From assembly GCA_016934715.1 (NCBI GenBank), contig JAFGSI010000046.1, positions 1 to 45,103 of the forward strand: a stretch of 45,103 nt of DNA, written 5' to 3'. The translations under genes were made by a program, and so were the position numbers. A model generated the notes under the pieces. That model saw only the letters and a program-made list of their open reading frames with translations. It had not been told where the DNA came from and did no database searches. Within the stretch, counting starts at the first letter, position 1. Each line of letters begins with the position of its first letter. The DNA is from Anaerolineales bacterium. Its GTDB lineage: Bacteria > Chloroflexota > Anaerolineae > Anaerolineales > Villigracilaceae. Shown here piece after piece: positions 1 through 45,103 of this stretch.

Positions 1-36
1 CCGACCCAGCCCCCACCGACCCAGCCCCCACCGACC
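1..36 (+). repeat. 15-bp tandem repeat coding for PTQPP
   Basis: The 15-base unit CCGACCCAGCCCCCA occurs twice in perfect tandem, followed by a partial third copy. It lies in frame in the cut-off gene and encodes a Pro/Thr linker. The repeat probably continues beyond the left edge. Confidence 0.8.
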
Positions 37-180
37 AGCACAACGGGAACGATCACGATCTGCCACTGCACTTCGCCAACCAATTGCATCACAATCACCG
101 TCTCGGACGATGGCACGTACGGCGGGCACGCCAATCATCCCTATGACATCATCCCGGCCCCGCCCGGGGGCTGCCCGTAG
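1..180 (+). CDS. C-terminal end of a surface or exported protein (partial)
   Basis: An open frame enters from the left edge and ends with TAG at 178-180, giving the last 59 residues of a larger protein. It begins with two and a half copies of a PTQPP repeat, followed by about 35 residues with a CHC...C pattern and an ending of the type HANHPYDIIPAPPGGCP. C-terminal segments of this kind (paired Cys and His, then DIIPAP and GGCP) are familiar to me from exported or cell-surface proteins of Chloroflexota and other environmental bacteria, where they follow Pro/Thr-rich linkers. The function of the whole protein cannot be told from this piece. The Cys/His pattern may bind metal or form disulfides, which is inference. 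Confidence 0.6.
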   Translation, partial: PTQPPPTQPPPTSTTGTITICHCTSPTNCITITVSDDGTYGGHANHPYDIIPAPPGGCP

Positions 181-249
181 AGCCGGATCTCCTCGGTCCT
201 GCCTGAAAGGATCGCCCCTCGGCACCCAGACCCGGAACACCCCACCCGC

Positions 250-2454
250 ATGGTCCTCCCTTCCATCCTCCTGAACGAGTTTCGCCCCAGAACCGAGTTC
301 AACCAATACTACCTGCTGGAGCAGATCGGTGCCGGCGGGCAGGGCATCGTCTGGTCCGCGCTCGATCGGGAGCAGCAGCGCGTCGTGGCGGTCAAGTTCA
401 GCGAGGTCCCGGGGGCACAGTTGGAAGATGTCTACGACGAGCTCCACGACCGCCAGACCACCAGACTGGTCGAACTATCCCATCCCAATGTCCTGCCACT
501 CTACGAAATCGGTGCAGAGGGCAGGCTGCGCTTCTTCGTCTCGCCTTACATCGCCGGGGGGTCGCTGCTCGACAGGATCGCCGAGGGCCCGGTCCGGCCT
601 GCCGAGGGGCTGCGCTACGCGGCCGAGATCGCCGCCGCCCTGCGCTACCTGCACACCCAGGGGGTCATCCACCGGGACCTGAAATCCTCCAACGTGCTGA
701 TCGACCTGAGCCACAACGCCTATCTGGCCGACTTCGGCATTGCCCGCCTGACTTCCGCCACCACCCAGGCTGTCCACACCGGCCGCGGCACGCCCCTGTA
801 TGCCCCCCCCGAGCAGCACAAGTTGACCGGCGTCTCGCCGCAGTCCGACATCTACAGCTTCGGCATCATGCTCTTTGAGCTGTTCACCGGCCAGCTGCCC
901 TGGAAGGGGGAGGTGACGCTGGGAATCCGCCAGTTATATGAAGAAGAGCAACTTCCCGACCCGCGCAGCCTCAACCCTCACCTGCCGGAAATGCTCACCT
1001 CTGTCCTGCGCCGCATGACAGCCAGCGACCCGCAGCACAGACCGGCCACCGCCGACGAGACCATGGAGCTGCTCTTTTCGGCCTTTGAAGCCGCACCCTT
1101 TCGGGTAAGTGATGCCGTTCCGGTCCATGCCGAGTTCATCGACCAGGATGCCCGCCAGCTCCTGCAGACCAGCCTGCAGCCACCTGACGAAACCGAGGCG
1201 TCCGTCCGTCTGAGCCTGACCAAGTTCGCCATGGTCGATGCCTACCTGCGCCGGGAGGCGCTTAACGGGACCATCCCCGAGCAGGTCAAACTCATCATGC
1301 TCCGCCACGCCCTGACTTTCGGTTACAACGATGATTTCTGGTGGCCGAAAGTCGCCAGCCCGGCCAAGCGGCTGGCCGCCGCCGCCCTGATCCTCAGCCG
1401 GGGCAGTGACCCGATCAACCTGCGGATCGTCGATTTCATCAACGCCGATCCGCAGCTGGCCGCCCTGCCCGACGGACTCCCGGAAGCGATCATCCCGGCC
1501 CTGCTTGGGGTGGCCCGTGAGTCCCACGACCCGGACCTGGGCTGGCGGGCACTGGAGATCCTGCGCCGCCTGACCCCGCCCGCCGGGGAATGGCGGAACG
1601 CCGCCTTCGATCCGCAGCAGGACCAGGCCCTGGCAGAACTGGCCCTCTCCGATTCCCCCAGTGGCGAGGAGGCCGCCCGCCTGATCGGCCACCTGCGCTC
1701 TGAAACCGCCGCCCAGCAGGTGGCCCAGTCACCCGACCGGGACAACCGTACCACCGCCCTGGTCACCATCCAGCAGGCTGCCGGCAGCCTGCCGCACAGC
1801 ATCCCCGCCCGGACCCGGCGCAGCGTGGGTCTCGAATGGATGCTCTACGAACTCTTCGATCAGCCGCTGACCATCCTGGCGGCCTATGGATTGACCTTCC
1901 TGGGAACCCTGCTGGGATTTGGCCTGCAATTCTACCTGACCTACCGCCTGCCCGAATTCCTGGATATGGATCGCACCCTGGTATCTCTGGAGCGGGGGGG
2001 CGTGCTGGGAATCGCCTTCGGCCTTGGCATCCTGATCACGCGCCTGATCGTCGAACGCTTCGCCAGGCAACCGCTCCTGGCGCGCCTCGTCCCGGCTGTC
2101 CTCCTGGGCATGCTGTTCATGAACCTGGCCATTTCCAGCTACAACATCCTTTTCCAGAGCAGTCCGTCCAGCGGATTGGTGGTAACGCTGGCCTGCCTGC
2201 TCATCGCCCTGGGCTTTGCCCTGGCCGGCCTGACCTCCTCCCGCCCAAGGAAGATCGGAATTTGCATCCTGGCCATCGTCCTCGCCATCGCCGGCTCCTG
2301 GTGGATCCACCTGCGCCTCATGCCGGCAGTCTCACCCCTGTTCCACTATGAGACCTTCTGGTCGGCGGCACGGGTCCTGGCCACGGCCTTCGCCGTCGCC
2401 ACCCCGATCGCGATCCTGGGCAACCTGCTCAATCTCGCCCCCCGGGAGAGCTGA
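250..2454 (+). CDS. Membrane-anchored Ser/Thr protein kinase with HEAT-like middle and six C-terminal membrane helices
   Basis: A 734-residue Hanks-type kinase. The glycine-rich loop GAGGQG is at 27-32, the ATP-binding lysine is K49 in VAVKF, the catalytic loop HRDLKSSN has D143, and the DFG aspartate is D161. YAPPEQ stands for the APE motif. All key residues are present, so it should be active. Residues about 290-520 are Ala/Leu-rich helices that resemble HEAT-type repeats. Residues about 535-730 hold some six hydrophobic segments, so the enzyme is anchored by its C-terminal end instead of having the single helix and extracellular sensor of PknB-type kinases. The kinase domain is at the N terminus and presumably cytosolic. 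Substrates are unknown. The zinc-ribbon/FHA protein encoded 195 bases downstream on the same strand is an obvious candidate phosphopeptide reader (inference). No clear Shine-Dalgarno site precedes the ATG. Confidence 0.92.
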   Translation: MVLPSILLNEFRPRTEFNQYYLLEQIGAGGQGIVWSALDREQQRVVAVKFSEVPGAQLEDVYDELHDRQTTRLVELSHPNVLPLYEIGAEGRLRFFVSPYIAGGSLLDRIAEGPVRPAEGLRYAAEIAAALRYLHTQGVIHRDLKSSNVLIDLSHNAYLADFGIARLTSATTQAVHTGRGTPLYAPPEQHKLTGVSPQSDIYSFGIMLFELFTGQLPWKGEVTLGIRQLYEEEQLPDPRSLNPHLPEMLTSVLRRMTASDPQHRPATADETMELLFSAFEAAPFRVSDAVPVHAEFIDQDARQLLQTSLQPPDETEASVRLSLTKFAMVDAYLRREALNGTIPEQVKLIMLRHALTFGYNDDFWWPKVASPAKRLAAAALILSRGSDPINLRIVDFINADPQLAALPDGLPEAIIPALLGVARESHDPDLGWRALEILRRLTPPAGEWRNAAFDPQQDQALAELALSDSPSGEEAARLIGHLRSETAAQQVAQSPDRDNRTTALVTIQQAAGSLPHSIPARTRRSVGLEWMLYELFDQPLTILAAYGLTFLGTLLGFGLQFYLTYRLPEFLDMDRTLVSLERGGVLGIAFGLGILITRLIVERFARQPLLARLVPAVLLGMLFMNLAISSYNILFQSSPSSGLVVTLACLLIALGFALAGLTSSRPRKIGICILAIVLAIAGSWWIHLRLMPAVSPLFHYETFWSAARVLATAFAVATPIAILGNLLNLAPRES

Positions 2455-2533
2455 GCCGGATCGCCTCCACCCGGATCCCGCGGGGGAATTTCACTTTCGC
2501 GGTCCACAAAATGATGTCCGCACGGAACTTTGC

Positions 2534-2562
2534 TTGCCAAACGAATCGGAATAGTATATGAT
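2534..2562 (+). promoter_or_regulatory. Sigma70-type promoter for the FHA gene
   Basis: TTGCCA (2534-2539), a 17-base spacer and TATGAT (2557-2562) each differ from consensus at one position. It lies in the 195-base gap after the kinase gene and would give a leader of about 80 bases before the ATG at 2650. The FHA gene can therefore be transcribed independently of the kinase. Confidence 0.7.
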
Positions 2563-2649
2563 ATAGACATCTGGTAAGCGGCCAGCGAAGTCACCCAGCC
2601 GCTTGGCATCTTCTGATCGCCTGATCGTCCTTCGCGGGAGGAGAGACCG

Positions 2650-3195
2650 ATGAACCCACAAATAGGAAAATTCTGTCCTGCATGCGGGCATGAAAACAGC
2701 GCTGAGGCAGATGCCTGCCTGTTCTGCGGCGCCCCGCTCGAGAAGTCGATCCAGAATGCCGGGATCAGCACCGAAAAACTGGCAGAGCAAGCTGGTCGGG
2801 TTGACGAAGATACCCTCATGGAAGCCCCAACCGTGCCGCCTCCTGCCAGGGGCGTGGCGATCTATCTCGCCGGGGATGCCACGCCGATCGCCGTCATGTT
2901 CCAGGACGAATTCATCCTCGGCCGTCCGATCGATAAGGCTGAAGAGGCCCATAAAGACGACATCATTGTCGACCTGCGGCCTTACGGTGCGCTGGAGATG
3001 GGCGTCTCGCGTCGCCACCTCAAGATCCGCCGCTCAAAGGACGGCTACGAGGCGATCGACATGGGCAGCATCAACGGCAGCTATGTGTACGAACAGCGCC
3101 TGATCCCCCACCAGCCCTTCGCCCTTTTCAACGGTGCCCTGATCCGCATGGGTAACCTGCGCCTGTTCATCACCTTCCGCTTCCGGACGGACTAG
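2650..3195 (+). CDS. Zinc-ribbon and FHA-domain protein
   Basis: A 181-residue cytosolic protein. The N terminus is a zinc ribbon with two CxxC knuckles (C9/C12 and C23/C26). After a linker, residues about 85-180 form a forkhead-associated domain with the usual anchors: LGR after the first strand, VSRRH, and N-G in SINGSYV. FHA domains bind phosphothreonine peptides. With a Ser/Thr kinase gene directly upstream, the likely job is to read kinase-dependent phosphorylation, although the protein partner is unknown. The start is well supported by GGGAGGAGAG a few bases before the ATG. The stop codon at 3193-3195 overlaps the stop codon of prmA, which runs the other way. No transmembrane segment is seen. 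Confidence 0.88.
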   Translation: MNPQIGKFCPACGHENSAEADACLFCGAPLEKSIQNAGISTEKLAEQAGRVDEDTLMEAPTVPPPARGVAIYLAGDATPIAVMFQDEFILGRPIDKAEEAHKDDIIVDLRPYGALEMGVSRRHLKIRRSKDGYEAIDMGSINGSYVYEQRLIPHQPFALFNGALIRMGNLRLFITFRFRTD

Positions 3196-4133
3196 CCGCT
3201 CGCTGAGGCCTCCCGCCTCATCGCCAGTGCCACCCAATCCCCCATCTGCTTCTGGTCCACCAGGTCCAGGCCCTGTTCCTGCGCTGCGCCGATAACCGTC
3301 GCGGCCTGTTCCTGCAGGATTCCCGACAGGAGAATCGTTCCTCCCGGGGTGATCAGATCTGCCATCCCGGCTTCGAACAGGCGAACCAGCACCGGGGCCA
3401 GGATGTTGGCCACCACCAGCGGGGCCTGCCGCAGGGGGAATTGGCCAGCCAGGACCTCGGCCACCGACCCGACCCCGAGCATAAATCGCTCGTCCAAGAT
3501 ACTGTTGGCCCGCCCGTTCTCGCCCGAGGCCGTGACAGCCGCGCCATCGATGTCCACGCCAAGGGCCTGCTCGGCGCCCAATTTCAAGGCCGCGATCGAC
3601 AGGATCCCGGAGCCGCAGCCGATGTCAATGACCGAGGACGGGCCACGGTCCACATAGCACTGCTCGATCAACACCATGCACAACTGCGTCGTCGGGTGCG
3701 TCCCGGTGCCGAAGGCCATCCCCGGATCGATCCGGATCGGGATGCGGCTCGCGTCCGGCGACTCGAGCCAGGCCGGGACGATAATCAAGCGTTCCCCGAC
3801 CGGGATCGGCCGGTAGCGGCTCTTCCAGGCTTCCATCCAGTTCTGGTCGGCAACCGGGGTCAAGGTCGCAGCCGGCAGCGGCCGAATGGTCCCCAGGAAA
3901 TAGAGCGCCTGCTCCAGCTTCTGGCGGGTCTCATCAAGGTTCGCGTCCGCCGGCAGGTAGGCACGCACGGTCACCTCGCCGACGGGGGTGCCCTCATCCT
4001 CGTCGTTGATGAAGCCCACACCCTGCTCGGTGACGACGCCGTTGGGGGCGAAGCGGGCCAGGACGTCGGCGACGGCCTCGGCCAGTTCGCCATCGACGGT
4101 CAGCGAGACTTCCAACCAGGAGGGCTCACGCAT
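3192..4133 (-). CDS. prmA: Ribosomal protein L11 methyltransferase
   Basis: A 313-residue class I methyltransferase that uses S-adenosylmethionine to trimethylate ribosomal protein L11. Diagnostic PrmA features are the N-terminal ferredoxin-like domain, the substrate/AdoMet loop IDPGMAFGTGTH (about 135-146), motif I DIGCGSG (about 170-176) and VVANIL near 235. The ATG at 4133 is chosen over a TTG at 4151 because an AGGA lies 9 bases upstream and the protein then starts MREPSWLEV, close to where family members begin. It is the last gene of the heat-shock transcription unit and overlaps the NUDIX gene by 8 bases. prmA next to dnaJ is a common arrangement in Gram-positive-like genomes, so the order is conventional. 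Confidence 0.93.
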   Translation of the reverse strand: MREPSWLEVSLTVDGELAEAVADVLARFAPNGVVTEQGVGFINDEDEGTPVGEVTVRAYLPADANLDETRQKLEQALYFLGTIRPLPAATLTPVADQNWMEAWKSRYRPIPVGERLIIVPAWLESPDASRIPIRIDPGMAFGTGTHPTTQLCMVLIEQCYVDRGPSSVIDIGCGSGILSIAALKLGAEQALGVDIDGAAVTASGENGRANSILDERFMLGVGSVAEVLAGQFPLRQAPLVVANILAPVLVRLFEAGMADLITPGGTILLSGILQEQAATVIGAAQEQGLDLVDQKQMGDWVALAMRREASASG

Positions 4134-4596
4134 GGTCGCAGTCCTGTTCAAGTGCCTGGATTATTCGGGCGATCGTCTCAGCCTGAGCCGGGAAGAACCC
4201 GGGCAGGGCATGGGTGTCGAAATAGCGGATGCTGGCAACCTCATCATTGGGCACAAACTCACCGCGCACGCCCCGGCAGCGATAGACGATCCCGATGTGA
4301 CGGACACTGGTCGAGTTCTCGACGAACAGCAGGGCGACCTGTTCGACCTCCAGCCCGGTCTCCTCACGCAGCTCGCGCCGGACCGCCTCAACCGGGTCCT
4401 CGCCCGGCTTGATGACGCCCCCGGGCAGCCCCCAGGGGTGCTTACGCCGGTAGGTGTGCTCGCACAGCAGGAGTTGTCCTTGTGTATTGAGGATCACTGC
4501 TGCCACCGCCACCGGGAAGCGCGGCCGGATCAGGAATGCCCCCAAACGCTGGAGCGGGGCTGGCAGCCAGCGCCAGATGAACAACAGATACCGCAT
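4126..4596 (-). CDS. NUDIX hydrolase
   Basis: A 156-residue protein with a complete Nudix box, G60-x5-E66-x7-REL-REE-x-GL, so the Mg2+-binding glutamates are present. The family hydrolyses nucleoside diphosphates linked to another moiety, and the substrate cannot be told from sequence. The N terminus, MRYLLFIWRWLPAPLQRLGAF, is hydrophobic and aromatic, which is unusual for a soluble NUDIX enzyme and may let it associate with the membrane (inference). It starts 5 bases after the dnaJ stop and overlaps prmA, so it is read as part of the chaperone operon. Confidence 0.88.
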   Translation of the reverse strand: MRYLLFIWRWLPAPLQRLGAFLIRPRFPVAVAAVILNTQGQLLLCEHTYRRKHPWGLPGGVIKPGEDPVEAVRRELREETGLEVEQVALLFVENSTSVRHIGIVYRCRGVRGEFVPNDEVASIRYFDTHALPGFFPAQAETIARIIQALEQDCDHA

Positions 4597-4601
4597 CAGA
4601 A

Positions 4602-5726
4602 TTACCCGCCCAGCGCCTCGTTCAACCAGTCCAGGAAGCCCTTCTCCTTGGGTTTGACGGTCGTTCCCAGGGTGGCCGCCAGCTGCTCGAACAGTTCGCG
4701 CTGCTCGCGGGTCAGGCGGGCAGGAATTTCGACATTGACGATCACCCGCTGGTCGCCACGTCCCGAGCGGCGCACATAAGGCACGCCGTGTCCCTTGAGC
4801 GTGAAGACCTTGCCCGGTTGGGTCCCGGCCGGGATCTTGAGTTTTTCGGCCCCATCCACAGTTGGCACTTCGATTTCGGCACCCAGGGTGGCCTGGGCCA
4901 CGTTCACATCCAGATCCAGCAGGATGTCATTCTCGCGCCGCCGGAAGAACTTGTGGCGATCGACGTTGAGCAGCAGGTACAGGTTCCCGTGCGGCCCGCC
5001 CAGGGCACCCGGCTCGCCCTCGCCCGCCAGGCGGATCTGGTTGCCCTTGTCCACCCCGGCCGGGATCGGCACGACCTTCTTGACTGTCTTGCGTTCCAGG
5101 CCTGAACCGCGGCAGGTGTGACAGGGGGTGGTGATGACCTCGCCGCGCCCATTGCAGTTCGGACAGGGACCCGACTGCATCATCGCACCCAGGATCGTCT
5201 GGCGAACCTGGCGCACATCGCCGCGCCCACCGCAGGTACCGCAGCGCTGCGGGCTGGTGCCCGGTTCGGCCCCCGAACCCTTGCAGGTCGCGCAGATCTC
5301 ATTACGGGTCACCTCGATGGGCTTCTCGACCCCAAAGATGGCCTCCTCAAAGGTCAGCGCCACCTGGACCTGCAGATCGCGGCCGCGGCGCGGGCGGTGT
5401 GCCCGTGACCCGCCGCCGAACCCGAATCCGAACCCGCCCAGGATCTCCTCGAAGATGTCACTGAAATCCATGGTGGCGTAGTCGGGCATGCCGTTCATAT
5501 CGCCCAGGCCGGCCCGTCCAAAGCGATCGTAACGGGCGCGCTTCTCCGGGTCGGAGAGCACGCCGTAAGCCTCATTGATCTCTTTGAATTTTTCCTCAGC
5601 ATCCGCTTCTTTGGACACGTCCGGGTGGTACTGGCGCGCCAATTTTCGGAAGGCCGACTTGATCTCGTCGATCGAGGCCTCACGGGGTACGCCAAGGACT
5701 TCGTAGTAGTCACGGTTGGTCGTCAT
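4602..5726 (-). CDS. dnaJ: Chaperone protein DnaJ
   Basis: A 374-residue type I J-protein, the co-chaperone that stimulates DnaK ATPase activity and delivers substrate. The J domain (1-70) carries HPD at 34-36. A Gly/Phe-rich stretch lies at about 97-106. Four CxxCxGxG zinc motifs lie between 145 and 209 ([32 protein letters not shown]), followed by the C-terminal substrate-binding domains. Length and order are those of full-length bacterial DnaJ. Its ATG overlaps the stop of the YcxB-like gene by 4 bases (ATGA), so the two are probably translationally coupled. Confidence 0.97.
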
Positions 5727-6247
5727 GCGTTTTTCTCTACCTGGACCGGCTTGCGAGGCATACGCTCAGGGAGCTTCCCCCCGACCAGGCCCACGAAACG
5801 CTCCCATTCCTGCTGGCCGGCAAACAGACGGGGAGTGAAAATATTGACACAGTATTTGCCTTTGTAAAGCAAGACCATGCTCTCGGTCTTCTTGTGATGG
5901 GTGAAGGAATCCCATGCCGATTCGGCCCGTCTTTCGCCGGTGTCAACCGAGAACCCGCCTTCGTCCACCTCACCCCGGAGCAGGTTGGCATACAAAGAGC
6001 CCTTGCGCTCCGCCGAACGGGCAGTCAGGAACGGCTGCCAGAGCGGCATGCTCAGCAGGCCAAGCAGGAACAGCCAGATGAACGACGGAGATTCGCCAGT
6101 CGGATTCAGAACCAGGATGTAGAGAAACACGCCCAGCGTTACCAGGCTCAGGACAACGGTCAGCCCGATGTAGAGCGGCGAGTAATTCAGGAAAATCGCC
6201 TTACGGACGTCAGCGACGGTGACCTTGCCGTGATACTGGATCTGCAT
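5723..6247 (-). CDS. YcxB-like small membrane protein
   Basis: A 174-residue protein with two membrane helices (about 27-52 and 63-80) followed by a soluble C-terminal part. The pattern '[20 protein letters not shown]...NIFTPRLF' resembles the YcxB-like C-terminal domain found in small Gram-positive membrane proteins of unknown function. The start at 6247 is preferred over an upstream GTG at 6283 because GGAGG sits 6 bases before the ATG and the protein then begins [10 protein letters not shown]. It sits between dnaK and dnaJ, separated from dnaK by 32 bases and overlapping dnaJ by 4. It is therefore under the same heat-shock control, which is not the usual place for such a gene. Family assignment is moderate and the function is unknown. 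Confidence 0.75.
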
Positions 6248-6279
6248 GTTTGCCTCCGCAGGAGCAACCCGGTTGGGGC

Positions 6280-8178
<1,899 letters not shown>

Positions 8179-8245
8179 GAATGCTTTCTCCTAATGGATC
8201 TTCTACAGGGGTGGACAGCCGCCCACCCCTAGAGGAATTTGCTTA

Positions 8246-8833
8246 TTACTGCGCAACTCTTACCATCGCCGGGCGCAGGACGCGCTCACCGAGCATGTAC
8301 CCGTGCTGGAGCACCTCGATGACCGTGCCAGATTCCATGCCCGCGACCGGTTCCTGCGAGACCGCCTCGTGGAAATTGGGGTCGAACATCTGGCCCTCCG
8401 CCTCGATACGCTGGAGGCCTTCGTTCTCCAGGATGGTCTGCAGTTTGCGGTAGATCAGCTCGATCCCATTGGCCCAGGCCAGGTCCGCAGGGCGCACTGC
8501 CAGGGCCCGTTCCAGGTCGTCCATGACCGCGAGGTAACGCTTGAGGATATCGCCGGCGGCAATGCGGTAGGTCTCGGACTTCTCATTCTCGACCCGTCGT
8601 TTGTAGTTCTGGAAGTCGGCCAGGGCCCGCTGCCAGCCGTCCTTGAATTCGGCAGCCTGCGACCGGTACTGCTCCAACTCGGCCTGGAGGGCCTCAACAT
8701 TTTCCTCCGAGACGGGCTCCTCCGAAGCCTGTTCGCCAACTTCAGGGGCAGGGGTCTTCGCCTCGGCTTCGGTCTCGACAGGCCGAACATCCTGTTCATC
8801 TTCGATCGATTTGCGTGATTTCTTATTGCTCAT
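8246..8833 (-). CDS. grpE: Nucleotide exchange factor GrpE
   Basis: A 195-residue protein starting MSNKKSRKSIEDEQ. After an acidic disordered leader of about 45 residues comes the long helical dimerisation region ('LEQYRSQAAEFKDGWQRALAD'). The C-terminal beta domain follows, with the GrpE signature around 'FDPNFHEAVSQEPVAGMESG' and 'GYMLGERVLRPAMVRVA'. It releases ADP from DnaK. The open frame continues upstream to 8965, but the start at 8833 is right because the extra residues are inside hrcA and unlike GrpE. GGAGAAG lies about 10 bases before this ATG. It overlaps the end of hrcA by 11 bases. Confidence 0.95.
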   Translation of the reverse strand: MSNKKSRKSIEDEQDVRPVETEAEAKTPAPEVGEQASEEPVSEENVEALQAELEQYRSQAAEFKDGWQRALADFQNYKRRVENEKSETYRIAAGDILKRYLAVMDDLERALAVRPADLAWANGIELIYRKLQTILENEGLQRIEAEGQMFDPNFHEAVSQEPVAGMESGTVIEVLQHGYMLGERVLRPAMVRVAQ

Positions 8834-9878
8834 TTTGCGAGTCTTCTCCACTGATGGTTTCGGAAACAAGGCCAGACAACAGGTCAGCCATGAAACGGAC
8901 AGTCGGAATGGTGCGGTTGTAGGCCATACGCATCGGGCCAAAGACACCCAGCATGCCGGTGGCATGGCCCGGGATGCCGTAGCGGGCCAGCACGACCGAG
9001 CACTGCTTGAGTTCTTCCCACTTGCCTTCGCCGCCGATCAGCACCTGGACCCCGCCGATGCTGCTGTCGGGCATCGTACGGGCCAGCAGGTCCTGAAACA
9101 AGGAGCGCTCCTCGAACAGGCGTACCGCCCGGCGGGCGTCGTCCGATTCGATGAATTCGGGCTCCGACAGGACATTGGTCAGCCCGTCGAGGTAGATCTC
9201 ACCTGAGACGCGCTGCTCGCCCCGGTTCATGTCCTGCAGGACGAGGGTCAGAATGTCCTTCTCGAGGGATCCTGAACGCGGCGGCAGGGCCGCGATCTCC
9301 TCGGTCGTCCGCCCGGCGCAGAGTTCGTTGAGCCGGCTGGCGGCCATACTCAGACGGTCCTGGGGCACCGGTTCGGCCAGGGTCAGGATCTGCTGGCCGA
9401 CTTCGCCGCCCGACATGACCAGCACCATCAGCACCTGGCGTCCCTGGGTAGAGATCAATTCGAGGTGCTTATAACGGGACCGTTCGGCATGCGGGGCCGT
9501 GATCAGCGAAGCAGCCCGCGACTGGTGGGCCAGGATCGAGGCCGCCAGGGGCATCCATTGCTCAACGTCCTGGCGAGCCTGATAGAACTGGTGCGAGATG
9601 GTGTGCCGGGCGGCATCAGGCAGGTCGGCCTGGTAGACAATATGGGTGACGAAGTAGCGGTAACCTTCCTCGGTCGGAACTCGGCCGGCGGAGGTGTGCG
9701 GCTGGCGCAGGTAACCCATATCGGTCAGGGCAACCATCTCGTTGCGCACCGTGGCCGAAGACAGGTCCAGCTTGTAGGCCTCGACCAGGCGCGAAGAACC
9801 GACCGGCTGGGCGGTTTCGGTGTAATCGCGTACGATCAGGGCCAGAATCAGGCGCTGGCGTTCGGTCAACTCGGACAT
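8823..9878 (-). CDS. hrcA: Heat-inducible transcription repressor HrcA
   Basis: A 351-residue repressor. The N-terminal winged helix covers about 1-75, with the typical 'ALIVRDYTETAQPVGSSRLVE' and 'SSATVRNEMVALTDMGYLRQPHTSAGRVPT'. A central GAF-like domain and the C-terminal part ending 'GPMRMAYNRTIPTVRFMADLLSG' follow, all as in the family. HrcA binds CIRCE operators and is kept active by GroEL. It is the first gene of its operon and a perfect CIRCE element lies 39 bases upstream of its start, so it represses itself together with grpE, dnaK and the genes behind them. Confidence 0.97.
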   Translation of the reverse strand: MSELTERQRLILALIVRDYTETAQPVGSSRLVEAYKLDLSSATVRNEMVALTDMGYLRQPHTSAGRVPTEEGYRYFVTHIVYQADLPDAARHTISHQFYQARQDVEQWMPLAASILAHQSRAASLITAPHAERSRYKHLELISTQGRQVLMVLVMSGGEVGQQILTLAEPVPQDRLSMAASRLNELCAGRTTEEIAALPPRSGSLEKDILTLVLQDMNRGEQRVSGEIYLDGLTNVLSEPEFIESDDARRAVRLFEERSLFQDLLARTMPDSSIGGVQVLIGGEGKWEELKQCSVVLARYGIPGHATGMLGVFGPMRMAYNRTIPTVRFMADLLSGLVSETISGEDSQNEQ

Positions 9879-9916
9879 GGCGACACTGACTGCGCAGGCG
9901 CTGCGCTATTCGAATT

Positions 9917-9943
9917 TTAGCACTCTCGTCCCGAGAGTGCTAA
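9917..9943 (-). promoter_or_regulatory. CIRCE operator (HrcA binding site)
   Basis: TTAGCACTC-N9-GAGTGCTAA is present with no mismatch. The palindrome is longer than the consensus: the nine-base spacer is mostly self-complementary, so the arms run 15 bases each from 9914 to 9946 around a three-base centre. It sits immediately downstream of the -10 box of the hrcA promoter, over the transcription start, as expected for a repressor site. Confidence 0.97.
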
Positions 9944-9956
9944 AATGATAGAAATA

Positions 9957-9985
9957 ATGATACCATCCCCCCGCAGAGGCGTCAA
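9957..9985 (-). promoter_or_regulatory. Promoter of the hrcA-grpE-dnaK-dnaJ operon
   Basis: On the minus strand TTGACG (9985-9980), a 17-base spacer and TATCAT (9962-9957) form a near-consensus housekeeping promoter. The predicted start of transcription is near 9950, just before the CIRCE palindrome. This fits repression of a vegetative promoter by HrcA and not use of an alternative heat-shock sigma factor. Confidence 0.85.
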
Positions 9986-10027
9986 TAAGAGGGATATTAG
10001 AAATCGCAGCCAGGCAGGATAACTCGT

Positions 10028-10033
10028 TATAAT
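10028..10033 (+). promoter_or_regulatory. Candidate -10 box for the creatininase-family gene
   Basis: A perfect TATAAT lies 49 bases upstream of the ATG at 10083. No good -35 hexamer is found at 16-18 bases spacing, so it is weaker evidence than the other promoters. The 204-base divergent spacer also carries the hrcA promoter. Confidence 0.45.
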
Positions 10034-10082
10034 CGACCTGCCGACCTCATCGCGACCAGAGGACTGGCAGAGCTGAGGAAAA

Positions 10083-11201
10083 ATGGACACACACCTCTTC
10101 CATTTCGACGAACTGACCTGGCCGGAGGTGGCCGCCTTGCCGCGCCACACCCCGCTGGTTCTGCCGCTTGGAGATGGCTACGATCTGGCCAGCCTGCCCT
10201 CCCGGCTGGATCATCCGCCCCGCATCGGTCTGCTGCCCGCCTTGCCCTTCGGCTGGATCGGCAGCAGACTGGCGGTTCCACCGCCCATCTTCCTGGCAAC
10301 CCTGCGAGGCCTGCTGGCCAACCTGCTGGAAGACGGATTCACATCTGCAACCTTGCTGACGCCTCCTGACATGGACCTGGAAAGCGGGATGCCCCATCTC
10401 GGCCTGTCCAGCCGCCCGCAAGAGTCTGGCTTCTTCTCGCCGGACGACCACGAAAAAGTCGTCCTCCTGCCCATCGGCCACACCGAACAACATGGCTACC
10501 ACGCCCCGCTCAATACCGACACCCTGATCATCGAAGCCATCGCGCGCGGGACCGCCTCCCGGGTCCCGGACCAGGCTGTCTGCCTGCCGGTGACCCCTTA
10601 CGGGGTGAGCATGCACCGCCGGTCTTTTGCCGGCACATTCAATATTGGGGGCAGAGCCTTCGAGGATTTCTGGCTGGCGGTCATAGACGAGCTGGTCGCC
10701 CGGGGCTGCACCCGCATCTATCTGTTGAGCGGGCATGGGGGCAACTGCTCCTTCCTAACCAATGTGGTCAAGTACGCCGGCGAGCGCCATCCGCGGACCT
10801 TCTGTGCGACCTCTTACCTGTACCTCTCCGGCCCCCAGGGGGTTGCCGCCCTGGAGCAGAGGCGCCAGTCCCCCATCGGCGGGATGGGTCACGCCTGCGA
10901 ACTGGAGACCTCCCTGGTCCTGCACCTGCGCCCCGAGTTGATCCACCTTGAGCGGGCCGTCGATGAAACGAATTTCATCACCACCCCGGCCTACTCCATG
11001 GACTGGATCGAGGGCGGGGCGTTGGTGGCCAACCCGCCCTGGGAGGATGACACCCGCACCGGGGCCTACGGCGCCGGCAGCCTGGGAACGGCGAAAAAGG
11101 GGGAATTCTGGCTGACCGCGGCGATCGACGAAAAAGTCGATCACGTTGCTGAGATCCACGCCCAGTACCACCGGCGGCGCGCCCGCCGGTCTGAACATTG
11201 A
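10083..11201 (+). CDS. Creatininase-family amidohydrolase with a degenerate N-terminal repeat of the fold
   Basis: A 372-residue protein; the family is normally about 240-260. Residues about 124-350 form a complete creatininase-type domain: VVLLPIGHTEQHG (E135, H137), D146, PYGVSMH (H178), a GTFNIGG loop, LLSGHGGN (H218) and GHACELET (E273/E275), which are the metal and catalytic positions. Members hydrolyse amides or act in cofactor maturation, and the substrate here is unknown. Residues 1-100 repeat the landmarks in weaker form: LTWPEVAAL (11-19), LVLPLGD (25-31), LLPALPFGW (50-58) and LEDGFTSATLLTPP (82-95). E-x-HG and GHGG are missing from this copy. It looks like a truncated, inactive copy fused to an active one. 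GAGG sits 6 bases before the ATG. The gene stands alone, with divergent and convergent neighbours. Confidence 0.85.
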   Translation: MDTHLFHFDELTWPEVAALPRHTPLVLPLGDGYDLASLPSRLDHPPRIGLLPALPFGWIGSRLAVPPPIFLATLRGLLANLLEDGFTSATLLTPPDMDLESGMPHLGLSSRPQESGFFSPDDHEKVVLLPIGHTEQHGYHAPLNTDTLIIEAIARGTASRVPDQAVCLPVTPYGVSMHRRSFAGTFNIGGRAFEDFWLAVIDELVARGCTRIYLLSGHGGNCSFLTNVVKYAGERHPRTFCATSYLYLSGPQGVAALEQRRQSPIGGMGHACELETSLVLHLRPELIHLERAVDETNFITTPAYSMDWIEGGALVANPPWEDDTRTGAYGAGSLGTAKKGEFWLTAAIDEKVDHVAEIHAQYHRRRARRSEH

Positions 11202-11219
11202 ACGTTTGACTGCACCAAG

Positions 11220-11251
11220 AAGGAGCGGCACCCTCCGGGGTGCCGCTCCTT
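11220..11251. terminator. Shared GC-rich hairpin between convergent genes
   Basis: A 14-base-pair perfect stem with a TCCG loop lies in the 75-base gap between the creatininase-family gene and the M50 protease gene. No run of T follows on either strand. Its position suggests a bidirectional terminator of the kind that does not need a U-tract. Confidence 0.6.
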
Positions 11252-11276
11252 GTGAACAAGCAAGGGCCAGGCAGGT

Positions 11277-11927
11277 TCACCAGCGCTGCCAGAACAAGAA
11301 CTGGCTGAATCCCAAGGCCACCAGGTCGAACGGCAGCCCCAGCAGGCCCCCGATCCAGAAGACCAGGTCCCAGAAGAGTCGGTTCACAAATGGCACCGAC
11401 CACAGCAGCAGGAAAAAGAACACCGCGATGAGGCCGCGCTGGCGCTCGATCCGGGCCCGCAGGTCGTGATTCAGATGCGGGGCCAGGGCCCCATACCCAT
11501 CGAGCGGCGGCACCGGGATCAGGTTCAGGATCACCGCTGAGACCTGCAGCAGCGCCAGGAAGGCCAGCCCCGGCCAGATCCCGCCACCACCGGCCGGGGC
11601 GAACTGCAGCGTGACCGCCAGGACCAGCGCCAGGAACAGGTTGGACAGCGGCCCGGCCAGTGAGACAGCACTCTGCCAGCGGGACGAACGCAGGCGCCAG
11701 GTCTCAATGTAGACCGCCCCGCCCGGCAGGCCGATCCCACCGATCAGCAAAAAAAGCAGCGGCATCAACAGCGAATACACCGGGTGGGTGTACTTGAGCG
11801 GGTTGAAGGTCAGGTAGCCCTTCTCCCGGACCGTGGTGTCCCCACCTTGATAGGCCACCAGGGCATGCGAGAACTCATGCAGGCAGAGCGAAAAGACCCA
11901 GCCGACCAGAACGACCAGGAATGTCAA
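11277..11927 (-). CDS. Site-2 protease family membrane metalloprotease (peptidase M50)
   Basis: A 216-residue integral membrane protein. HEFSH (17-21) in the first helix is the zinc-binding HExxH motif, and NLIPVPPLDG with D143 supplies the third ligand. AGPLSNL (91-97) is the glycine-proline segment typical of the compact, Rv-type or sporulation-type M50 proteases without a PDZ domain. About four to five membrane helices are seen. The start is a TTG at 11927, supported by GGAGGTGATC ending 1 base before it, an unusually long match to the 16S tail. It follows the LppM-like lipoprotein gene by 25 bases and is the last gene in its run. The substrate is unknown. Confidence 0.88.
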   Translation of the reverse strand: MTFLVVLVGWVFSLCLHEFSHALVAYQGGDTTVREKGYLTFNPLKYTHPVYSLLMPLLFLLIGGIGLPGGAVYIETWRLRSSRWQSAVSLAGPLSNLFLALVLAVTLQFAPAGGGGIWPGLAFLALLQVSAVILNLIPVPPLDGYGALAPHLNHDLRARIERQRGLIAVFFFLLLWSVPFVNRLFWDLVFWIGGLLGLPFDLVALGFSQFLFWQRW

Positions 11928-11952
11928 AGATCACCTCCAAAAGGTGGTGTGC

Positions 11953-12642
11953 CTATGCCTCTTTCTTTGCTTCCTGCTGCTTGTTCTTATTGCGCAGGTA
12001 GAAGAATACGCCGACCCCGGCCCCCAACACGACCACGAGCAGGCACAGGCAAGCCATGATGCCGAGCAGCCAGTAGACCCAGGGGAAAGTACCCAGTGCA
12101 CTTTCGGCATACAGGTTGTTGCCCCGGGTGGTGTCCAGCTCCCAGATCAGTGTGCGGCCCTCCTGCCGGGTGGCATTGTTCGCCCCGGCCGAGCCGGGCA
12201 GCGTCAACGTGAACACTGCCTCGAACATGAAACCGATCTCATCCGCCCCGCTCATATCGACATCCGCATCGAAATAGAAGCGGTCGTCGATAATTTCCAG
12301 CCGGTTGACCTCTACGCCGACATCGGAATACCAGCGGTCCAGTTCGTCGAGGTCAGCAAAGGGCATCGCAATGGTGCACCAGGTCTCATTGCCGCGCTGC
12401 TCCTCCCGGATTGTTGCATTGGCTGGCAAATCGGACTCGAACGACAATGCCTGGCACAATCCATCGACAGGCATGTCCGCCATTTCAGCCAGTTCACGGG
12501 CTTCCATCTCAGTGTAGACCAGGGAAAGCCCGAATTCGCCCGAACCATCGGCGTTTACTTCTGTGTTATACGCCATCGAACAGCCGCTCAGCAACAGGAC
12601 CCCGATCAGGCCCAAAACCACAAGGTCTTTAATACCACGCAT
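11953..12642 (-). CDS. LppM-like lipoprotein with C-terminal membrane anchor
   Basis: A 229-residue exported protein. A lipoprotein signal ends in LLLSGC (C21). The mature part starts 'YNTEVNADGSGEF', a pattern seen in LppM/DUF3153-type proteins, and has about 150 residues predicted to be extracytoplasmic. A strong helix follows at about residues 193-217, with a basic tail RNKNKQQEAKKEA facing the cytosol. The protein would thus be held at both ends. Two ATG codons are adjacent, at 12645 and 12642. The second has AGGAG at 6 bases, the better spacing. It lies 71 bases after galE and 25 before the M50 protease gene. A single-pass anchored protein beside an intramembrane protease could be its substrate, which is inference only. 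Confidence 0.75.
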   Translation of the reverse strand: MRGIKDLVVLGLIGVLLLSGCSMAYNTEVNADGSGEFGLSLVYTEMEARELAEMADMPVDGLCQALSFESDLPANATIREEQRGNETWCTIAMPFADLDELDRWYSDVGVEVNRLEIIDDRFYFDADVDMSGADEIGFMFEAVFTLTLPGSAGANNATRQEGRTLIWELDTTRGNNLYAESALGTFPWVYWLLGIMACLCLLVVVLGAGVGVFFYLRNKNKQQEAKKEA

Positions 12643-12713
12643 CATGAACTCCTTTTGACTGGCTTCCTCCTCAAGATGGGAGGGTGGTGCCGAACGCGCC
12701 GGCCGACTATCAA

Positions 12714-13688
12714 TCAACCGTACCCGTTCGGATGCAGACGATGCCATTCCCAGGCTGAAGCGACGATCCCATCCAGTTCGGGGAAGCGCGGCTTCCAGCC
12801 CAACTCCCGGCGGATCCTGTCGGACGAGGCGACCAGCCGCGCCGCGTCGCCCGGGCGGCGCGGCGCCTCTTTGACCGGGATCGAGACCCCGGTCACGCGG
12901 CAGGCGGTCTCGACCACCTCCCGGACCGAGTAACCGCTCCCGTTGCCCAGGTTGTAGAGCAACCGATCGCCCTCCCCGAGGGCCTCCAGGGCCAGCAGGT
13001 GAGCCGAAACAAGATCGGCGATGTGGACGTAGTCGCGGATGCAGGTCCCATCAGGAGTCGGGTAGTCCGTGCCGTAGACGTAGACCTTTTCGCGCTGGCC
13101 AAGGGCCGTCATAAGCACCAGGGGGATCAGGTGTGACTCGGGCCGGTGGGCCTCACCGCGGCCCGGCAGGGCCCCGCAGGCGTTAAAATAGCGCAAGGCG
13201 GCGTAATGCAGGCCATGGGCGCGCCGATACCACTCGAGGGCCTGTTCGATGGCCAGTTTGGTGAACCCGTAGGCATTGGCCGGATCGAGGGGCGATTCCT
13301 CGGTCAGCGGGGCGTCGCTCGAGGCGTAGACCGCCGCCGTCGACGACAGGACGAAGCGCCCAACCCCGGCCCGACTGGCCGCCTCGATCAGCTCCAGCGA
13401 GTACGCCAGGTTGTTCTTGAAAAACTTACCGGGATCCTTCATCGACTCGCCCGCCTCGATGAAGGCGGCGAAGTGTATCACGGCATCATAGCTTTCGGAG
13501 GCCAGGGCCTGCCCCAGGAGCACCGCATCGCCCAGGTCGGCCTGGATGAAGCGCGCCCCTTCAGGAACGGCTGCCCGATAACCGGTAACCAGCGAGTCGT
13601 AGACCGTGACGGCATGCCCGGCTTCGAGCAGTGCAACCGCGGCCGCCGAACCGATGTACCCGGCCCCGCCAGTGACGAAGATGTTCAT
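12714..13688 (-). CDS. galE: UDP-glucose 4-epimerase
   Basis: A 324-residue short-chain dehydrogenase/reductase of the extended type. TGGAGYIGS (6-14) binds NAD, 'LSSTAAVY' provides the catalytic serine region and YGFTK the Tyr-x-x-x-Lys pair. 'YFNACGA' and 'YIHxxD'-like 'RDYVHIADLVSAH' are characteristic GalE segments. It interconverts UDP-glucose and UDP-galactose for cell-envelope sugars. The open frame runs on upstream to 14138, but the start is the ATG at 13688, where the protein begins [10 protein letters not shown]. This ATG overlaps the gatA stop (ATGA), so galE is coupled to the gat genes, an association with no obvious functional logic. Confidence 0.94.
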   Translation of the reverse strand: MNIFVTGGAGYIGSAAAVALLEAGHAVTVYDSLVTGYRAAVPEGARFIQADLGDAVLLGQALASESYDAVIHFAAFIEAGESMKDPGKFFKNNLAYSLELIEAASRAGVGRFVLSSTAAVYASSDAPLTEESPLDPANAYGFTKLAIEQALEWYRRAHGLHYAALRYFNACGALPGRGEAHRPESHLIPLVLMTALGQREKVYVYGTDYPTPDGTCIRDYVHIADLVSAHLLALEALGEGDRLLYNLGNGSGYSVREVVETACRVTGVSIPVKEAPRRPGDAARLVASSDRIRRELGWKPRFPELDGIVASAWEWHRLHPNGYG

Positions 13689-15178
13689 GCGGTTTCTCGC
13701 ATCGGTCTGCGCCGATGCCAGTCGGTGACCTGCTGGTAGGCATGGGCCACCCGCAGGAGCAGGTCCTCCTGGAAATGGCGGCCCATCAATTGCATTCCGA
13801 CCGGCAGCCCGGTGCCATCGAATCCGACCGGGAAGGCCAGACCCGGTACGCCAGCCAGGTTGGCCGGCAGGGTGAAGATATCTTCGAGGTACATCGCCAG
13901 CGGGTCGCCGGCGTGGGCCCCGATGGGAAAGGCCGTCGTCGGGGCGACCGGGGCAGCGATGACATCCACCTGCGTGAAGGCCGCCTCGAAGTCTCGCCGG
14001 ATGAGGGTGCGCACCTTCTGGGCCTGGCCGTAATAGGCGTCGTAATACCCGGCCGAAAGGGCATAGGTGCCGAGCATGATCCGGCGCTCGACCTCCGGGC
14101 CAAAGCGGCGCCCGCGAGTGCGGTAGAAAACGTCCCACATCGCCTCGCCCGCCTCGCGCGGCCCATAGCGGACCCCGTCGTAGCGGGCCAGGTTGGCGGA
14201 GGCCTCGGCCGGGGCGATGATGTAATAGACCGGCAGGGCATACTCGGTATGCGGCAGGCTCACCGGAACGACTGTGGCCCCCAGGCGCTCCAGCACCGCG
14301 ATCGCATCCCGGACCCCGGCCTCGACTTCGGCCTGCATCCCGGCAACAAAGTATTCATCCGGTATCCCGATCATCAGCCCCTGTAAGGGCGAGGCCTGCC
14401 TCACCTCGGCAAGGTCGATCCCCGGCACCGTCATGTCGGCCGAGGTGGCGTCGAGCGGGTCCCTGCCCGACATGACAGCGAAGAGCACGGCCGCATCTGC
14501 GGCACTGCGCGCCAGCGGGCCGACGCAATCGAGAGACGACCCGTAGGCGATGAGGCCGTAGCGTGAGACGCGCCCATAGGTCGGCTTGAGCCCGGTCACA
14601 CCGCAGAAGGCGGCCGGCTGGCGGACCGAGCCACCGGTGTCGGTACCCAGCGCAGCGGGGACGAGGTGGGCTGCCACAGCCGCGGCGCTGCCGCCCGAGG
14701 ATCCCCCCGGGACACGCCCAGGCGCCCACGGGTTGCGGGTGACGCCGTAGGCCGAGTTCTCGGTCGACGAGCCCATGGCGAACTCGTCAGTGTTGGTCTT
14801 ACCGATCACGATCGCTCCGGCCGCCTGCAGTCGCTGGACTGCCGTAGCCGTGAAGGGCGGGACAAAACCTTCCAGGATCTTCGACCCAGCCGTGCAGGGC
14901 AGATCCGCCACCACGAGCACATCCTTGACGGCAACAGGGATCCCCAGCAAAGGACTCTCCTGGCTTGTCGATCGGCTGATCCGCTCTAGCTGACGGTCTG
15001 CCTCTTCTGCCGCAGCAAGCGCCTTTTCCCCGGCAACGTACAGGAAGGCGTGCAGCGTGGGCTCCAGTTGTTCGATGCGCTTCAGGCAGGCGCGGGTCAG
15101 GTCGACGGAGGAGGTTCCGCCTTTGGCCAGGGCCGCGCTGGCCTGGAGCAGGGTCAGGTCAGTCAGGTCCATCGTCAT
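13685..15178 (-). CDS. gatA: Glutamyl-tRNA(Gln)/aspartyl-tRNA(Asn) amidotransferase subunit A
   Basis: A 497-residue amidase-signature enzyme, the glutaminase subunit of GatCAB that makes Gln-tRNA(Gln) and/or Asn-tRNA(Asn) from the mischarged forms. The Lys-cisSer-Ser triad is intact: K85 (GIPVAVKD), S160 in GGSSGGS and S184 in GTDTGGS, with the same spacing (75 and 24) as known GatA proteins. The length is normal. It overlaps gatC upstream and galE downstream by 4 bases each. gatB is not in this window, so the complex is encoded at two loci. Confidence 0.97.
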
Positions 15179-15468
15179 TCCTGGTCGAACACCGGGGGGA
15201 TCTTGAACTGGCCGTTTTCAATTGAGGCCGCGTTGCGCAGCAGGGTCTCCGGCTCAAGCCCGGGGCGGGACTCGTCAGCGCGCAGCACAACCGCCTCGGC
15301 CGCCAGGCCGGAGGTCGCTGGAACGCCGGTCGTGTCCACCCGGCTCAGCTTGGCGACATGGTCGAGGATCGCCGAGAGCTGCTGGCAGTAGTGCGCCAGT
15401 TGCTGCTCGTCCAGTTCCAGGCGGGCCAGGGTGGCTATGTGTTTGACTTCTTCGACAGTCAGGGGCAT
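15175..15468 (-). CDS. gatC: Glutamyl-tRNA(Gln)/aspartyl-tRNA(Asn) amidotransferase subunit C
   Basis: A 97-residue GatC, the small subunit that holds GatA and GatB together. It begins MPLTVEEVKHIATLARLELDE, the family signature, and has the C-terminal 'LRADESRPGLEPETLLRNAA' segment. First gene of gatC-gatA-galE. A perfect TATAAT ends six bases before its ATG, and no Shine-Dalgarno sequence can exist on such a transcript, so translation is probably leaderless. Confidence 0.96.
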   Translation of the reverse strand: MPLTVEEVKHIATLARLELDEQQLAHYCQQLSAILDHVAKLSRVDTTGVPATSGLAAEAVVLRADESRPGLEPETLLRNAASIENGQFKIPPVFDQE

Positions 15469-15474
15469 GGGTAA

Positions 15475-15502
15475 ATTATACGTGAAAACAGCGCCGCTTC
15501 AA
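15475..15502 (-). promoter_or_regulatory. gatC promoter, predicted to give a leaderless mRNA
   Basis: Minus strand: TTGAAG (15502-15497), a 16-base spacer, TATAAT (15480-15475), six bases, then the gatC ATG at 15468. Transcription would start at or next to the A of the start codon. The -35 box covers the stop codon of the esterase gene upstream. Confidence 0.7.
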
Positions 15503-16395
15503 TGCCAATTGGAGACATACCAGCGCAGATATTCTTCCACATGTTCGCTCCAGTAATCTTCATCATGGAAACCGGTATTGAGATGCCATTCGTGGGAAAC
15601 GTCGGCATCGTCAAGCAGGATCTCCAGCTCACGGGCCACAGGGAGACTGGAATCCTGATCGCCGGCATCCAGGTAGATCGCCGGCATCATCTCGGGCAGG
15701 ATATCCCCCAGCCATTCAGAGACGTGGATGCCATCGCGCCAGAAGACCACCGGCGAGTGGGCCCCGATGGAGCCAAACAGGTCCGGGCGATTCAGGCCGA
15801 TGTGGACCGCCCACCCGGCGCCGCGTGACAGACCGCCGATGGCGCGGTCGAGGCGACCGGTCCGGGTGCGGTAAGCCGCGTCGACGTAGGGAATCAGCTC
15901 TTCGACCAGGGCCTCGTCGAAATCCGAATCGGGTGGCTGCGACCAGGTGGGGTCGTAGGGCATGACGATCAGGAAGGGCAGCGCCTGACCGGAACGGATC
16001 AACTCGTCGGCAGTGTCGGTCGCACCCAGGCGCGGCCACTGGGTCTCGTCAGAGGCCAATCCGTGCAGCAGGTACAGGATCGGATAACGCCTCTCCGTCT
16101 GCTCGCTGTAACAGGGCGGCAGGTAGACCAGGAAACGTAACGGCCAGGCCAGGTAGTCCGAATCAAACATACCGGCCTCGACAGTCCCAGAACGCGTGCA
16201 GGCGGCCGAGGTGGGTGTGGCCGGCGGGGCAGTCGGCGTGGGCGTGGCGGTGGAGACCATCAGGAACGGTTCTGTCACAGTGGCTGAAGCGGCCGCGGCC
16301 GCCGGGGTGGGGATCGGGCTGCAGGCTGCCGATCCGCAGAGCACAATCAGGAGGGTCAACAATCCTGTAAACAGATTTGCTTGACGGGCGCGCAT
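15499..16395 (-). CDS. Exported esterase-family lipoprotein (alpha/beta hydrolase)
   Basis: A 298-residue protein. A signal peptide ends with GSAAC (C25), so it is a lipoprotein. A Pro/Thr/Ala-rich linker follows to about residue 65, then a 'putative esterase' domain of the antigen 85/enterochelin esterase type: 'YPILYLLHGLASDETQW', nucleophile elbow GLSRG, 'IYLDAGDQD' for the acid and 'NTGFHDEDYW' for the histidine. The triad is complete. It should act outside the membrane, on an unknown ester. The open frame continues upstream through the tRNA, but the ATG at 16395 is chosen because the signal peptide starts there and TATAAT on the minus strand ends six bases before it. That too would make a leaderless message, although a good -35 box is lacking. 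Confidence 0.85.
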   Translation of the reverse strand: MRARQANLFTGLLTLLIVLCGSAACSPIPTPAAAAASATVTEPFLMVSTATPTPTAPPATPTSAACTRSGTVEAGMFDSDYLAWPLRFLVYLPPCYSEQTERRYPILYLLHGLASDETQWPRLGATDTADELIRSGQALPFLIVMPYDPTWSQPPDSDFDEALVEELIPYVDAAYRTRTGRLDRAIGGLSRGAGWAVHIGLNRPDLFGSIGAHSPVVFWRDGIHVSEWLGDILPEMMPAIYLDAGDQDSSLPVARELEILLDDADVSHEWHLNTGFHDEDYWSEHVEEYLRWYVSNWH

Positions 16396-16409
16396 GCACG
16401 CATTATACT
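16381..16409 (+). promoter_or_regulatory. tRNA-Pro promoter
   Basis: TTGACG (16381-16386), 17 bases, TATACT (16404-16409). The mature tRNA begins 12 bases further on. The promoter lies over the first codons of the oppositely directed esterase gene and shares bases with that gene's -10 box. Confidence 0.8.
16402..16407 (-). promoter_or_regulatory. Candidate -10 box of the esterase gene
   Basis: TATAAT on the minus strand ends six bases before the esterase ATG at 16395. The -35 region, which would fall in the 5' part of tRNA-Pro, matches poorly. The box overlaps the tRNA-Pro -10 box on the other strand, so the two promoters should exclude one another. Confidence 0.5.
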
Positions 16410-16420
16410 CACAACGTGTC

Positions 16421-16493
16421 CGGGGTGTAGCGCAGTTGGCAGCGCGCCACGTTTGGGACGTGGAGGTCGGCGGTTCAACCCCGCCCACCCCGA
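16421..16493 (+). tRNA. tRNA-Pro (anticodon TGG)
   Basis: All four arms fold. The acceptor is CGGGGTG with CACCCCG, the anticodon stem is CCACG with CGTGG around the loop TTTGGGA (anticodon TGG at 16454-16456), and the T arm is GGCGG-TTCAACC-CCGCC. The discriminator is A at 16493, and CCA is not encoded. Confidence 0.96.
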
Positions 16494-16498
16494 CTGGA

Positions 16499-16529
16499 CC
16501 GCCGAGACCTCCCCAGACTCGGCGGTTTT
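16499..16529 (+). terminator. Intrinsic terminator after tRNA-Pro
   Basis: CCGCCGAG pairs with CTCGGCGG (8 base pairs, 11-base loop), followed by TTTT. It starts six bases after the mature 3' end of the tRNA. Confidence 0.85.
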
Positions 16530-16576
16530 GCACACCAAACCGGAAAAAGCAGTAAAATATCATCGGAGGACCACGG

Positions 16577-16882
16577 ATGTCAAAGAAGAAGATCGACGGC
16601 GTCATCGAGGCCGTCCGGTATGCCGTAAAGGGCAAGATCGACCAGGTACGCTTCTACGAGCGACGCGGCTTTGTCTGGTCGGATGTGATCCTGCTCGAGC
16701 GACGGGAACTCGTCGAGCATCTCAAGCAAGGCCGGCGCTACGTCGTCGGGCAGCGGGAACTCTACCGGGGGGCTGCCTTCAAGACCGGAAAACCCATCCA
16801 GCTGGTCAACGACGGCGGCAGGATCGTCACCGACAGGACGAACGAGGGGGGGGATTTCCTGGCCGGCGTGCCCGTGTTCTAG
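16577..16882 (+). CDS. Small protein of unknown function (101 residues)
   Basis: A basic protein starting MSKKKIDGVIEAVRYAVKGKIDQVRFYERRG. It has no signal peptide, membrane helix or cysteine. I do not recognise the family. The predicted pattern is strand-rich: 'VRFYERRGFVWSDVILLERRELVEHL' could be the start of a small barrel. Coding status is supported by GGAGG 8 bases before the ATG and by G/C in most third codon positions. It lies 38 bases upstream of the membrane protein gene at 16921 and may share its message. A possible -10 TAAAAT is at 16553-16558. Confidence 0.7.
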   Translation: MSKKKIDGVIEAVRYAVKGKIDQVRFYERRGFVWSDVILLERRELVEHLKQGRRYVVGQRELYRGAAFKTGKPIQLVNDGGRIVTDRTNEGGDFLAGVPVF

Positions 16883-16920
16883 AAATCCGCTGCAGCGGAG
16901 GTTTGTGGGAGGTTGGCGGC

Positions 16921-17841
16921 GTGAGAATCATCGACAAGACCCCATACATCAGCGAAACCGGCGAGATCAAATTCGCCGACCGGGCAAAGGCAACCTTGAA
17001 ATTCGGGGCCAACTGGTACCCCGAGATACAGGCCCAACAACAGGTGCTCCCGATCCTGAAACAGGTCCTGGACCGGAATTACGTCCTGCTGCGCAACATC
17101 ACCCCGCCCGGGCTGGGAGCCAGCATTCCCTTCATCCTGGTCGGGCCACCGGGGATCGTCGTGATGTATGTGACCCACCTGCGCGGCATGTTCCGGGCCA
17201 AAGGAGACATGTGGGGCACGATCGCGGGGAACACCTTCAAGCCCGTCAATCCCAACCTGCTGGCCCTGACGACCCGCATGATGCGGGCAATCGAACTGTA
17301 TCTGAAGCGTCATGGATACGAAGCTATCACCGTCGAAGGAGCCCTGCTGTGCGCCGACCCCGGTCTGCAGGTCGACAGCCAGCGTCCGATCGTGCGGGTG
17401 GTGATGGGCGATGCCCTCGACCGCTTCGCGGCATCGATCACGCAAATGCGGGCGGCCTTGACCCCCGAAATGGTCCAGACGATCTCCCACCGCCTGTTGA
17501 ATCCAAAATCGGCTGACAGCGAAGACGCATCCGCGACTGCCAGCGTCCCGGCCTTTGCCCTGCCCGAATCGGAAGCCGGTGAGGCTCCCGAGCCCCCCCA
17601 ATACCCCGGCTTCGACTTTACCGGACCTGCGGTCACAGAAGAACCCCCGGCGAACATCCTCGACTGGTCGAAGCAGCTGGCTGCACCCGCCCGCCAGGCG
17701 GCCAGACCGGCAGCGCCCCGCCGGGCAGGATCCAAGCCAGGCTTCACGACGGCACAGTGGATCATCCTGGCTGCCATTGGCATGCTTCTGCTGTGCGTCC
17801 TCCTGGTCTTCCTCTACTTCATTTTCACCAATCTCTTATAA
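16921..17841 (+). CDS. Tail-anchored protein with a degenerate NERD-like domain
   Basis: A 306-residue protein. Residues about 28-165 resemble the nuclease-related NERD fold: an initial helix with 'ANWYPEIQAQQQVLPILKQVL', 'IPFILVGPPGIVVMYVTHLRG' in place of the usual iDhvvvgp-G-vvIEtK-G core, and 'DALDRFAAS' later. The catalytic D, E and K positions are replaced (P70, Y83, H86 by my alignment), so a nuclease is unlikely. A Pro/Ala-rich linker (about 200-275) leads to one strong helix at the very C terminus, with nothing but two leucines after it. It is therefore anchored by its tail with the domain in the cytosol. The start is a GTG at 16921 with GGGAGGTT about 8 bases upstream; the frame stays open further up but crosses the tRNA and the preceding gene. 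Family assignment is tentative. Confidence 0.65.
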   Translation: MRIIDKTPYISETGEIKFADRAKATLKFGANWYPEIQAQQQVLPILKQVLDRNYVLLRNITPPGLGASIPFILVGPPGIVVMYVTHLRGMFRAKGDMWGTIAGNTFKPVNPNLLALTTRMMRAIELYLKRHGYEAITVEGALLCADPGLQVDSQRPIVRVVMGDALDRFAASITQMRAALTPEMVQTISHRLLNPKSADSEDASATASVPAFALPESEAGEAPEPPQYPGFDFTGPAVTEEPPANILDWSKQLAAPARQAARPAAPRRAGSKPGFTTAQWIILAAIGMLLLCVLLVFLYFIFTNLL

Positions 17842-17853
17842 CGGACCGGATCT

Positions 17854-18579
17854 GTGGACTCGCCGTTCCTTTCAATCGTGATCCCCTGCCATAACGAAGA
17901 GACCCGCCTGCCCCGCGCCCTGGGGCAGGTATTCACATTCCTGGAAGAGCAGGATTACAGCGGTGAAGTGGTCGTGATCGAGAACGCCAGCACCGACCGG
18001 ACCCTTGAAGTCGCCCAGGAGTACGCCCGTACCTATCCATCCCTGCGCATCCTGCAGGAAGGCCGGCGCGGCAAGGGGCAGGCGGTCAAAACCGGTATCC
18101 TGGCCGCCCGCGGCGAATACCGCTTCATCTGCGACTCCGATTTCTCCATGCCGATCGAGGAGGTCAACCGCTTCCTGCCGCCGACATGCGAAGGCGATAT
18201 CGTCATCGGATCGCGCGAGGTCCCGGGCGCGATCCGCTACGGAGAGCCCCACTACCGCCACCTGACCGGACGAGTGTTCAATTTCCTCATCCGGTTGATC
18301 GTCCTGCCCGGCCTGCAGGACACGCAATGCGGGTTCAAATGCTTCCGGGCCGAGGTGGTCAAAGACATCTTCCCATTCCAAACCATCCCGGGCTGGTCGT
18401 TCGACGTCGAGGTGCTCTACATCGCCCGCCGGCGCGGCTACACCATCCGCGAGATCGGCATCCCCTGGTATTTCAACGCCGACAGCCGGGTCAACGTTCT
18501 GCGCGATTCCTGGCGCATGTTCACCGATCTGCTGGCCATCCGCCGAAACGCTCAGCGAGGTGCCTATGACCGGGCATAA
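17854..18579 (+). CDS. Family 2 glycosyltransferase (dolichyl/polyprenyl-phosphate glucose or mannose synthase type)
   Basis: A 241-residue soluble GT-A enzyme. It starts SIVIPCHNEETRLPRAL and has 'VVVIENASTDRT', 'EGRRGKGQAVKTGILAARGEYRFICDSDFSMP' (with the DxD-type metal motif and the KG-x-A-x-x-x-G motif typical of the ALG5/DPM1 group) and 'DTQCGFKCFRAEVVKDIFP'. Enzymes of this type transfer a hexose from a nucleotide sugar to polyprenyl phosphate at the inner face of the membrane. No transmembrane helices are present, unlike many bacterial homologues with a GtrA-like tail. The start is GTG at 17854, 12 bases after the upstream stop. It overlaps rnhB by 14 bases. Confidence 0.88.
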   Translation: MDSPFLSIVIPCHNEETRLPRALGQVFTFLEEQDYSGEVVVIENASTDRTLEVAQEYARTYPSLRILQEGRRGKGQAVKTGILAARGEYRFICDSDFSMPIEEVNRFLPPTCEGDIVIGSREVPGAIRYGEPHYRHLTGRVFNFLIRLIVLPGLQDTQCGFKCFRAEVVKDIFPFQTIPGWSFDVEVLYIARRRGYTIREIGIPWYFNADSRVNVLRDSWRMFTDLLAIRRNAQRGAYDRA

Positions 18580-19183
18580 GGACAGTCTCTCCCCGCTGGA
18601 ATTCGAAACTCGCTTGTGGGAGTTTGGCCTGGACCGGATTGCCGGGATCGACGAGGCCGGACGCGGCGCCCTGGCAGGTCCGGTTGTGGCCGCGGCGGTG
18701 ATCCTGCCGACCGACCCCGCCATTCGCCTGACCCTGAACGGGGTGCGCGATTCCAAACTGATGACGCCCCTGGCGCGCGAAACGTGGGCCCCGCGCATCC
18801 AGGCCACCGCGGCGGACTGGAGCATCGGGATTGCCTCGGTAGATGAGATTGACCAGCTGGGCATCGTCCCAGCCACCAAGCTGGCCGCCCTGCGAGCCAT
18901 CGACACGCTCGAACCCGAAGCCCTGCTGACCGACTTCCTGATCTTTCCCGAACTCGAGATCCTGCAGACCGCCCTGGTCAAGGGCGACCAGCGCAGCTTG
19001 AGCGTGGCCGCCGCCTCCGTGCTGGCCAAGACCAGCCGCGACGCCCTGATGTGCGCCCTGGACAGGCAGTATCCCGGCTACGGGTTCGCACGCCACAAAG
19101 GGTATGGGACCCGGGCGCATCGATCCGCGGTGGAACGGTTGGGACCCAACCCCCTCCACCGGCGATCCTTCAAACTCATCTGA
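18566..19183 (+). CDS. rnhB: Ribonuclease HII
   Basis: A 205-residue enzyme that cuts RNA in RNA-DNA hybrids and removes misincorporated ribonucleotides. It has GIDEAGRGALAGPV (D29, E30), the acidic residue in 'TDFLIFPELE', 'VKGDQRSLSVAAASVLAKTSRD' and the C-terminal 'GYGFARHKGYGT...HRRSF'. The ATG at 18566 is preferred over a GTG two codons earlier, because the GAGG at 18557-18560 then serves as ribosome site. Where many family members have a D in 'VDAL', this one has T-D-F-L-I-F, so the third acidic ligand is D-T-D shifted by little or nothing. It ends 4 bases from the convergent methyltransferase gene. Confidence 0.93.
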   Translation: MTGHKDSLSPLEFETRLWEFGLDRIAGIDEAGRGALAGPVVAAAVILPTDPAIRLTLNGVRDSKLMTPLARETWAPRIQATAADWSIGIASVDEIDQLGIVPATKLAALRAIDTLEPEALLTDFLIFPELEILQTALVKGDQRSLSVAAASVLAKTSRDALMCALDRQYPGYGFARHKGYGTRAHRSAVERLGPNPLHRRSFKLI

Positions 19184-19187
19184 CAGA

Positions 19188-19970
19188 TCATTTCCGCCGG
19201 GCAAAAAAGACCTTGCGATAATTGGTTGCCATCGGATGGGGTGAGAGGCGTGGCGGGAAGAGCACATTTCTCTTCACCATCTCTGCCGGGAAATCCTCTG
19301 CCGAGACCCCCCGCACTTGAAAACCGGCCTGCTCAACCCGCTCGCCGAAATCCTCCCCGTAGATGCGCAGATGATAGGCATGTCCATACGCCTGCCTGCG
19401 CCCTTCGGGAGTGGTGACTGACGGGTCTTCGAAAGTTCGCTCCAGGTGATCCTGTTGGGGAACGGTCAGGATGGCGTATCCGCCCGGACGCAGGATCCGG
19501 TGGATCTCGCCCAAGGCCGCCCGGTCGTCCGGGACGTGCTCGAGCACATCACAAGCGATCACCAGGTCAAAGCTGCCTGTTTCCATCTCGGGCATGTGGG
19601 CGATGTCCAGCACCCGATCGACATTTCCAGACAGGATATCAGCCGTGACGTACCCCGCGGCAACAGCTGTAAATCGCTCCCGAATTTGATCTTCCGGGGC
19701 AAAGTGAAGCACCCGCCTGCCTTGCACCATATCTGCGAACGACAGTTCATCGAGGTGCTCGAGAGCCGCAATGAACAGCCGGTGCCGCAGGTCCAGGCCG
19801 CACCGCCAGCAAGTTGTCTTCTTGATGAAGGGATCATCGTTGAAGAAACGGGATCGCTGACCGCAGATGTTGCATTCCACCCCGGCTGGCGGAATGGACG
19901 CCGCCAGTCGACGAACGGCGAACGAAAGCAAAGCAAAAACCTTGCGGATCACACGGCGGATCAGATTCAT
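19188..19970 (-). CDS. Class I SAM-dependent methyltransferase with zinc-ribbon insertion
   Basis: A 260-residue protein. A basic, partly hydrophobic N terminus (1-28) is followed by a four-cysteine ribbon (C33, C36, C54, C57). The methyltransferase domain has 'RVLHFAPEDQIRERF', 'DLVIACDVLEHVPDDRAALGEIHRILRPGGYAILTVPQ' and a final Leu/Phe-rich part. The set 'LEHVPD...ILRPGG' is the signature of small-molecule or sugar methyltransferases of the Methyltransf_11 type. The substrate is unknown; such zinc-ribbon forms often lie in polysaccharide loci. The ATG at 19970 is used because AGGAG lies 7 bases upstream; an ATG at 19976 is too close to it. Transcribed after the metallophosphoesterase but separated by a hairpin. 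Confidence 0.82.
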   Translation of the reverse strand: MNLIRRVIRKVFALLSFAVRRLAASIPPAGVECNICGQRSRFFNDDPFIKKTTCWRCGLDLRHRLFIAALEHLDELSFADMVQGRRVLHFAPEDQIRERFTAVAAGYVTADILSGNVDRVLDIAHMPEMETGSFDLVIACDVLEHVPDDRAALGEIHRILRPGGYAILTVPQQDHLERTFEDPSVTTPEGRRQAYGHAYHLRIYGEDFGERVEQAGFQVRGVSAEDFPAEMVKRNVLFPPRLSPHPMATNYRKVFFARRK

Positions 19971-20023
19971 TGACATTCTCCTTGAACCTGGGGCATGGGT
20001 TAATTTTACCAAAAGAGCGCCGT

Positions 20024-20048
20024 AAAGCCCCCGCTTCAGCGGTGGGGG
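20024..20048 (-). terminator. Terminator after the metallophosphoesterase gene
   Basis: On the minus strand CCC-A-CCGC-TGAA-GCGG-GGG is followed by CTTT. It lies between the stop at 20086 and the methyltransferase start at 19970. The T run is short, so efficiency is uncertain. Confidence 0.5.
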
Positions 20049-20085
20049 TAGTCACCTGCGTATTCCTCACCGCCCGTTGTCCAGC

Positions 20086-21183
20086 TCATTCACCCAACTC
20101 GACCAACACCAGTTCTGGCGGGCAAAGGAAGCGCATGCGCGGCATGCCCCAACCTTCCATGCCCAGGCCGCGGCTGACGTAGAGCGTCGTCGCGCCCAAG
20201 TGATACTCCCCCATCTCATACTGCTTGCCATATTCAGAAAATGTGACCAGCGCCCCGTAGAACGGCAGGCGGATCTGCCCGCCGTGGGTGTGCCCGGCCA
20301 GGTAAAGGTCCACGCCGCGGCGGACAGCGGGCTCGATCAGATCGGGAGTATGGTAAAGCAGCAGGGTGTAGTTCCCCGGCGGATTCTCCGCCGTCAGGTC
20401 ATAGAGTACCTGATCGTCGCCGGGACCGGTCGAAATGCCCACCAGGATCAAGTCTCCACCAGGCAAGGCCAGGACTTCGACCTTATCGGTCAGCAGGCGG
20501 ATCTCCAGCCCATCGAAGATGGCGGTGACGACCTGCGGCCGGTCGACAGTTCCGAGAACGGCATACACCCCGTAGGGTGCGCGCAATTGGGCAAGCACCG
20601 CGCGGGCATCGGCCCAGGCCACCGGATCGTCGATGTAATCCAGGTTGACGTAGTCCCCGGTCAGGACAATCAGGTCCGGTCGCAGTGCCTCCGCCTGGAC
20701 CAGCACCTCCCGTTCGCGCGGTGAGATCCGCTCGACATGCAGGTCGGAAATCTGCAGGATGCGCAACGGGCGGTCGGGGAGCAAAGCCGGGGACGTGACC
20801 TGCAGGTGGGTCACCCCCAGACGGAAGGGTTCGACGTACAGACCGTAGAAGGCCAAAACCAGCAGGCTGACCTGGATGACCGTTGAAATCCCCGGCAGGG
20901 CAACTGCCGGGGAGCGAACCCGCCTTGAAAAACCAGGGAGAAGCAGGATGCCCACCAGGACGAATCCCAGGCGGGTCAGGTTGAAGAGCAGCAACGGAAT
21001 GTGCGGCGACCCGAACGAGAGCCGCAGGAGTGGCAGGAGATACAGCAGCAGCGCATCGGCCAGTCCGCAGGCCAGGGCCGGGACGGTGATCCACAGCCAG
21101 CGGCGGCGGTCGGCCGCTTGGACACGCAAGCTGTACAACGCCGGCAGGGCCAGCAGGAGCAGGGGCAGGAAGGAGATCAGCAT
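20086..21183 (-). CDS. Membrane-bound metallophosphoesterase with atypical GTVD motif
   Basis: A 365-residue protein. Three to four membrane helices (about 1-118) precede a calcineurin-like phosphoesterase domain. Metal-site motifs are ISDLH (D147, H149), TGDYVN (D177), LYHTP (H278) and GHTHGG (297-302). The usual GNHD/E motif reads GTVD (211-214), so the bridging-metal asparagine and the acid histidine are missing. Known relatives of this layout (YkuE/YaeI type) hydrolyse lipid A or UDP-diacylglucosamine-like phosphates or simple esters, and the altered motif makes activity uncertain. The start is ambiguous. ATG 21183 follows a hairpin closely and has no Shine-Dalgarno site. ATG 21228, one base after the ATPase stop with AAGGA, is the alternative and would add 15 residues translated across the hairpin. 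Confidence 0.82.
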   Translation of the reverse strand: MLISFLPLLLLALPALYSLRVQAADRRRWLWITVPALACGLADALLLYLLPLLRLSFGSPHIPLLLFNLTRLGFVLVGILLLPGFSRRVRSPAVALPGISTVIQVSLLVLAFYGLYVEPFRLGVTHLQVTSPALLPDRPLRILQISDLHVERISPREREVLVQAEALRPDLIVLTGDYVNLDYIDDPVAWADARAVLAQLRAPYGVYAVLGTVDRPQVVTAIFDGLEIRLLTDKVEVLALPGGDLILVGISTGPGDDQVLYDLTAENPPGNYTLLLYHTPDLIEPAVRRGVDLYLAGHTHGGQIRLPFYGALVTFSEYGKQYEMGEYHLGATTLYVSRGLGMEGWGMPRMRFLCPPELVLVELGE

Positions 21184-21190
21184 CGATGAT

Positions 21191-21221
21191 GAAGCGGGCG
21201 GCCGCGTGGGCCGCCCGCTTC
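21191..21221. terminator. 13-bp GC hairpin behind the cation ATPase gene
   Basis: A perfect 13-base-pair stem with a five-base loop lies just downstream of the ATPase stop (21230) and ends 7 bases before the ATG at 21183. No T run follows. It may end or attenuate transcription into the phosphoesterase gene. If translation starts at 21228 instead, the hairpin is coding. Confidence 0.5.
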
Positions 21222-21229
21222 CTTTCATC

Positions 21230-24199
21230 TCATCCTTGTGATCGCCGCCTGTCACCAAGGCGCACGAAGAATTTGGTGATCTCCTCAGCGATCGCCGGGA
21301 GCAGCGCCAGGCCCAGCACAACCCCCCATTCGCGCGGAGCCATGAAATGGGTGTTGAAGATCGGCTGGAGAAAAGGCACATTGACGACCAGCATCAAGAG
21401 ACCGATCGACAGTGCAACCGCGTACTGCATGTACCTGTTCGAGAACACACCGATCCTGAATAGCGATGCCCGCTCAGAACGAACAGTATACGCGCGGAGC
21501 AGTTCACAAAGCGAGAGGGTCACAAAGGCCATCGTTTCAGCAGTCTGCACGTCCACGCCGCGCCAATCGTGCTGCAACAAATAGACGACCGCATTCATCC
21601 CGTCAGGAATGACCGCTCCGGCCTCCAGGTGCCAGACCAAGCCCAGGCCAAATGCCAGCAGGACCGCCCCGGTCTGGGCGATGGTCTGGATGGTCAAACC
21701 CAGGCCCATGGTCCGATTGATGATCGGCTCGTGCTTGGCGCGCGGTTTCTGGTCCATGATATCCGGATCGCCTTTTTCCATTGCCAGTGCCAGCGCCGGG
21801 GCGCCGTCGGTGATCAGGTTGAGCCATAGCAATTGGATGGCGGTCAGGGGAGCCGGCAGACCTCCCAGAGTGGCCAGGAAGATGATCATGATCTCGGCCA
21901 CATTGCTGGAGAGCAGGAAGAAGACGAACTTGCGGATGTTCGCATAGATGATCCGCCCTTGCTCGACCGCCGAAACGATGCTGGCATAGTTGTCGTCAGT
22001 CAGGACCATATCGGCGGTCTCTTTGGCTACGTCGGTGCCAGTAATGCCCATCGCCACGCCGATATCCGCTCGCTTGATGGCCGGGGCATCGTTGACACCG
22101 TCGCCAGTCATGGCGACGACCTCGTCGTTGGCCTGCAAGGCATCGACGATGCGCATCTTGTGTTCGGGAGAGACCCGGGCGAACACATCGGTGATTCGGA
22201 TTTCTCGCCGGAGGTCGTCGTCGGACATCCGGTCCACGTCAGCGCCGGTGGCGACCTTGTGGGTCGGGTGCAGCAGACCGATGGCCTCGGCGATCGCCCG
22301 GGCAGTGTTGGGATAGTCGCCGGTGATCATCACCGTGCGGATACCCGCCTGGGCGGCAGTTTCGAGGGCCTCCTTGACCTCCTCGCGCGCCGGGTCGATC
22401 ATCCCCAGCAAGCCGACAAAGATCAAGTCGCGTTCGAGTTCGTCGACCTTGATCTCACCGTCAGGAACGTCTTTTTCGAGCCGGTAGGCCACACCGAGCA
22501 CACGCAGGGCATCCTGGGTCATGACATCGTTGGCAGCCAGGATGCGCATGCGCGTCTTCTCGTCAAGTTTACGCGGCTTGTCGTCCATGCCCTGGTAATG
22601 GGTACACAGGCCCAGGACCACATCCGGTCCGCCTTTGACCGCCACCACGTCCCAGCCGCGGTGCTTGTCGTCATAGAAAGGAGAGAGGTCCTCCGGATGC
22701 GGGTCCTCGACATCATGGATGGTGATCATGCGCTTGCGTTCCGAGTCGAAGGGAACCTCATTCTCGCGCGGATAGGCCGCCTTGACCGTCACCGGTAGGG
22801 CTCCGGTCTTGGCGGCCGCCACGAGCAAGGCGCCCTCCGTCGGGTCGCCCACGATGCGGTAGGTCTGCTTCTCGTCGCTCTCGCCGGTGCTTTCCAGTTC
22901 CGAATCGTTGTTGAGCACGCCCAGCCAGAGGGCCGTCAGAACAGCCGGGTATTTTGTCAGGTCGACCGTCTTGCCGTCGACCCGGAATTCTCCCTGAGGC
23001 GTGTAGCCCGAGCCGCTCACCTCGACAAACTCACCGTCGGCCCACAGGCGGGTGACGGTCATCTCGTTCTGAGTCAGGGTACCGGTCTTATCCGAGCAGA
23101 TGACGGTCGCCGAGCCGAGGGTTTCGACCGACGACAGCCGGCGGATCAGGGCGTGACGGTTGACCATCTCGCGCATCCCCAGCGCCAGGCTGATCGTCAC
23201 CACTGCCGGCAGTCCCTCGGGCACGGCCGCGATCGCCAGGCTGATGGCGATGATGAAGACTTCGGTGATCTCGCGGGCATACGTCCGGAAGTATTCCAGC
23301 GGGCCGCTGAACAGCCCTCCGATCACAGTGTAATTGATCAGCGCCACGATAAAGACCACCGCCACCAGGATGAGAGAGCCAATCGACAGGATGCGGCCCA
23401 GCTGATCGAGGCGGCGCTGCAGAGGCGTCTCCTCCACATCGACGCCGGAGAGCATCTCTGCGATCAGCCCCAACTGGGTACGCATCCCCGTTCCCGTGAC
23501 GACGCCGCGCCCGCGCCCGTAAGCGACAGTCGTCCCCATGAAGGCGGTGTTGCGGCGGTCGCCCAACGGCACGTTTTTTTTCAGGACGCTGGCGGCATTC
23601 TTCTGGACCGGCAGTGATTCGCCGGTCAACGAAGCCTCTTCGACCCGCAAATTGACCGCCTCCAGCAGGCGCACGTCGGCTGGAATGAAGTTCCCGGCCT
23701 CCAGGAAGACGATATCCCCAGGGACCAGCTCGGGCGAGGAGACCATGATGCGGTGCCCATCGCGCAGCACCTGGGCTTCGGGGGCAGCCAGTTTCTTAAG
23801 CGCCGCCAGGGCCTCCTCGGCCCGCCGTTCCTGGATGATGCCCAGACCGGCATTCAAAACAACGATGGCCAGGATTGCGCCAGCTTCGATGAATTCGGCC
23901 GTCTCACCGCTGTGGCGATACTCGTTCCAGCCGATGATCCCGGAGATCAGGGCCGCCACGATAAGCAGCCATACTACGAAGCTGTTGATCTGATCCCAGA
24001 GCATCTTCAAGAAACCGGGGCGCGGCGCTTCACCCAGCTGATTGGGACCATAGTGCGCCAGGCGTTTGGCAGCCTCTTCAGAGGTCAGGCCATTTTCCTG
24101 AACTTGCAGGTGCTCAAGGACACTCTCGACAGGCAGTGCGTGCCACTCCTCTTTCAGCGGCTCAGGGACATCATCAATGGATGCTGTAGGCTGATTCAT
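21230..24199 (-). CDS. P2-type cation-transporting ATPase (Ca2+/Mn2+ exporter type)
   Basis: A 989-residue P-type ATPase with the complete catalytic set: TGES (192-195), PEGLP in helix 4 (327-331), CSDKTGTLT with phosphorylated D370, 'TGDGVNDAPAIKRADIGVAMG' for the hinge, and ten expected helices. Ion-site residues of the SERCA type are kept in helix 5 (SSNVAEIM) and helix 6 (NLITDG). The helix 8 glutamate of SERCA is replaced: 'VTLSLCELL' aligns with 'VTIEMCNAL'. One ion per cycle, as in PMCA/SPCA pumps, is therefore likely. Such pumps export Ca2+ or Mn2+. The gene lies 53 bases behind glgC and, if co-transcribed, under the Mn2+-type riboswitch at 25612-25744, which would point to Mn2+. The ion is inference. 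Confidence 0.93.
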   Translation of the reverse strand: MNQPTASIDDVPEPLKEEWHALPVESVLEHLQVQENGLTSEEAAKRLAHYGPNQLGEAPRPGFLKMLWDQINSFVVWLLIVAALISGIIGWNEYRHSGETAEFIEAGAILAIVVLNAGLGIIQERRAEEALAALKKLAAPEAQVLRDGHRIMVSSPELVPGDIVFLEAGNFIPADVRLLEAVNLRVEEASLTGESLPVQKNAASVLKKNVPLGDRRNTAFMGTTVAYGRGRGVVTGTGMRTQLGLIAEMLSGVDVEETPLQRRLDQLGRILSIGSLILVAVVFIVALINYTVIGGLFSGPLEYFRTYAREITEVFIIAISLAIAAVPEGLPAVVTISLALGMREMVNRHALIRRLSSVETLGSATVICSDKTGTLTQNEMTVTRLWADGEFVEVSGSGYTPQGEFRVDGKTVDLTKYPAVLTALWLGVLNNDSELESTGESDEKQTYRIVGDPTEGALLVAAAKTGALPVTVKAAYPRENEVPFDSERKRMITIHDVEDPHPEDLSPFYDDKHRGWDVVAVKGGPDVVLGLCTHYQGMDDKPRKLDEKTRMRILAANDVMTQDALRVLGVAYRLEKDVPDGEIKVDELERDLIFVGLLGMIDPAREEVKEALETAAQAGIRTVMITGDYPNTARAIAEAIGLLHPTHKVATGADVDRMSDDDLRREIRITDVFARVSPEHKMRIVDALQANDEVVAMTGDGVNDAPAIKRADIGVAMGITGTDVAKETADMVLTDDNYASIVSAVEQGRIIYANIRKFVFFLLSSNVAEIMIIFLATLGGLPAPLTAIQLLWLNLITDGAPALALAMEKGDPDIMDQKPRAKHEPIINRTMGLGLTIQTIAQTGAVLLAFGLGLVWHLEAGAVIPDGMNAVVYLLQHDWRGVDVQTAETMAFVTLSLCELLRAYTVRSERASLFRIGVFSNRYMQYAVALSIGLLMLVVNVPFLQPIFNTHFMAPREWGVVLGLALLPAIAEEITKFFVRLGDRRRSQG

Positions 24200-24231
24200 C
24201 AGGTGTGGAACTCTCCCGTTCGTAGGATGAA

Positions 24232-24247
24232 CCGGACCGGGGTCCGG
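24232..24247. terminator. Small hairpin between glgC and the ATPase gene
   Basis: CCGGAC-CGGG-GTCCGG forms a 6-base-pair stem with a tetraloop in the 53-base gap. No T run follows. It could be a weak terminator or only local structure, so read-through from glgC to the ATPase remains possible. Confidence 0.3.
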
Positions 24248-24252
24248 AAAGG

Positions 24253-25518
24253 TTACTTGCCGGGTTCGATGCGGGTACCGGGAAAGATGATGGCGTTTTT
24301 GGGGATGACGACGATCCCGTCCTGGACAGTCCAGTTCTCGGTGACAATGTCCGTGCCTGGCGGGAAGGGCTTGATCGTCACGTTGGCCCCGATACGGGCG
24401 TTCTTGTCAATGATCGCGCCGGAGATCGAACCGTTCGGGCCGACACCGATTGCCGGCAGGGCCGGATCGCCGCCGGCCTCGTCGGTGAAGTAGTCGGCCC
24501 CCATGAGGATGCTGTCGCGGACCTTGGTCCCTGCGGAAATGACGCTGCGCACGCCGACCACCGAATGGCTGATCTCCGACTTCTGGATGAGGCAGCCCTC
24601 CGCCAGGACGACGTCCTTCAAGCGACTGTCCTCAACCGATGAGCCGGGCAGGAAGCGGGCGTGGGTGTAGATCGGATGGTTCGAGTCGTGGAAATTAAAA
24701 GGCGGGTCCTGCACGGTCAGTTCGAGATTGGTCTCGTAGAACGAGCGGATGGTCCCGATATCACGCCAGTAGCCCTCGAAATCAAAGCCGTACACGGAAT
24801 GGGCGCCAATGGCATGCGGGAGCACGTCGCCGCCGAAATCGTCAAAGTCCGGGTACTGGTTCAGGACGTCGACCAGGACATCGGTGTTGAAGAGATAGAT
24901 TCCCATGGAAGCCAGGAACGGCCGTTTTTTATCGTTCCGGCTGACGAACTGCTTCTGGACCGCAGGATCCTTGGGCTTCTCCACGAAAGCCGAGATGCGC
25001 CCGTCGGATTCTTTCTTCAACAAGCCAAGGCGGGTGGCCTCGCTCTTCGCCACCGACTGGACCGCCACAGTGACATCGGCCTTGTTCTCGCAGTGGTAAT
25101 CAAACATCTCGCTGTAGTCCATACGGTAGAGATGGTCCCCGGCCAGGATCAGGACATATTCGGCCTGGCTGGACTTGATCTGGAACAACTGCTTGCGGAC
25201 GGCGTCAGCCGTGCCCTGGTACCAGTCGGCCGAGTCGGGGGTCTGCTCGGCGGCGAAGATCTGCACCCAGCCGATGTGGAAGGTGTCGAAGTTGTAGGCC
25301 TGGGTGATGTGGCGGTGCAGGGAGTGGGAGTTGAACTGGGTCAGGACAGCGATCCGGTAGATGCCCGAGTTGATGCAGTTGCTGATCGGAATGTCGATCA
25401 AGCGGTATTTTCCGGCGATCGGGACGGCAGGCTTGGAACGCAACTTGGTCAATGGATACAAGCGCTGGCCGCGCCCGCCGCCCATGACCACGGCCAGGGT
25501 ATCATTCAGAGCAGGCAT
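24253..25518 (-). CDS. glgC: Glucose-1-phosphate adenylyltransferase (ADP-glucose pyrophosphorylase)
   Basis: A 421-residue enzyme that makes ADP-glucose, the committed donor for glycogen. The nucleotidyltransferase part has 'VVMGGGRGQRLYPLTKLRSKPAVPIAGKYRLIDIPISNCINSG'-type start sequence, 'LAGDHLYRMDY' and 'FVEKPKD'. The C-terminal left-handed helix has hexapeptide repeats and ends 'GVVVIPK'-like ('GIVVIPKNAIIFPGTRIEPGK'). It resembles the cyanobacterial/plant GlgC group. The start codon follows GAGGAGGAC at good spacing. No other glycogen gene of the usual operon is adjacent. The 5' leader carries a probable Mn2+ riboswitch with terminator, which is not a known regulator of glgC. Confidence 0.96.
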   Translation of the reverse strand: MPALNDTLAVVMGGGRGQRLYPLTKLRSKPAVPIAGKYRLIDIPISNCINSGIYRIAVLTQFNSHSLHRHITQAYNFDTFHIGWVQIFAAEQTPDSADWYQGTADAVRKQLFQIKSSQAEYVLILAGDHLYRMDYSEMFDYHCENKADVTVAVQSVAKSEATRLGLLKKESDGRISAFVEKPKDPAVQKQFVSRNDKKRPFLASMGIYLFNTDVLVDVLNQYPDFDDFGGDVLPHAIGAHSVYGFDFEGYWRDIGTIRSFYETNLELTVQDPPFNFHDSNHPIYTHARFLPGSSVEDSRLKDVVLAEGCLIQKSEISHSVVGVRSVISAGTKVRDSILMGADYFTDEAGGDPALPAIGVGPNGSISGAIIDKNARIGANVTIKPFPPGTDIVTENWTVQDGIVVIPKNAIIFPGTRIEPGK

Positions 25519-25588
25519 AAGTCCTCCTCGTGTAGCATGTTACCGTATGATATCCCATATTGCACGTTTCAAACAGTCAATCTGACAG

Positions 25589-25622
25589 AACACAAAGCGA
25601 GACTACCCAATGGCAGTCTCGC
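25589..25622 (-). terminator. Riboswitch-controlled intrinsic terminator in the glgC leader
   Basis: On the minus strand GCGAGACT (25622-25615), a ten-base loop and AGTCTCGC (25604-25597) form a perfect 8-base-pair stem, followed by TTTGTGTT. The 5' arm is exactly the conserved 3' strand of the aptamer, so aptamer and terminator cannot form together. Ligand binding should block termination, giving an ON switch. Confidence 0.8.
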
Positions 25623-25744
25623 GAACGCTCGCAGGCGCACAAGTCACCGGCGGTTTACCCTGGATACTGCGAAGGGCCTGGCCGCGTCCTGACGATGACC
25701 TGTCCCGTGCCGATGGGGCAAACGGGCGCTACTCCCTGACAGCC
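25612..25744 (-). promoter_or_regulatory. yybP-ykoY family (Mn2+) riboswitch aptamer, probable
   Basis: The minus-strand leader contains GGGAGTAGCG (from 25736), near-identical to the conserved 5' element GGGGAGUAGC, and GTTCGCGAGAC (ending near 25618), matching the 3' element of type UUAGCAAGACC. A closing helix pairs GGCTGTC (25744-25738) with GACTGCC (25618-25612) apart from one T-T. A second helix pairs GTTTGCCC with GGGTAAAC. TGACTTG before the last hairpin matches the conserved UGACAU segment. Known members sense Mn2+ and control exporters, including P-type ATPases. Here glgC follows directly and an ATPase gene comes second. Confidence 0.78.
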
Positions 25745-25747
25745 CCC

Positions 25748-25777
25748 ATCTTACATGAGAAGCAGGCCGGATGTCAA
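25748..25777 (-). promoter_or_regulatory. Promoter of the riboswitch-glgC transcript
   Basis: Minus strand TTGACA (25777-25772, consensus), an 18-base spacer and TAAGAT (25753-25748). Transcription would begin near 25741, just before the closing helix of the aptamer. Confidence 0.8.
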
Positions 25778-25816
25778 CCCCTCCGGAAAGGCTGCCAGGC
25801 GACTGCAATCCAAGAC

Positions 25817-25842
25817 AAAAGCCCCTCTGTAGCCAGAAGGGG
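25817..25842 (-). terminator. Terminator downstream of tRNA-Leu
   Basis: On the minus strand a CCCC(T)TCTG...CAGAGGGG stem with a four-base loop is followed by CTTTTG. It lies about 58 bases after the tRNA and separates it from the glgC promoter. Confidence 0.65.
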
Positions 25843-25899
25843 AACGGGGTCTACCATATCCACAGGATTTGTTTACACATTCCGACAAGAAAAGTATAA

Positions 25900-25982
25900 T
25901 GCCGAAGGTGGGGATCGAACCCACAAGGGCTATGCCCACACGAGTTTGAGTCGTGCGCGTCTGCCAGTTCCGCCACTCCGGC
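25900..25982 (-). tRNA. tRNA-Leu (anticodon CAA)
   Basis: A class II tRNA. The acceptor is GCCGGAG with CTTCGGC (one G-T), the anticodon stem is CACGA with TCGTG around CTCAAAC (anticodon CAA), a long variable arm GGGCATAGCCC follows, and the T arm is GTGGG-TTCGATC-CCCAC. The discriminator is A at 25900, and CCA is not encoded. Confidence 0.95.
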
Positions 25983-25994
25983 TCTCGCGAAGGA

Positions 25995-26023
25995 AGTATA
26001 CCCACTCCCAAAGATAAGGTCAA
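25995..26023 (-). promoter_or_regulatory. tRNA-Leu promoter
   Basis: Minus strand TTGACC (26023-26018), 17 bases, TATACT (26000-25995), with the tRNA 5' end 12 bases on. The -35 box covers the ribosome site of the divergent ychF gene and ends 1 base before its ATG. Confidence 0.82.
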
Positions 26024-26024
26024 G

Positions 26025-27083
26025 ATGAAACTCGGAATTATCGGCCTGCCCCAATCTGGAAAGACAACCCTCTTCAACGCCCTGACGCGTGGCGACGCGC
26101 CGACCACCGCCTCGGCCGGCCGGATCGAGGTCCACACCGCCGTGGTCGACGTCCCCGACCCGCGTGTCGATGCGCTCTCGGCGATGTTCAATCCCAGGAA
26201 GACCATCTTCGCCAAGGTCACCTACGCCGACATCGCCGGCCTGGAGGGCGGCGCGGCCAGAAGCGGGATATCCGGCCCGCTGCTCAACCAACTGACCCAG
26301 ATGGACGGGCTGATCCACGTGGTGCGCTGCTTCCCCGGCGAGAACGTCCCACATCCAGCAGGGAGCGTCGACCCAGCCCGGGATGTGGTCACGATGGACA
26401 GCGAACTGCTGCTCAATGATCTGATCGCCGTCGAGCGCAAGCTGGAGCGCCTGGACGAGGAGCGCCGCAAGGGCGGCACCGACAAGGTCGTAAACGAGCG
26501 CCAGACAACCCTGTTCAAGCGCCTGCACGAGATCCTGTCAACGGAGAAACCGCTGCGCGGAGTTGAGGTCAGCGCCGAGGAGGAGAAATATCTCTCCGGT
26601 TTCGGCCTGCTGACCCGCAAGCCGCAGCTCGTCCTGCTCAACCTGGGTGAGGGCCAGGCAGCTCCCCAGGTGCAGACCGATGCGCCGGTCGCGGCCTTGC
26701 AGGGCAAACTGGAGATGGAGATCGCCCAGCTCCCGGCAGACGACGCAGCCCTCTTCATGCAGGAGTACGGCATCGAAGAGCTCGGTCTCAACCGGATGAT
26801 CAAGATTTCCTACGATCTGCTCAGCCTGCAGTCCTTTTTCACTGTCGGGGAGGACGAGGTGCGGGCCTGGACTGTGCGCCGCGGGGCGACCGCCCTGGAG
26901 GCCGCCGGTGAGATCCACACCGACCTGCAGAAGGGGTTCGTACGCGCCGAAGTGACCGCCTACCAGGACCTGGTCGATCTGGGAAGCCTGGTCGAGGCCA
27001 AGGCCAAAGGCAAACTCCGCCTGGAAGGTAAAGAGTACATCGTCAAGGACGGCGAGATCGTCCACATCCGTTTTAATGTTTAG
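26025..27083 (+). CDS. ychF: Redox/ribosome-associated ATPase YchF (Obg-like)
   Basis: A 352-residue TRAFAC-class nucleotide-binding protein. The P-loop is GLPQSGKTT (7-15), 'YADIAGL' gives the DxAGL switch motif, and NLGE takes the place of the usual NxxE/NKxD specificity motif, the trait that makes YchF prefer ATP over GTP. A coiled-coil insertion lies at about 125-165 and a C-terminal TGS domain ends 'GKEYIVKDGEIVHIRFNV'. It binds the ribosome and acts in stress responses. The ATG at 26025 is chosen because the protein then starts MKLGIIGLP and AAGG lies 6 bases upstream; the frame is open further up but runs into the tRNA. pepF follows after 21 bases. Confidence 0.95.
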   Translation: MKLGIIGLPQSGKTTLFNALTRGDAPTTASAGRIEVHTAVVDVPDPRVDALSAMFNPRKTIFAKVTYADIAGLEGGAARSGISGPLLNQLTQMDGLIHVVRCFPGENVPHPAGSVDPARDVVTMDSELLLNDLIAVERKLERLDEERRKGGTDKVVNERQTTLFKRLHEILSTEKPLRGVEVSAEEEKYLSGFGLLTRKPQLVLLNLGEGQAAPQVQTDAPVAALQGKLEMEIAQLPADDAALFMQEYGIEELGLNRMIKISYDLLSLQSFFTVGEDEVRAWTVRRGATALEAAGEIHTDLQKGFVRAEVTAYQDLVDLGSLVEAKAKGKLRLEGKEYIVKDGEIVHIRFNV

Positions 27084-27104
27084 TCCGTAAACGAGGAGAT
27101 TCTC

Positions 27105-28871
27105 ATGAGCTATCAACTTTCCCCCTGGAGCCTGATCGACCTCTTCCCCGGCCTCGAAGGCCCGGAACTGGAGGGGGCCTTCACCCAACTTGACGAGCAG
27201 GTCGCCGGCTTCGAGAAACTGCGTCCGCAGCTCAAGTCCGACATAGCGGTCAGCAGTTTCCTCGAGGTGGTTCAGGATATTGAAGAGGCCACCCGCCTGG
27301 CGCACAAGTTGTACTCCTTTGCCGGGCTGGCCTTCGCCGCCGACACCCAGGACCAGCGCATCCAGGCCCTGCTGGGGCGCATCCAGCAGTTCATGGCCGA
27401 AATGGAGAACCGGACCCTGTTCTTTAGCTTATGGTGGAAGGACCTCGACCAGGTCAACGCCGCCCGCCTGATGAGCGCCTCCGGTGACTACCGCTACTAC
27501 CTGGAAGTCATGCGCAAGTTCAAGCCGCACACCCTCAGCGAAGCCGAGGAGAAGATCGTCAACTTGAAGAACGTCACCGGCTCGAGCGCCCTGGTCACAC
27601 TTTACGATGCCCTCACCAACCGTTATGTCTTCAAGGTCGAAGTGGACGGCCAGGTCCGGGAAATGACGCGCGGTGAACTGATGGCCCTCGTCCGCCTGCC
27701 CGACCCGGATGCGCGCGCGCGCGCCTACCAGGAACTCTACCGCGTCTACGGCGATGACGGGCCAGTCCTCGGCCAAATGTACCAGACCCTGGTGCGCGAC
27801 TGGCGGAACGAGAACTTGTCTCTGCGCCACTTCGCTGAACCTATCGCCGCTCGCAACCTGGGCAACGACGTCCCCGACCAAGCCGTCGAGGCCTTGCTCA
27901 AGGTGGCTCGCGAGAACGCGACCATCTTCCAGCGCTTCTTCCGCCTCAAGGCCCGCCTGCTCGGCGTGGACCGCCTGCGCCGCTACGACATCTATGCCCC
28001 GGTGGTCAAATCTGAAAAGACCTACGAGTTCGGCCCGGCCGCCGAAATGGTCCTGGACTCGTTCGCCTCCTTCCACCCCGACCTGGCCACCCTGGCCCGG
28101 CGGGTCCTCGATGAGAACCATATGGACAGTGAGGTCCGCAAGGGCAAGCAGAGCGGCGCTTTCTGCGCCTCGGTCATCCCCGGGATGACGCCGTGGGTCA
28201 AGCTCAACTACCAGGGCCATGCCGACGATGTGGCCACCATGGCCCACGAACTCGGCCACGCCATCCACTCGATGATGGCCGCCGACCACAGCGTCTTCAC
28301 CTTCCACTCGTCCCTGCCACTGGCTGAGACGGCCTCCACCTTCGGCGAGATGATGCTGGTCGACAAGCTGCTGGCCAGTGAGACCGACGAGGCCGTGCGA
28401 CGCGATCTGCTCTTCCGCCAGGTGGACGATGCCTACGCCACGATCATGCGCCAGTCCTACTTCGCCCTGTTCGAAAAACGGGCCCATGAGATGATCCAAG
28501 ACAATGCCTCGGTCGACGAACTGGCCGCCGCCTATCTGGAGAACCTCCACGAGCAGTTCGGCGACTCGGTCGAGGTCGGCGATGAGTTCAAGTGGGAGTG
28601 GGTTTCGATCCCGCATATCTTTCACACCCCATTCTACGTCTACGCCTACGCCTTCGGGCAGTTGCTCGTCCTGGCTCTTTACCAGCAGTTCAGAGCCGAG
28701 GGCGAGGCCTTCAAGCCACGCTACCTCAAGATTCTGGCCGCTGGCGGCTCGGAAGCCCCGGCCAAGATCTGCGCCGAGGCCGGCATCGACATCAACTCCG
28801 AGGCCTTCTGGCAGGGCGGGTTCGACGTGCTGTCCAATCTGGTCGATGAACTGGAAAAGATGAAAGAATAA
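27105..28871 (+). CDS. pepF: Oligoendopeptidase F (peptidase family M3)
   Basis: A 588-residue cytosolic zinc metallopeptidase that degrades peptides of roughly 5-20 residues. MAHELGHAIH carries HExxH (H381, E382, H385), and the third ligand is in 'ETASTFGEMM'. The all-helical M3B architecture is evident across the length, and there is no signal peptide. GAGGAGA precedes the ATG at good spacing. It is probably co-transcribed with ychF. It is followed by a very stable hairpin. Confidence 0.95.
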   Translation: MSYQLSPWSLIDLFPGLEGPELEGAFTQLDEQVAGFEKLRPQLKSDIAVSSFLEVVQDIEEATRLAHKLYSFAGLAFAADTQDQRIQALLGRIQQFMAEMENRTLFFSLWWKDLDQVNAARLMSASGDYRYYLEVMRKFKPHTLSEAEEKIVNLKNVTGSSALVTLYDALTNRYVFKVEVDGQVREMTRGELMALVRLPDPDARARAYQELYRVYGDDGPVLGQMYQTLVRDWRNENLSLRHFAEPIAARNLGNDVPDQAVEALLKVARENATIFQRFFRLKARLLGVDRLRRYDIYAPVVKSEKTYEFGPAAEMVLDSFASFHPDLATLARRVLDENHMDSEVRKGKQSGAFCASVIPGMTPWVKLNYQGHADDVATMAHELGHAIHSMMAADHSVFTFHSSLPLAETASTFGEMMLVDKLLASETDEAVRRDLLFRQVDDAYATIMRQSYFALFEKRAHEMIQDNASVDELAAAYLENLHEQFGDSVEVGDEFKWEWVSIPHIFHTPFYVYAYAFGQLLVLALYQQFRAEGEAFKPRYLKILAAGGSEAPAKICAEAGIDINSEAFWQGGFDVLSNLVDELEKMKE

Positions 28872-28884
28872 TGGTAGGACTCTT

Positions 28885-28929
28885 TCTGCCGCCTGAGCCC
28901 CGCTTTCGCACAGGGGTTCAGGCGGCAGA
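28885..28929. terminator. 17-bp hairpin after pepF
   Basis: TCTGCCGCCTGAGCCCC pairs with GGGGTTCAGGCGGCAGA (one G-T) around an 11-base loop, 14 bases after the pepF stop. It is the most stable hairpin in the window. No T run follows, so termination by hairpin alone is assumed. Confidence 0.6.
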
Positions 28930-29204
28930 CCTTGCATAAAACCCGCGGCTCTTGCGCCTGCTCCTGCGGCCGGCTCCCCAGGCCTCCATCCACTTTTCGA
29001 CCAACCTCTTCGAACCGGCCTCCCATAAAAAGAACTGTATCCACTCAAACGAAGTTGGGGGGGGTGTGGCCTCTCCCGCACGTCACAGCACTGGTTACCA
29101 GGTAATCTGCGATCTGCGAAAATAAAGGCCCCTACGCAAAAAGAAGCAGAAGCGGCCTATTCACTTATGCACATCGATTCGAAAAGTCAATAAGGATTTG
29201 CCAG
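28930..29204. other. Non-coding gap between pepF hairpin and phosphodiesterase gene
   Basis: About 275 bases (333 between the two genes) with no convincing gene on either strand. It holds a run of eight G at about 29057-29064, a direct repeat ATCTGCG-ATCTGCG near 29105, and an A/T-richer last 100 bases that must contain the promoter for the gene at 29205. I could not pick clear -35 and -10 boxes. Confidence 0.5.
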
Positions 29205-30206
29205 GTGCCCCGCCCTCGTCTCCTATCTCCGCTTGTCCTCCTCGCCATCCTCCTGGGTGCCTGTCTGCCCACCGTTTCCCCGCCTCCGCCAACCCTACCT
29301 GCAACCTTTCTCCCCCGGGCGACCTTTACGCCCCTGCCCCCGACGGCCACTGCGACCCTGGCCCCGACTGAGACGCGGCCCGAAGTCAGCCGGGTGCTGA
29401 TCCTGAGCATCGACGGCCTGCGCCCCGACGCCATCCCCCAGGCCCCAATGCCCGTCCTGCTGAACCTGATCCAGGCCGGGGCCTACAGCCTGGTTGCCCA
29501 GACAATCTACCCGAGCGGCACCCTGCCGGCCCATGCCTCCATGCTGAGCGGTCTGTGCCCGCACCAGCATGCCGTCAACTGGAACGATTACGATCCATCC
29601 CAGGGGTATGCCCTCGGCACCGACCTGTTCGACCTGGCTCACGCCGCCGGCCTACGAACCGTCATGGTGGTCGGCAAGGAAAAACTCCAGCAGGTGACCG
29701 AACCCTCCAGCCTGGACCATTTCACCTACATCAACGACCGCGACCTGGTCATCACCGAATACGTGGTCCGTGAGATCATCCCCGTCGGATTCGGAGTGCT
29801 GTTCATCCACTTCCCTACCGCCGACTGGATGGGTCATGAGTACGGCTGGCTCTCGCCCGAGTATCTGAGCGTCCTGCGCCGGGCCGACGAAGCCCTCGGC
29901 AACCTGCTGGCGGCCCTGCAGGCCTCCGGGCTGAGGGAGAGAACGCTCATCATCGTTACCGCCGACCACGGCGGTCATGGCTTCCTGCACGGCACAACCC
30001 AGCCCGAGGACATGACCATCCCCTGGGTGATCAACGGGCCGGGGGTCCTGCCCGGCGGGCTGGGACTGCCGATCAACATCACCGATACCGCCGCCACTGC
30101 TGCCTGGGCCCTGAACCTGACCCTGCCGCCCGAGTGGCAGGGCATCCCGGTCTACGAGGCCTTCGGCCAGGAATCCCCGCCGCGGGCCGAGCCGCGCTGC
30201 CCCTGA
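29205..30206 (+). CDS. Lipoprotein of the alkaline phosphatase / nucleotide pyrophosphatase superfamily
   Basis: A 333-residue exported protein. The signal ends with LLGAC (C20), followed by a Pro/Thr linker to about residue 57 and then a type I phosphodiesterase/NPP-like domain. Metal and nucleophile motifs are LSIDGLRPD (D70), SGTLPAHASMLSGLCP (T106 is the likely nucleophile), DWMGHEYG and TADHGGHG. All are in the correct order, so it should be an active outer-face phosphodiesterase or phosphatase. The substrate is unknown. The start is a GTG at 29205 with AAGGAT 9 bases upstream. panC follows after 82 bases that contain a small dispersed repeat. Confidence 0.87.
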   Translation: MPRPRLLSPLVLLAILLGACLPTVSPPPPTLPATFLPRATFTPLPPTATATLAPTETRPEVSRVLILSIDGLRPDAIPQAPMPVLLNLIQAGAYSLVAQTIYPSGTLPAHASMLSGLCPHQHAVNWNDYDPSQGYALGTDLFDLAHAAGLRTVMVVGKEKLQQVTEPSSLDHFTYINDRDLVITEYVVREIIPVGFGVLFIHFPTADWMGHEYGWLSPEYLSVLRRADEALGNLLAALQASGLRERTLIIVTADHGGHGFLHGTTQPEDMTIPWVINGPGVLPGGLGLPINITDTAATAAWALNLTLPPEWQGIPVYEAFGQESPPRAEPRCP

Positions 30207-30224
30207 GCACAACGTGGGCGAGCA

Positions 30225-30250
30225 GGCGCCTGAGCCTGTCGAAGGGCGCC
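30225..30250. repeat. Short palindromic repeat of the CTTCGACAGGCTCAGG type
   Basis: GGCGCC flanks a core whose minus strand reads CTTCGACAGGCTCAGG. This core is one I know as a short repeat scattered in many unrelated bacterial genomes, usually between genes. Here it lies between the phosphodiesterase gene and panC. Only one copy is seen in the window. Confidence 0.55.
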
Positions 30251-30288
30251 GGATCGAGACCCACAACACAAGCCTGCCAGGAGGAATA

Positions 30289-31122
30289 ATGATCGTCGTC
30301 ACCACCTTCGCCGAACTGCGCCAGGCCCGGGCCAAACTCCCCGGTCCGGTGGGCTTCGTCCCCACCATGGGGTACCTGCATGCCGGGCACATCTCACTGG
30401 TCGAACATGCCCGCCGGGACTGCGCCGGCGTGGTAGTCAGCATCTTCGTCAACCCGACCCAGTTCGGTCCCAACGAGGACCTGGCCAGCTACCCGCGCGA
30501 CCTGCCGCGCGACCTGTCCCTGCTGGAGGCAGCCGGGGTCGACCTGGTCTGGACTCCCACGCCCGAGAGCATGTACCCGCCCGGGTTCCAGACCTGGGTC
30601 GAGGTCGCGGGCCTGACCACCCCACTCGAAGGGGCCCAGCGCCCGGGGCACTTCCGCGGTGTGACAACCGTTGTCGCCAAGCTGTTCAACGCCGTTGGGC
30701 CGGAAAAAGCCTATTTCGGACAGAAGGATGCTCAACAGGCAGCCGTCCTCCGGCGCATGACTTGTGATCTGGATTTCCCGATCGAGATCGTCGTCTGCCC
30801 GATCATGCGCGAGCCCGACGGGCTGGCCATGTCGAGCCGCAACACTTACCTCGACCCCCAACAACGCCAGGCCGCCACGGTTCTCTACCGGGCCCTGTCC
30901 GCCGCCCGGGCCGCCTACGACCAGGGCCAACGGGATGCCGGGGCCCTGCGTCGAATTGTGCGCGAGACGATCGGATCCGAGCCACTGGCGAAACTGCAAT
31001 ATGTTTCCTGTGCCGACTTCGATACTCTGGAGGAACTGGATCGGATCGAGGGCAGGGCCCTGCTCTCGATGGCGGTCTACGTGGGTAAGACCAGACTGAT
31101 CGACAATTTCGTGCTGGAATGA
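30289..31122 (+). CDS. panC: Pantothenate synthetase
   Basis: A 277-residue ATP-dependent ligase joining pantoate and beta-alanine, the last step of pantothenate synthesis. It has PTMGYLHAGHISLV (HIGH-type nucleotide motif), 'VSIFVNPTQFGPNEDL', 'FGQKDAQQAAVLRRM' and 'MREPDGLAMSSRN' (the KMSKS equivalent). The ATG at 30289, with AGGAGG at 5 bases, is the start; an in-frame ATG at 30214 lies before the repeat and adds unrelated residues. The other pan genes are not in this window. Confidence 0.96.
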   Translation: MIVVTTFAELRQARAKLPGPVGFVPTMGYLHAGHISLVEHARRDCAGVVVSIFVNPTQFGPNEDLASYPRDLPRDLSLLEAAGVDLVWTPTPESMYPPGFQTWVEVAGLTTPLEGAQRPGHFRGVTTVVAKLFNAVGPEKAYFGQKDAQQAAVLRRMTCDLDFPIEIVVCPIMREPDGLAMSSRNTYLDPQQRQAATVLYRALSAARAAYDQGQRDAGALRRIVRETIGSEPLAKLQYVSCADFDTLEELDRIEGRALLSMAVYVGKTRLIDNFVLE

Positions 31123-31154
31123 GGTGGACTGCCAGGCTGATCTTCAAAGAAGCA

Positions 31155-31203
31155 AGAGAAACCACCGCATCGGGTGGTCTCTCTCCCTCGGGTTGTTTTT
31201 TTT
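31155..31203 (+). terminator. Terminator after panC
   Basis: ACCACC-GCATCG-GGTGGT with a further four base pairs (GAGA/TCTC) beyond an A-C mismatch forms the stem. A small CCC-TC-GGG follows, then eight T at 31196-31203. This is the clearest U-tract in the window and ends the panC transcript ahead of the convergent lipoprotein gene. Confidence 0.75.
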
Positions 31204-31218
31204 AGAACAGTTCTCGGG

Positions 31219-32427
31219 TCACGGCCCCCAGCGCATGTCCTGGGCGAAGGGCAGCAGGGGCACGGCCAACCGTCCGTCGGTGTAGAAGAGCGTCGCCTGG
31301 CCGCCATAGTACATGTCGGGAGCGGTCGGCTGGACAACGATCACACCGCTGGCGTCCGGCAGCCACAGGGCCTGGTTGATATCGGCAAAACTCTCCACCA
31401 GAACCGGGGTCCGGCCAGTGACTCCATCCGCTGCAGAGCGGACCAGGGTCAGGGGGGTGCTGCCGCTGTCTGGATAGTTCGGCAGGCTGGCATAAAAATA
31501 ATACAACTGGTCGCCAGGACCCAGGTAAGCCTCGGCGGCGAAGTGGAAGGTTCCTGGCGGGTCCTCGCTAGGGATCAGAACATCCACGCGACCGTCGGGA
31601 TTGAAGCGCCACAGACCGGAAGAGATCATCCCCAGAAATGGGCTGGCCACGTAGACGGCGCTGCTGTCGGCCGACCAGGTCTCCGAGCAGCAGAAGATGC
31701 CCTCGTGGTCCGGGCGGACCAGGGTATTCGTGGCGGGGAGGTAGATCGCATATGTACCGCCCTCATACCAGCTGATGCTGAGCAGCAGCATCGAACCATC
31801 GGGCGAGTACTCGCTTGGGCTGAAGAGCTCGCGCGGGATGGAGAATCCGCTGGTCTGGTCGTAGACATTGGGGAGCACGTTGACATAGGTGCCAACGCTG
31901 AGCGTGTAGAAATTCAGCCCCTGGCAGCCGAAGGCGATCGTATTGCCGTCCAGCGCCCAGCGCGGGCTGGAAACCCGGTTAAGGTAGGGTTCCTCTTGGT
32001 TCGTCGGGCCGCAGTCCATGAGCAGCTGTCGACCTGAGCCGTCGCCGGCAACCAGCACGAGCTGGTTATTGGCCACGAAGACAAGCCGACCGTCGGCGGG
32101 GTTGACATCGAAAGAACTCACGGTGGCTGGTTCGAAGGTCAGCTGCGTCGTGGTGACTCCATCGGTTGCCATGCGGTGGATTTGCAGCAGTCCACCGCCA
32201 TCCGGGGCCAGGTAGTACAGGCTGCGGGGCAGACCCCCGTTCGCTTCAGGTGGGACAGCGTCAGCCGGCGTGTCCGTCGGCACCTCGGCGGGGGGCAGGG
32301 CCTGGAGGGTGGAGGCGACGATCGTCGCGACCTGATCCGAGGACCCGGCCGGTGTTCCTCCGAGACAGGCGGCATTGGCCATCAGAAAAATAAATACACT
32401 GGACAAAACGGCAAGGCGCTTTATCAT
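31219..32427 (-). CDS. Lipoprotein with TolB/WD40-like beta-propeller
   Basis: A 402-residue exported protein. The signal ends ANAAC (C21). After a short Ala/Pro-rich linker come repeated four-stranded blade motifs such as 'SPRWALDGNTIAFGCQG', 'SPDGSMLLLSISW' and 'TWSADSSAVYVASPF', characteristic of PD40/TolB-like propellers that bind proteins or ligands without catalysis. The ATG at 32427 is supported by AGGAGA at about 7 bases and by the signal peptide. The closest architecture in the window is the extracellular part of the kinase at 39502-41592, which suggests a shared ligand type (inference). The precise role is unknown. Confidence 0.78.
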   Translation of the reverse strand: MIKRLAVLSSVFIFLMANAACLGGTPAGSSDQVATIVASTLQALPPAEVPTDTPADAVPPEANGGLPRSLYYLAPDGGGLLQIHRMATDGVTTTQLTFEPATVSSFDVNPADGRLVFVANNQLVLVAGDGSGRQLLMDCGPTNQEEPYLNRVSSPRWALDGNTIAFGCQGLNFYTLSVGTYVNVLPNVYDQTSGFSIPRELFSPSEYSPDGSMLLLSISWYEGGTYAIYLPATNTLVRPDHEGIFCCSETWSADSSAVYVASPFLGMISSGLWRFNPDGRVDVLIPSEDPPGTFHFAAEAYLGPGDQLYYFYASLPNYPDSGSTPLTLVRSAADGVTGRTPVLVESFADINQALWLPDASGVIVVQPTAPDMYYGGQATLFYTDGRLAVPLLPFAQDMRWGP

Positions 32428-32513
32428 TTTGCATCTCCTGATTTCTAAAGCGAATGGTGTGGGAATGATCACTTGCTCAGAGATTTCGCCCCGCCGATAT
32501 TGGGATCAATGAT

Positions 32514-32657
32514 TTACGGATCTTCAGAATCGATCATGGCGAACAATTCGGCCTCCGGCTGGAGGGTCGCCAGCACCGGTAGAATGAATAACCCGGCCAC
32601 CATCTACAGCAGGTAAAATCCCACCAGAATCACAGTCAAAGACAATTCACTGTTCAT
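32514..32657 (-). pseudogene. Small membrane-protein ORF interrupted by an in-frame TAG
   Basis: An ATG at 32657, 4 bases after the stop of the small DarA-like gene, opens a frame coding 17 hydrophobic residues (MNSELSLTVILVGFYLL). A TAG at 32606-32604 interrupts it, followed directly by ATG and 28 more residues (MVAGLFILPVLATLQPEA...) to TAA at 32516-32514. Joined, the halves make one good membrane helix with an acidic tail. It may be a decayed gene, or two overlapping mini-ORFs with restart at the ATG. Codon usage is less G/C-rich than the neighbours. Confidence 0.35.
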
Positions 32658-32661
32658 GCGA

Positions 32662-32925
32662 TCAGACCTGGGTGTAGTTCTCGACCGGGACAACGAAGAT
32701 CGTCGCCCGCTTCTCCTCTTCGCTGGCCGGGCTGACCGCCTGGCGTACGACGGTAATCGCCGCCTCGACGTTCTCGTCCTCGACGCCGATCAACAGGGTG
32801 GCGACGCCGCGCCGAAGCAGGCCGCCGGTCGAGGAAATGCGCGTCACGCGAAAACCGGCGGAGGTCAGGCTCTGGGTCACGGGGTCAAAGTCGATGTCAC
32901 GGATGACCGCAATAATCATCTTCAT
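32662..32925 (-). CDS. DarA/PstA-like (PII-like) protein, short-loop form
   Basis: An 87-residue protein, 'MKMIIAVIRD...GFRVTRISSTGGLLRRG...TLLIGVEDENVEAA...ATIFVVPVENYTQV'. This matches the cyclic-di-AMP receptor family (DarA/PstA, PII-like ferredoxin fold) at both ends. Compared with DarA (about 109 residues) it lacks the long loop before the last strand. Two pocket positions differ: the GGF phenylalanine is L36 and the SGN asparagine is V41. Ligand binding is therefore uncertain. The start at 32925 has GAGGAG 8 bases upstream. It begins 2 bases after the stop of its full-length paralogue, so the two should be made together and might form mixed trimers (inference). Confidence 0.82.
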   Translation of the reverse strand: MKMIIAVIRDIDFDPVTQSLTSAGFRVTRISSTGGLLRRGVATLLIGVEDENVEAAITVVRQAVSPASEEEKRATIFVVPVENYTQV

Positions 32926-32927
32926 GG

Positions 32928-33266
32928 TTAAAACTCCTCGTAGTGGTCTACGGAAAGGGTGAAGACCGTCGCGCCTCCGACCGTCACCGGGACAGGCGTG
33001 GGCAGGGGGAGAGGCGACCCCTCCAGCGGGATGGCCAGGTACTCGACCCGTTGGCGGCAGGCCTTCTGCAGCGCAGTCAGGGCCTGCGTCTCCATGCCTT
33101 CCGGCAGGCCAATCATCAGGGTCGCGTTGCGCCGGCCCAGGAAACCACCTGAACTGGCCAGGTGGAAGACCGGGATGCCCAGCAGGCTCAACGCCCGCCC
33201 GGCCAGGTCCACATCCTGTTCCTGTACGACTGCGGCCATCAGATATCGAATGGGGGGATTTTCCAT
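32928..33266 (-). CDS. darA: DarA/PstA-like cyclic-di-AMP receptor
   Basis: A 112-residue PII-like protein. 'HLASSGGFLGRRNATLMIGLPEG' (with G40, G41, F42 and N47) corresponds to the ligand-binding segment of DarA, and the ending 'VTVGGATVFTLSVDHYEEF' closely follows DarA's 'VEVGGATVFVLPVERFEQF'. In Firmicutes this protein binds cyclic di-AMP as a trimer; its targets are mostly unknown. The ATG at 33266 has GAGGAGG at 4-5 bases, and this site overlaps the TGA of the glycosidase gene upstream, so expression is coupled to it. It stands first of two tandem paralogues. No diadenylate cyclase gene is in this window. Confidence 0.88.
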   Translation of the reverse strand: MENPPIRYLMAAVVQEQDVDLAGRALSLLGIPVFHLASSGGFLGRRNATLMIGLPEGMETQALTALQKACRQRVEYLAIPLEGSPLPLPTPVPVTVGGATVFTLSVDHYEEF

Positions 33267-33275
33267 ATCGCCTCC

Positions 33276-35675
33276 TCAATCCATGGTGACCACGCCATCG
33301 GTCGGATCGTCCAGCGTAAGCAGTTGACCATCCGGAAAGACTATCGTGGTCTGTTCTGCCTGGCGGGTCACATGCATGCCTCTATATTTTACCGTAACTG
33401 GCCACGGGAAGGGGTTCTTCCCGCTCAGGCGGACCTGGGTGGCCGAAAGGAACTCGACGCCCAGCACCTGCAGGAACAGCCCGAGTGGGGCCAGGCCCGG
33501 CAGAGCATTGCGTTCCCCAAGGCCTGCTCCGCTCTCGGAATGATAGACTTGATAGAAGGCGCGCTGTTTCTTGAGATTTTCGATCACGGCAGCCATCAGG
33601 CGGGCGGTCAACTGAGCCGCCTCGCTGCGCAGGCCATAGGCCAGCAGCCCCTCGGCGATCAACTGATTCCATGGCAAATGGACTCCCAGACAGATGTCTT
33701 CCGATCCATCTCCATTGCCCGCCCCCAGGCCGGGAATGGCCGCCGTAGTACAGGCCGGCACCCCGAAGGGACGCCCAAAGCGCCCGGCGTCGAACAGGGT
33801 CCGGTTGACCAGCGCCTGGACGCGGCGGATGTTGGGTATCCCGGCCCACAGCGGCAGAAACAGCGTGTGGTCCTCGCAGGCATAGTTGACCGTCCGGACC
33901 AGCACCTGGTCGCGCTTCTCCAGGCCCTGGATCTCGACCTGGTTGAGAGCGGTGTAGACCCTGCGGCTTGTAGCCGCGGCGATCCCCGGCCCCCACTGGA
34001 AGTCCATCCGCTCCAGATTCTCGTTCGCGGCACGTCGCCCCTCCCGGCCCTTGATCACCAGCGTCGGACGACGGGTGACCTCGCCGTTGAAGCGCAACTG
34101 AACCAGGACGCGGACCGGCTGCGAGAACAACTGGTCGACGACAATGGCCCCCTCGCCGCGGCCCTTGGCAATCTGCTTGCCAGGCAGGCTGGCATGGGTA
34201 TCGCGGTCACGATAGTGGTACAGGGCCGCGTCGGCATTCCAGCATTCCTCGACCAGCAAGCGCTGGGTGGCAGCCATCATCTCGAGCGTCTGGCGTTCAA
34301 CGGTGTATCCGATCTCCCCGGCGATGTGCGACAGCAGGCGCAGTTCGCGGTACAGCATGGCCGCCAGGGCCGGGCTCTCGGCCAACGAAATGTCGGCCCC
34401 CTGGCCCCAACCATGCCAGATGGTGAAGGCAGGGTGATCCTCGAAGCCGGTCTGCAGGGGATGTGCCCATTCGCAAAAACCATCCCCGTCACGGTCGTGG
34501 GCCTCGGTCAGCCACAAGCGGCAGAATGCCTGCAGGGATGGGAAGACTTCCTTAATGAATTGCCGGTCACCGGTGCGCTGGTAGACCTTCCAGGCCAGTG
34601 AGACCAGCATGGGGGCTGCCAGCCAGCGTCCGCGCTGACCCGCCAGCCCCGGGCGGCAATCGATAAAACCATCCTCCTTCTGCGGGGCCAGGAAGTTGCG
34701 TAACAGGCCGACTGCCCGCTCGGGTTGTCCGGGCAACAGGCTCTCCAGGTAGCAGGCATGCAGCGGGGATTGGCCGCTCCACAGATAGGGATAATCCTTC
34801 CCGTCGCCGCGCAGCGAGTAGCCGTGATCAGGGCTACGGGCCAGGACGAAGGACGGATAGGGAAGCTGCTCCCCGCTGCCAAAGATCAGGCTGCTGGCTA
34901 CCTTCTGGCTAAGAGCCAGGGCTGCATCCCAATCGGGATCACCGGTGCGGACCTCGACAGTCTGAGCGGTGTTAACCATTTCAAGCCGTACCCGTTCGGC
35001 CTCCCACGGACGGGCTGCCGTGCGGCGGGCCAGATCGAAAGACTCCTCTGCCGTCGGCCGGGCAGCCTGGACCCAGGTCAGGGTGCGGTCACCTCCGGCG
35101 GCCAGGGCCAGGTCGAGGATCAGGGATGGGTAAGGACCCGGCCCTGGCTGGGGCCCGCCGGTGATGAAGACCACCGGTGCCAGGTCGGCGCTGCACCCAG
35201 CCAGAACGTTGACCGACTGCATGGAAGCCGGGGCCAGGCTCTTGCCATCCTGCGGGACGAGCTGTCCGCACAATTCGAGCAGCAGCGAGACTGGGGCGCT
35301 GTTGCGGTTGGTTACGTTGAAGCGCCCGGCGACCACCTGTGAATCCGGGATCCAGTATTCGGCCGCGACCGCGATCCCTTCGAACGGGGAAAAGGCGAGC
35401 GTCAGGAAGTTGGGATAAAAACGGGTTACATGCACCGGGACGGCAAACCCGGACGGATCGCTGATGCTCTTGCCACCCAGGGTAAAACGCGGAAAGAGGC
35501 GCATCAGGCGGGCCCGCAGACCATAGGTCGTGCGCAGGGCCAGGGCCGGTGGGTCGCCTCCACCGGGGACGAGTTCCCAGATGTGGTCGTTGGTGTAATC
35601 CGGCTCACACAGGCGGAAATCCGCCGCCAGGGTCAAGGAGAGTGGGTCGCCGGGACCAAGGTACCAGTCACGCAT
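33276..35675 (-). CDS. Six-hairpin glycoside hydrolase (glycogen-debranching/MGH1-like)
   Basis: A 799-residue protein without signal peptide. The first ~250 residues are beta-rich ('MRDWYLGPGDPLSLTLAADF', like the N-terminal domain of amylo-alpha-1,6-glucosidase-type enzymes). Residues about 280-720 look like an (alpha/alpha)6 barrel with 'PYLWSGQSPLHACYLESLLPG', 'EDGFIDCRPG', 'FPSLQAFCRLWL', 'DRDGDGFCEW' and 'WNQLIAEGLLAYGLRSEA'. This layout is shared by GH63, GH37 and GDE-type glucosidases. It is presumably cytosolic and could act on glycogen or a glycosylated metabolite. The true substrate is not evident. The start at 35675 is fixed by a strong promoter whose -10 ends six bases upstream, and the frame is open for 50 codons beyond. 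It forms one operon with two DarA-like genes. Confidence 0.8.
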   Translation of the reverse strand: MRDWYLGPGDPLSLTLAADFRLCEPDYTNDHIWELVPGGGDPPALALRTTYGLRARLMRLFPRFTLGGKSISDPSGFAVPVHVTRFYPNFLTLAFSPFEGIAVAAEYWIPDSQVVAGRFNVTNRNSAPVSLLLELCGQLVPQDGKSLAPASMQSVNVLAGCSADLAPVVFITGGPQPGPGPYPSLILDLALAAGGDRTLTWVQAARPTAEESFDLARRTAARPWEAERVRLEMVNTAQTVEVRTGDPDWDAALALSQKVASSLIFGSGEQLPYPSFVLARSPDHGYSLRGDGKDYPYLWSGQSPLHACYLESLLPGQPERAVGLLRNFLAPQKEDGFIDCRPGLAGQRGRWLAAPMLVSLAWKVYQRTGDRQFIKEVFPSLQAFCRLWLTEAHDRDGDGFCEWAHPLQTGFEDHPAFTIWHGWGQGADISLAESPALAAMLYRELRLLSHIAGEIGYTVERQTLEMMAATQRLLVEECWNADAALYHYRDRDTHASLPGKQIAKGRGEGAIVVDQLFSQPVRVLVQLRFNGEVTRRPTLVIKGREGRRAANENLERMDFQWGPGIAAATSRRVYTALNQVEIQGLEKRDQVLVRTVNYACEDHTLFLPLWAGIPNIRRVQALVNRTLFDAGRFGRPFGVPACTTAAIPGLGAGNGDGSEDICLGVHLPWNQLIAEGLLAYGLRSEAAQLTARLMAAVIENLKKQRAFYQVYHSESGAGLGERNALPGLAPLGLFLQVLGVEFLSATQVRLSGKNPFPWPVTVKYRGMHVTRQAEQTTIVFPDGQLLTLDDPTDGVVTMD

Positions 35676-35681
35676 ACGTAG

Positions 35682-35710
35682 AGTATACGGGCAGTTGGGC
35701 CATTGGTCAA
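35682..35710 (-). promoter_or_regulatory. Promoter of the glycosidase-DarA operon, leaderless type
   Basis: Minus strand TTGACC (35710-35705), 17 bases, TATACT (35687-35682), six bases, then ATG at 35675. The spacing puts the transcription start on the start codon. Confidence 0.8.
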
Positions 35711-35777
35711 AGGTTTTGGCGTGTCCATTCTTGTGCCATGCGCGCTCAACGTCCCGAACGCATGCGGACCGTGTTTG

Positions 35778-35786
35778 TGCTAGAAT
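35778..35786 (+). promoter_or_regulatory. Extended -10 promoter for the MaoC-like gene
   Basis: TGC-TAGAAT is an extended -10 element, 28 bases before the ATG at 35815. The -35 region is poor, as is usual for this promoter type. It probably also serves the penicillin-binding protein gene behind it. Confidence 0.6.
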
Positions 35787-35814
35787 TAACCTAATCGCAA
35801 CAAGGAGCAGAGTC

Positions 35815-36279
35815 ATGTCGAACACCTATCCACGCGGGATGTATTTCGAAGAGTTCGAAACCGGCCAGCACCTGCGCACGGCCGGCCGCACCGTCACCGA
35901 GGCTGATGTGATGGCATTCGCCGGCCTGTCCGGCGATTACAACCAGATCCATACCGACGCACACTACAGCCAATCGACCCCCTTTGGGCAGCGCATTGCC
36001 CACGGTCTGTTGTGTCTCTCGATCGCCTCTGGCCTGCTGATGCGCACCAACGTGCTGGAAGGCACGGTGATCGCCTTTCGCGAGATCAGTGACTGGAAGT
36101 TCGTCAAACCGGTCTTCCTGGGTGACACCATCCATGTCGAAATGGATGTGGATCAGACCAGATCCCTGCCGCGCCTGAGCGCCGGGTCGCTGATCGTCGG
36201 TATCCAGGTCAAGAACCAGGATGACGAGACAGTGATGAAAGGCACCTGGAGCGTTCTGGTGATGAACAGGCCGGCATAA
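35815..36279 (+). CDS. MaoC-like hot-dog dehydratase
   Basis: A 154-residue single hot-dog domain protein. 'TVTEADVMAFAGLSGDYNQIHTDAHYSQSTPFGQRIAHGLLCLSIASGL' carries the hydratase motif with D and H (GDYNQIH) and the AHG turn. Such proteins are (R)-specific enoyl-CoA hydratases or acyl dehydratases acting on CoA thioesters in the cytosol. The substrate is not evident. AGGAG lies 9 bases before the ATG. It is separated by only 9 bases from the penicillin-binding protein gene. Confidence 0.9.
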   Translation: MSNTYPRGMYFEEFETGQHLRTAGRTVTEADVMAFAGLSGDYNQIHTDAHYSQSTPFGQRIAHGLLCLSIASGLLMRTNVLEGTVIAFREISDWKFVKPVFLGDTIHVEMDVDQTRSLPRLSAGSLIVGIQVKNQDDETVMKGTWSVLVMNRPA

Positions 36280-36288
36280 AGGAATCTC

Positions 36289-39200
36289 ATGGAAAATCAA
36301 GATCCGGAAGATCCGCGCCAACGTTTCCATCGCCTGACCGCCTCCGAAGAGGCAACCCGGGAAGAGCAGGCCGCCGTAGCGGCCACGCCCAACGGGACGA
36401 CCCGCCACGTACAGCGCCCGGCCGTGGACCAGCACGGTATGCCCCTGCCGCGGCGGGTCGAGGAGATCGACGTCGACGCCACGCGGGTCACCCCGGCGGC
36501 GTATCAGCATGCCCCCCCTCCTGCCCCCCGTCAGAGGAGCCGGAAACCTGCCACCCCCACCCTGGCCAACCACCTGCGGAACTTCTTCACCGGCCTGCGG
36601 CCGCGCGGTACCACCGGACGTACCCGCCGGACCAATTCCGGACGCCGGATCTGGGGCTGCCTCCTGCGCAGCATGATCTACAGCCTGTTCACCCTGGTCG
36701 CCCTGGCCCTGCTGGCGGTGGCCTTCGTCATCTACCAGTATTACACCATCGCTGCCACGCTTCCCTCGGTGGAGGACCTGAAAGAGCGCGCCTCCCAGTT
36801 CGAGACCACCCGCATCCTCGACCGGGACGGCAACGTCATCTACGAGATCAATGACCCGACCGCCGGACGGCGCACACACGTCCCACTAACCCAGATCTCT
36901 CCTTACCTGGTGGCAGCGACCATTGCCACCGAGGACAAGGAATTCTATTCTCACCCCGGCTTCGACCCGATTGCTATCCTGCGCGCCTTCTGGCAGAACC
37001 TGACCAGCGGCGAGACCGTCTCGGGCGCTTCGACCATCACCCAGCAGCTTGCCCGCACCCTGCTGCTGAGTCCCGAGGAGCGTTATGAGCAAAGCTACTG
37101 GCGCAAGATCCGCGAGGCCATCCTGGCCGCCGAGATCACCCGGCGGTACACCAAGGATGAGATCCTTGAACTCTACCTGAATGAGGCCTATTACGGCAAC
37201 CTGGCCTACGGCATTGAGGCGGCCGCCCAGACCTACTTCGGTAAGAGCGCCTCTGATCTGACCCTCGGCGAAGCTACCTTCCTGGCCGGCCTGCCACAGG
37301 CCCCTGCCATCTACGACATCTACACCAACCCCGAAGCCACCCTGCATCGCCACCGGGACGTCATCGTGCTGATGTACCAGTTGAGCCAGGAGGAGGGCTG
37401 CATCTACGTCAGCAACAGCCCTGCCCGGATCTGCGTCGACGTGACCGCCGCTGCCACGGCAGCCGCCGAGATCGAGGAGTATCCCTTCCGGCCGCCGGTG
37501 ATCGACGTGCCCTACCCGCACTGGGCCCAGTTCGTCCGGGCCGAACTGGAGGCACTCTATGACCCGCAGACGATCTACCGCTCCGGGTTCACCGTCTACA
37601 CCACCCTTGACCCGCTCCTGCAGAACATGGCCCAGGAGATCGTCACCACCCAGGTGGCCACCCTGGCCGACCGCCACGTCACCAACGGCGCCCTGGTAGC
37701 CATCGACCCATCCACCGGCGAGATCCTCGCCATGGTAGGCTCAGCTGATTTCTACAACGTCGAAATCTCCGGCCAGGTCAACATGGCCACCAGCCAGACC
37801 CGCCAGCCCGGCTCGTCGATCAAACCGATCACCTACGTGGCAGCCTTCGAAATGGGCTGGACCCCCGCCACGCTGATCTGGGACGTACCCTCCAACTTTC
37901 CACCCTCCGGCCAGCCGAACGACCCGCGTGAGCCCTACGTACCGGTTAATTACGACGGCCGCTTCCACGGTCCGGTGACGGTGCGCTCGGCACTGGCCAA
38001 TTCATACAACATCCCGGCTGTCAAGACCCTGAACTTCGTCGGCATCTTCGACAACCCCGAGACGCCTGAGCGCGACGGCATGATCGCCATGGCCGAGCGG
38101 CTGGGTATCACCAGCCTGACCCGCGACGACTACGGCCTCTCCCTGACCCTCGGCGGCGGCGACGTCAGCCTGTTCGAGATGACCGGGGCCTTTGCCGTCT
38201 TCGCTAATGGCGGTCAGCGCGTCCCGCCAGTGGCGATCCTGCGGATCGTCGACTTCGATGGCAACGTCGTCTATCAATACGAGCCGCCCGAGGGCGAACA
38301 GGTCATCCGTCCCGAGCATGCCTTCCTGATCTCGTCGATCCTCTCCGACAACGTCGCCCGCAGCCCGATGTTCGGCTCCAGTTCGATCCTCAACCTGCCC
38401 TTTCCGGCCGCCGCCAAGACCGGTACCACCAACGACTTTCGCGACAATTGGACCCTTGGCTACACTCCCGACCTGGTCGTCGGCGTATGGGTCGGCAACG
38501 CCGACTACACCCCGATGCAGAATACCACCGGTCTGAGCGGGGCGGCGCCGATCTGGTCTCAGTTCATGATGGCTGGAATCCAGGAACTCACCGGCGGCAA
38601 CCCGTCCTCCTTCATCGCCCCGCCCGGCGTGGTCCAGCACACCATCTGCGCTGCCACCGGCGCAGCGCCCTCCGACCATTGCCCCTCCCTGCAGACCGAA
38701 TTTTTCGCTGCTGACCAGCCGCCCCTGCCCGCTGAAGAGGACATCTGGCAGCAACTGACCGTTGACACCTGGACCGGGCTGGAGGCAGCCGAGGCCTGCG
38801 ATGAGTTCACCTATGATGGGCTGTACATAAATGTCAGCGACCCGTTCGCCCGGCTGTGGCTGGCCAGCGACGCCAACGGCCAGGACTGGATCCATTCGAT
38901 GGGCTTCAGCGATGGCCCAGACTTTGCCCCCGACCGGGCCTGCGCAGCCGGCGACCCGCAGCCCACCCTGGAGTTCGTCGGCCTGACCGACGGGCAGGAG
39001 ATCACCTCACCGGTGCTCGAGATCAACGTAATCGCCAATGCCCCCAACTTCCACTTCTTCCACCTGGATTACGGCAGCGGAGACGACCCATCAACCTGGA
39101 TCACGCTGGCCGGCGACATCCTGATCCCGGCCTCCAGTGCCACCAACGCCTACACCTGGAACCTCACCCAGATCGAGGGCGAAATGGTCTCACTGCGCCT

Positions 39201-39447
39201 GTATATGCACAGCACTTCCGGCGGCTTCGCCGAGCGGACCATCCGCCTGCGGCTGCGCCTGCCAACCCCGACCCCCACCCTGACACCCGAGCCACCGACC
39301 GCGACGCCGACCGCGACGCCGACCGTGACGCCCACCGTGACGCCCACCACCGCGCCCAGCCCGACGTCCAGCCCGACGCCCAGCCCAACGCCCACACCAT
39401 CCCTCACACCGATACCCACTTCCACGCCAACCCCCACTCCGACGTAA
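36289..39447 (+). CDS. Class A penicillin-binding protein (transglycosylase/transpeptidase)
   Basis: A 1052-residue bifunctional peptidoglycan synthase. A basic cytosolic N terminus (1-123) leads to one membrane helix (about 124-150). The GT51 transglycosylase domain has '[16 protein letters not shown]' (E215) and '[16 protein letters not shown]'. The transpeptidase has SSIK (S509-K512), SYN (572-574) and KTG (710-712), all intact. After the catalytic part come about 130 residues with a predicted beta-sandwich (about 880-980, '[23 protein letters not shown]') and a 60-residue Pro/Thr/Ser tail with PTPT repeats. The tail may cross the wall or be glycosylated. Presence of this enzyme means a peptidoglycan wall. 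AAGGA precedes the ATG at 7 bases. It lies in one unit with the MaoC-like gene. Confidence 0.95.
39301..39348 (+). repeat. 12-bp tandem repeats in the PBP tail
   Basis: GCGACGCCGACC twice, then GTGACGCCCACC twice, all in frame, coding [16 protein letters not shown]. Low-complexity DNA like this is prone to slippage, so the tail length may vary between strains. Confidence 0.8.
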
Positions 39448-39454
39448 ACACAAA

Positions 39455-39480
39455 CGCCCGCAGCCAAGATTCTGCGGGCG
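39455..39480. terminator. Bidirectional terminator between PBP and kinase genes
   Basis: CGCCCGCAG and CTGCGGGCG form a 9-base-pair stem with an 8-base loop in the 54-base convergent gap. On the minus strand TTTGTGTTT follows, so it should end the kinase transcript best. Confidence 0.7.
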
Positions 39481-39501
39481 ACCTTCGTTCAAGAAAGTTA
39501 T

Positions 39502-41592
39502 CTAGGGAATTACCCGCCAGGCCGGGTCGAAGTCCTGAGCCGGATCGGTGGTCACGCGAGACAGTCCGGTGCCGTCGACATTCATGCGGTAGATGTCGTA
39601 TTGGAGCGAGTCGACCGATGATTCGAAATAGAGCCACAAACCGTCGGAGGAAAACGTTGCATCAACGGCAAGATCCCTATTCCTGACCGCCCGCCCGGCG
39701 GGATCACTACGTTGCTCATAATTGAGGAACATCATCCAACCCCAGGTGAGACGCGAACTCGCCGATTGCGTGAAATACACAAACTCGCCATCCGGCGACC
39801 AGACCGGCAGGTAATCCCAGAAATCGATCCCGCTGCGCACGAGCTGGAACTGTCCACGCCCGGTTTCGCTCATCACCCAAATCTGGGAAACGCTGAGGCG
39901 CCGGACGGCATAAGCGATCTGGATTCCATCGGGCGACCAGGCCGGCTGGAGGGCCTGTACATCAGAAGGAGTATCCGTCAGGCGGGCGAGTTCATTATCG
40001 CGCAGATCCAGAACGTATATTTGAGGGTAGCCGTCACGCAGGGAGGTAAAGGCAATCCGTGTGCCGTCTGGTGACCAGGCCGGGTCGAAGTCGCCCGGCT
40101 GGGAATTCAGCAGCGGCGTCACGTCCGTCCCGTCGGCATTCATGATATAGAGCAAAGAGTCCTGGTAGAGGTCCACCCGCTCAAGGCAAGGCGAGATGAA
40201 GACGATCTGGGTGCCATCCGGCGACCAGCTCGGTTGGCAGGCTCCATCGGGCAGACTGGTCAGCCGCTGGCGTCCATTGCCATCCCAGTTCATCAGGAAG
40301 ATCTGCGGCACGCCGTTGCGGTCAGAAGCAAAGGCCAGCTGCCCGATGTAGTCATCCGGCGGTGCGACAGGCGTATCGGGAGTCCCGGTAGCAGTTGGTT
40401 CAACAGTCGGGTAGGCCGTGCGCGTGGGCGTCAGGAACGGCGTCTGCGTCGGTTCGGTGGGCGGCAGCGGCGTGGCGGTGGGCGGCAGCGGCGTGGCGGT
40501 GGGCGTACGGATCAAGCCGGTCACGTACGTGGTCGCCGGTGACCAGAAAATGATCAGCAACAAGGCTGTCACCATCAAGGCCAGCACGAAGGACAATGAG
40601 ATCCAACACCCGGTGCGGACGCGCCTGCGCCGCCGCGGGCGGGACGAAGGCCGCGAGAATGGGATGATCTGGGAAGTAATCGGTTTTTCGGGCAGCAGAG
40701 CATCGACTTCCCCGCCATCCAGGTCTTCTTTTTCATTAAAAGGAGCCGGGGTGACAACGATCTCGCCCTCCACCCGCTGAGTCTTGATGTTTGAGGAGAG
40801 CAGCGCCTCCTTGAATTCCAGCGCCGATTGAAAGCGATCATCGGCATGCACAGCCATCGCCTTTTCAATGGCAGCCGCCATCCGACGCGAGACTTTCGGG
40901 TTACGCTTGCGAAGGGGGGTCAGGTCGACATTATCCATCGCCCGTGCCAGTCCGTCCTCCGGAATGACGCCGGTCAGGGCTGCATAGAGAGTCGCACTGA
41001 GAGAGTAGACGTCGGTGCGCGGATCCGTCCTGGCTGTGCCATACTGCTCGGGCGGGGAATACCCGGGGGTCATGGCGCGCGCCCCGGTGGTCGTCGCCTG
41101 GCTGCCCTTGACGATCTTTGCCAGGCCAAAATCCACCAGATAGATCCGGCCGTCGGGTGTGATCTTGACGTTGCCAGGCTTAACATCGCGATGGATGATC
41201 GATGGCTTGCGGGTATGCAGATACTCCAGGGCATCGCACATCGCCGCCCCGACCAGGATCGCCTCTTCCTCCGAGATGATACCCTGGCGCTCCATGCGCT
41301 GGCGCAGGTCTTCGCCCTCGATGTAGTCCATGACCAGGTATTGGCCCTGGTCACCGATGACGAAGTGGTCGGTGACGCGCGGCAAGTTGGCGTGCCGCAG
41401 GTTGGCCAGGATGACCGCTTCGAGGCGGAACTGGCGGGCATACTCGTCAGTGGTAAAGAGGTTCTCCTTCACCGCCACTTCGACGCCCAGGTTCTCGTCA
41501 AGGGCGCGGTAAACTGATCCCATGCCTCCCTGACCAAGGATTTCGACGATCCGGTAACGTTTGTGGAGTAAGGTGCCGCGTTCGAGTGTCAT
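39502..41592 (-). CDS. Receptor Ser/Thr protein kinase with extracellular TolB-like propeller
   Basis: A 696-residue protein. The kinase domain (about 12-270) has GQGGMGSVY (20-28), K42, HRDVKPGN (D136), DFG (D154) and YSPPEQYG; all catalytic residues are present. A basic stretch RPRRRRRVR precedes one membrane helix (about 331-353). A PTATPLP-repeat linker (to about 400) leads to five or six PD40/WD40-like blades ('SWSPDGTQIVFIS', 'AWSPDGTRIAFTS', 'AWSPDGIQIAYAV', 'VWSPDGEFVYFTQ'). The plan is that of PknB-type receptors with a propeller in place of PASTA repeats. It should sense an unknown outside ligand and signal inside. Convergent with the penicillin-binding protein gene, so a cell-wall link is possible but unproven. 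AAGG lies 5 bases before the ATG. Confidence 0.93.
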   Translation of the reverse strand: MTLERGTLLHKRYRIVEILGQGGMGSVYRALDENLGVEVAVKENLFTTDEYARQFRLEAVILANLRHANLPRVTDHFVIGDQGQYLVMDYIEGEDLRQRMERQGIISEEEAILVGAAMCDALEYLHTRKPSIIHRDVKPGNVKITPDGRIYLVDFGLAKIVKGSQATTTGARAMTPGYSPPEQYGTARTDPRTDVYSLSATLYAALTGVIPEDGLARAMDNVDLTPLRKRNPKVSRRMAAAIEKAMAVHADDRFQSALEFKEALLSSNIKTQRVEGEIVVTPAPFNEKEDLDGGEVDALLPEKPITSQIIPFSRPSSRPRRRRRVRTGCWISLSFVLALMVTALLLIIFWSPATTYVTGLIRTPTATPLPPTATPLPPTEPTQTPFLTPTRTAYPTVEPTATGTPDTPVAPPDDYIGQLAFASDRNGVPQIFLMNWDGNGRQRLTSLPDGACQPSWSPDGTQIVFISPCLERVDLYQDSLLYIMNADGTDVTPLLNSQPGDFDPAWSPDGTRIAFTSLRDGYPQIYVLDLRDNELARLTDTPSDVQALQPAWSPDGIQIAYAVRRLSVSQIWVMSETGRGQFQLVRSGIDFWDYLPVWSPDGEFVYFTQSASSRLTWGWMMFLNYEQRSDPAGRAVRNRDLAVDATFSSDGLWLYFESSVDSLQYDIYRMNVDGTGLSRVTTDPAQDFDPAWRVIP
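40457..40498 (-). repeat. 21-bp tandem repeat in the kinase linker
   Basis: A 21-base unit is present in two perfect copies, with a further partial match. It codes for PTATPLP twice on the minus strand, in the linker between membrane helix and propeller. Confidence 0.85.
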
Positions 41593-41626
41593 TTCACCTT
41601 GAATGACCCAGGTGGATTGTCTTCCA

Positions 41627-41635
41627 ATTATATCA
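41627..41635 (-). promoter_or_regulatory. Extended -10 promoter of the receptor kinase gene
   Basis: Minus strand TGA-TATAAT, an extended -10 box with perfect hexamer, 34 bases before the ATG at 41592. No good -35 box is found at normal spacing. Confidence 0.6.
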
Positions 41636-41677
41636 AAGCACTTTCAATCAGCAGCAAATTTGTAAAGAAATCGCAAG

Positions 41678-42673
41678 TTACTTTACGACCGGAGCGGCCA
41701 GCTTCAGGCGCAGGAAGGCCCATGGCGCCAGGCCCGTCACCCAGAAACCAATCAGCGTGTAACGCAGGTAGCGAAAGAGGTAAGCCACGAGAGTCCCCCC
41801 TTCGGGGAAGATCGCTTTGAGACCGTACCTAAGTATCACAACCCCAATCAGCCCCACCAGGTAACGCAAAAATAACTTCCAGAACGGTGCTTTCATCTCG
41901 AACCCGCCCAGACGCGTCAGCCAAGCCAGCCCAACCGCCAGGCCAAAGATCGTCCCGGCATTGGAGATCGGCCCTTCAAGCGAAAAGGGGGTCGGAAAGG
42001 GACCGTCGGGAAGCGCCAAAGCAACGTTATCCAACCAGGCCTGCGGCAGCTGCCAGTTGGCCTGCACCAGCGCGTAAGCCAGCAGGGTTGGCAGGAAGAG
42101 GGCCAGCGAGAACAGGAATCCGGATAGGATCTGCCCGCCAGTCGTGCGCTTCTTCAGCCAGGCCGCTGCCGGGTCCCAGAAACGCAGCACCAGCCACAGG
42201 ACCATTCCGCCGACCAGCCAGCCGAGCAGCACGTCATGCGGGAAATGGACCCCCAGGTAGATCCGTGAAAGGCCGATGATCACGGCCAGCAGGATGGCGA
42301 CGACCCAGGCCCAGCCGCGCCGCAGGCGGGCTGCGAGCATGCCCCACACGCTGGCCGCTGTCTCTGCGTGGCCAGAGGGAGCGCCGAAGGAGGTTTCAGC
42401 GCTGAGTGCCCGCGCCTGCGGGTCGTACCAGTACGGGCGCGGCCCGTGCAGGGCGATCTTGAGCGCGTCGTTCAAGCAGGTGCCAATCATCAGGATAAAT
42501 CCCACCCGCAGACCCAGACCCATGTCAACGCACCAGAACAACACCGGCAGGATGAACATGAAGAAATCCTCGGTCCCCAGGAACGAGAAGAACTTCATCG
42601 GCAGGGTCAGCCAGTCTCCCAGCCCCTGGAAGGCGACGACCATCCGGATTCCGAAATCCCACACGGGAATCAT
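41678..42673 (-). CDS. PAP2-family membrane phosphatase
   Basis: A 331-residue integral membrane protein. The three PAP2 motifs are present: KIALHGPRP (K-x6-RP), APSGHAET (PSGH) and GLSRIYLGVHFPHD (SR-x5-H-x3-D). About eight to nine membrane helices are seen, several after the catalytic core. That longer C-terminal half is like bacterial PAP2 members with a fused membrane extension. It removes phosphate from lipid phosphates such as undecaprenyl diphosphate or phosphatidic acid at the outer membrane face; the exact substrate is not determined. The ATG at 42673 has GGAGGT at about 6 bases. The frame is open for 16 more codons upstream but those overlap the divergent promoter region. Confidence 0.92.
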   Translation of the reverse strand: MIPVWDFGIRMVVAFQGLGDWLTLPMKFFSFLGTEDFFMFILPVLFWCVDMGLGLRVGFILMIGTCLNDALKIALHGPRPYWYDPQARALSAETSFGAPSGHAETAASVWGMLAARLRRGWAWVVAILLAVIIGLSRIYLGVHFPHDVLLGWLVGGMVLWLVLRFWDPAAAWLKKRTTGGQILSGFLFSLALFLPTLLAYALVQANWQLPQAWLDNVALALPDGPFPTPFSLEGPISNAGTIFGLAVGLAWLTRLGGFEMKAPFWKLFLRYLVGLIGVVILRYGLKAIFPEGGTLVAYLFRYLRYTLIGFWVTGLAPWAFLRLKLAAPVVK

Positions 42674-42692
42674 AAAAGCACCTCCACAGCAA

Positions 42693-42722
42693 TTGACGGT
42701 TATGTATTTTTTATTGTACACT
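42693..42722 (+). promoter_or_regulatory. Promoter of the transglutaminase-like gene, leaderless type
   Basis: TTGACG (42693-42698), 18 bases, TACACT (42717-42722), six bases, then GTG at 42729. The transcription start would coincide with the start codon. It lies in the 55-base A/T-rich spacer to the divergent PAP2 gene. Confidence 0.6.
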
Positions 42723-42728
42723 CAAAGG

Positions 42729-45089
42729 GTGAAACGTGCCTCGTCAAGTCTATGGGATCTTTCCTCCGTCGCCTTGCTGGCCCTGGCCCTGGTGACCTCC
42801 TGCCAGCGCCTGGTCGCCACCGACTGGACCGCGGACCTGGAGGTGGTCACCCTGTTCGCCCTGCTGGGCCTGGCGATCGGGCTGCCCGTGGGCATGAGCC
42901 GCTTTGGAACGCGCGGGGTCATTTTCCTGGCCTGTGGCTACAGCCTGGTCCTGCTGCCCATGCTGACCGCCCAACTCTTCTACCCTGGCATCGCCTGGTT
43001 GGAACGCATGGCCTCGCTGGGAGGCCGGTTGGGCCACCTGCTCGGCCTGTTCTTCTCGCGCGAGCCGGTGGAAGACCCGTTTCTTTTCGTCATCTTTATG
43101 GCTCTGCTCTACTGGGTTATCAGCCTGGTCGCCGGTTATGGCCTGACCCGCCGGGGGGATTTCGTCACCGCCGTCCTGCCATCCGGCGTCATCCTGGTTG
43201 CCATCCAGATGTATGACGCCTACGCCGAAGGGCGGATCGCCTTCCTGGCCGTCTACCTGCTCTTCAGCCTGCTCCTGCTCGGCCGACTCCACTACGCCCG
43301 CCGCCGCCAGGGCTGGGAACGGAAGCGGATCCTTCTGCCGGCCGAGGCGGGCACCGACTTGAACGTCATCTTTCTGGCCGCAGCCCTGATCCTGATCAGT
43401 CTGGCCTGGGTGACGCCCGCATCCAGCCGTCCGGTGCGCATCGTCCGCCAGGCCTGGGACAATCTCACCGAAGACCTGTGGGGTCGCGATGAGATCAACA
43501 ACGTCGTCGCCGGGTTGAATCGGGAAGAGCACATTCCCATCAACTCCCTGTTCGGCGATATCCTGACCCTCGGCCAGCAGGGCGCCTCTGACAACGCCCT
43601 CTTCTTCCGCATCCGCCTGCCGGCAATGGGAAACCAGGCGCGATACTACTGGCGCGTACGCAGCTACGACGAATACCGGGATGATCGCTGGCACACCACG
43701 GACTCCTACGTGCGCGGCTTCAGTCCTTCCAGCCGATCCCTCGATCTGCCAGACCGTGAGGTAGGCGTCATCGGCGAGTTCACCGTCTACGCCACCGACG
43801 TGAACGTGGCCCAGATGATCACCCCCAATCGGCCGGTGTGGGTCAGCCGTCCGTCAGCCCTGACCTTCATGCCCGCCGGGGAAGGCGAACTGGACCCGAT
43901 CCTGTTCAGCCCGGATACACCCATCATGGCCGGGGAACAATACATCGTCCACGCCATCCTGCTTGAGCCAACGGTCTTGGAACTGCGCAGCGCCGGGACC
44001 GAGTATCCCGATTGGGTGGGCGAACACTTCCTGCAGCTGCCCGCCGACCTGCCGCCGACCATCGTGGATCTGGCCGAGGAGATTACCGCCGAAGCCGAGA
44101 CCCCCTACGACAAGGCCCAGGCGATCACGGACTATCTGCGCACTGAGGTCGAGTACAGCCTGACCGTCTCGCCGACGCCCACCGGGCGCGACCCACTGGC
44201 CTGGTTCCTGTTCGATTACAGGCGCGGCTTCTGCGACTACTACGCCACCGCTGAAGTGGTCATGCTGCGGGCTGTGGGCGTGCCGGCTCGCCTGGCAGTC
44301 GGCTTTGCCGAAGGGGTCGCCTCCACCGGCTGGCGCACTGTCCGCCAGCGCGACTCACACGCCTGGCCGGAAGTTTACTTCCCCGGCTACGGCTGGATCG
44401 AATTCGAGCCGACTGCATCCGAGCCGCCGCTCTACCGCCCCTCGGGCGAGGCCCGCCCAGACCCTACCCCGCTGCCCTTCACCCCACCGGCCGAAGCGCT
44501 TCCCACACTGGACGAGGAGCCGCTGGTCGCACTGCCGGTCGAGGACCCGGGCTCAGATGTCTCCCTACGGGCCAATTCGCTGGGCCGCATCTCGATCATC
44601 TTCGGGGCCATCGCACTGCTCGTGGTCGGGACAGCCTTCGCCTATATATTTGGTGCCTTCGACCGACTGATCTCCGAATACCAGCGGCGTTTCGACGCCC
44701 CGCTACCGATCCTGCTTAAGCGCTCGCTGGCGCAGAACGAGGTCGTCGTACCGGCCTGGCTGGACCGCTGGGCGACCATGGCCGGGCTGACCCCGATGGA
44801 GGCCACCTTCCGGATCGTCTACCGCAGCCTGAAGCAATTAGGGGTCGAGGCCGACCCGGCCCGCACCCCGGCCGAGGCCGCCGCCCTGCTGAGTGAACAC
44901 CTGCCGCAGGCCGCCGACGCCGTCCGCCTCCTGTTGGACGAATATCAGCAGTCCATCTACAACCGCATGGGGGGCCTGTTACAACCTGCCCGCCAGGCCA
45001 GGGGGATCATCCGTGAGGCCACCCGGCGCCTGCGCTTGCAGCGCCTGTGGATAACCATCAGACGCATCTTGACGTTCCGGTGGAAATAA
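42729..45089 (+). CDS. Membrane transglutaminase-like protein with DUF4129 tail
   Basis: A 786-residue protein. Six or so membrane helices occupy about 1-240. A large extracytoplasmic region follows, with the transglutaminase-like core 'RRGFCDYYATAEVVMLRAVGVPARLAVGF' (C502), 'RDSHAWPEVYFPGYGWIEFEPTA' (H544, with Glu in the usual Asp position, a frequent variant). One more membrane helix (about 620-640) leads to a cytosolic DUF4129-type domain ('AWLDRWATMAGLTPMEATFRIVYRSLKQLG'). Proteins of this TgpA-like plan are exported-face cysteine enzymes, protease or transglutaminase. No Shine-Dalgarno site precedes the GTG at 42729. That start is chosen because the first helix begins just after it and a promoter sits at leaderless distance; the frame itself is open far upstream through the antisense of the PAP2 gene. 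Confidence 0.88.
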   Translation: MKRASSSLWDLSSVALLALALVTSCQRLVATDWTADLEVVTLFALLGLAIGLPVGMSRFGTRGVIFLACGYSLVLLPMLTAQLFYPGIAWLERMASLGGRLGHLLGLFFSREPVEDPFLFVIFMALLYWVISLVAGYGLTRRGDFVTAVLPSGVILVAIQMYDAYAEGRIAFLAVYLLFSLLLLGRLHYARRRQGWERKRILLPAEAGTDLNVIFLAAALILISLAWVTPASSRPVRIVRQAWDNLTEDLWGRDEINNVVAGLNREEHIPINSLFGDILTLGQQGASDNALFFRIRLPAMGNQARYYWRVRSYDEYRDDRWHTTDSYVRGFSPSSRSLDLPDREVGVIGEFTVYATDVNVAQMITPNRPVWVSRPSALTFMPAGEGELDPILFSPDTPIMAGEQYIVHAILLEPTVLELRSAGTEYPDWVGEHFLQLPADLPPTIVDLAEEITAEAETPYDKAQAITDYLRTEVEYSLTVSPTPTGRDPLAWFLFDYRRGFCDYYATAEVVMLRAVGVPARLAVGFAEGVASTGWRTVRQRDSHAWPEVYFPGYGWIEFEPTASEPPLYRPSGEARPDPTPLPFTPPAEALPTLDEEPLVALPVEDPGSDVSLRANSLGRISIIFGAIALLVVGTAFAYIFGAFDRLISEYQRRFDAPLPILLKRSLAQNEVVVPAWLDRWATMAGLTPMEATFRIVYRSLKQLGVEADPARTPAEAAALLSEHLPQAADAVRLLLDEYQQSIYNRMGGLLQPARQARGIIREATRRLRLQRLWITIRRILTFRWK

Positions 45090-45103
45090 ACTACCCTCTT
45101 TAG

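Follow-up and report, generated by a model that had tools for sequence, protein, structure and literature searches.

A divergent yybP-ykoY-type leader ahead of glgC in a mostly uncultured Chloroflexota lineage

We found that glgC in a 45,103-nt stretch of Anaerolineales DNA (this whole stretch is called the window) is preceded by a structured leader that, by homology and anatomy, is a divergent member of the yybP-ykoY class lying below the Rfam cut-off. The original prediction, a probable yybP-ykoY riboswitch ahead of glgC, is supported by a covariance model for which the window leader was held out, by covariation and by the retention of conserved motifs; Mn2+ sensing is the step that we infer. 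We regard it as very likely that the leader is a transcriptional ON riboswitch controlled by Mn2+ that serves both glgC and the cation ATPase gene behind it. Within this reading, Mn2+ binding, the ON polarity and co-transcription of glgC and the ATPase gene are predicted.

Mn2+ riboswitches are known to control genes of metal homeostasis, and YoaB of Lactococcus lactis is a P-type ATPase. The RNA class is already known; the target (glgC) and the tRNA context are new. In this mostly uncultured Chloroflexota lineage, the committed step of glycogen synthesis lies behind a Mn2+ riboswitch-type leader in several genera, and glycogen synthesis may be under Mn2+ control. The original prediction knew of no report of glgC under a yybP-ykoY riboswitch, and our literature search, mostly open-access with most subscription papers outside its scope, gave none either. 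In the portions of text available, PMC3766115 contains neither glgC nor glycogen, PMC9111926 treats glgC and yybP-ykoY in separate sections, and PMC7793946 has glgC and a TPP riboswitch apart.

The locus and its leader

The minus-strand order in the window is tRNA-Leu, a terminator-like hairpin, a sigma-70-like promoter, the structured leader, glgC and a P-type cation ATPase gene:

21230-24199 (-): P2-type cation ATPase, Ca2+/Mn2+ group, 989 aa (domains, cut-offs, comparison with solved chains)
24253-25518 (-): glgC, glucose-1-phosphate adenylyltransferase, 421 aa (NF002772, 548.2 bits, cut-off 537; TIGR02091, 440.7 bits, cut-off 424.9)
25587-25749 (-): structured leader, yybP-ykoY-like, with terminator (sequence inspection, held-out model)
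25587-25596 (-): T-rich tract TTTGTGTTCT, 3' of the terminator stem (sequence)
25597-25622 (-): intrinsic terminator stem, 11 bp, -19.6 kcal/mol; 5' arm includes the 3' strand of P1.1
25610-25749 (-): yybP-ykoY-type aptamer, whole covariance-model match (held-out model R2, lineage model R1, fold analysis)
25614-25738 (-): switch helix P1.1, 25738-25736/25616-25614; pairs C-G, A-U and G-C, with A-U instead of the usual G-C
25625-25638 (-): helix P4, 25638-25635/25628-25625 (fold analysis of glgC leaders)
25639-25703 (-): helix P3, 25703-25693/25649-25639 (same analysis)
25685-25682/25653-25650 (-): helix P3.1, within the P3 region (same analysis)
25690-25692 (-): loop L3 U-C-A, the A being the equivalent of L. 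lactis A41 (invariant columns)
25705-25725 (-): helix P2, 25725-25722/25708-25705 (same fold analysis)
25728-25736 (-): loop L1 motif GGGAGTAGC (17 of 19 glgC leaders in alignment A3; invariant in alignment A1)
25748-25777 (-): sigma-70-like promoter TTGACA-18-TAAGAT (consensus match, 10 of 12 positions)
25822-25841 (-): terminator-like hairpin between tRNA and switch (hairpin scan)
25900-25982 (-): tRNA-Leu (tRNA search; identity Leu(CAA) by ARAGORN from relatives' syntenic tRNA)

GlgC of the window scored above two NCBIfam equivalog cut-offs. Coordinates and profile scores agreed with the proposed arrangement, in which glgC is the first gene and a Ca2+/Mn2+-type ATPase gene lies 53 nt behind it. 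A domain search of the ATPase found P2-type domains, and the nearest solved chains were Listeria LMCA1 (6zhf), then SERCA and SPCA1. The ATPase scored below the PMR1-type cut-off (678 vs. 798 bits) and barely above the PMCA-type Ca2+ cut-off (514.7 vs. 507.05); we therefore treat it as a putative Mn2+ exporter. The genome (4.09 Mb) also encodes MntP and TerC, and the lineage covariance models found one credible switch in it, so both of these exporters appear to be free of such a switch.

The elements named in the original prediction were present on the minus strand: the consensus-like promoter, the conserved motifs including GGGAGTAGC (25736-25728) and GCGAGAC, and a terminator stem built on the conserved strand and followed by the T-rich tract. 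A promoter scan of 25400-26100 on both strands gave 3 such sites, compared to 0.2 in shuffles. The strand GCGAGACTGCC at 25622-25612 (-) forms the 5' arm of the 11-bp stem. The predicted closing helix was real and proved short, with three pairs at 25738-25736/25616-25614 and three at 25729-25727/25623-25621. The window equivalent of L. lactis C45 is 25686 (-). Bare folding of the window RNA was unremarkable (z = -1.41).

Class, fold and the shared strand

RF00080 gave no match in the window even at E 10. The leader is below threshold in the Rfam covariance check that the original prediction had proposed, an outcome counted there as refuting; the genome gave no credible match (two weak ones, E 2.2 and 6.7). 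The RF00080 gathering score (45 bits) was set by curators as a limit of detection and is no property of the RNA itself. It was exceeded in none of the 61 genomes searched and in two of 14 control genomes. At E 1 or better, RF00080 matched 21 of the 61 genomes, some by short partial matches; the cut-off therefore says little in this lineage. The best match (E 1.3e-7) was in one genome of the order. For this bacterial family, Rfam annotation passes over the Mn2+ switches.

A blastn search of the same number of genomes (61) with the leader gave homologous leaders, 68-81% identical over stretches of 52-157 nt. Almost all of the matches resembled chance ones, and four were taken further (L004-L007); a fifth true match, lower in the list (G002:C1, E 0.015), was recognised with lineage model R1. 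RF00080 matched two of the four over their whole length (E 6.1e-6, 32.8 bits; E 1.3e-5, 31.8 bits) and did not reach E 1 on the other two. The homology of the window leader to the RF00080 family runs only through such relatives, which are joined to it by model R2.

R2 was built from 21 leaders of alignment A1 (the window leader and 23 leaders of relatives); the window leader and a further two glgC leaders were held out. We observed that R2 found the window leader in its own genome at 60.5 bits (E 9e-12) and the two other held-out leaders at 73.6 and 77.5 bits; we attribute a second match in the window's genome (16.3 bits, E 2.1) to chance. RNAalifold on A1 showed compensated changes in 18 of 23 pairs. 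The rows of A1 were picked by the two motifs, so motif conservation in it is partly due to selection. Model R1, which includes the window in its training, matched 139 of 152 family genomes and all 26 genera at E 0.01, and 167 of 400 genomes of the order at E 1e-7.

We then analyzed the 19 family glgC leaders found with R1 (alignment A3). They fold into a four-way junction of 30 pairs (P1 with P1.1, P2, P3 with P3.1, and P4), with double, compensated changes in 15 of the 30. Cells paired at 95.6%, compared to 86.4% in shuffles, and 58 cells were double-changed, compared to 14.6; none of 500 shuffles reached the observed pairing or double changes. Shifting the partners in a sliding control abolished the pairing signal, a control that favors the tested structure because the structure was predicted from the same alignment. 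As had been suggested, we compared the glgC leaders of relatives and found GGGAGTAGC in 17 of 19 and GCGAGAC in all 19.

The metal-site residues were also kept. Columns T58, C59, A60 and C64 of L3, the equivalents of L. lactis U39, C40, A41 and C45, showed no variation across the 24 leaders of A1 or the 19 of A3, and they had played no part in picking the leaders. The available text of PMC6754395 and PMC9190785 describes the roles of the Mn-site residues in L. lactis, where N7 of A41 binds Mn2+. The window has A at the position of L. lactis U44. For the loop L1 element GGGGAGUAGC, the window has AGGGAGUAGC, and GGGAGUAGC occurs in 17 of 19 glgC leaders; L3 with the A41 and C45 equivalents, the four-way junction P1-P4 and a switch strand shared with the terminator are present as well. 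The leader thus resembles the L. lactis yoaB leader (RF00080) in its L1 and L3 motifs, its four-helix junction and the placing of the P1.1 3' strand in an intrinsic terminator. Unlike the yoaB leader, it has glgC as its first gene, a short P1.1 with another closing pair, and no detection by RF00080; in some relatives of the window, the switch abuts a tRNA gene.

The helix and the terminator overlap. At 25622-25612, GCGAGACUGCC supplies the 3' strand of P1/P1.1 as well as the 5' arm of the terminator. We inspected 67 switch copies, window included, at loci picked round glgC or round listed matches. The hairpin began on the shared strand in 64 of them (a search without a shuffled control) and off the GAGAC strand in three (L286, L309, L313). 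Both tested positions paired in P1.1 and in the terminator in 60 of 67 copies, and the other seven missed one pair. For the tested triple (P1.1 5' base, shared base, terminator 3' base), G-C-G was commonest; A-U-A occurred in the window alone and preserves both pairings.

In L. lactis, according to the available text of PMC11087558, the 3' segment of P1.1 lies within the terminator stem; read-through follows when Mn2+ stabilises P1.1. The ON polarity proposed for the glgC leader is based on this description. Without Mn2+, GCGAGACUGCC would be taken up by the strong intrinsic terminator, and RNA polymerase would halt ahead of glgC. With Mn2+, loops L1 and L3 would dock, P1.1 would hold part of that strand and the terminator would be blocked, so that glgC and the downstream ATPase gene would be transcribed together. 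High Mn2+ would then be expected to raise both the cation exporter and ADP-glucose synthesis. For the full-length window RNA, the terminator fold (-72.1 kcal/mol) was stronger than the enforced aptamer (-51.1 kcal/mol, 21 kcal/mol weaker); switching would therefore have to be kinetic.

glgC and the ATPase gene as probable targets

GlgC was found at E 1e-120 in 125 of 152 family genomes, and we tabulated one glgC place per genome. The switch lay directly upstream of glgC in at least 19 of the 125, a lower bound because six loci (L228, L264, L275, L279, L291, L306) have short left ends. Twelve of the 19 (the window, G001, G002, seven of g7, G023 and G099) have glgC followed by the ATPase gene, with no second switch found. 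In two, the contig ends in or just after glgC, and no second switch was found there either. The remaining five (G027, G033, G064, G067, G078), from three genera, have one switch before glgC and another between glgC and the ATPase gene; the outer switch of one double locus (L199) was weak (41.1 bits). Among the other GlgC genomes, 29 of 125 had a switch only after glgC, 13 had the ATPase gene after glgC without a detected switch, and 64 had neither found near glgC, 55 of these belonging to one genus (g9); several loci without an ATPase gene are cut by contig ends.

Five genomes have one switch each for glgC and for the ATPase gene; at least in these, then, glgC itself is a target. The glgC switch is there separate from that of the exporter, and whether carbon storage is tied to metal state can be tested directly. 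In the window and 11 further genomes, and in the two with contig ends, one switch would serve both genes; we read the window as the state without the inner switch. The original prediction had offered a choice between Mn2+ control of glycogen synthesis and a glgC caught in an exporter operon. The five double loci favor control of glgC, and where a single switch lies before glgC it would act on both genes at once.

We judge it unlikely that the switch exists for the ATPase gene, with glgC a mere passenger between the two and Mn2+ control of glycogen synthesis playing no part. The next recognised gene after the 67 inspected switches was the ATPase gene in 42, glgC in 19, TerC in two, DedA in one and unknown in three, and the 29 genomes with a switch only after glgC agree with a passenger. 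So does genus g16, where no GlgC was found at E 1e-120 and the glgC-type switch directly precedes the ATPase gene in all four genomes, as it does in G005; this arrangement would also be expected had such an operon lost glgC. Against a passenger, the first switch of the five double loci acts on glgC. The switch before glgC is, moreover, a subtype of its own: in a comparison that uses the base at position 23 alone, the base after AGUAGC was G or A in 18 of 19 switches before glgC (exception L287) and C in 34 of 34 after it, so two kinds of switch exist at the glgC locus. The same-family loci with the switch after glgC and before the ATPase gene (such as L207, L225 and L227) are like the window in fold, terminator plan and kind of ATPase; they differ in that position and in carrying AGUAGCC, compared to AGUAGC plus G or A in the window type. 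On the GlgC tree, the switch-before-glgC trait required at least six changes, gains and losses pooled, at least three of them forced by starred branches, which also argues against a passenger. This tree was made with FastTree only; the long rows G023 (among the 19) and G158 join in it, and the place of G023 is uncertain; 13 of the 19 genomes form one clade (local support 99).

We consider it very improbable that the yybP-ykoY fold is kept in this lineage for a ligand other than Mn2+. Scores below the RF00080 gathering cut-off throughout and the A at the U44 position would suit another ligand; the invariant equivalents of U39, C40, A41 and C45 and a cation ATPase as the usual next gene speak for Mn2+. 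That the leader is just an ordinary terminator with chance motifs is hardly credible. The window copy has no Rfam match and folds with an unremarkable z-score, as chance motifs would, and against this stand the R2 match at E 9e-12 and the covariation among the 19 glgC leaders.

Among the 80 loci listed, nine from named GTDB records (L115-L119, L121, L126, L134, L190) had a switch upstream of glgC. In the sister family f13, 45 of 147 genomes had the switch, 132 had GlgC and 40 had both; in none of these 40 were switch and glgC closer than ~35 kb (lists compared by eye, with stricter filters that may lose weak switches).

Several loci varied in their genes. The ATPase was a 66-82% or a 43-46% relative of that in the window, as if exchanged in place (L108, L111, L112, L199, L216, L251 vs. 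L095, L097, L098). The same riboswitch preceded a DedA gene with the ATPase gene behind it in L096 and preceded TerC in L259 and L313. In L198 it lay among ATPase matches, possibly separating tandem ATPase genes. Between tRNA-Leu and a small ORF, L305 had a terminator-like GCGAGACCGCC...GGCAGTCTCGC with no recognisable aptamer, perhaps a remnant of a lost glgC-side switch.

The tRNA-Leu context and a small membrane protein

Of the 83 family loci with tRNA-Leu(CAA), 18 had the switch model beginning no more than 60 nt from the tRNA. L101 was left out of this count, as its tRNA, in the ARAGORN output, ran across the two ends of the contig. In 15 of the 18 (L095, L097-L100, L103, L104, L106-L110, L196, L286, L287), the switch lay 6-21 nt after the tRNA, before glgC in 13 and before the ATPase gene in two. 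This spacing is too short for a separate promoter of the switch, unless one lies inside the tRNA gene. In the other 65 loci, the first 110 nt after the tRNA held a terminator-like hairpin in 56 (no shuffled control); the switch in the 15 loci therefore occupies the usual place of the tRNA terminator. Forward promoter scans from ychF to the switch in L097, L098, L103 and L106 found none, a weak result because none was found for the tRNA either; the short spacing is the stronger argument. The window differs, with a 150-nt spacer that holds a terminator-like hairpin and a promoter.

We tentatively propose that in close relatives the Mn2+ switch may be a conditional terminator of the tRNA-Leu gene, such that transcription from the tRNA promoter would stop at the riboswitch terminator or, with Mn2+, would run into glgC and the exporter gene; the window, with its own promoter and a tRNA terminator, would be a variant state. 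If true, a single RNA would carry a tRNA, a sensor of Mn2+ and the coding regions for a glycogen-synthesis enzyme and a metal pump. In these loci a riboswitch may also act as the terminator of a tRNA gene.

On the opposite strand, we observed a strong promoter-like TTTACA-17-TATAAT at the 3' end of the tRNA-Leu gene (25872-25900, +), which probably serves ychF. TTATATC beside the tRNA is probably the -10 element of an opposite-strand promoter, likely that of ychF.

A conserved single-helix membrane protein of 34-41 aa (like MKLYLLFAVIDLMILLAYPIVYVIHRIRKMMGVK) was encoded 20-135 nt before glgC at 69 of the 124 non-window GlgC loci. Its gene was not found in the window, and three sequences tested gave no Pfam family over the cut-off. 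The small ORF of L103 was found by tblastn and missed by the profile. The gene (as in L197, L209, L108 and L111) occurred with or without the switch, and in the g16 loci L111 and L112 it lay between the switch and the ATPase gene. The median uncorrected pN/pS of the protein was 0.31 (462 pairs of 31 sequences).
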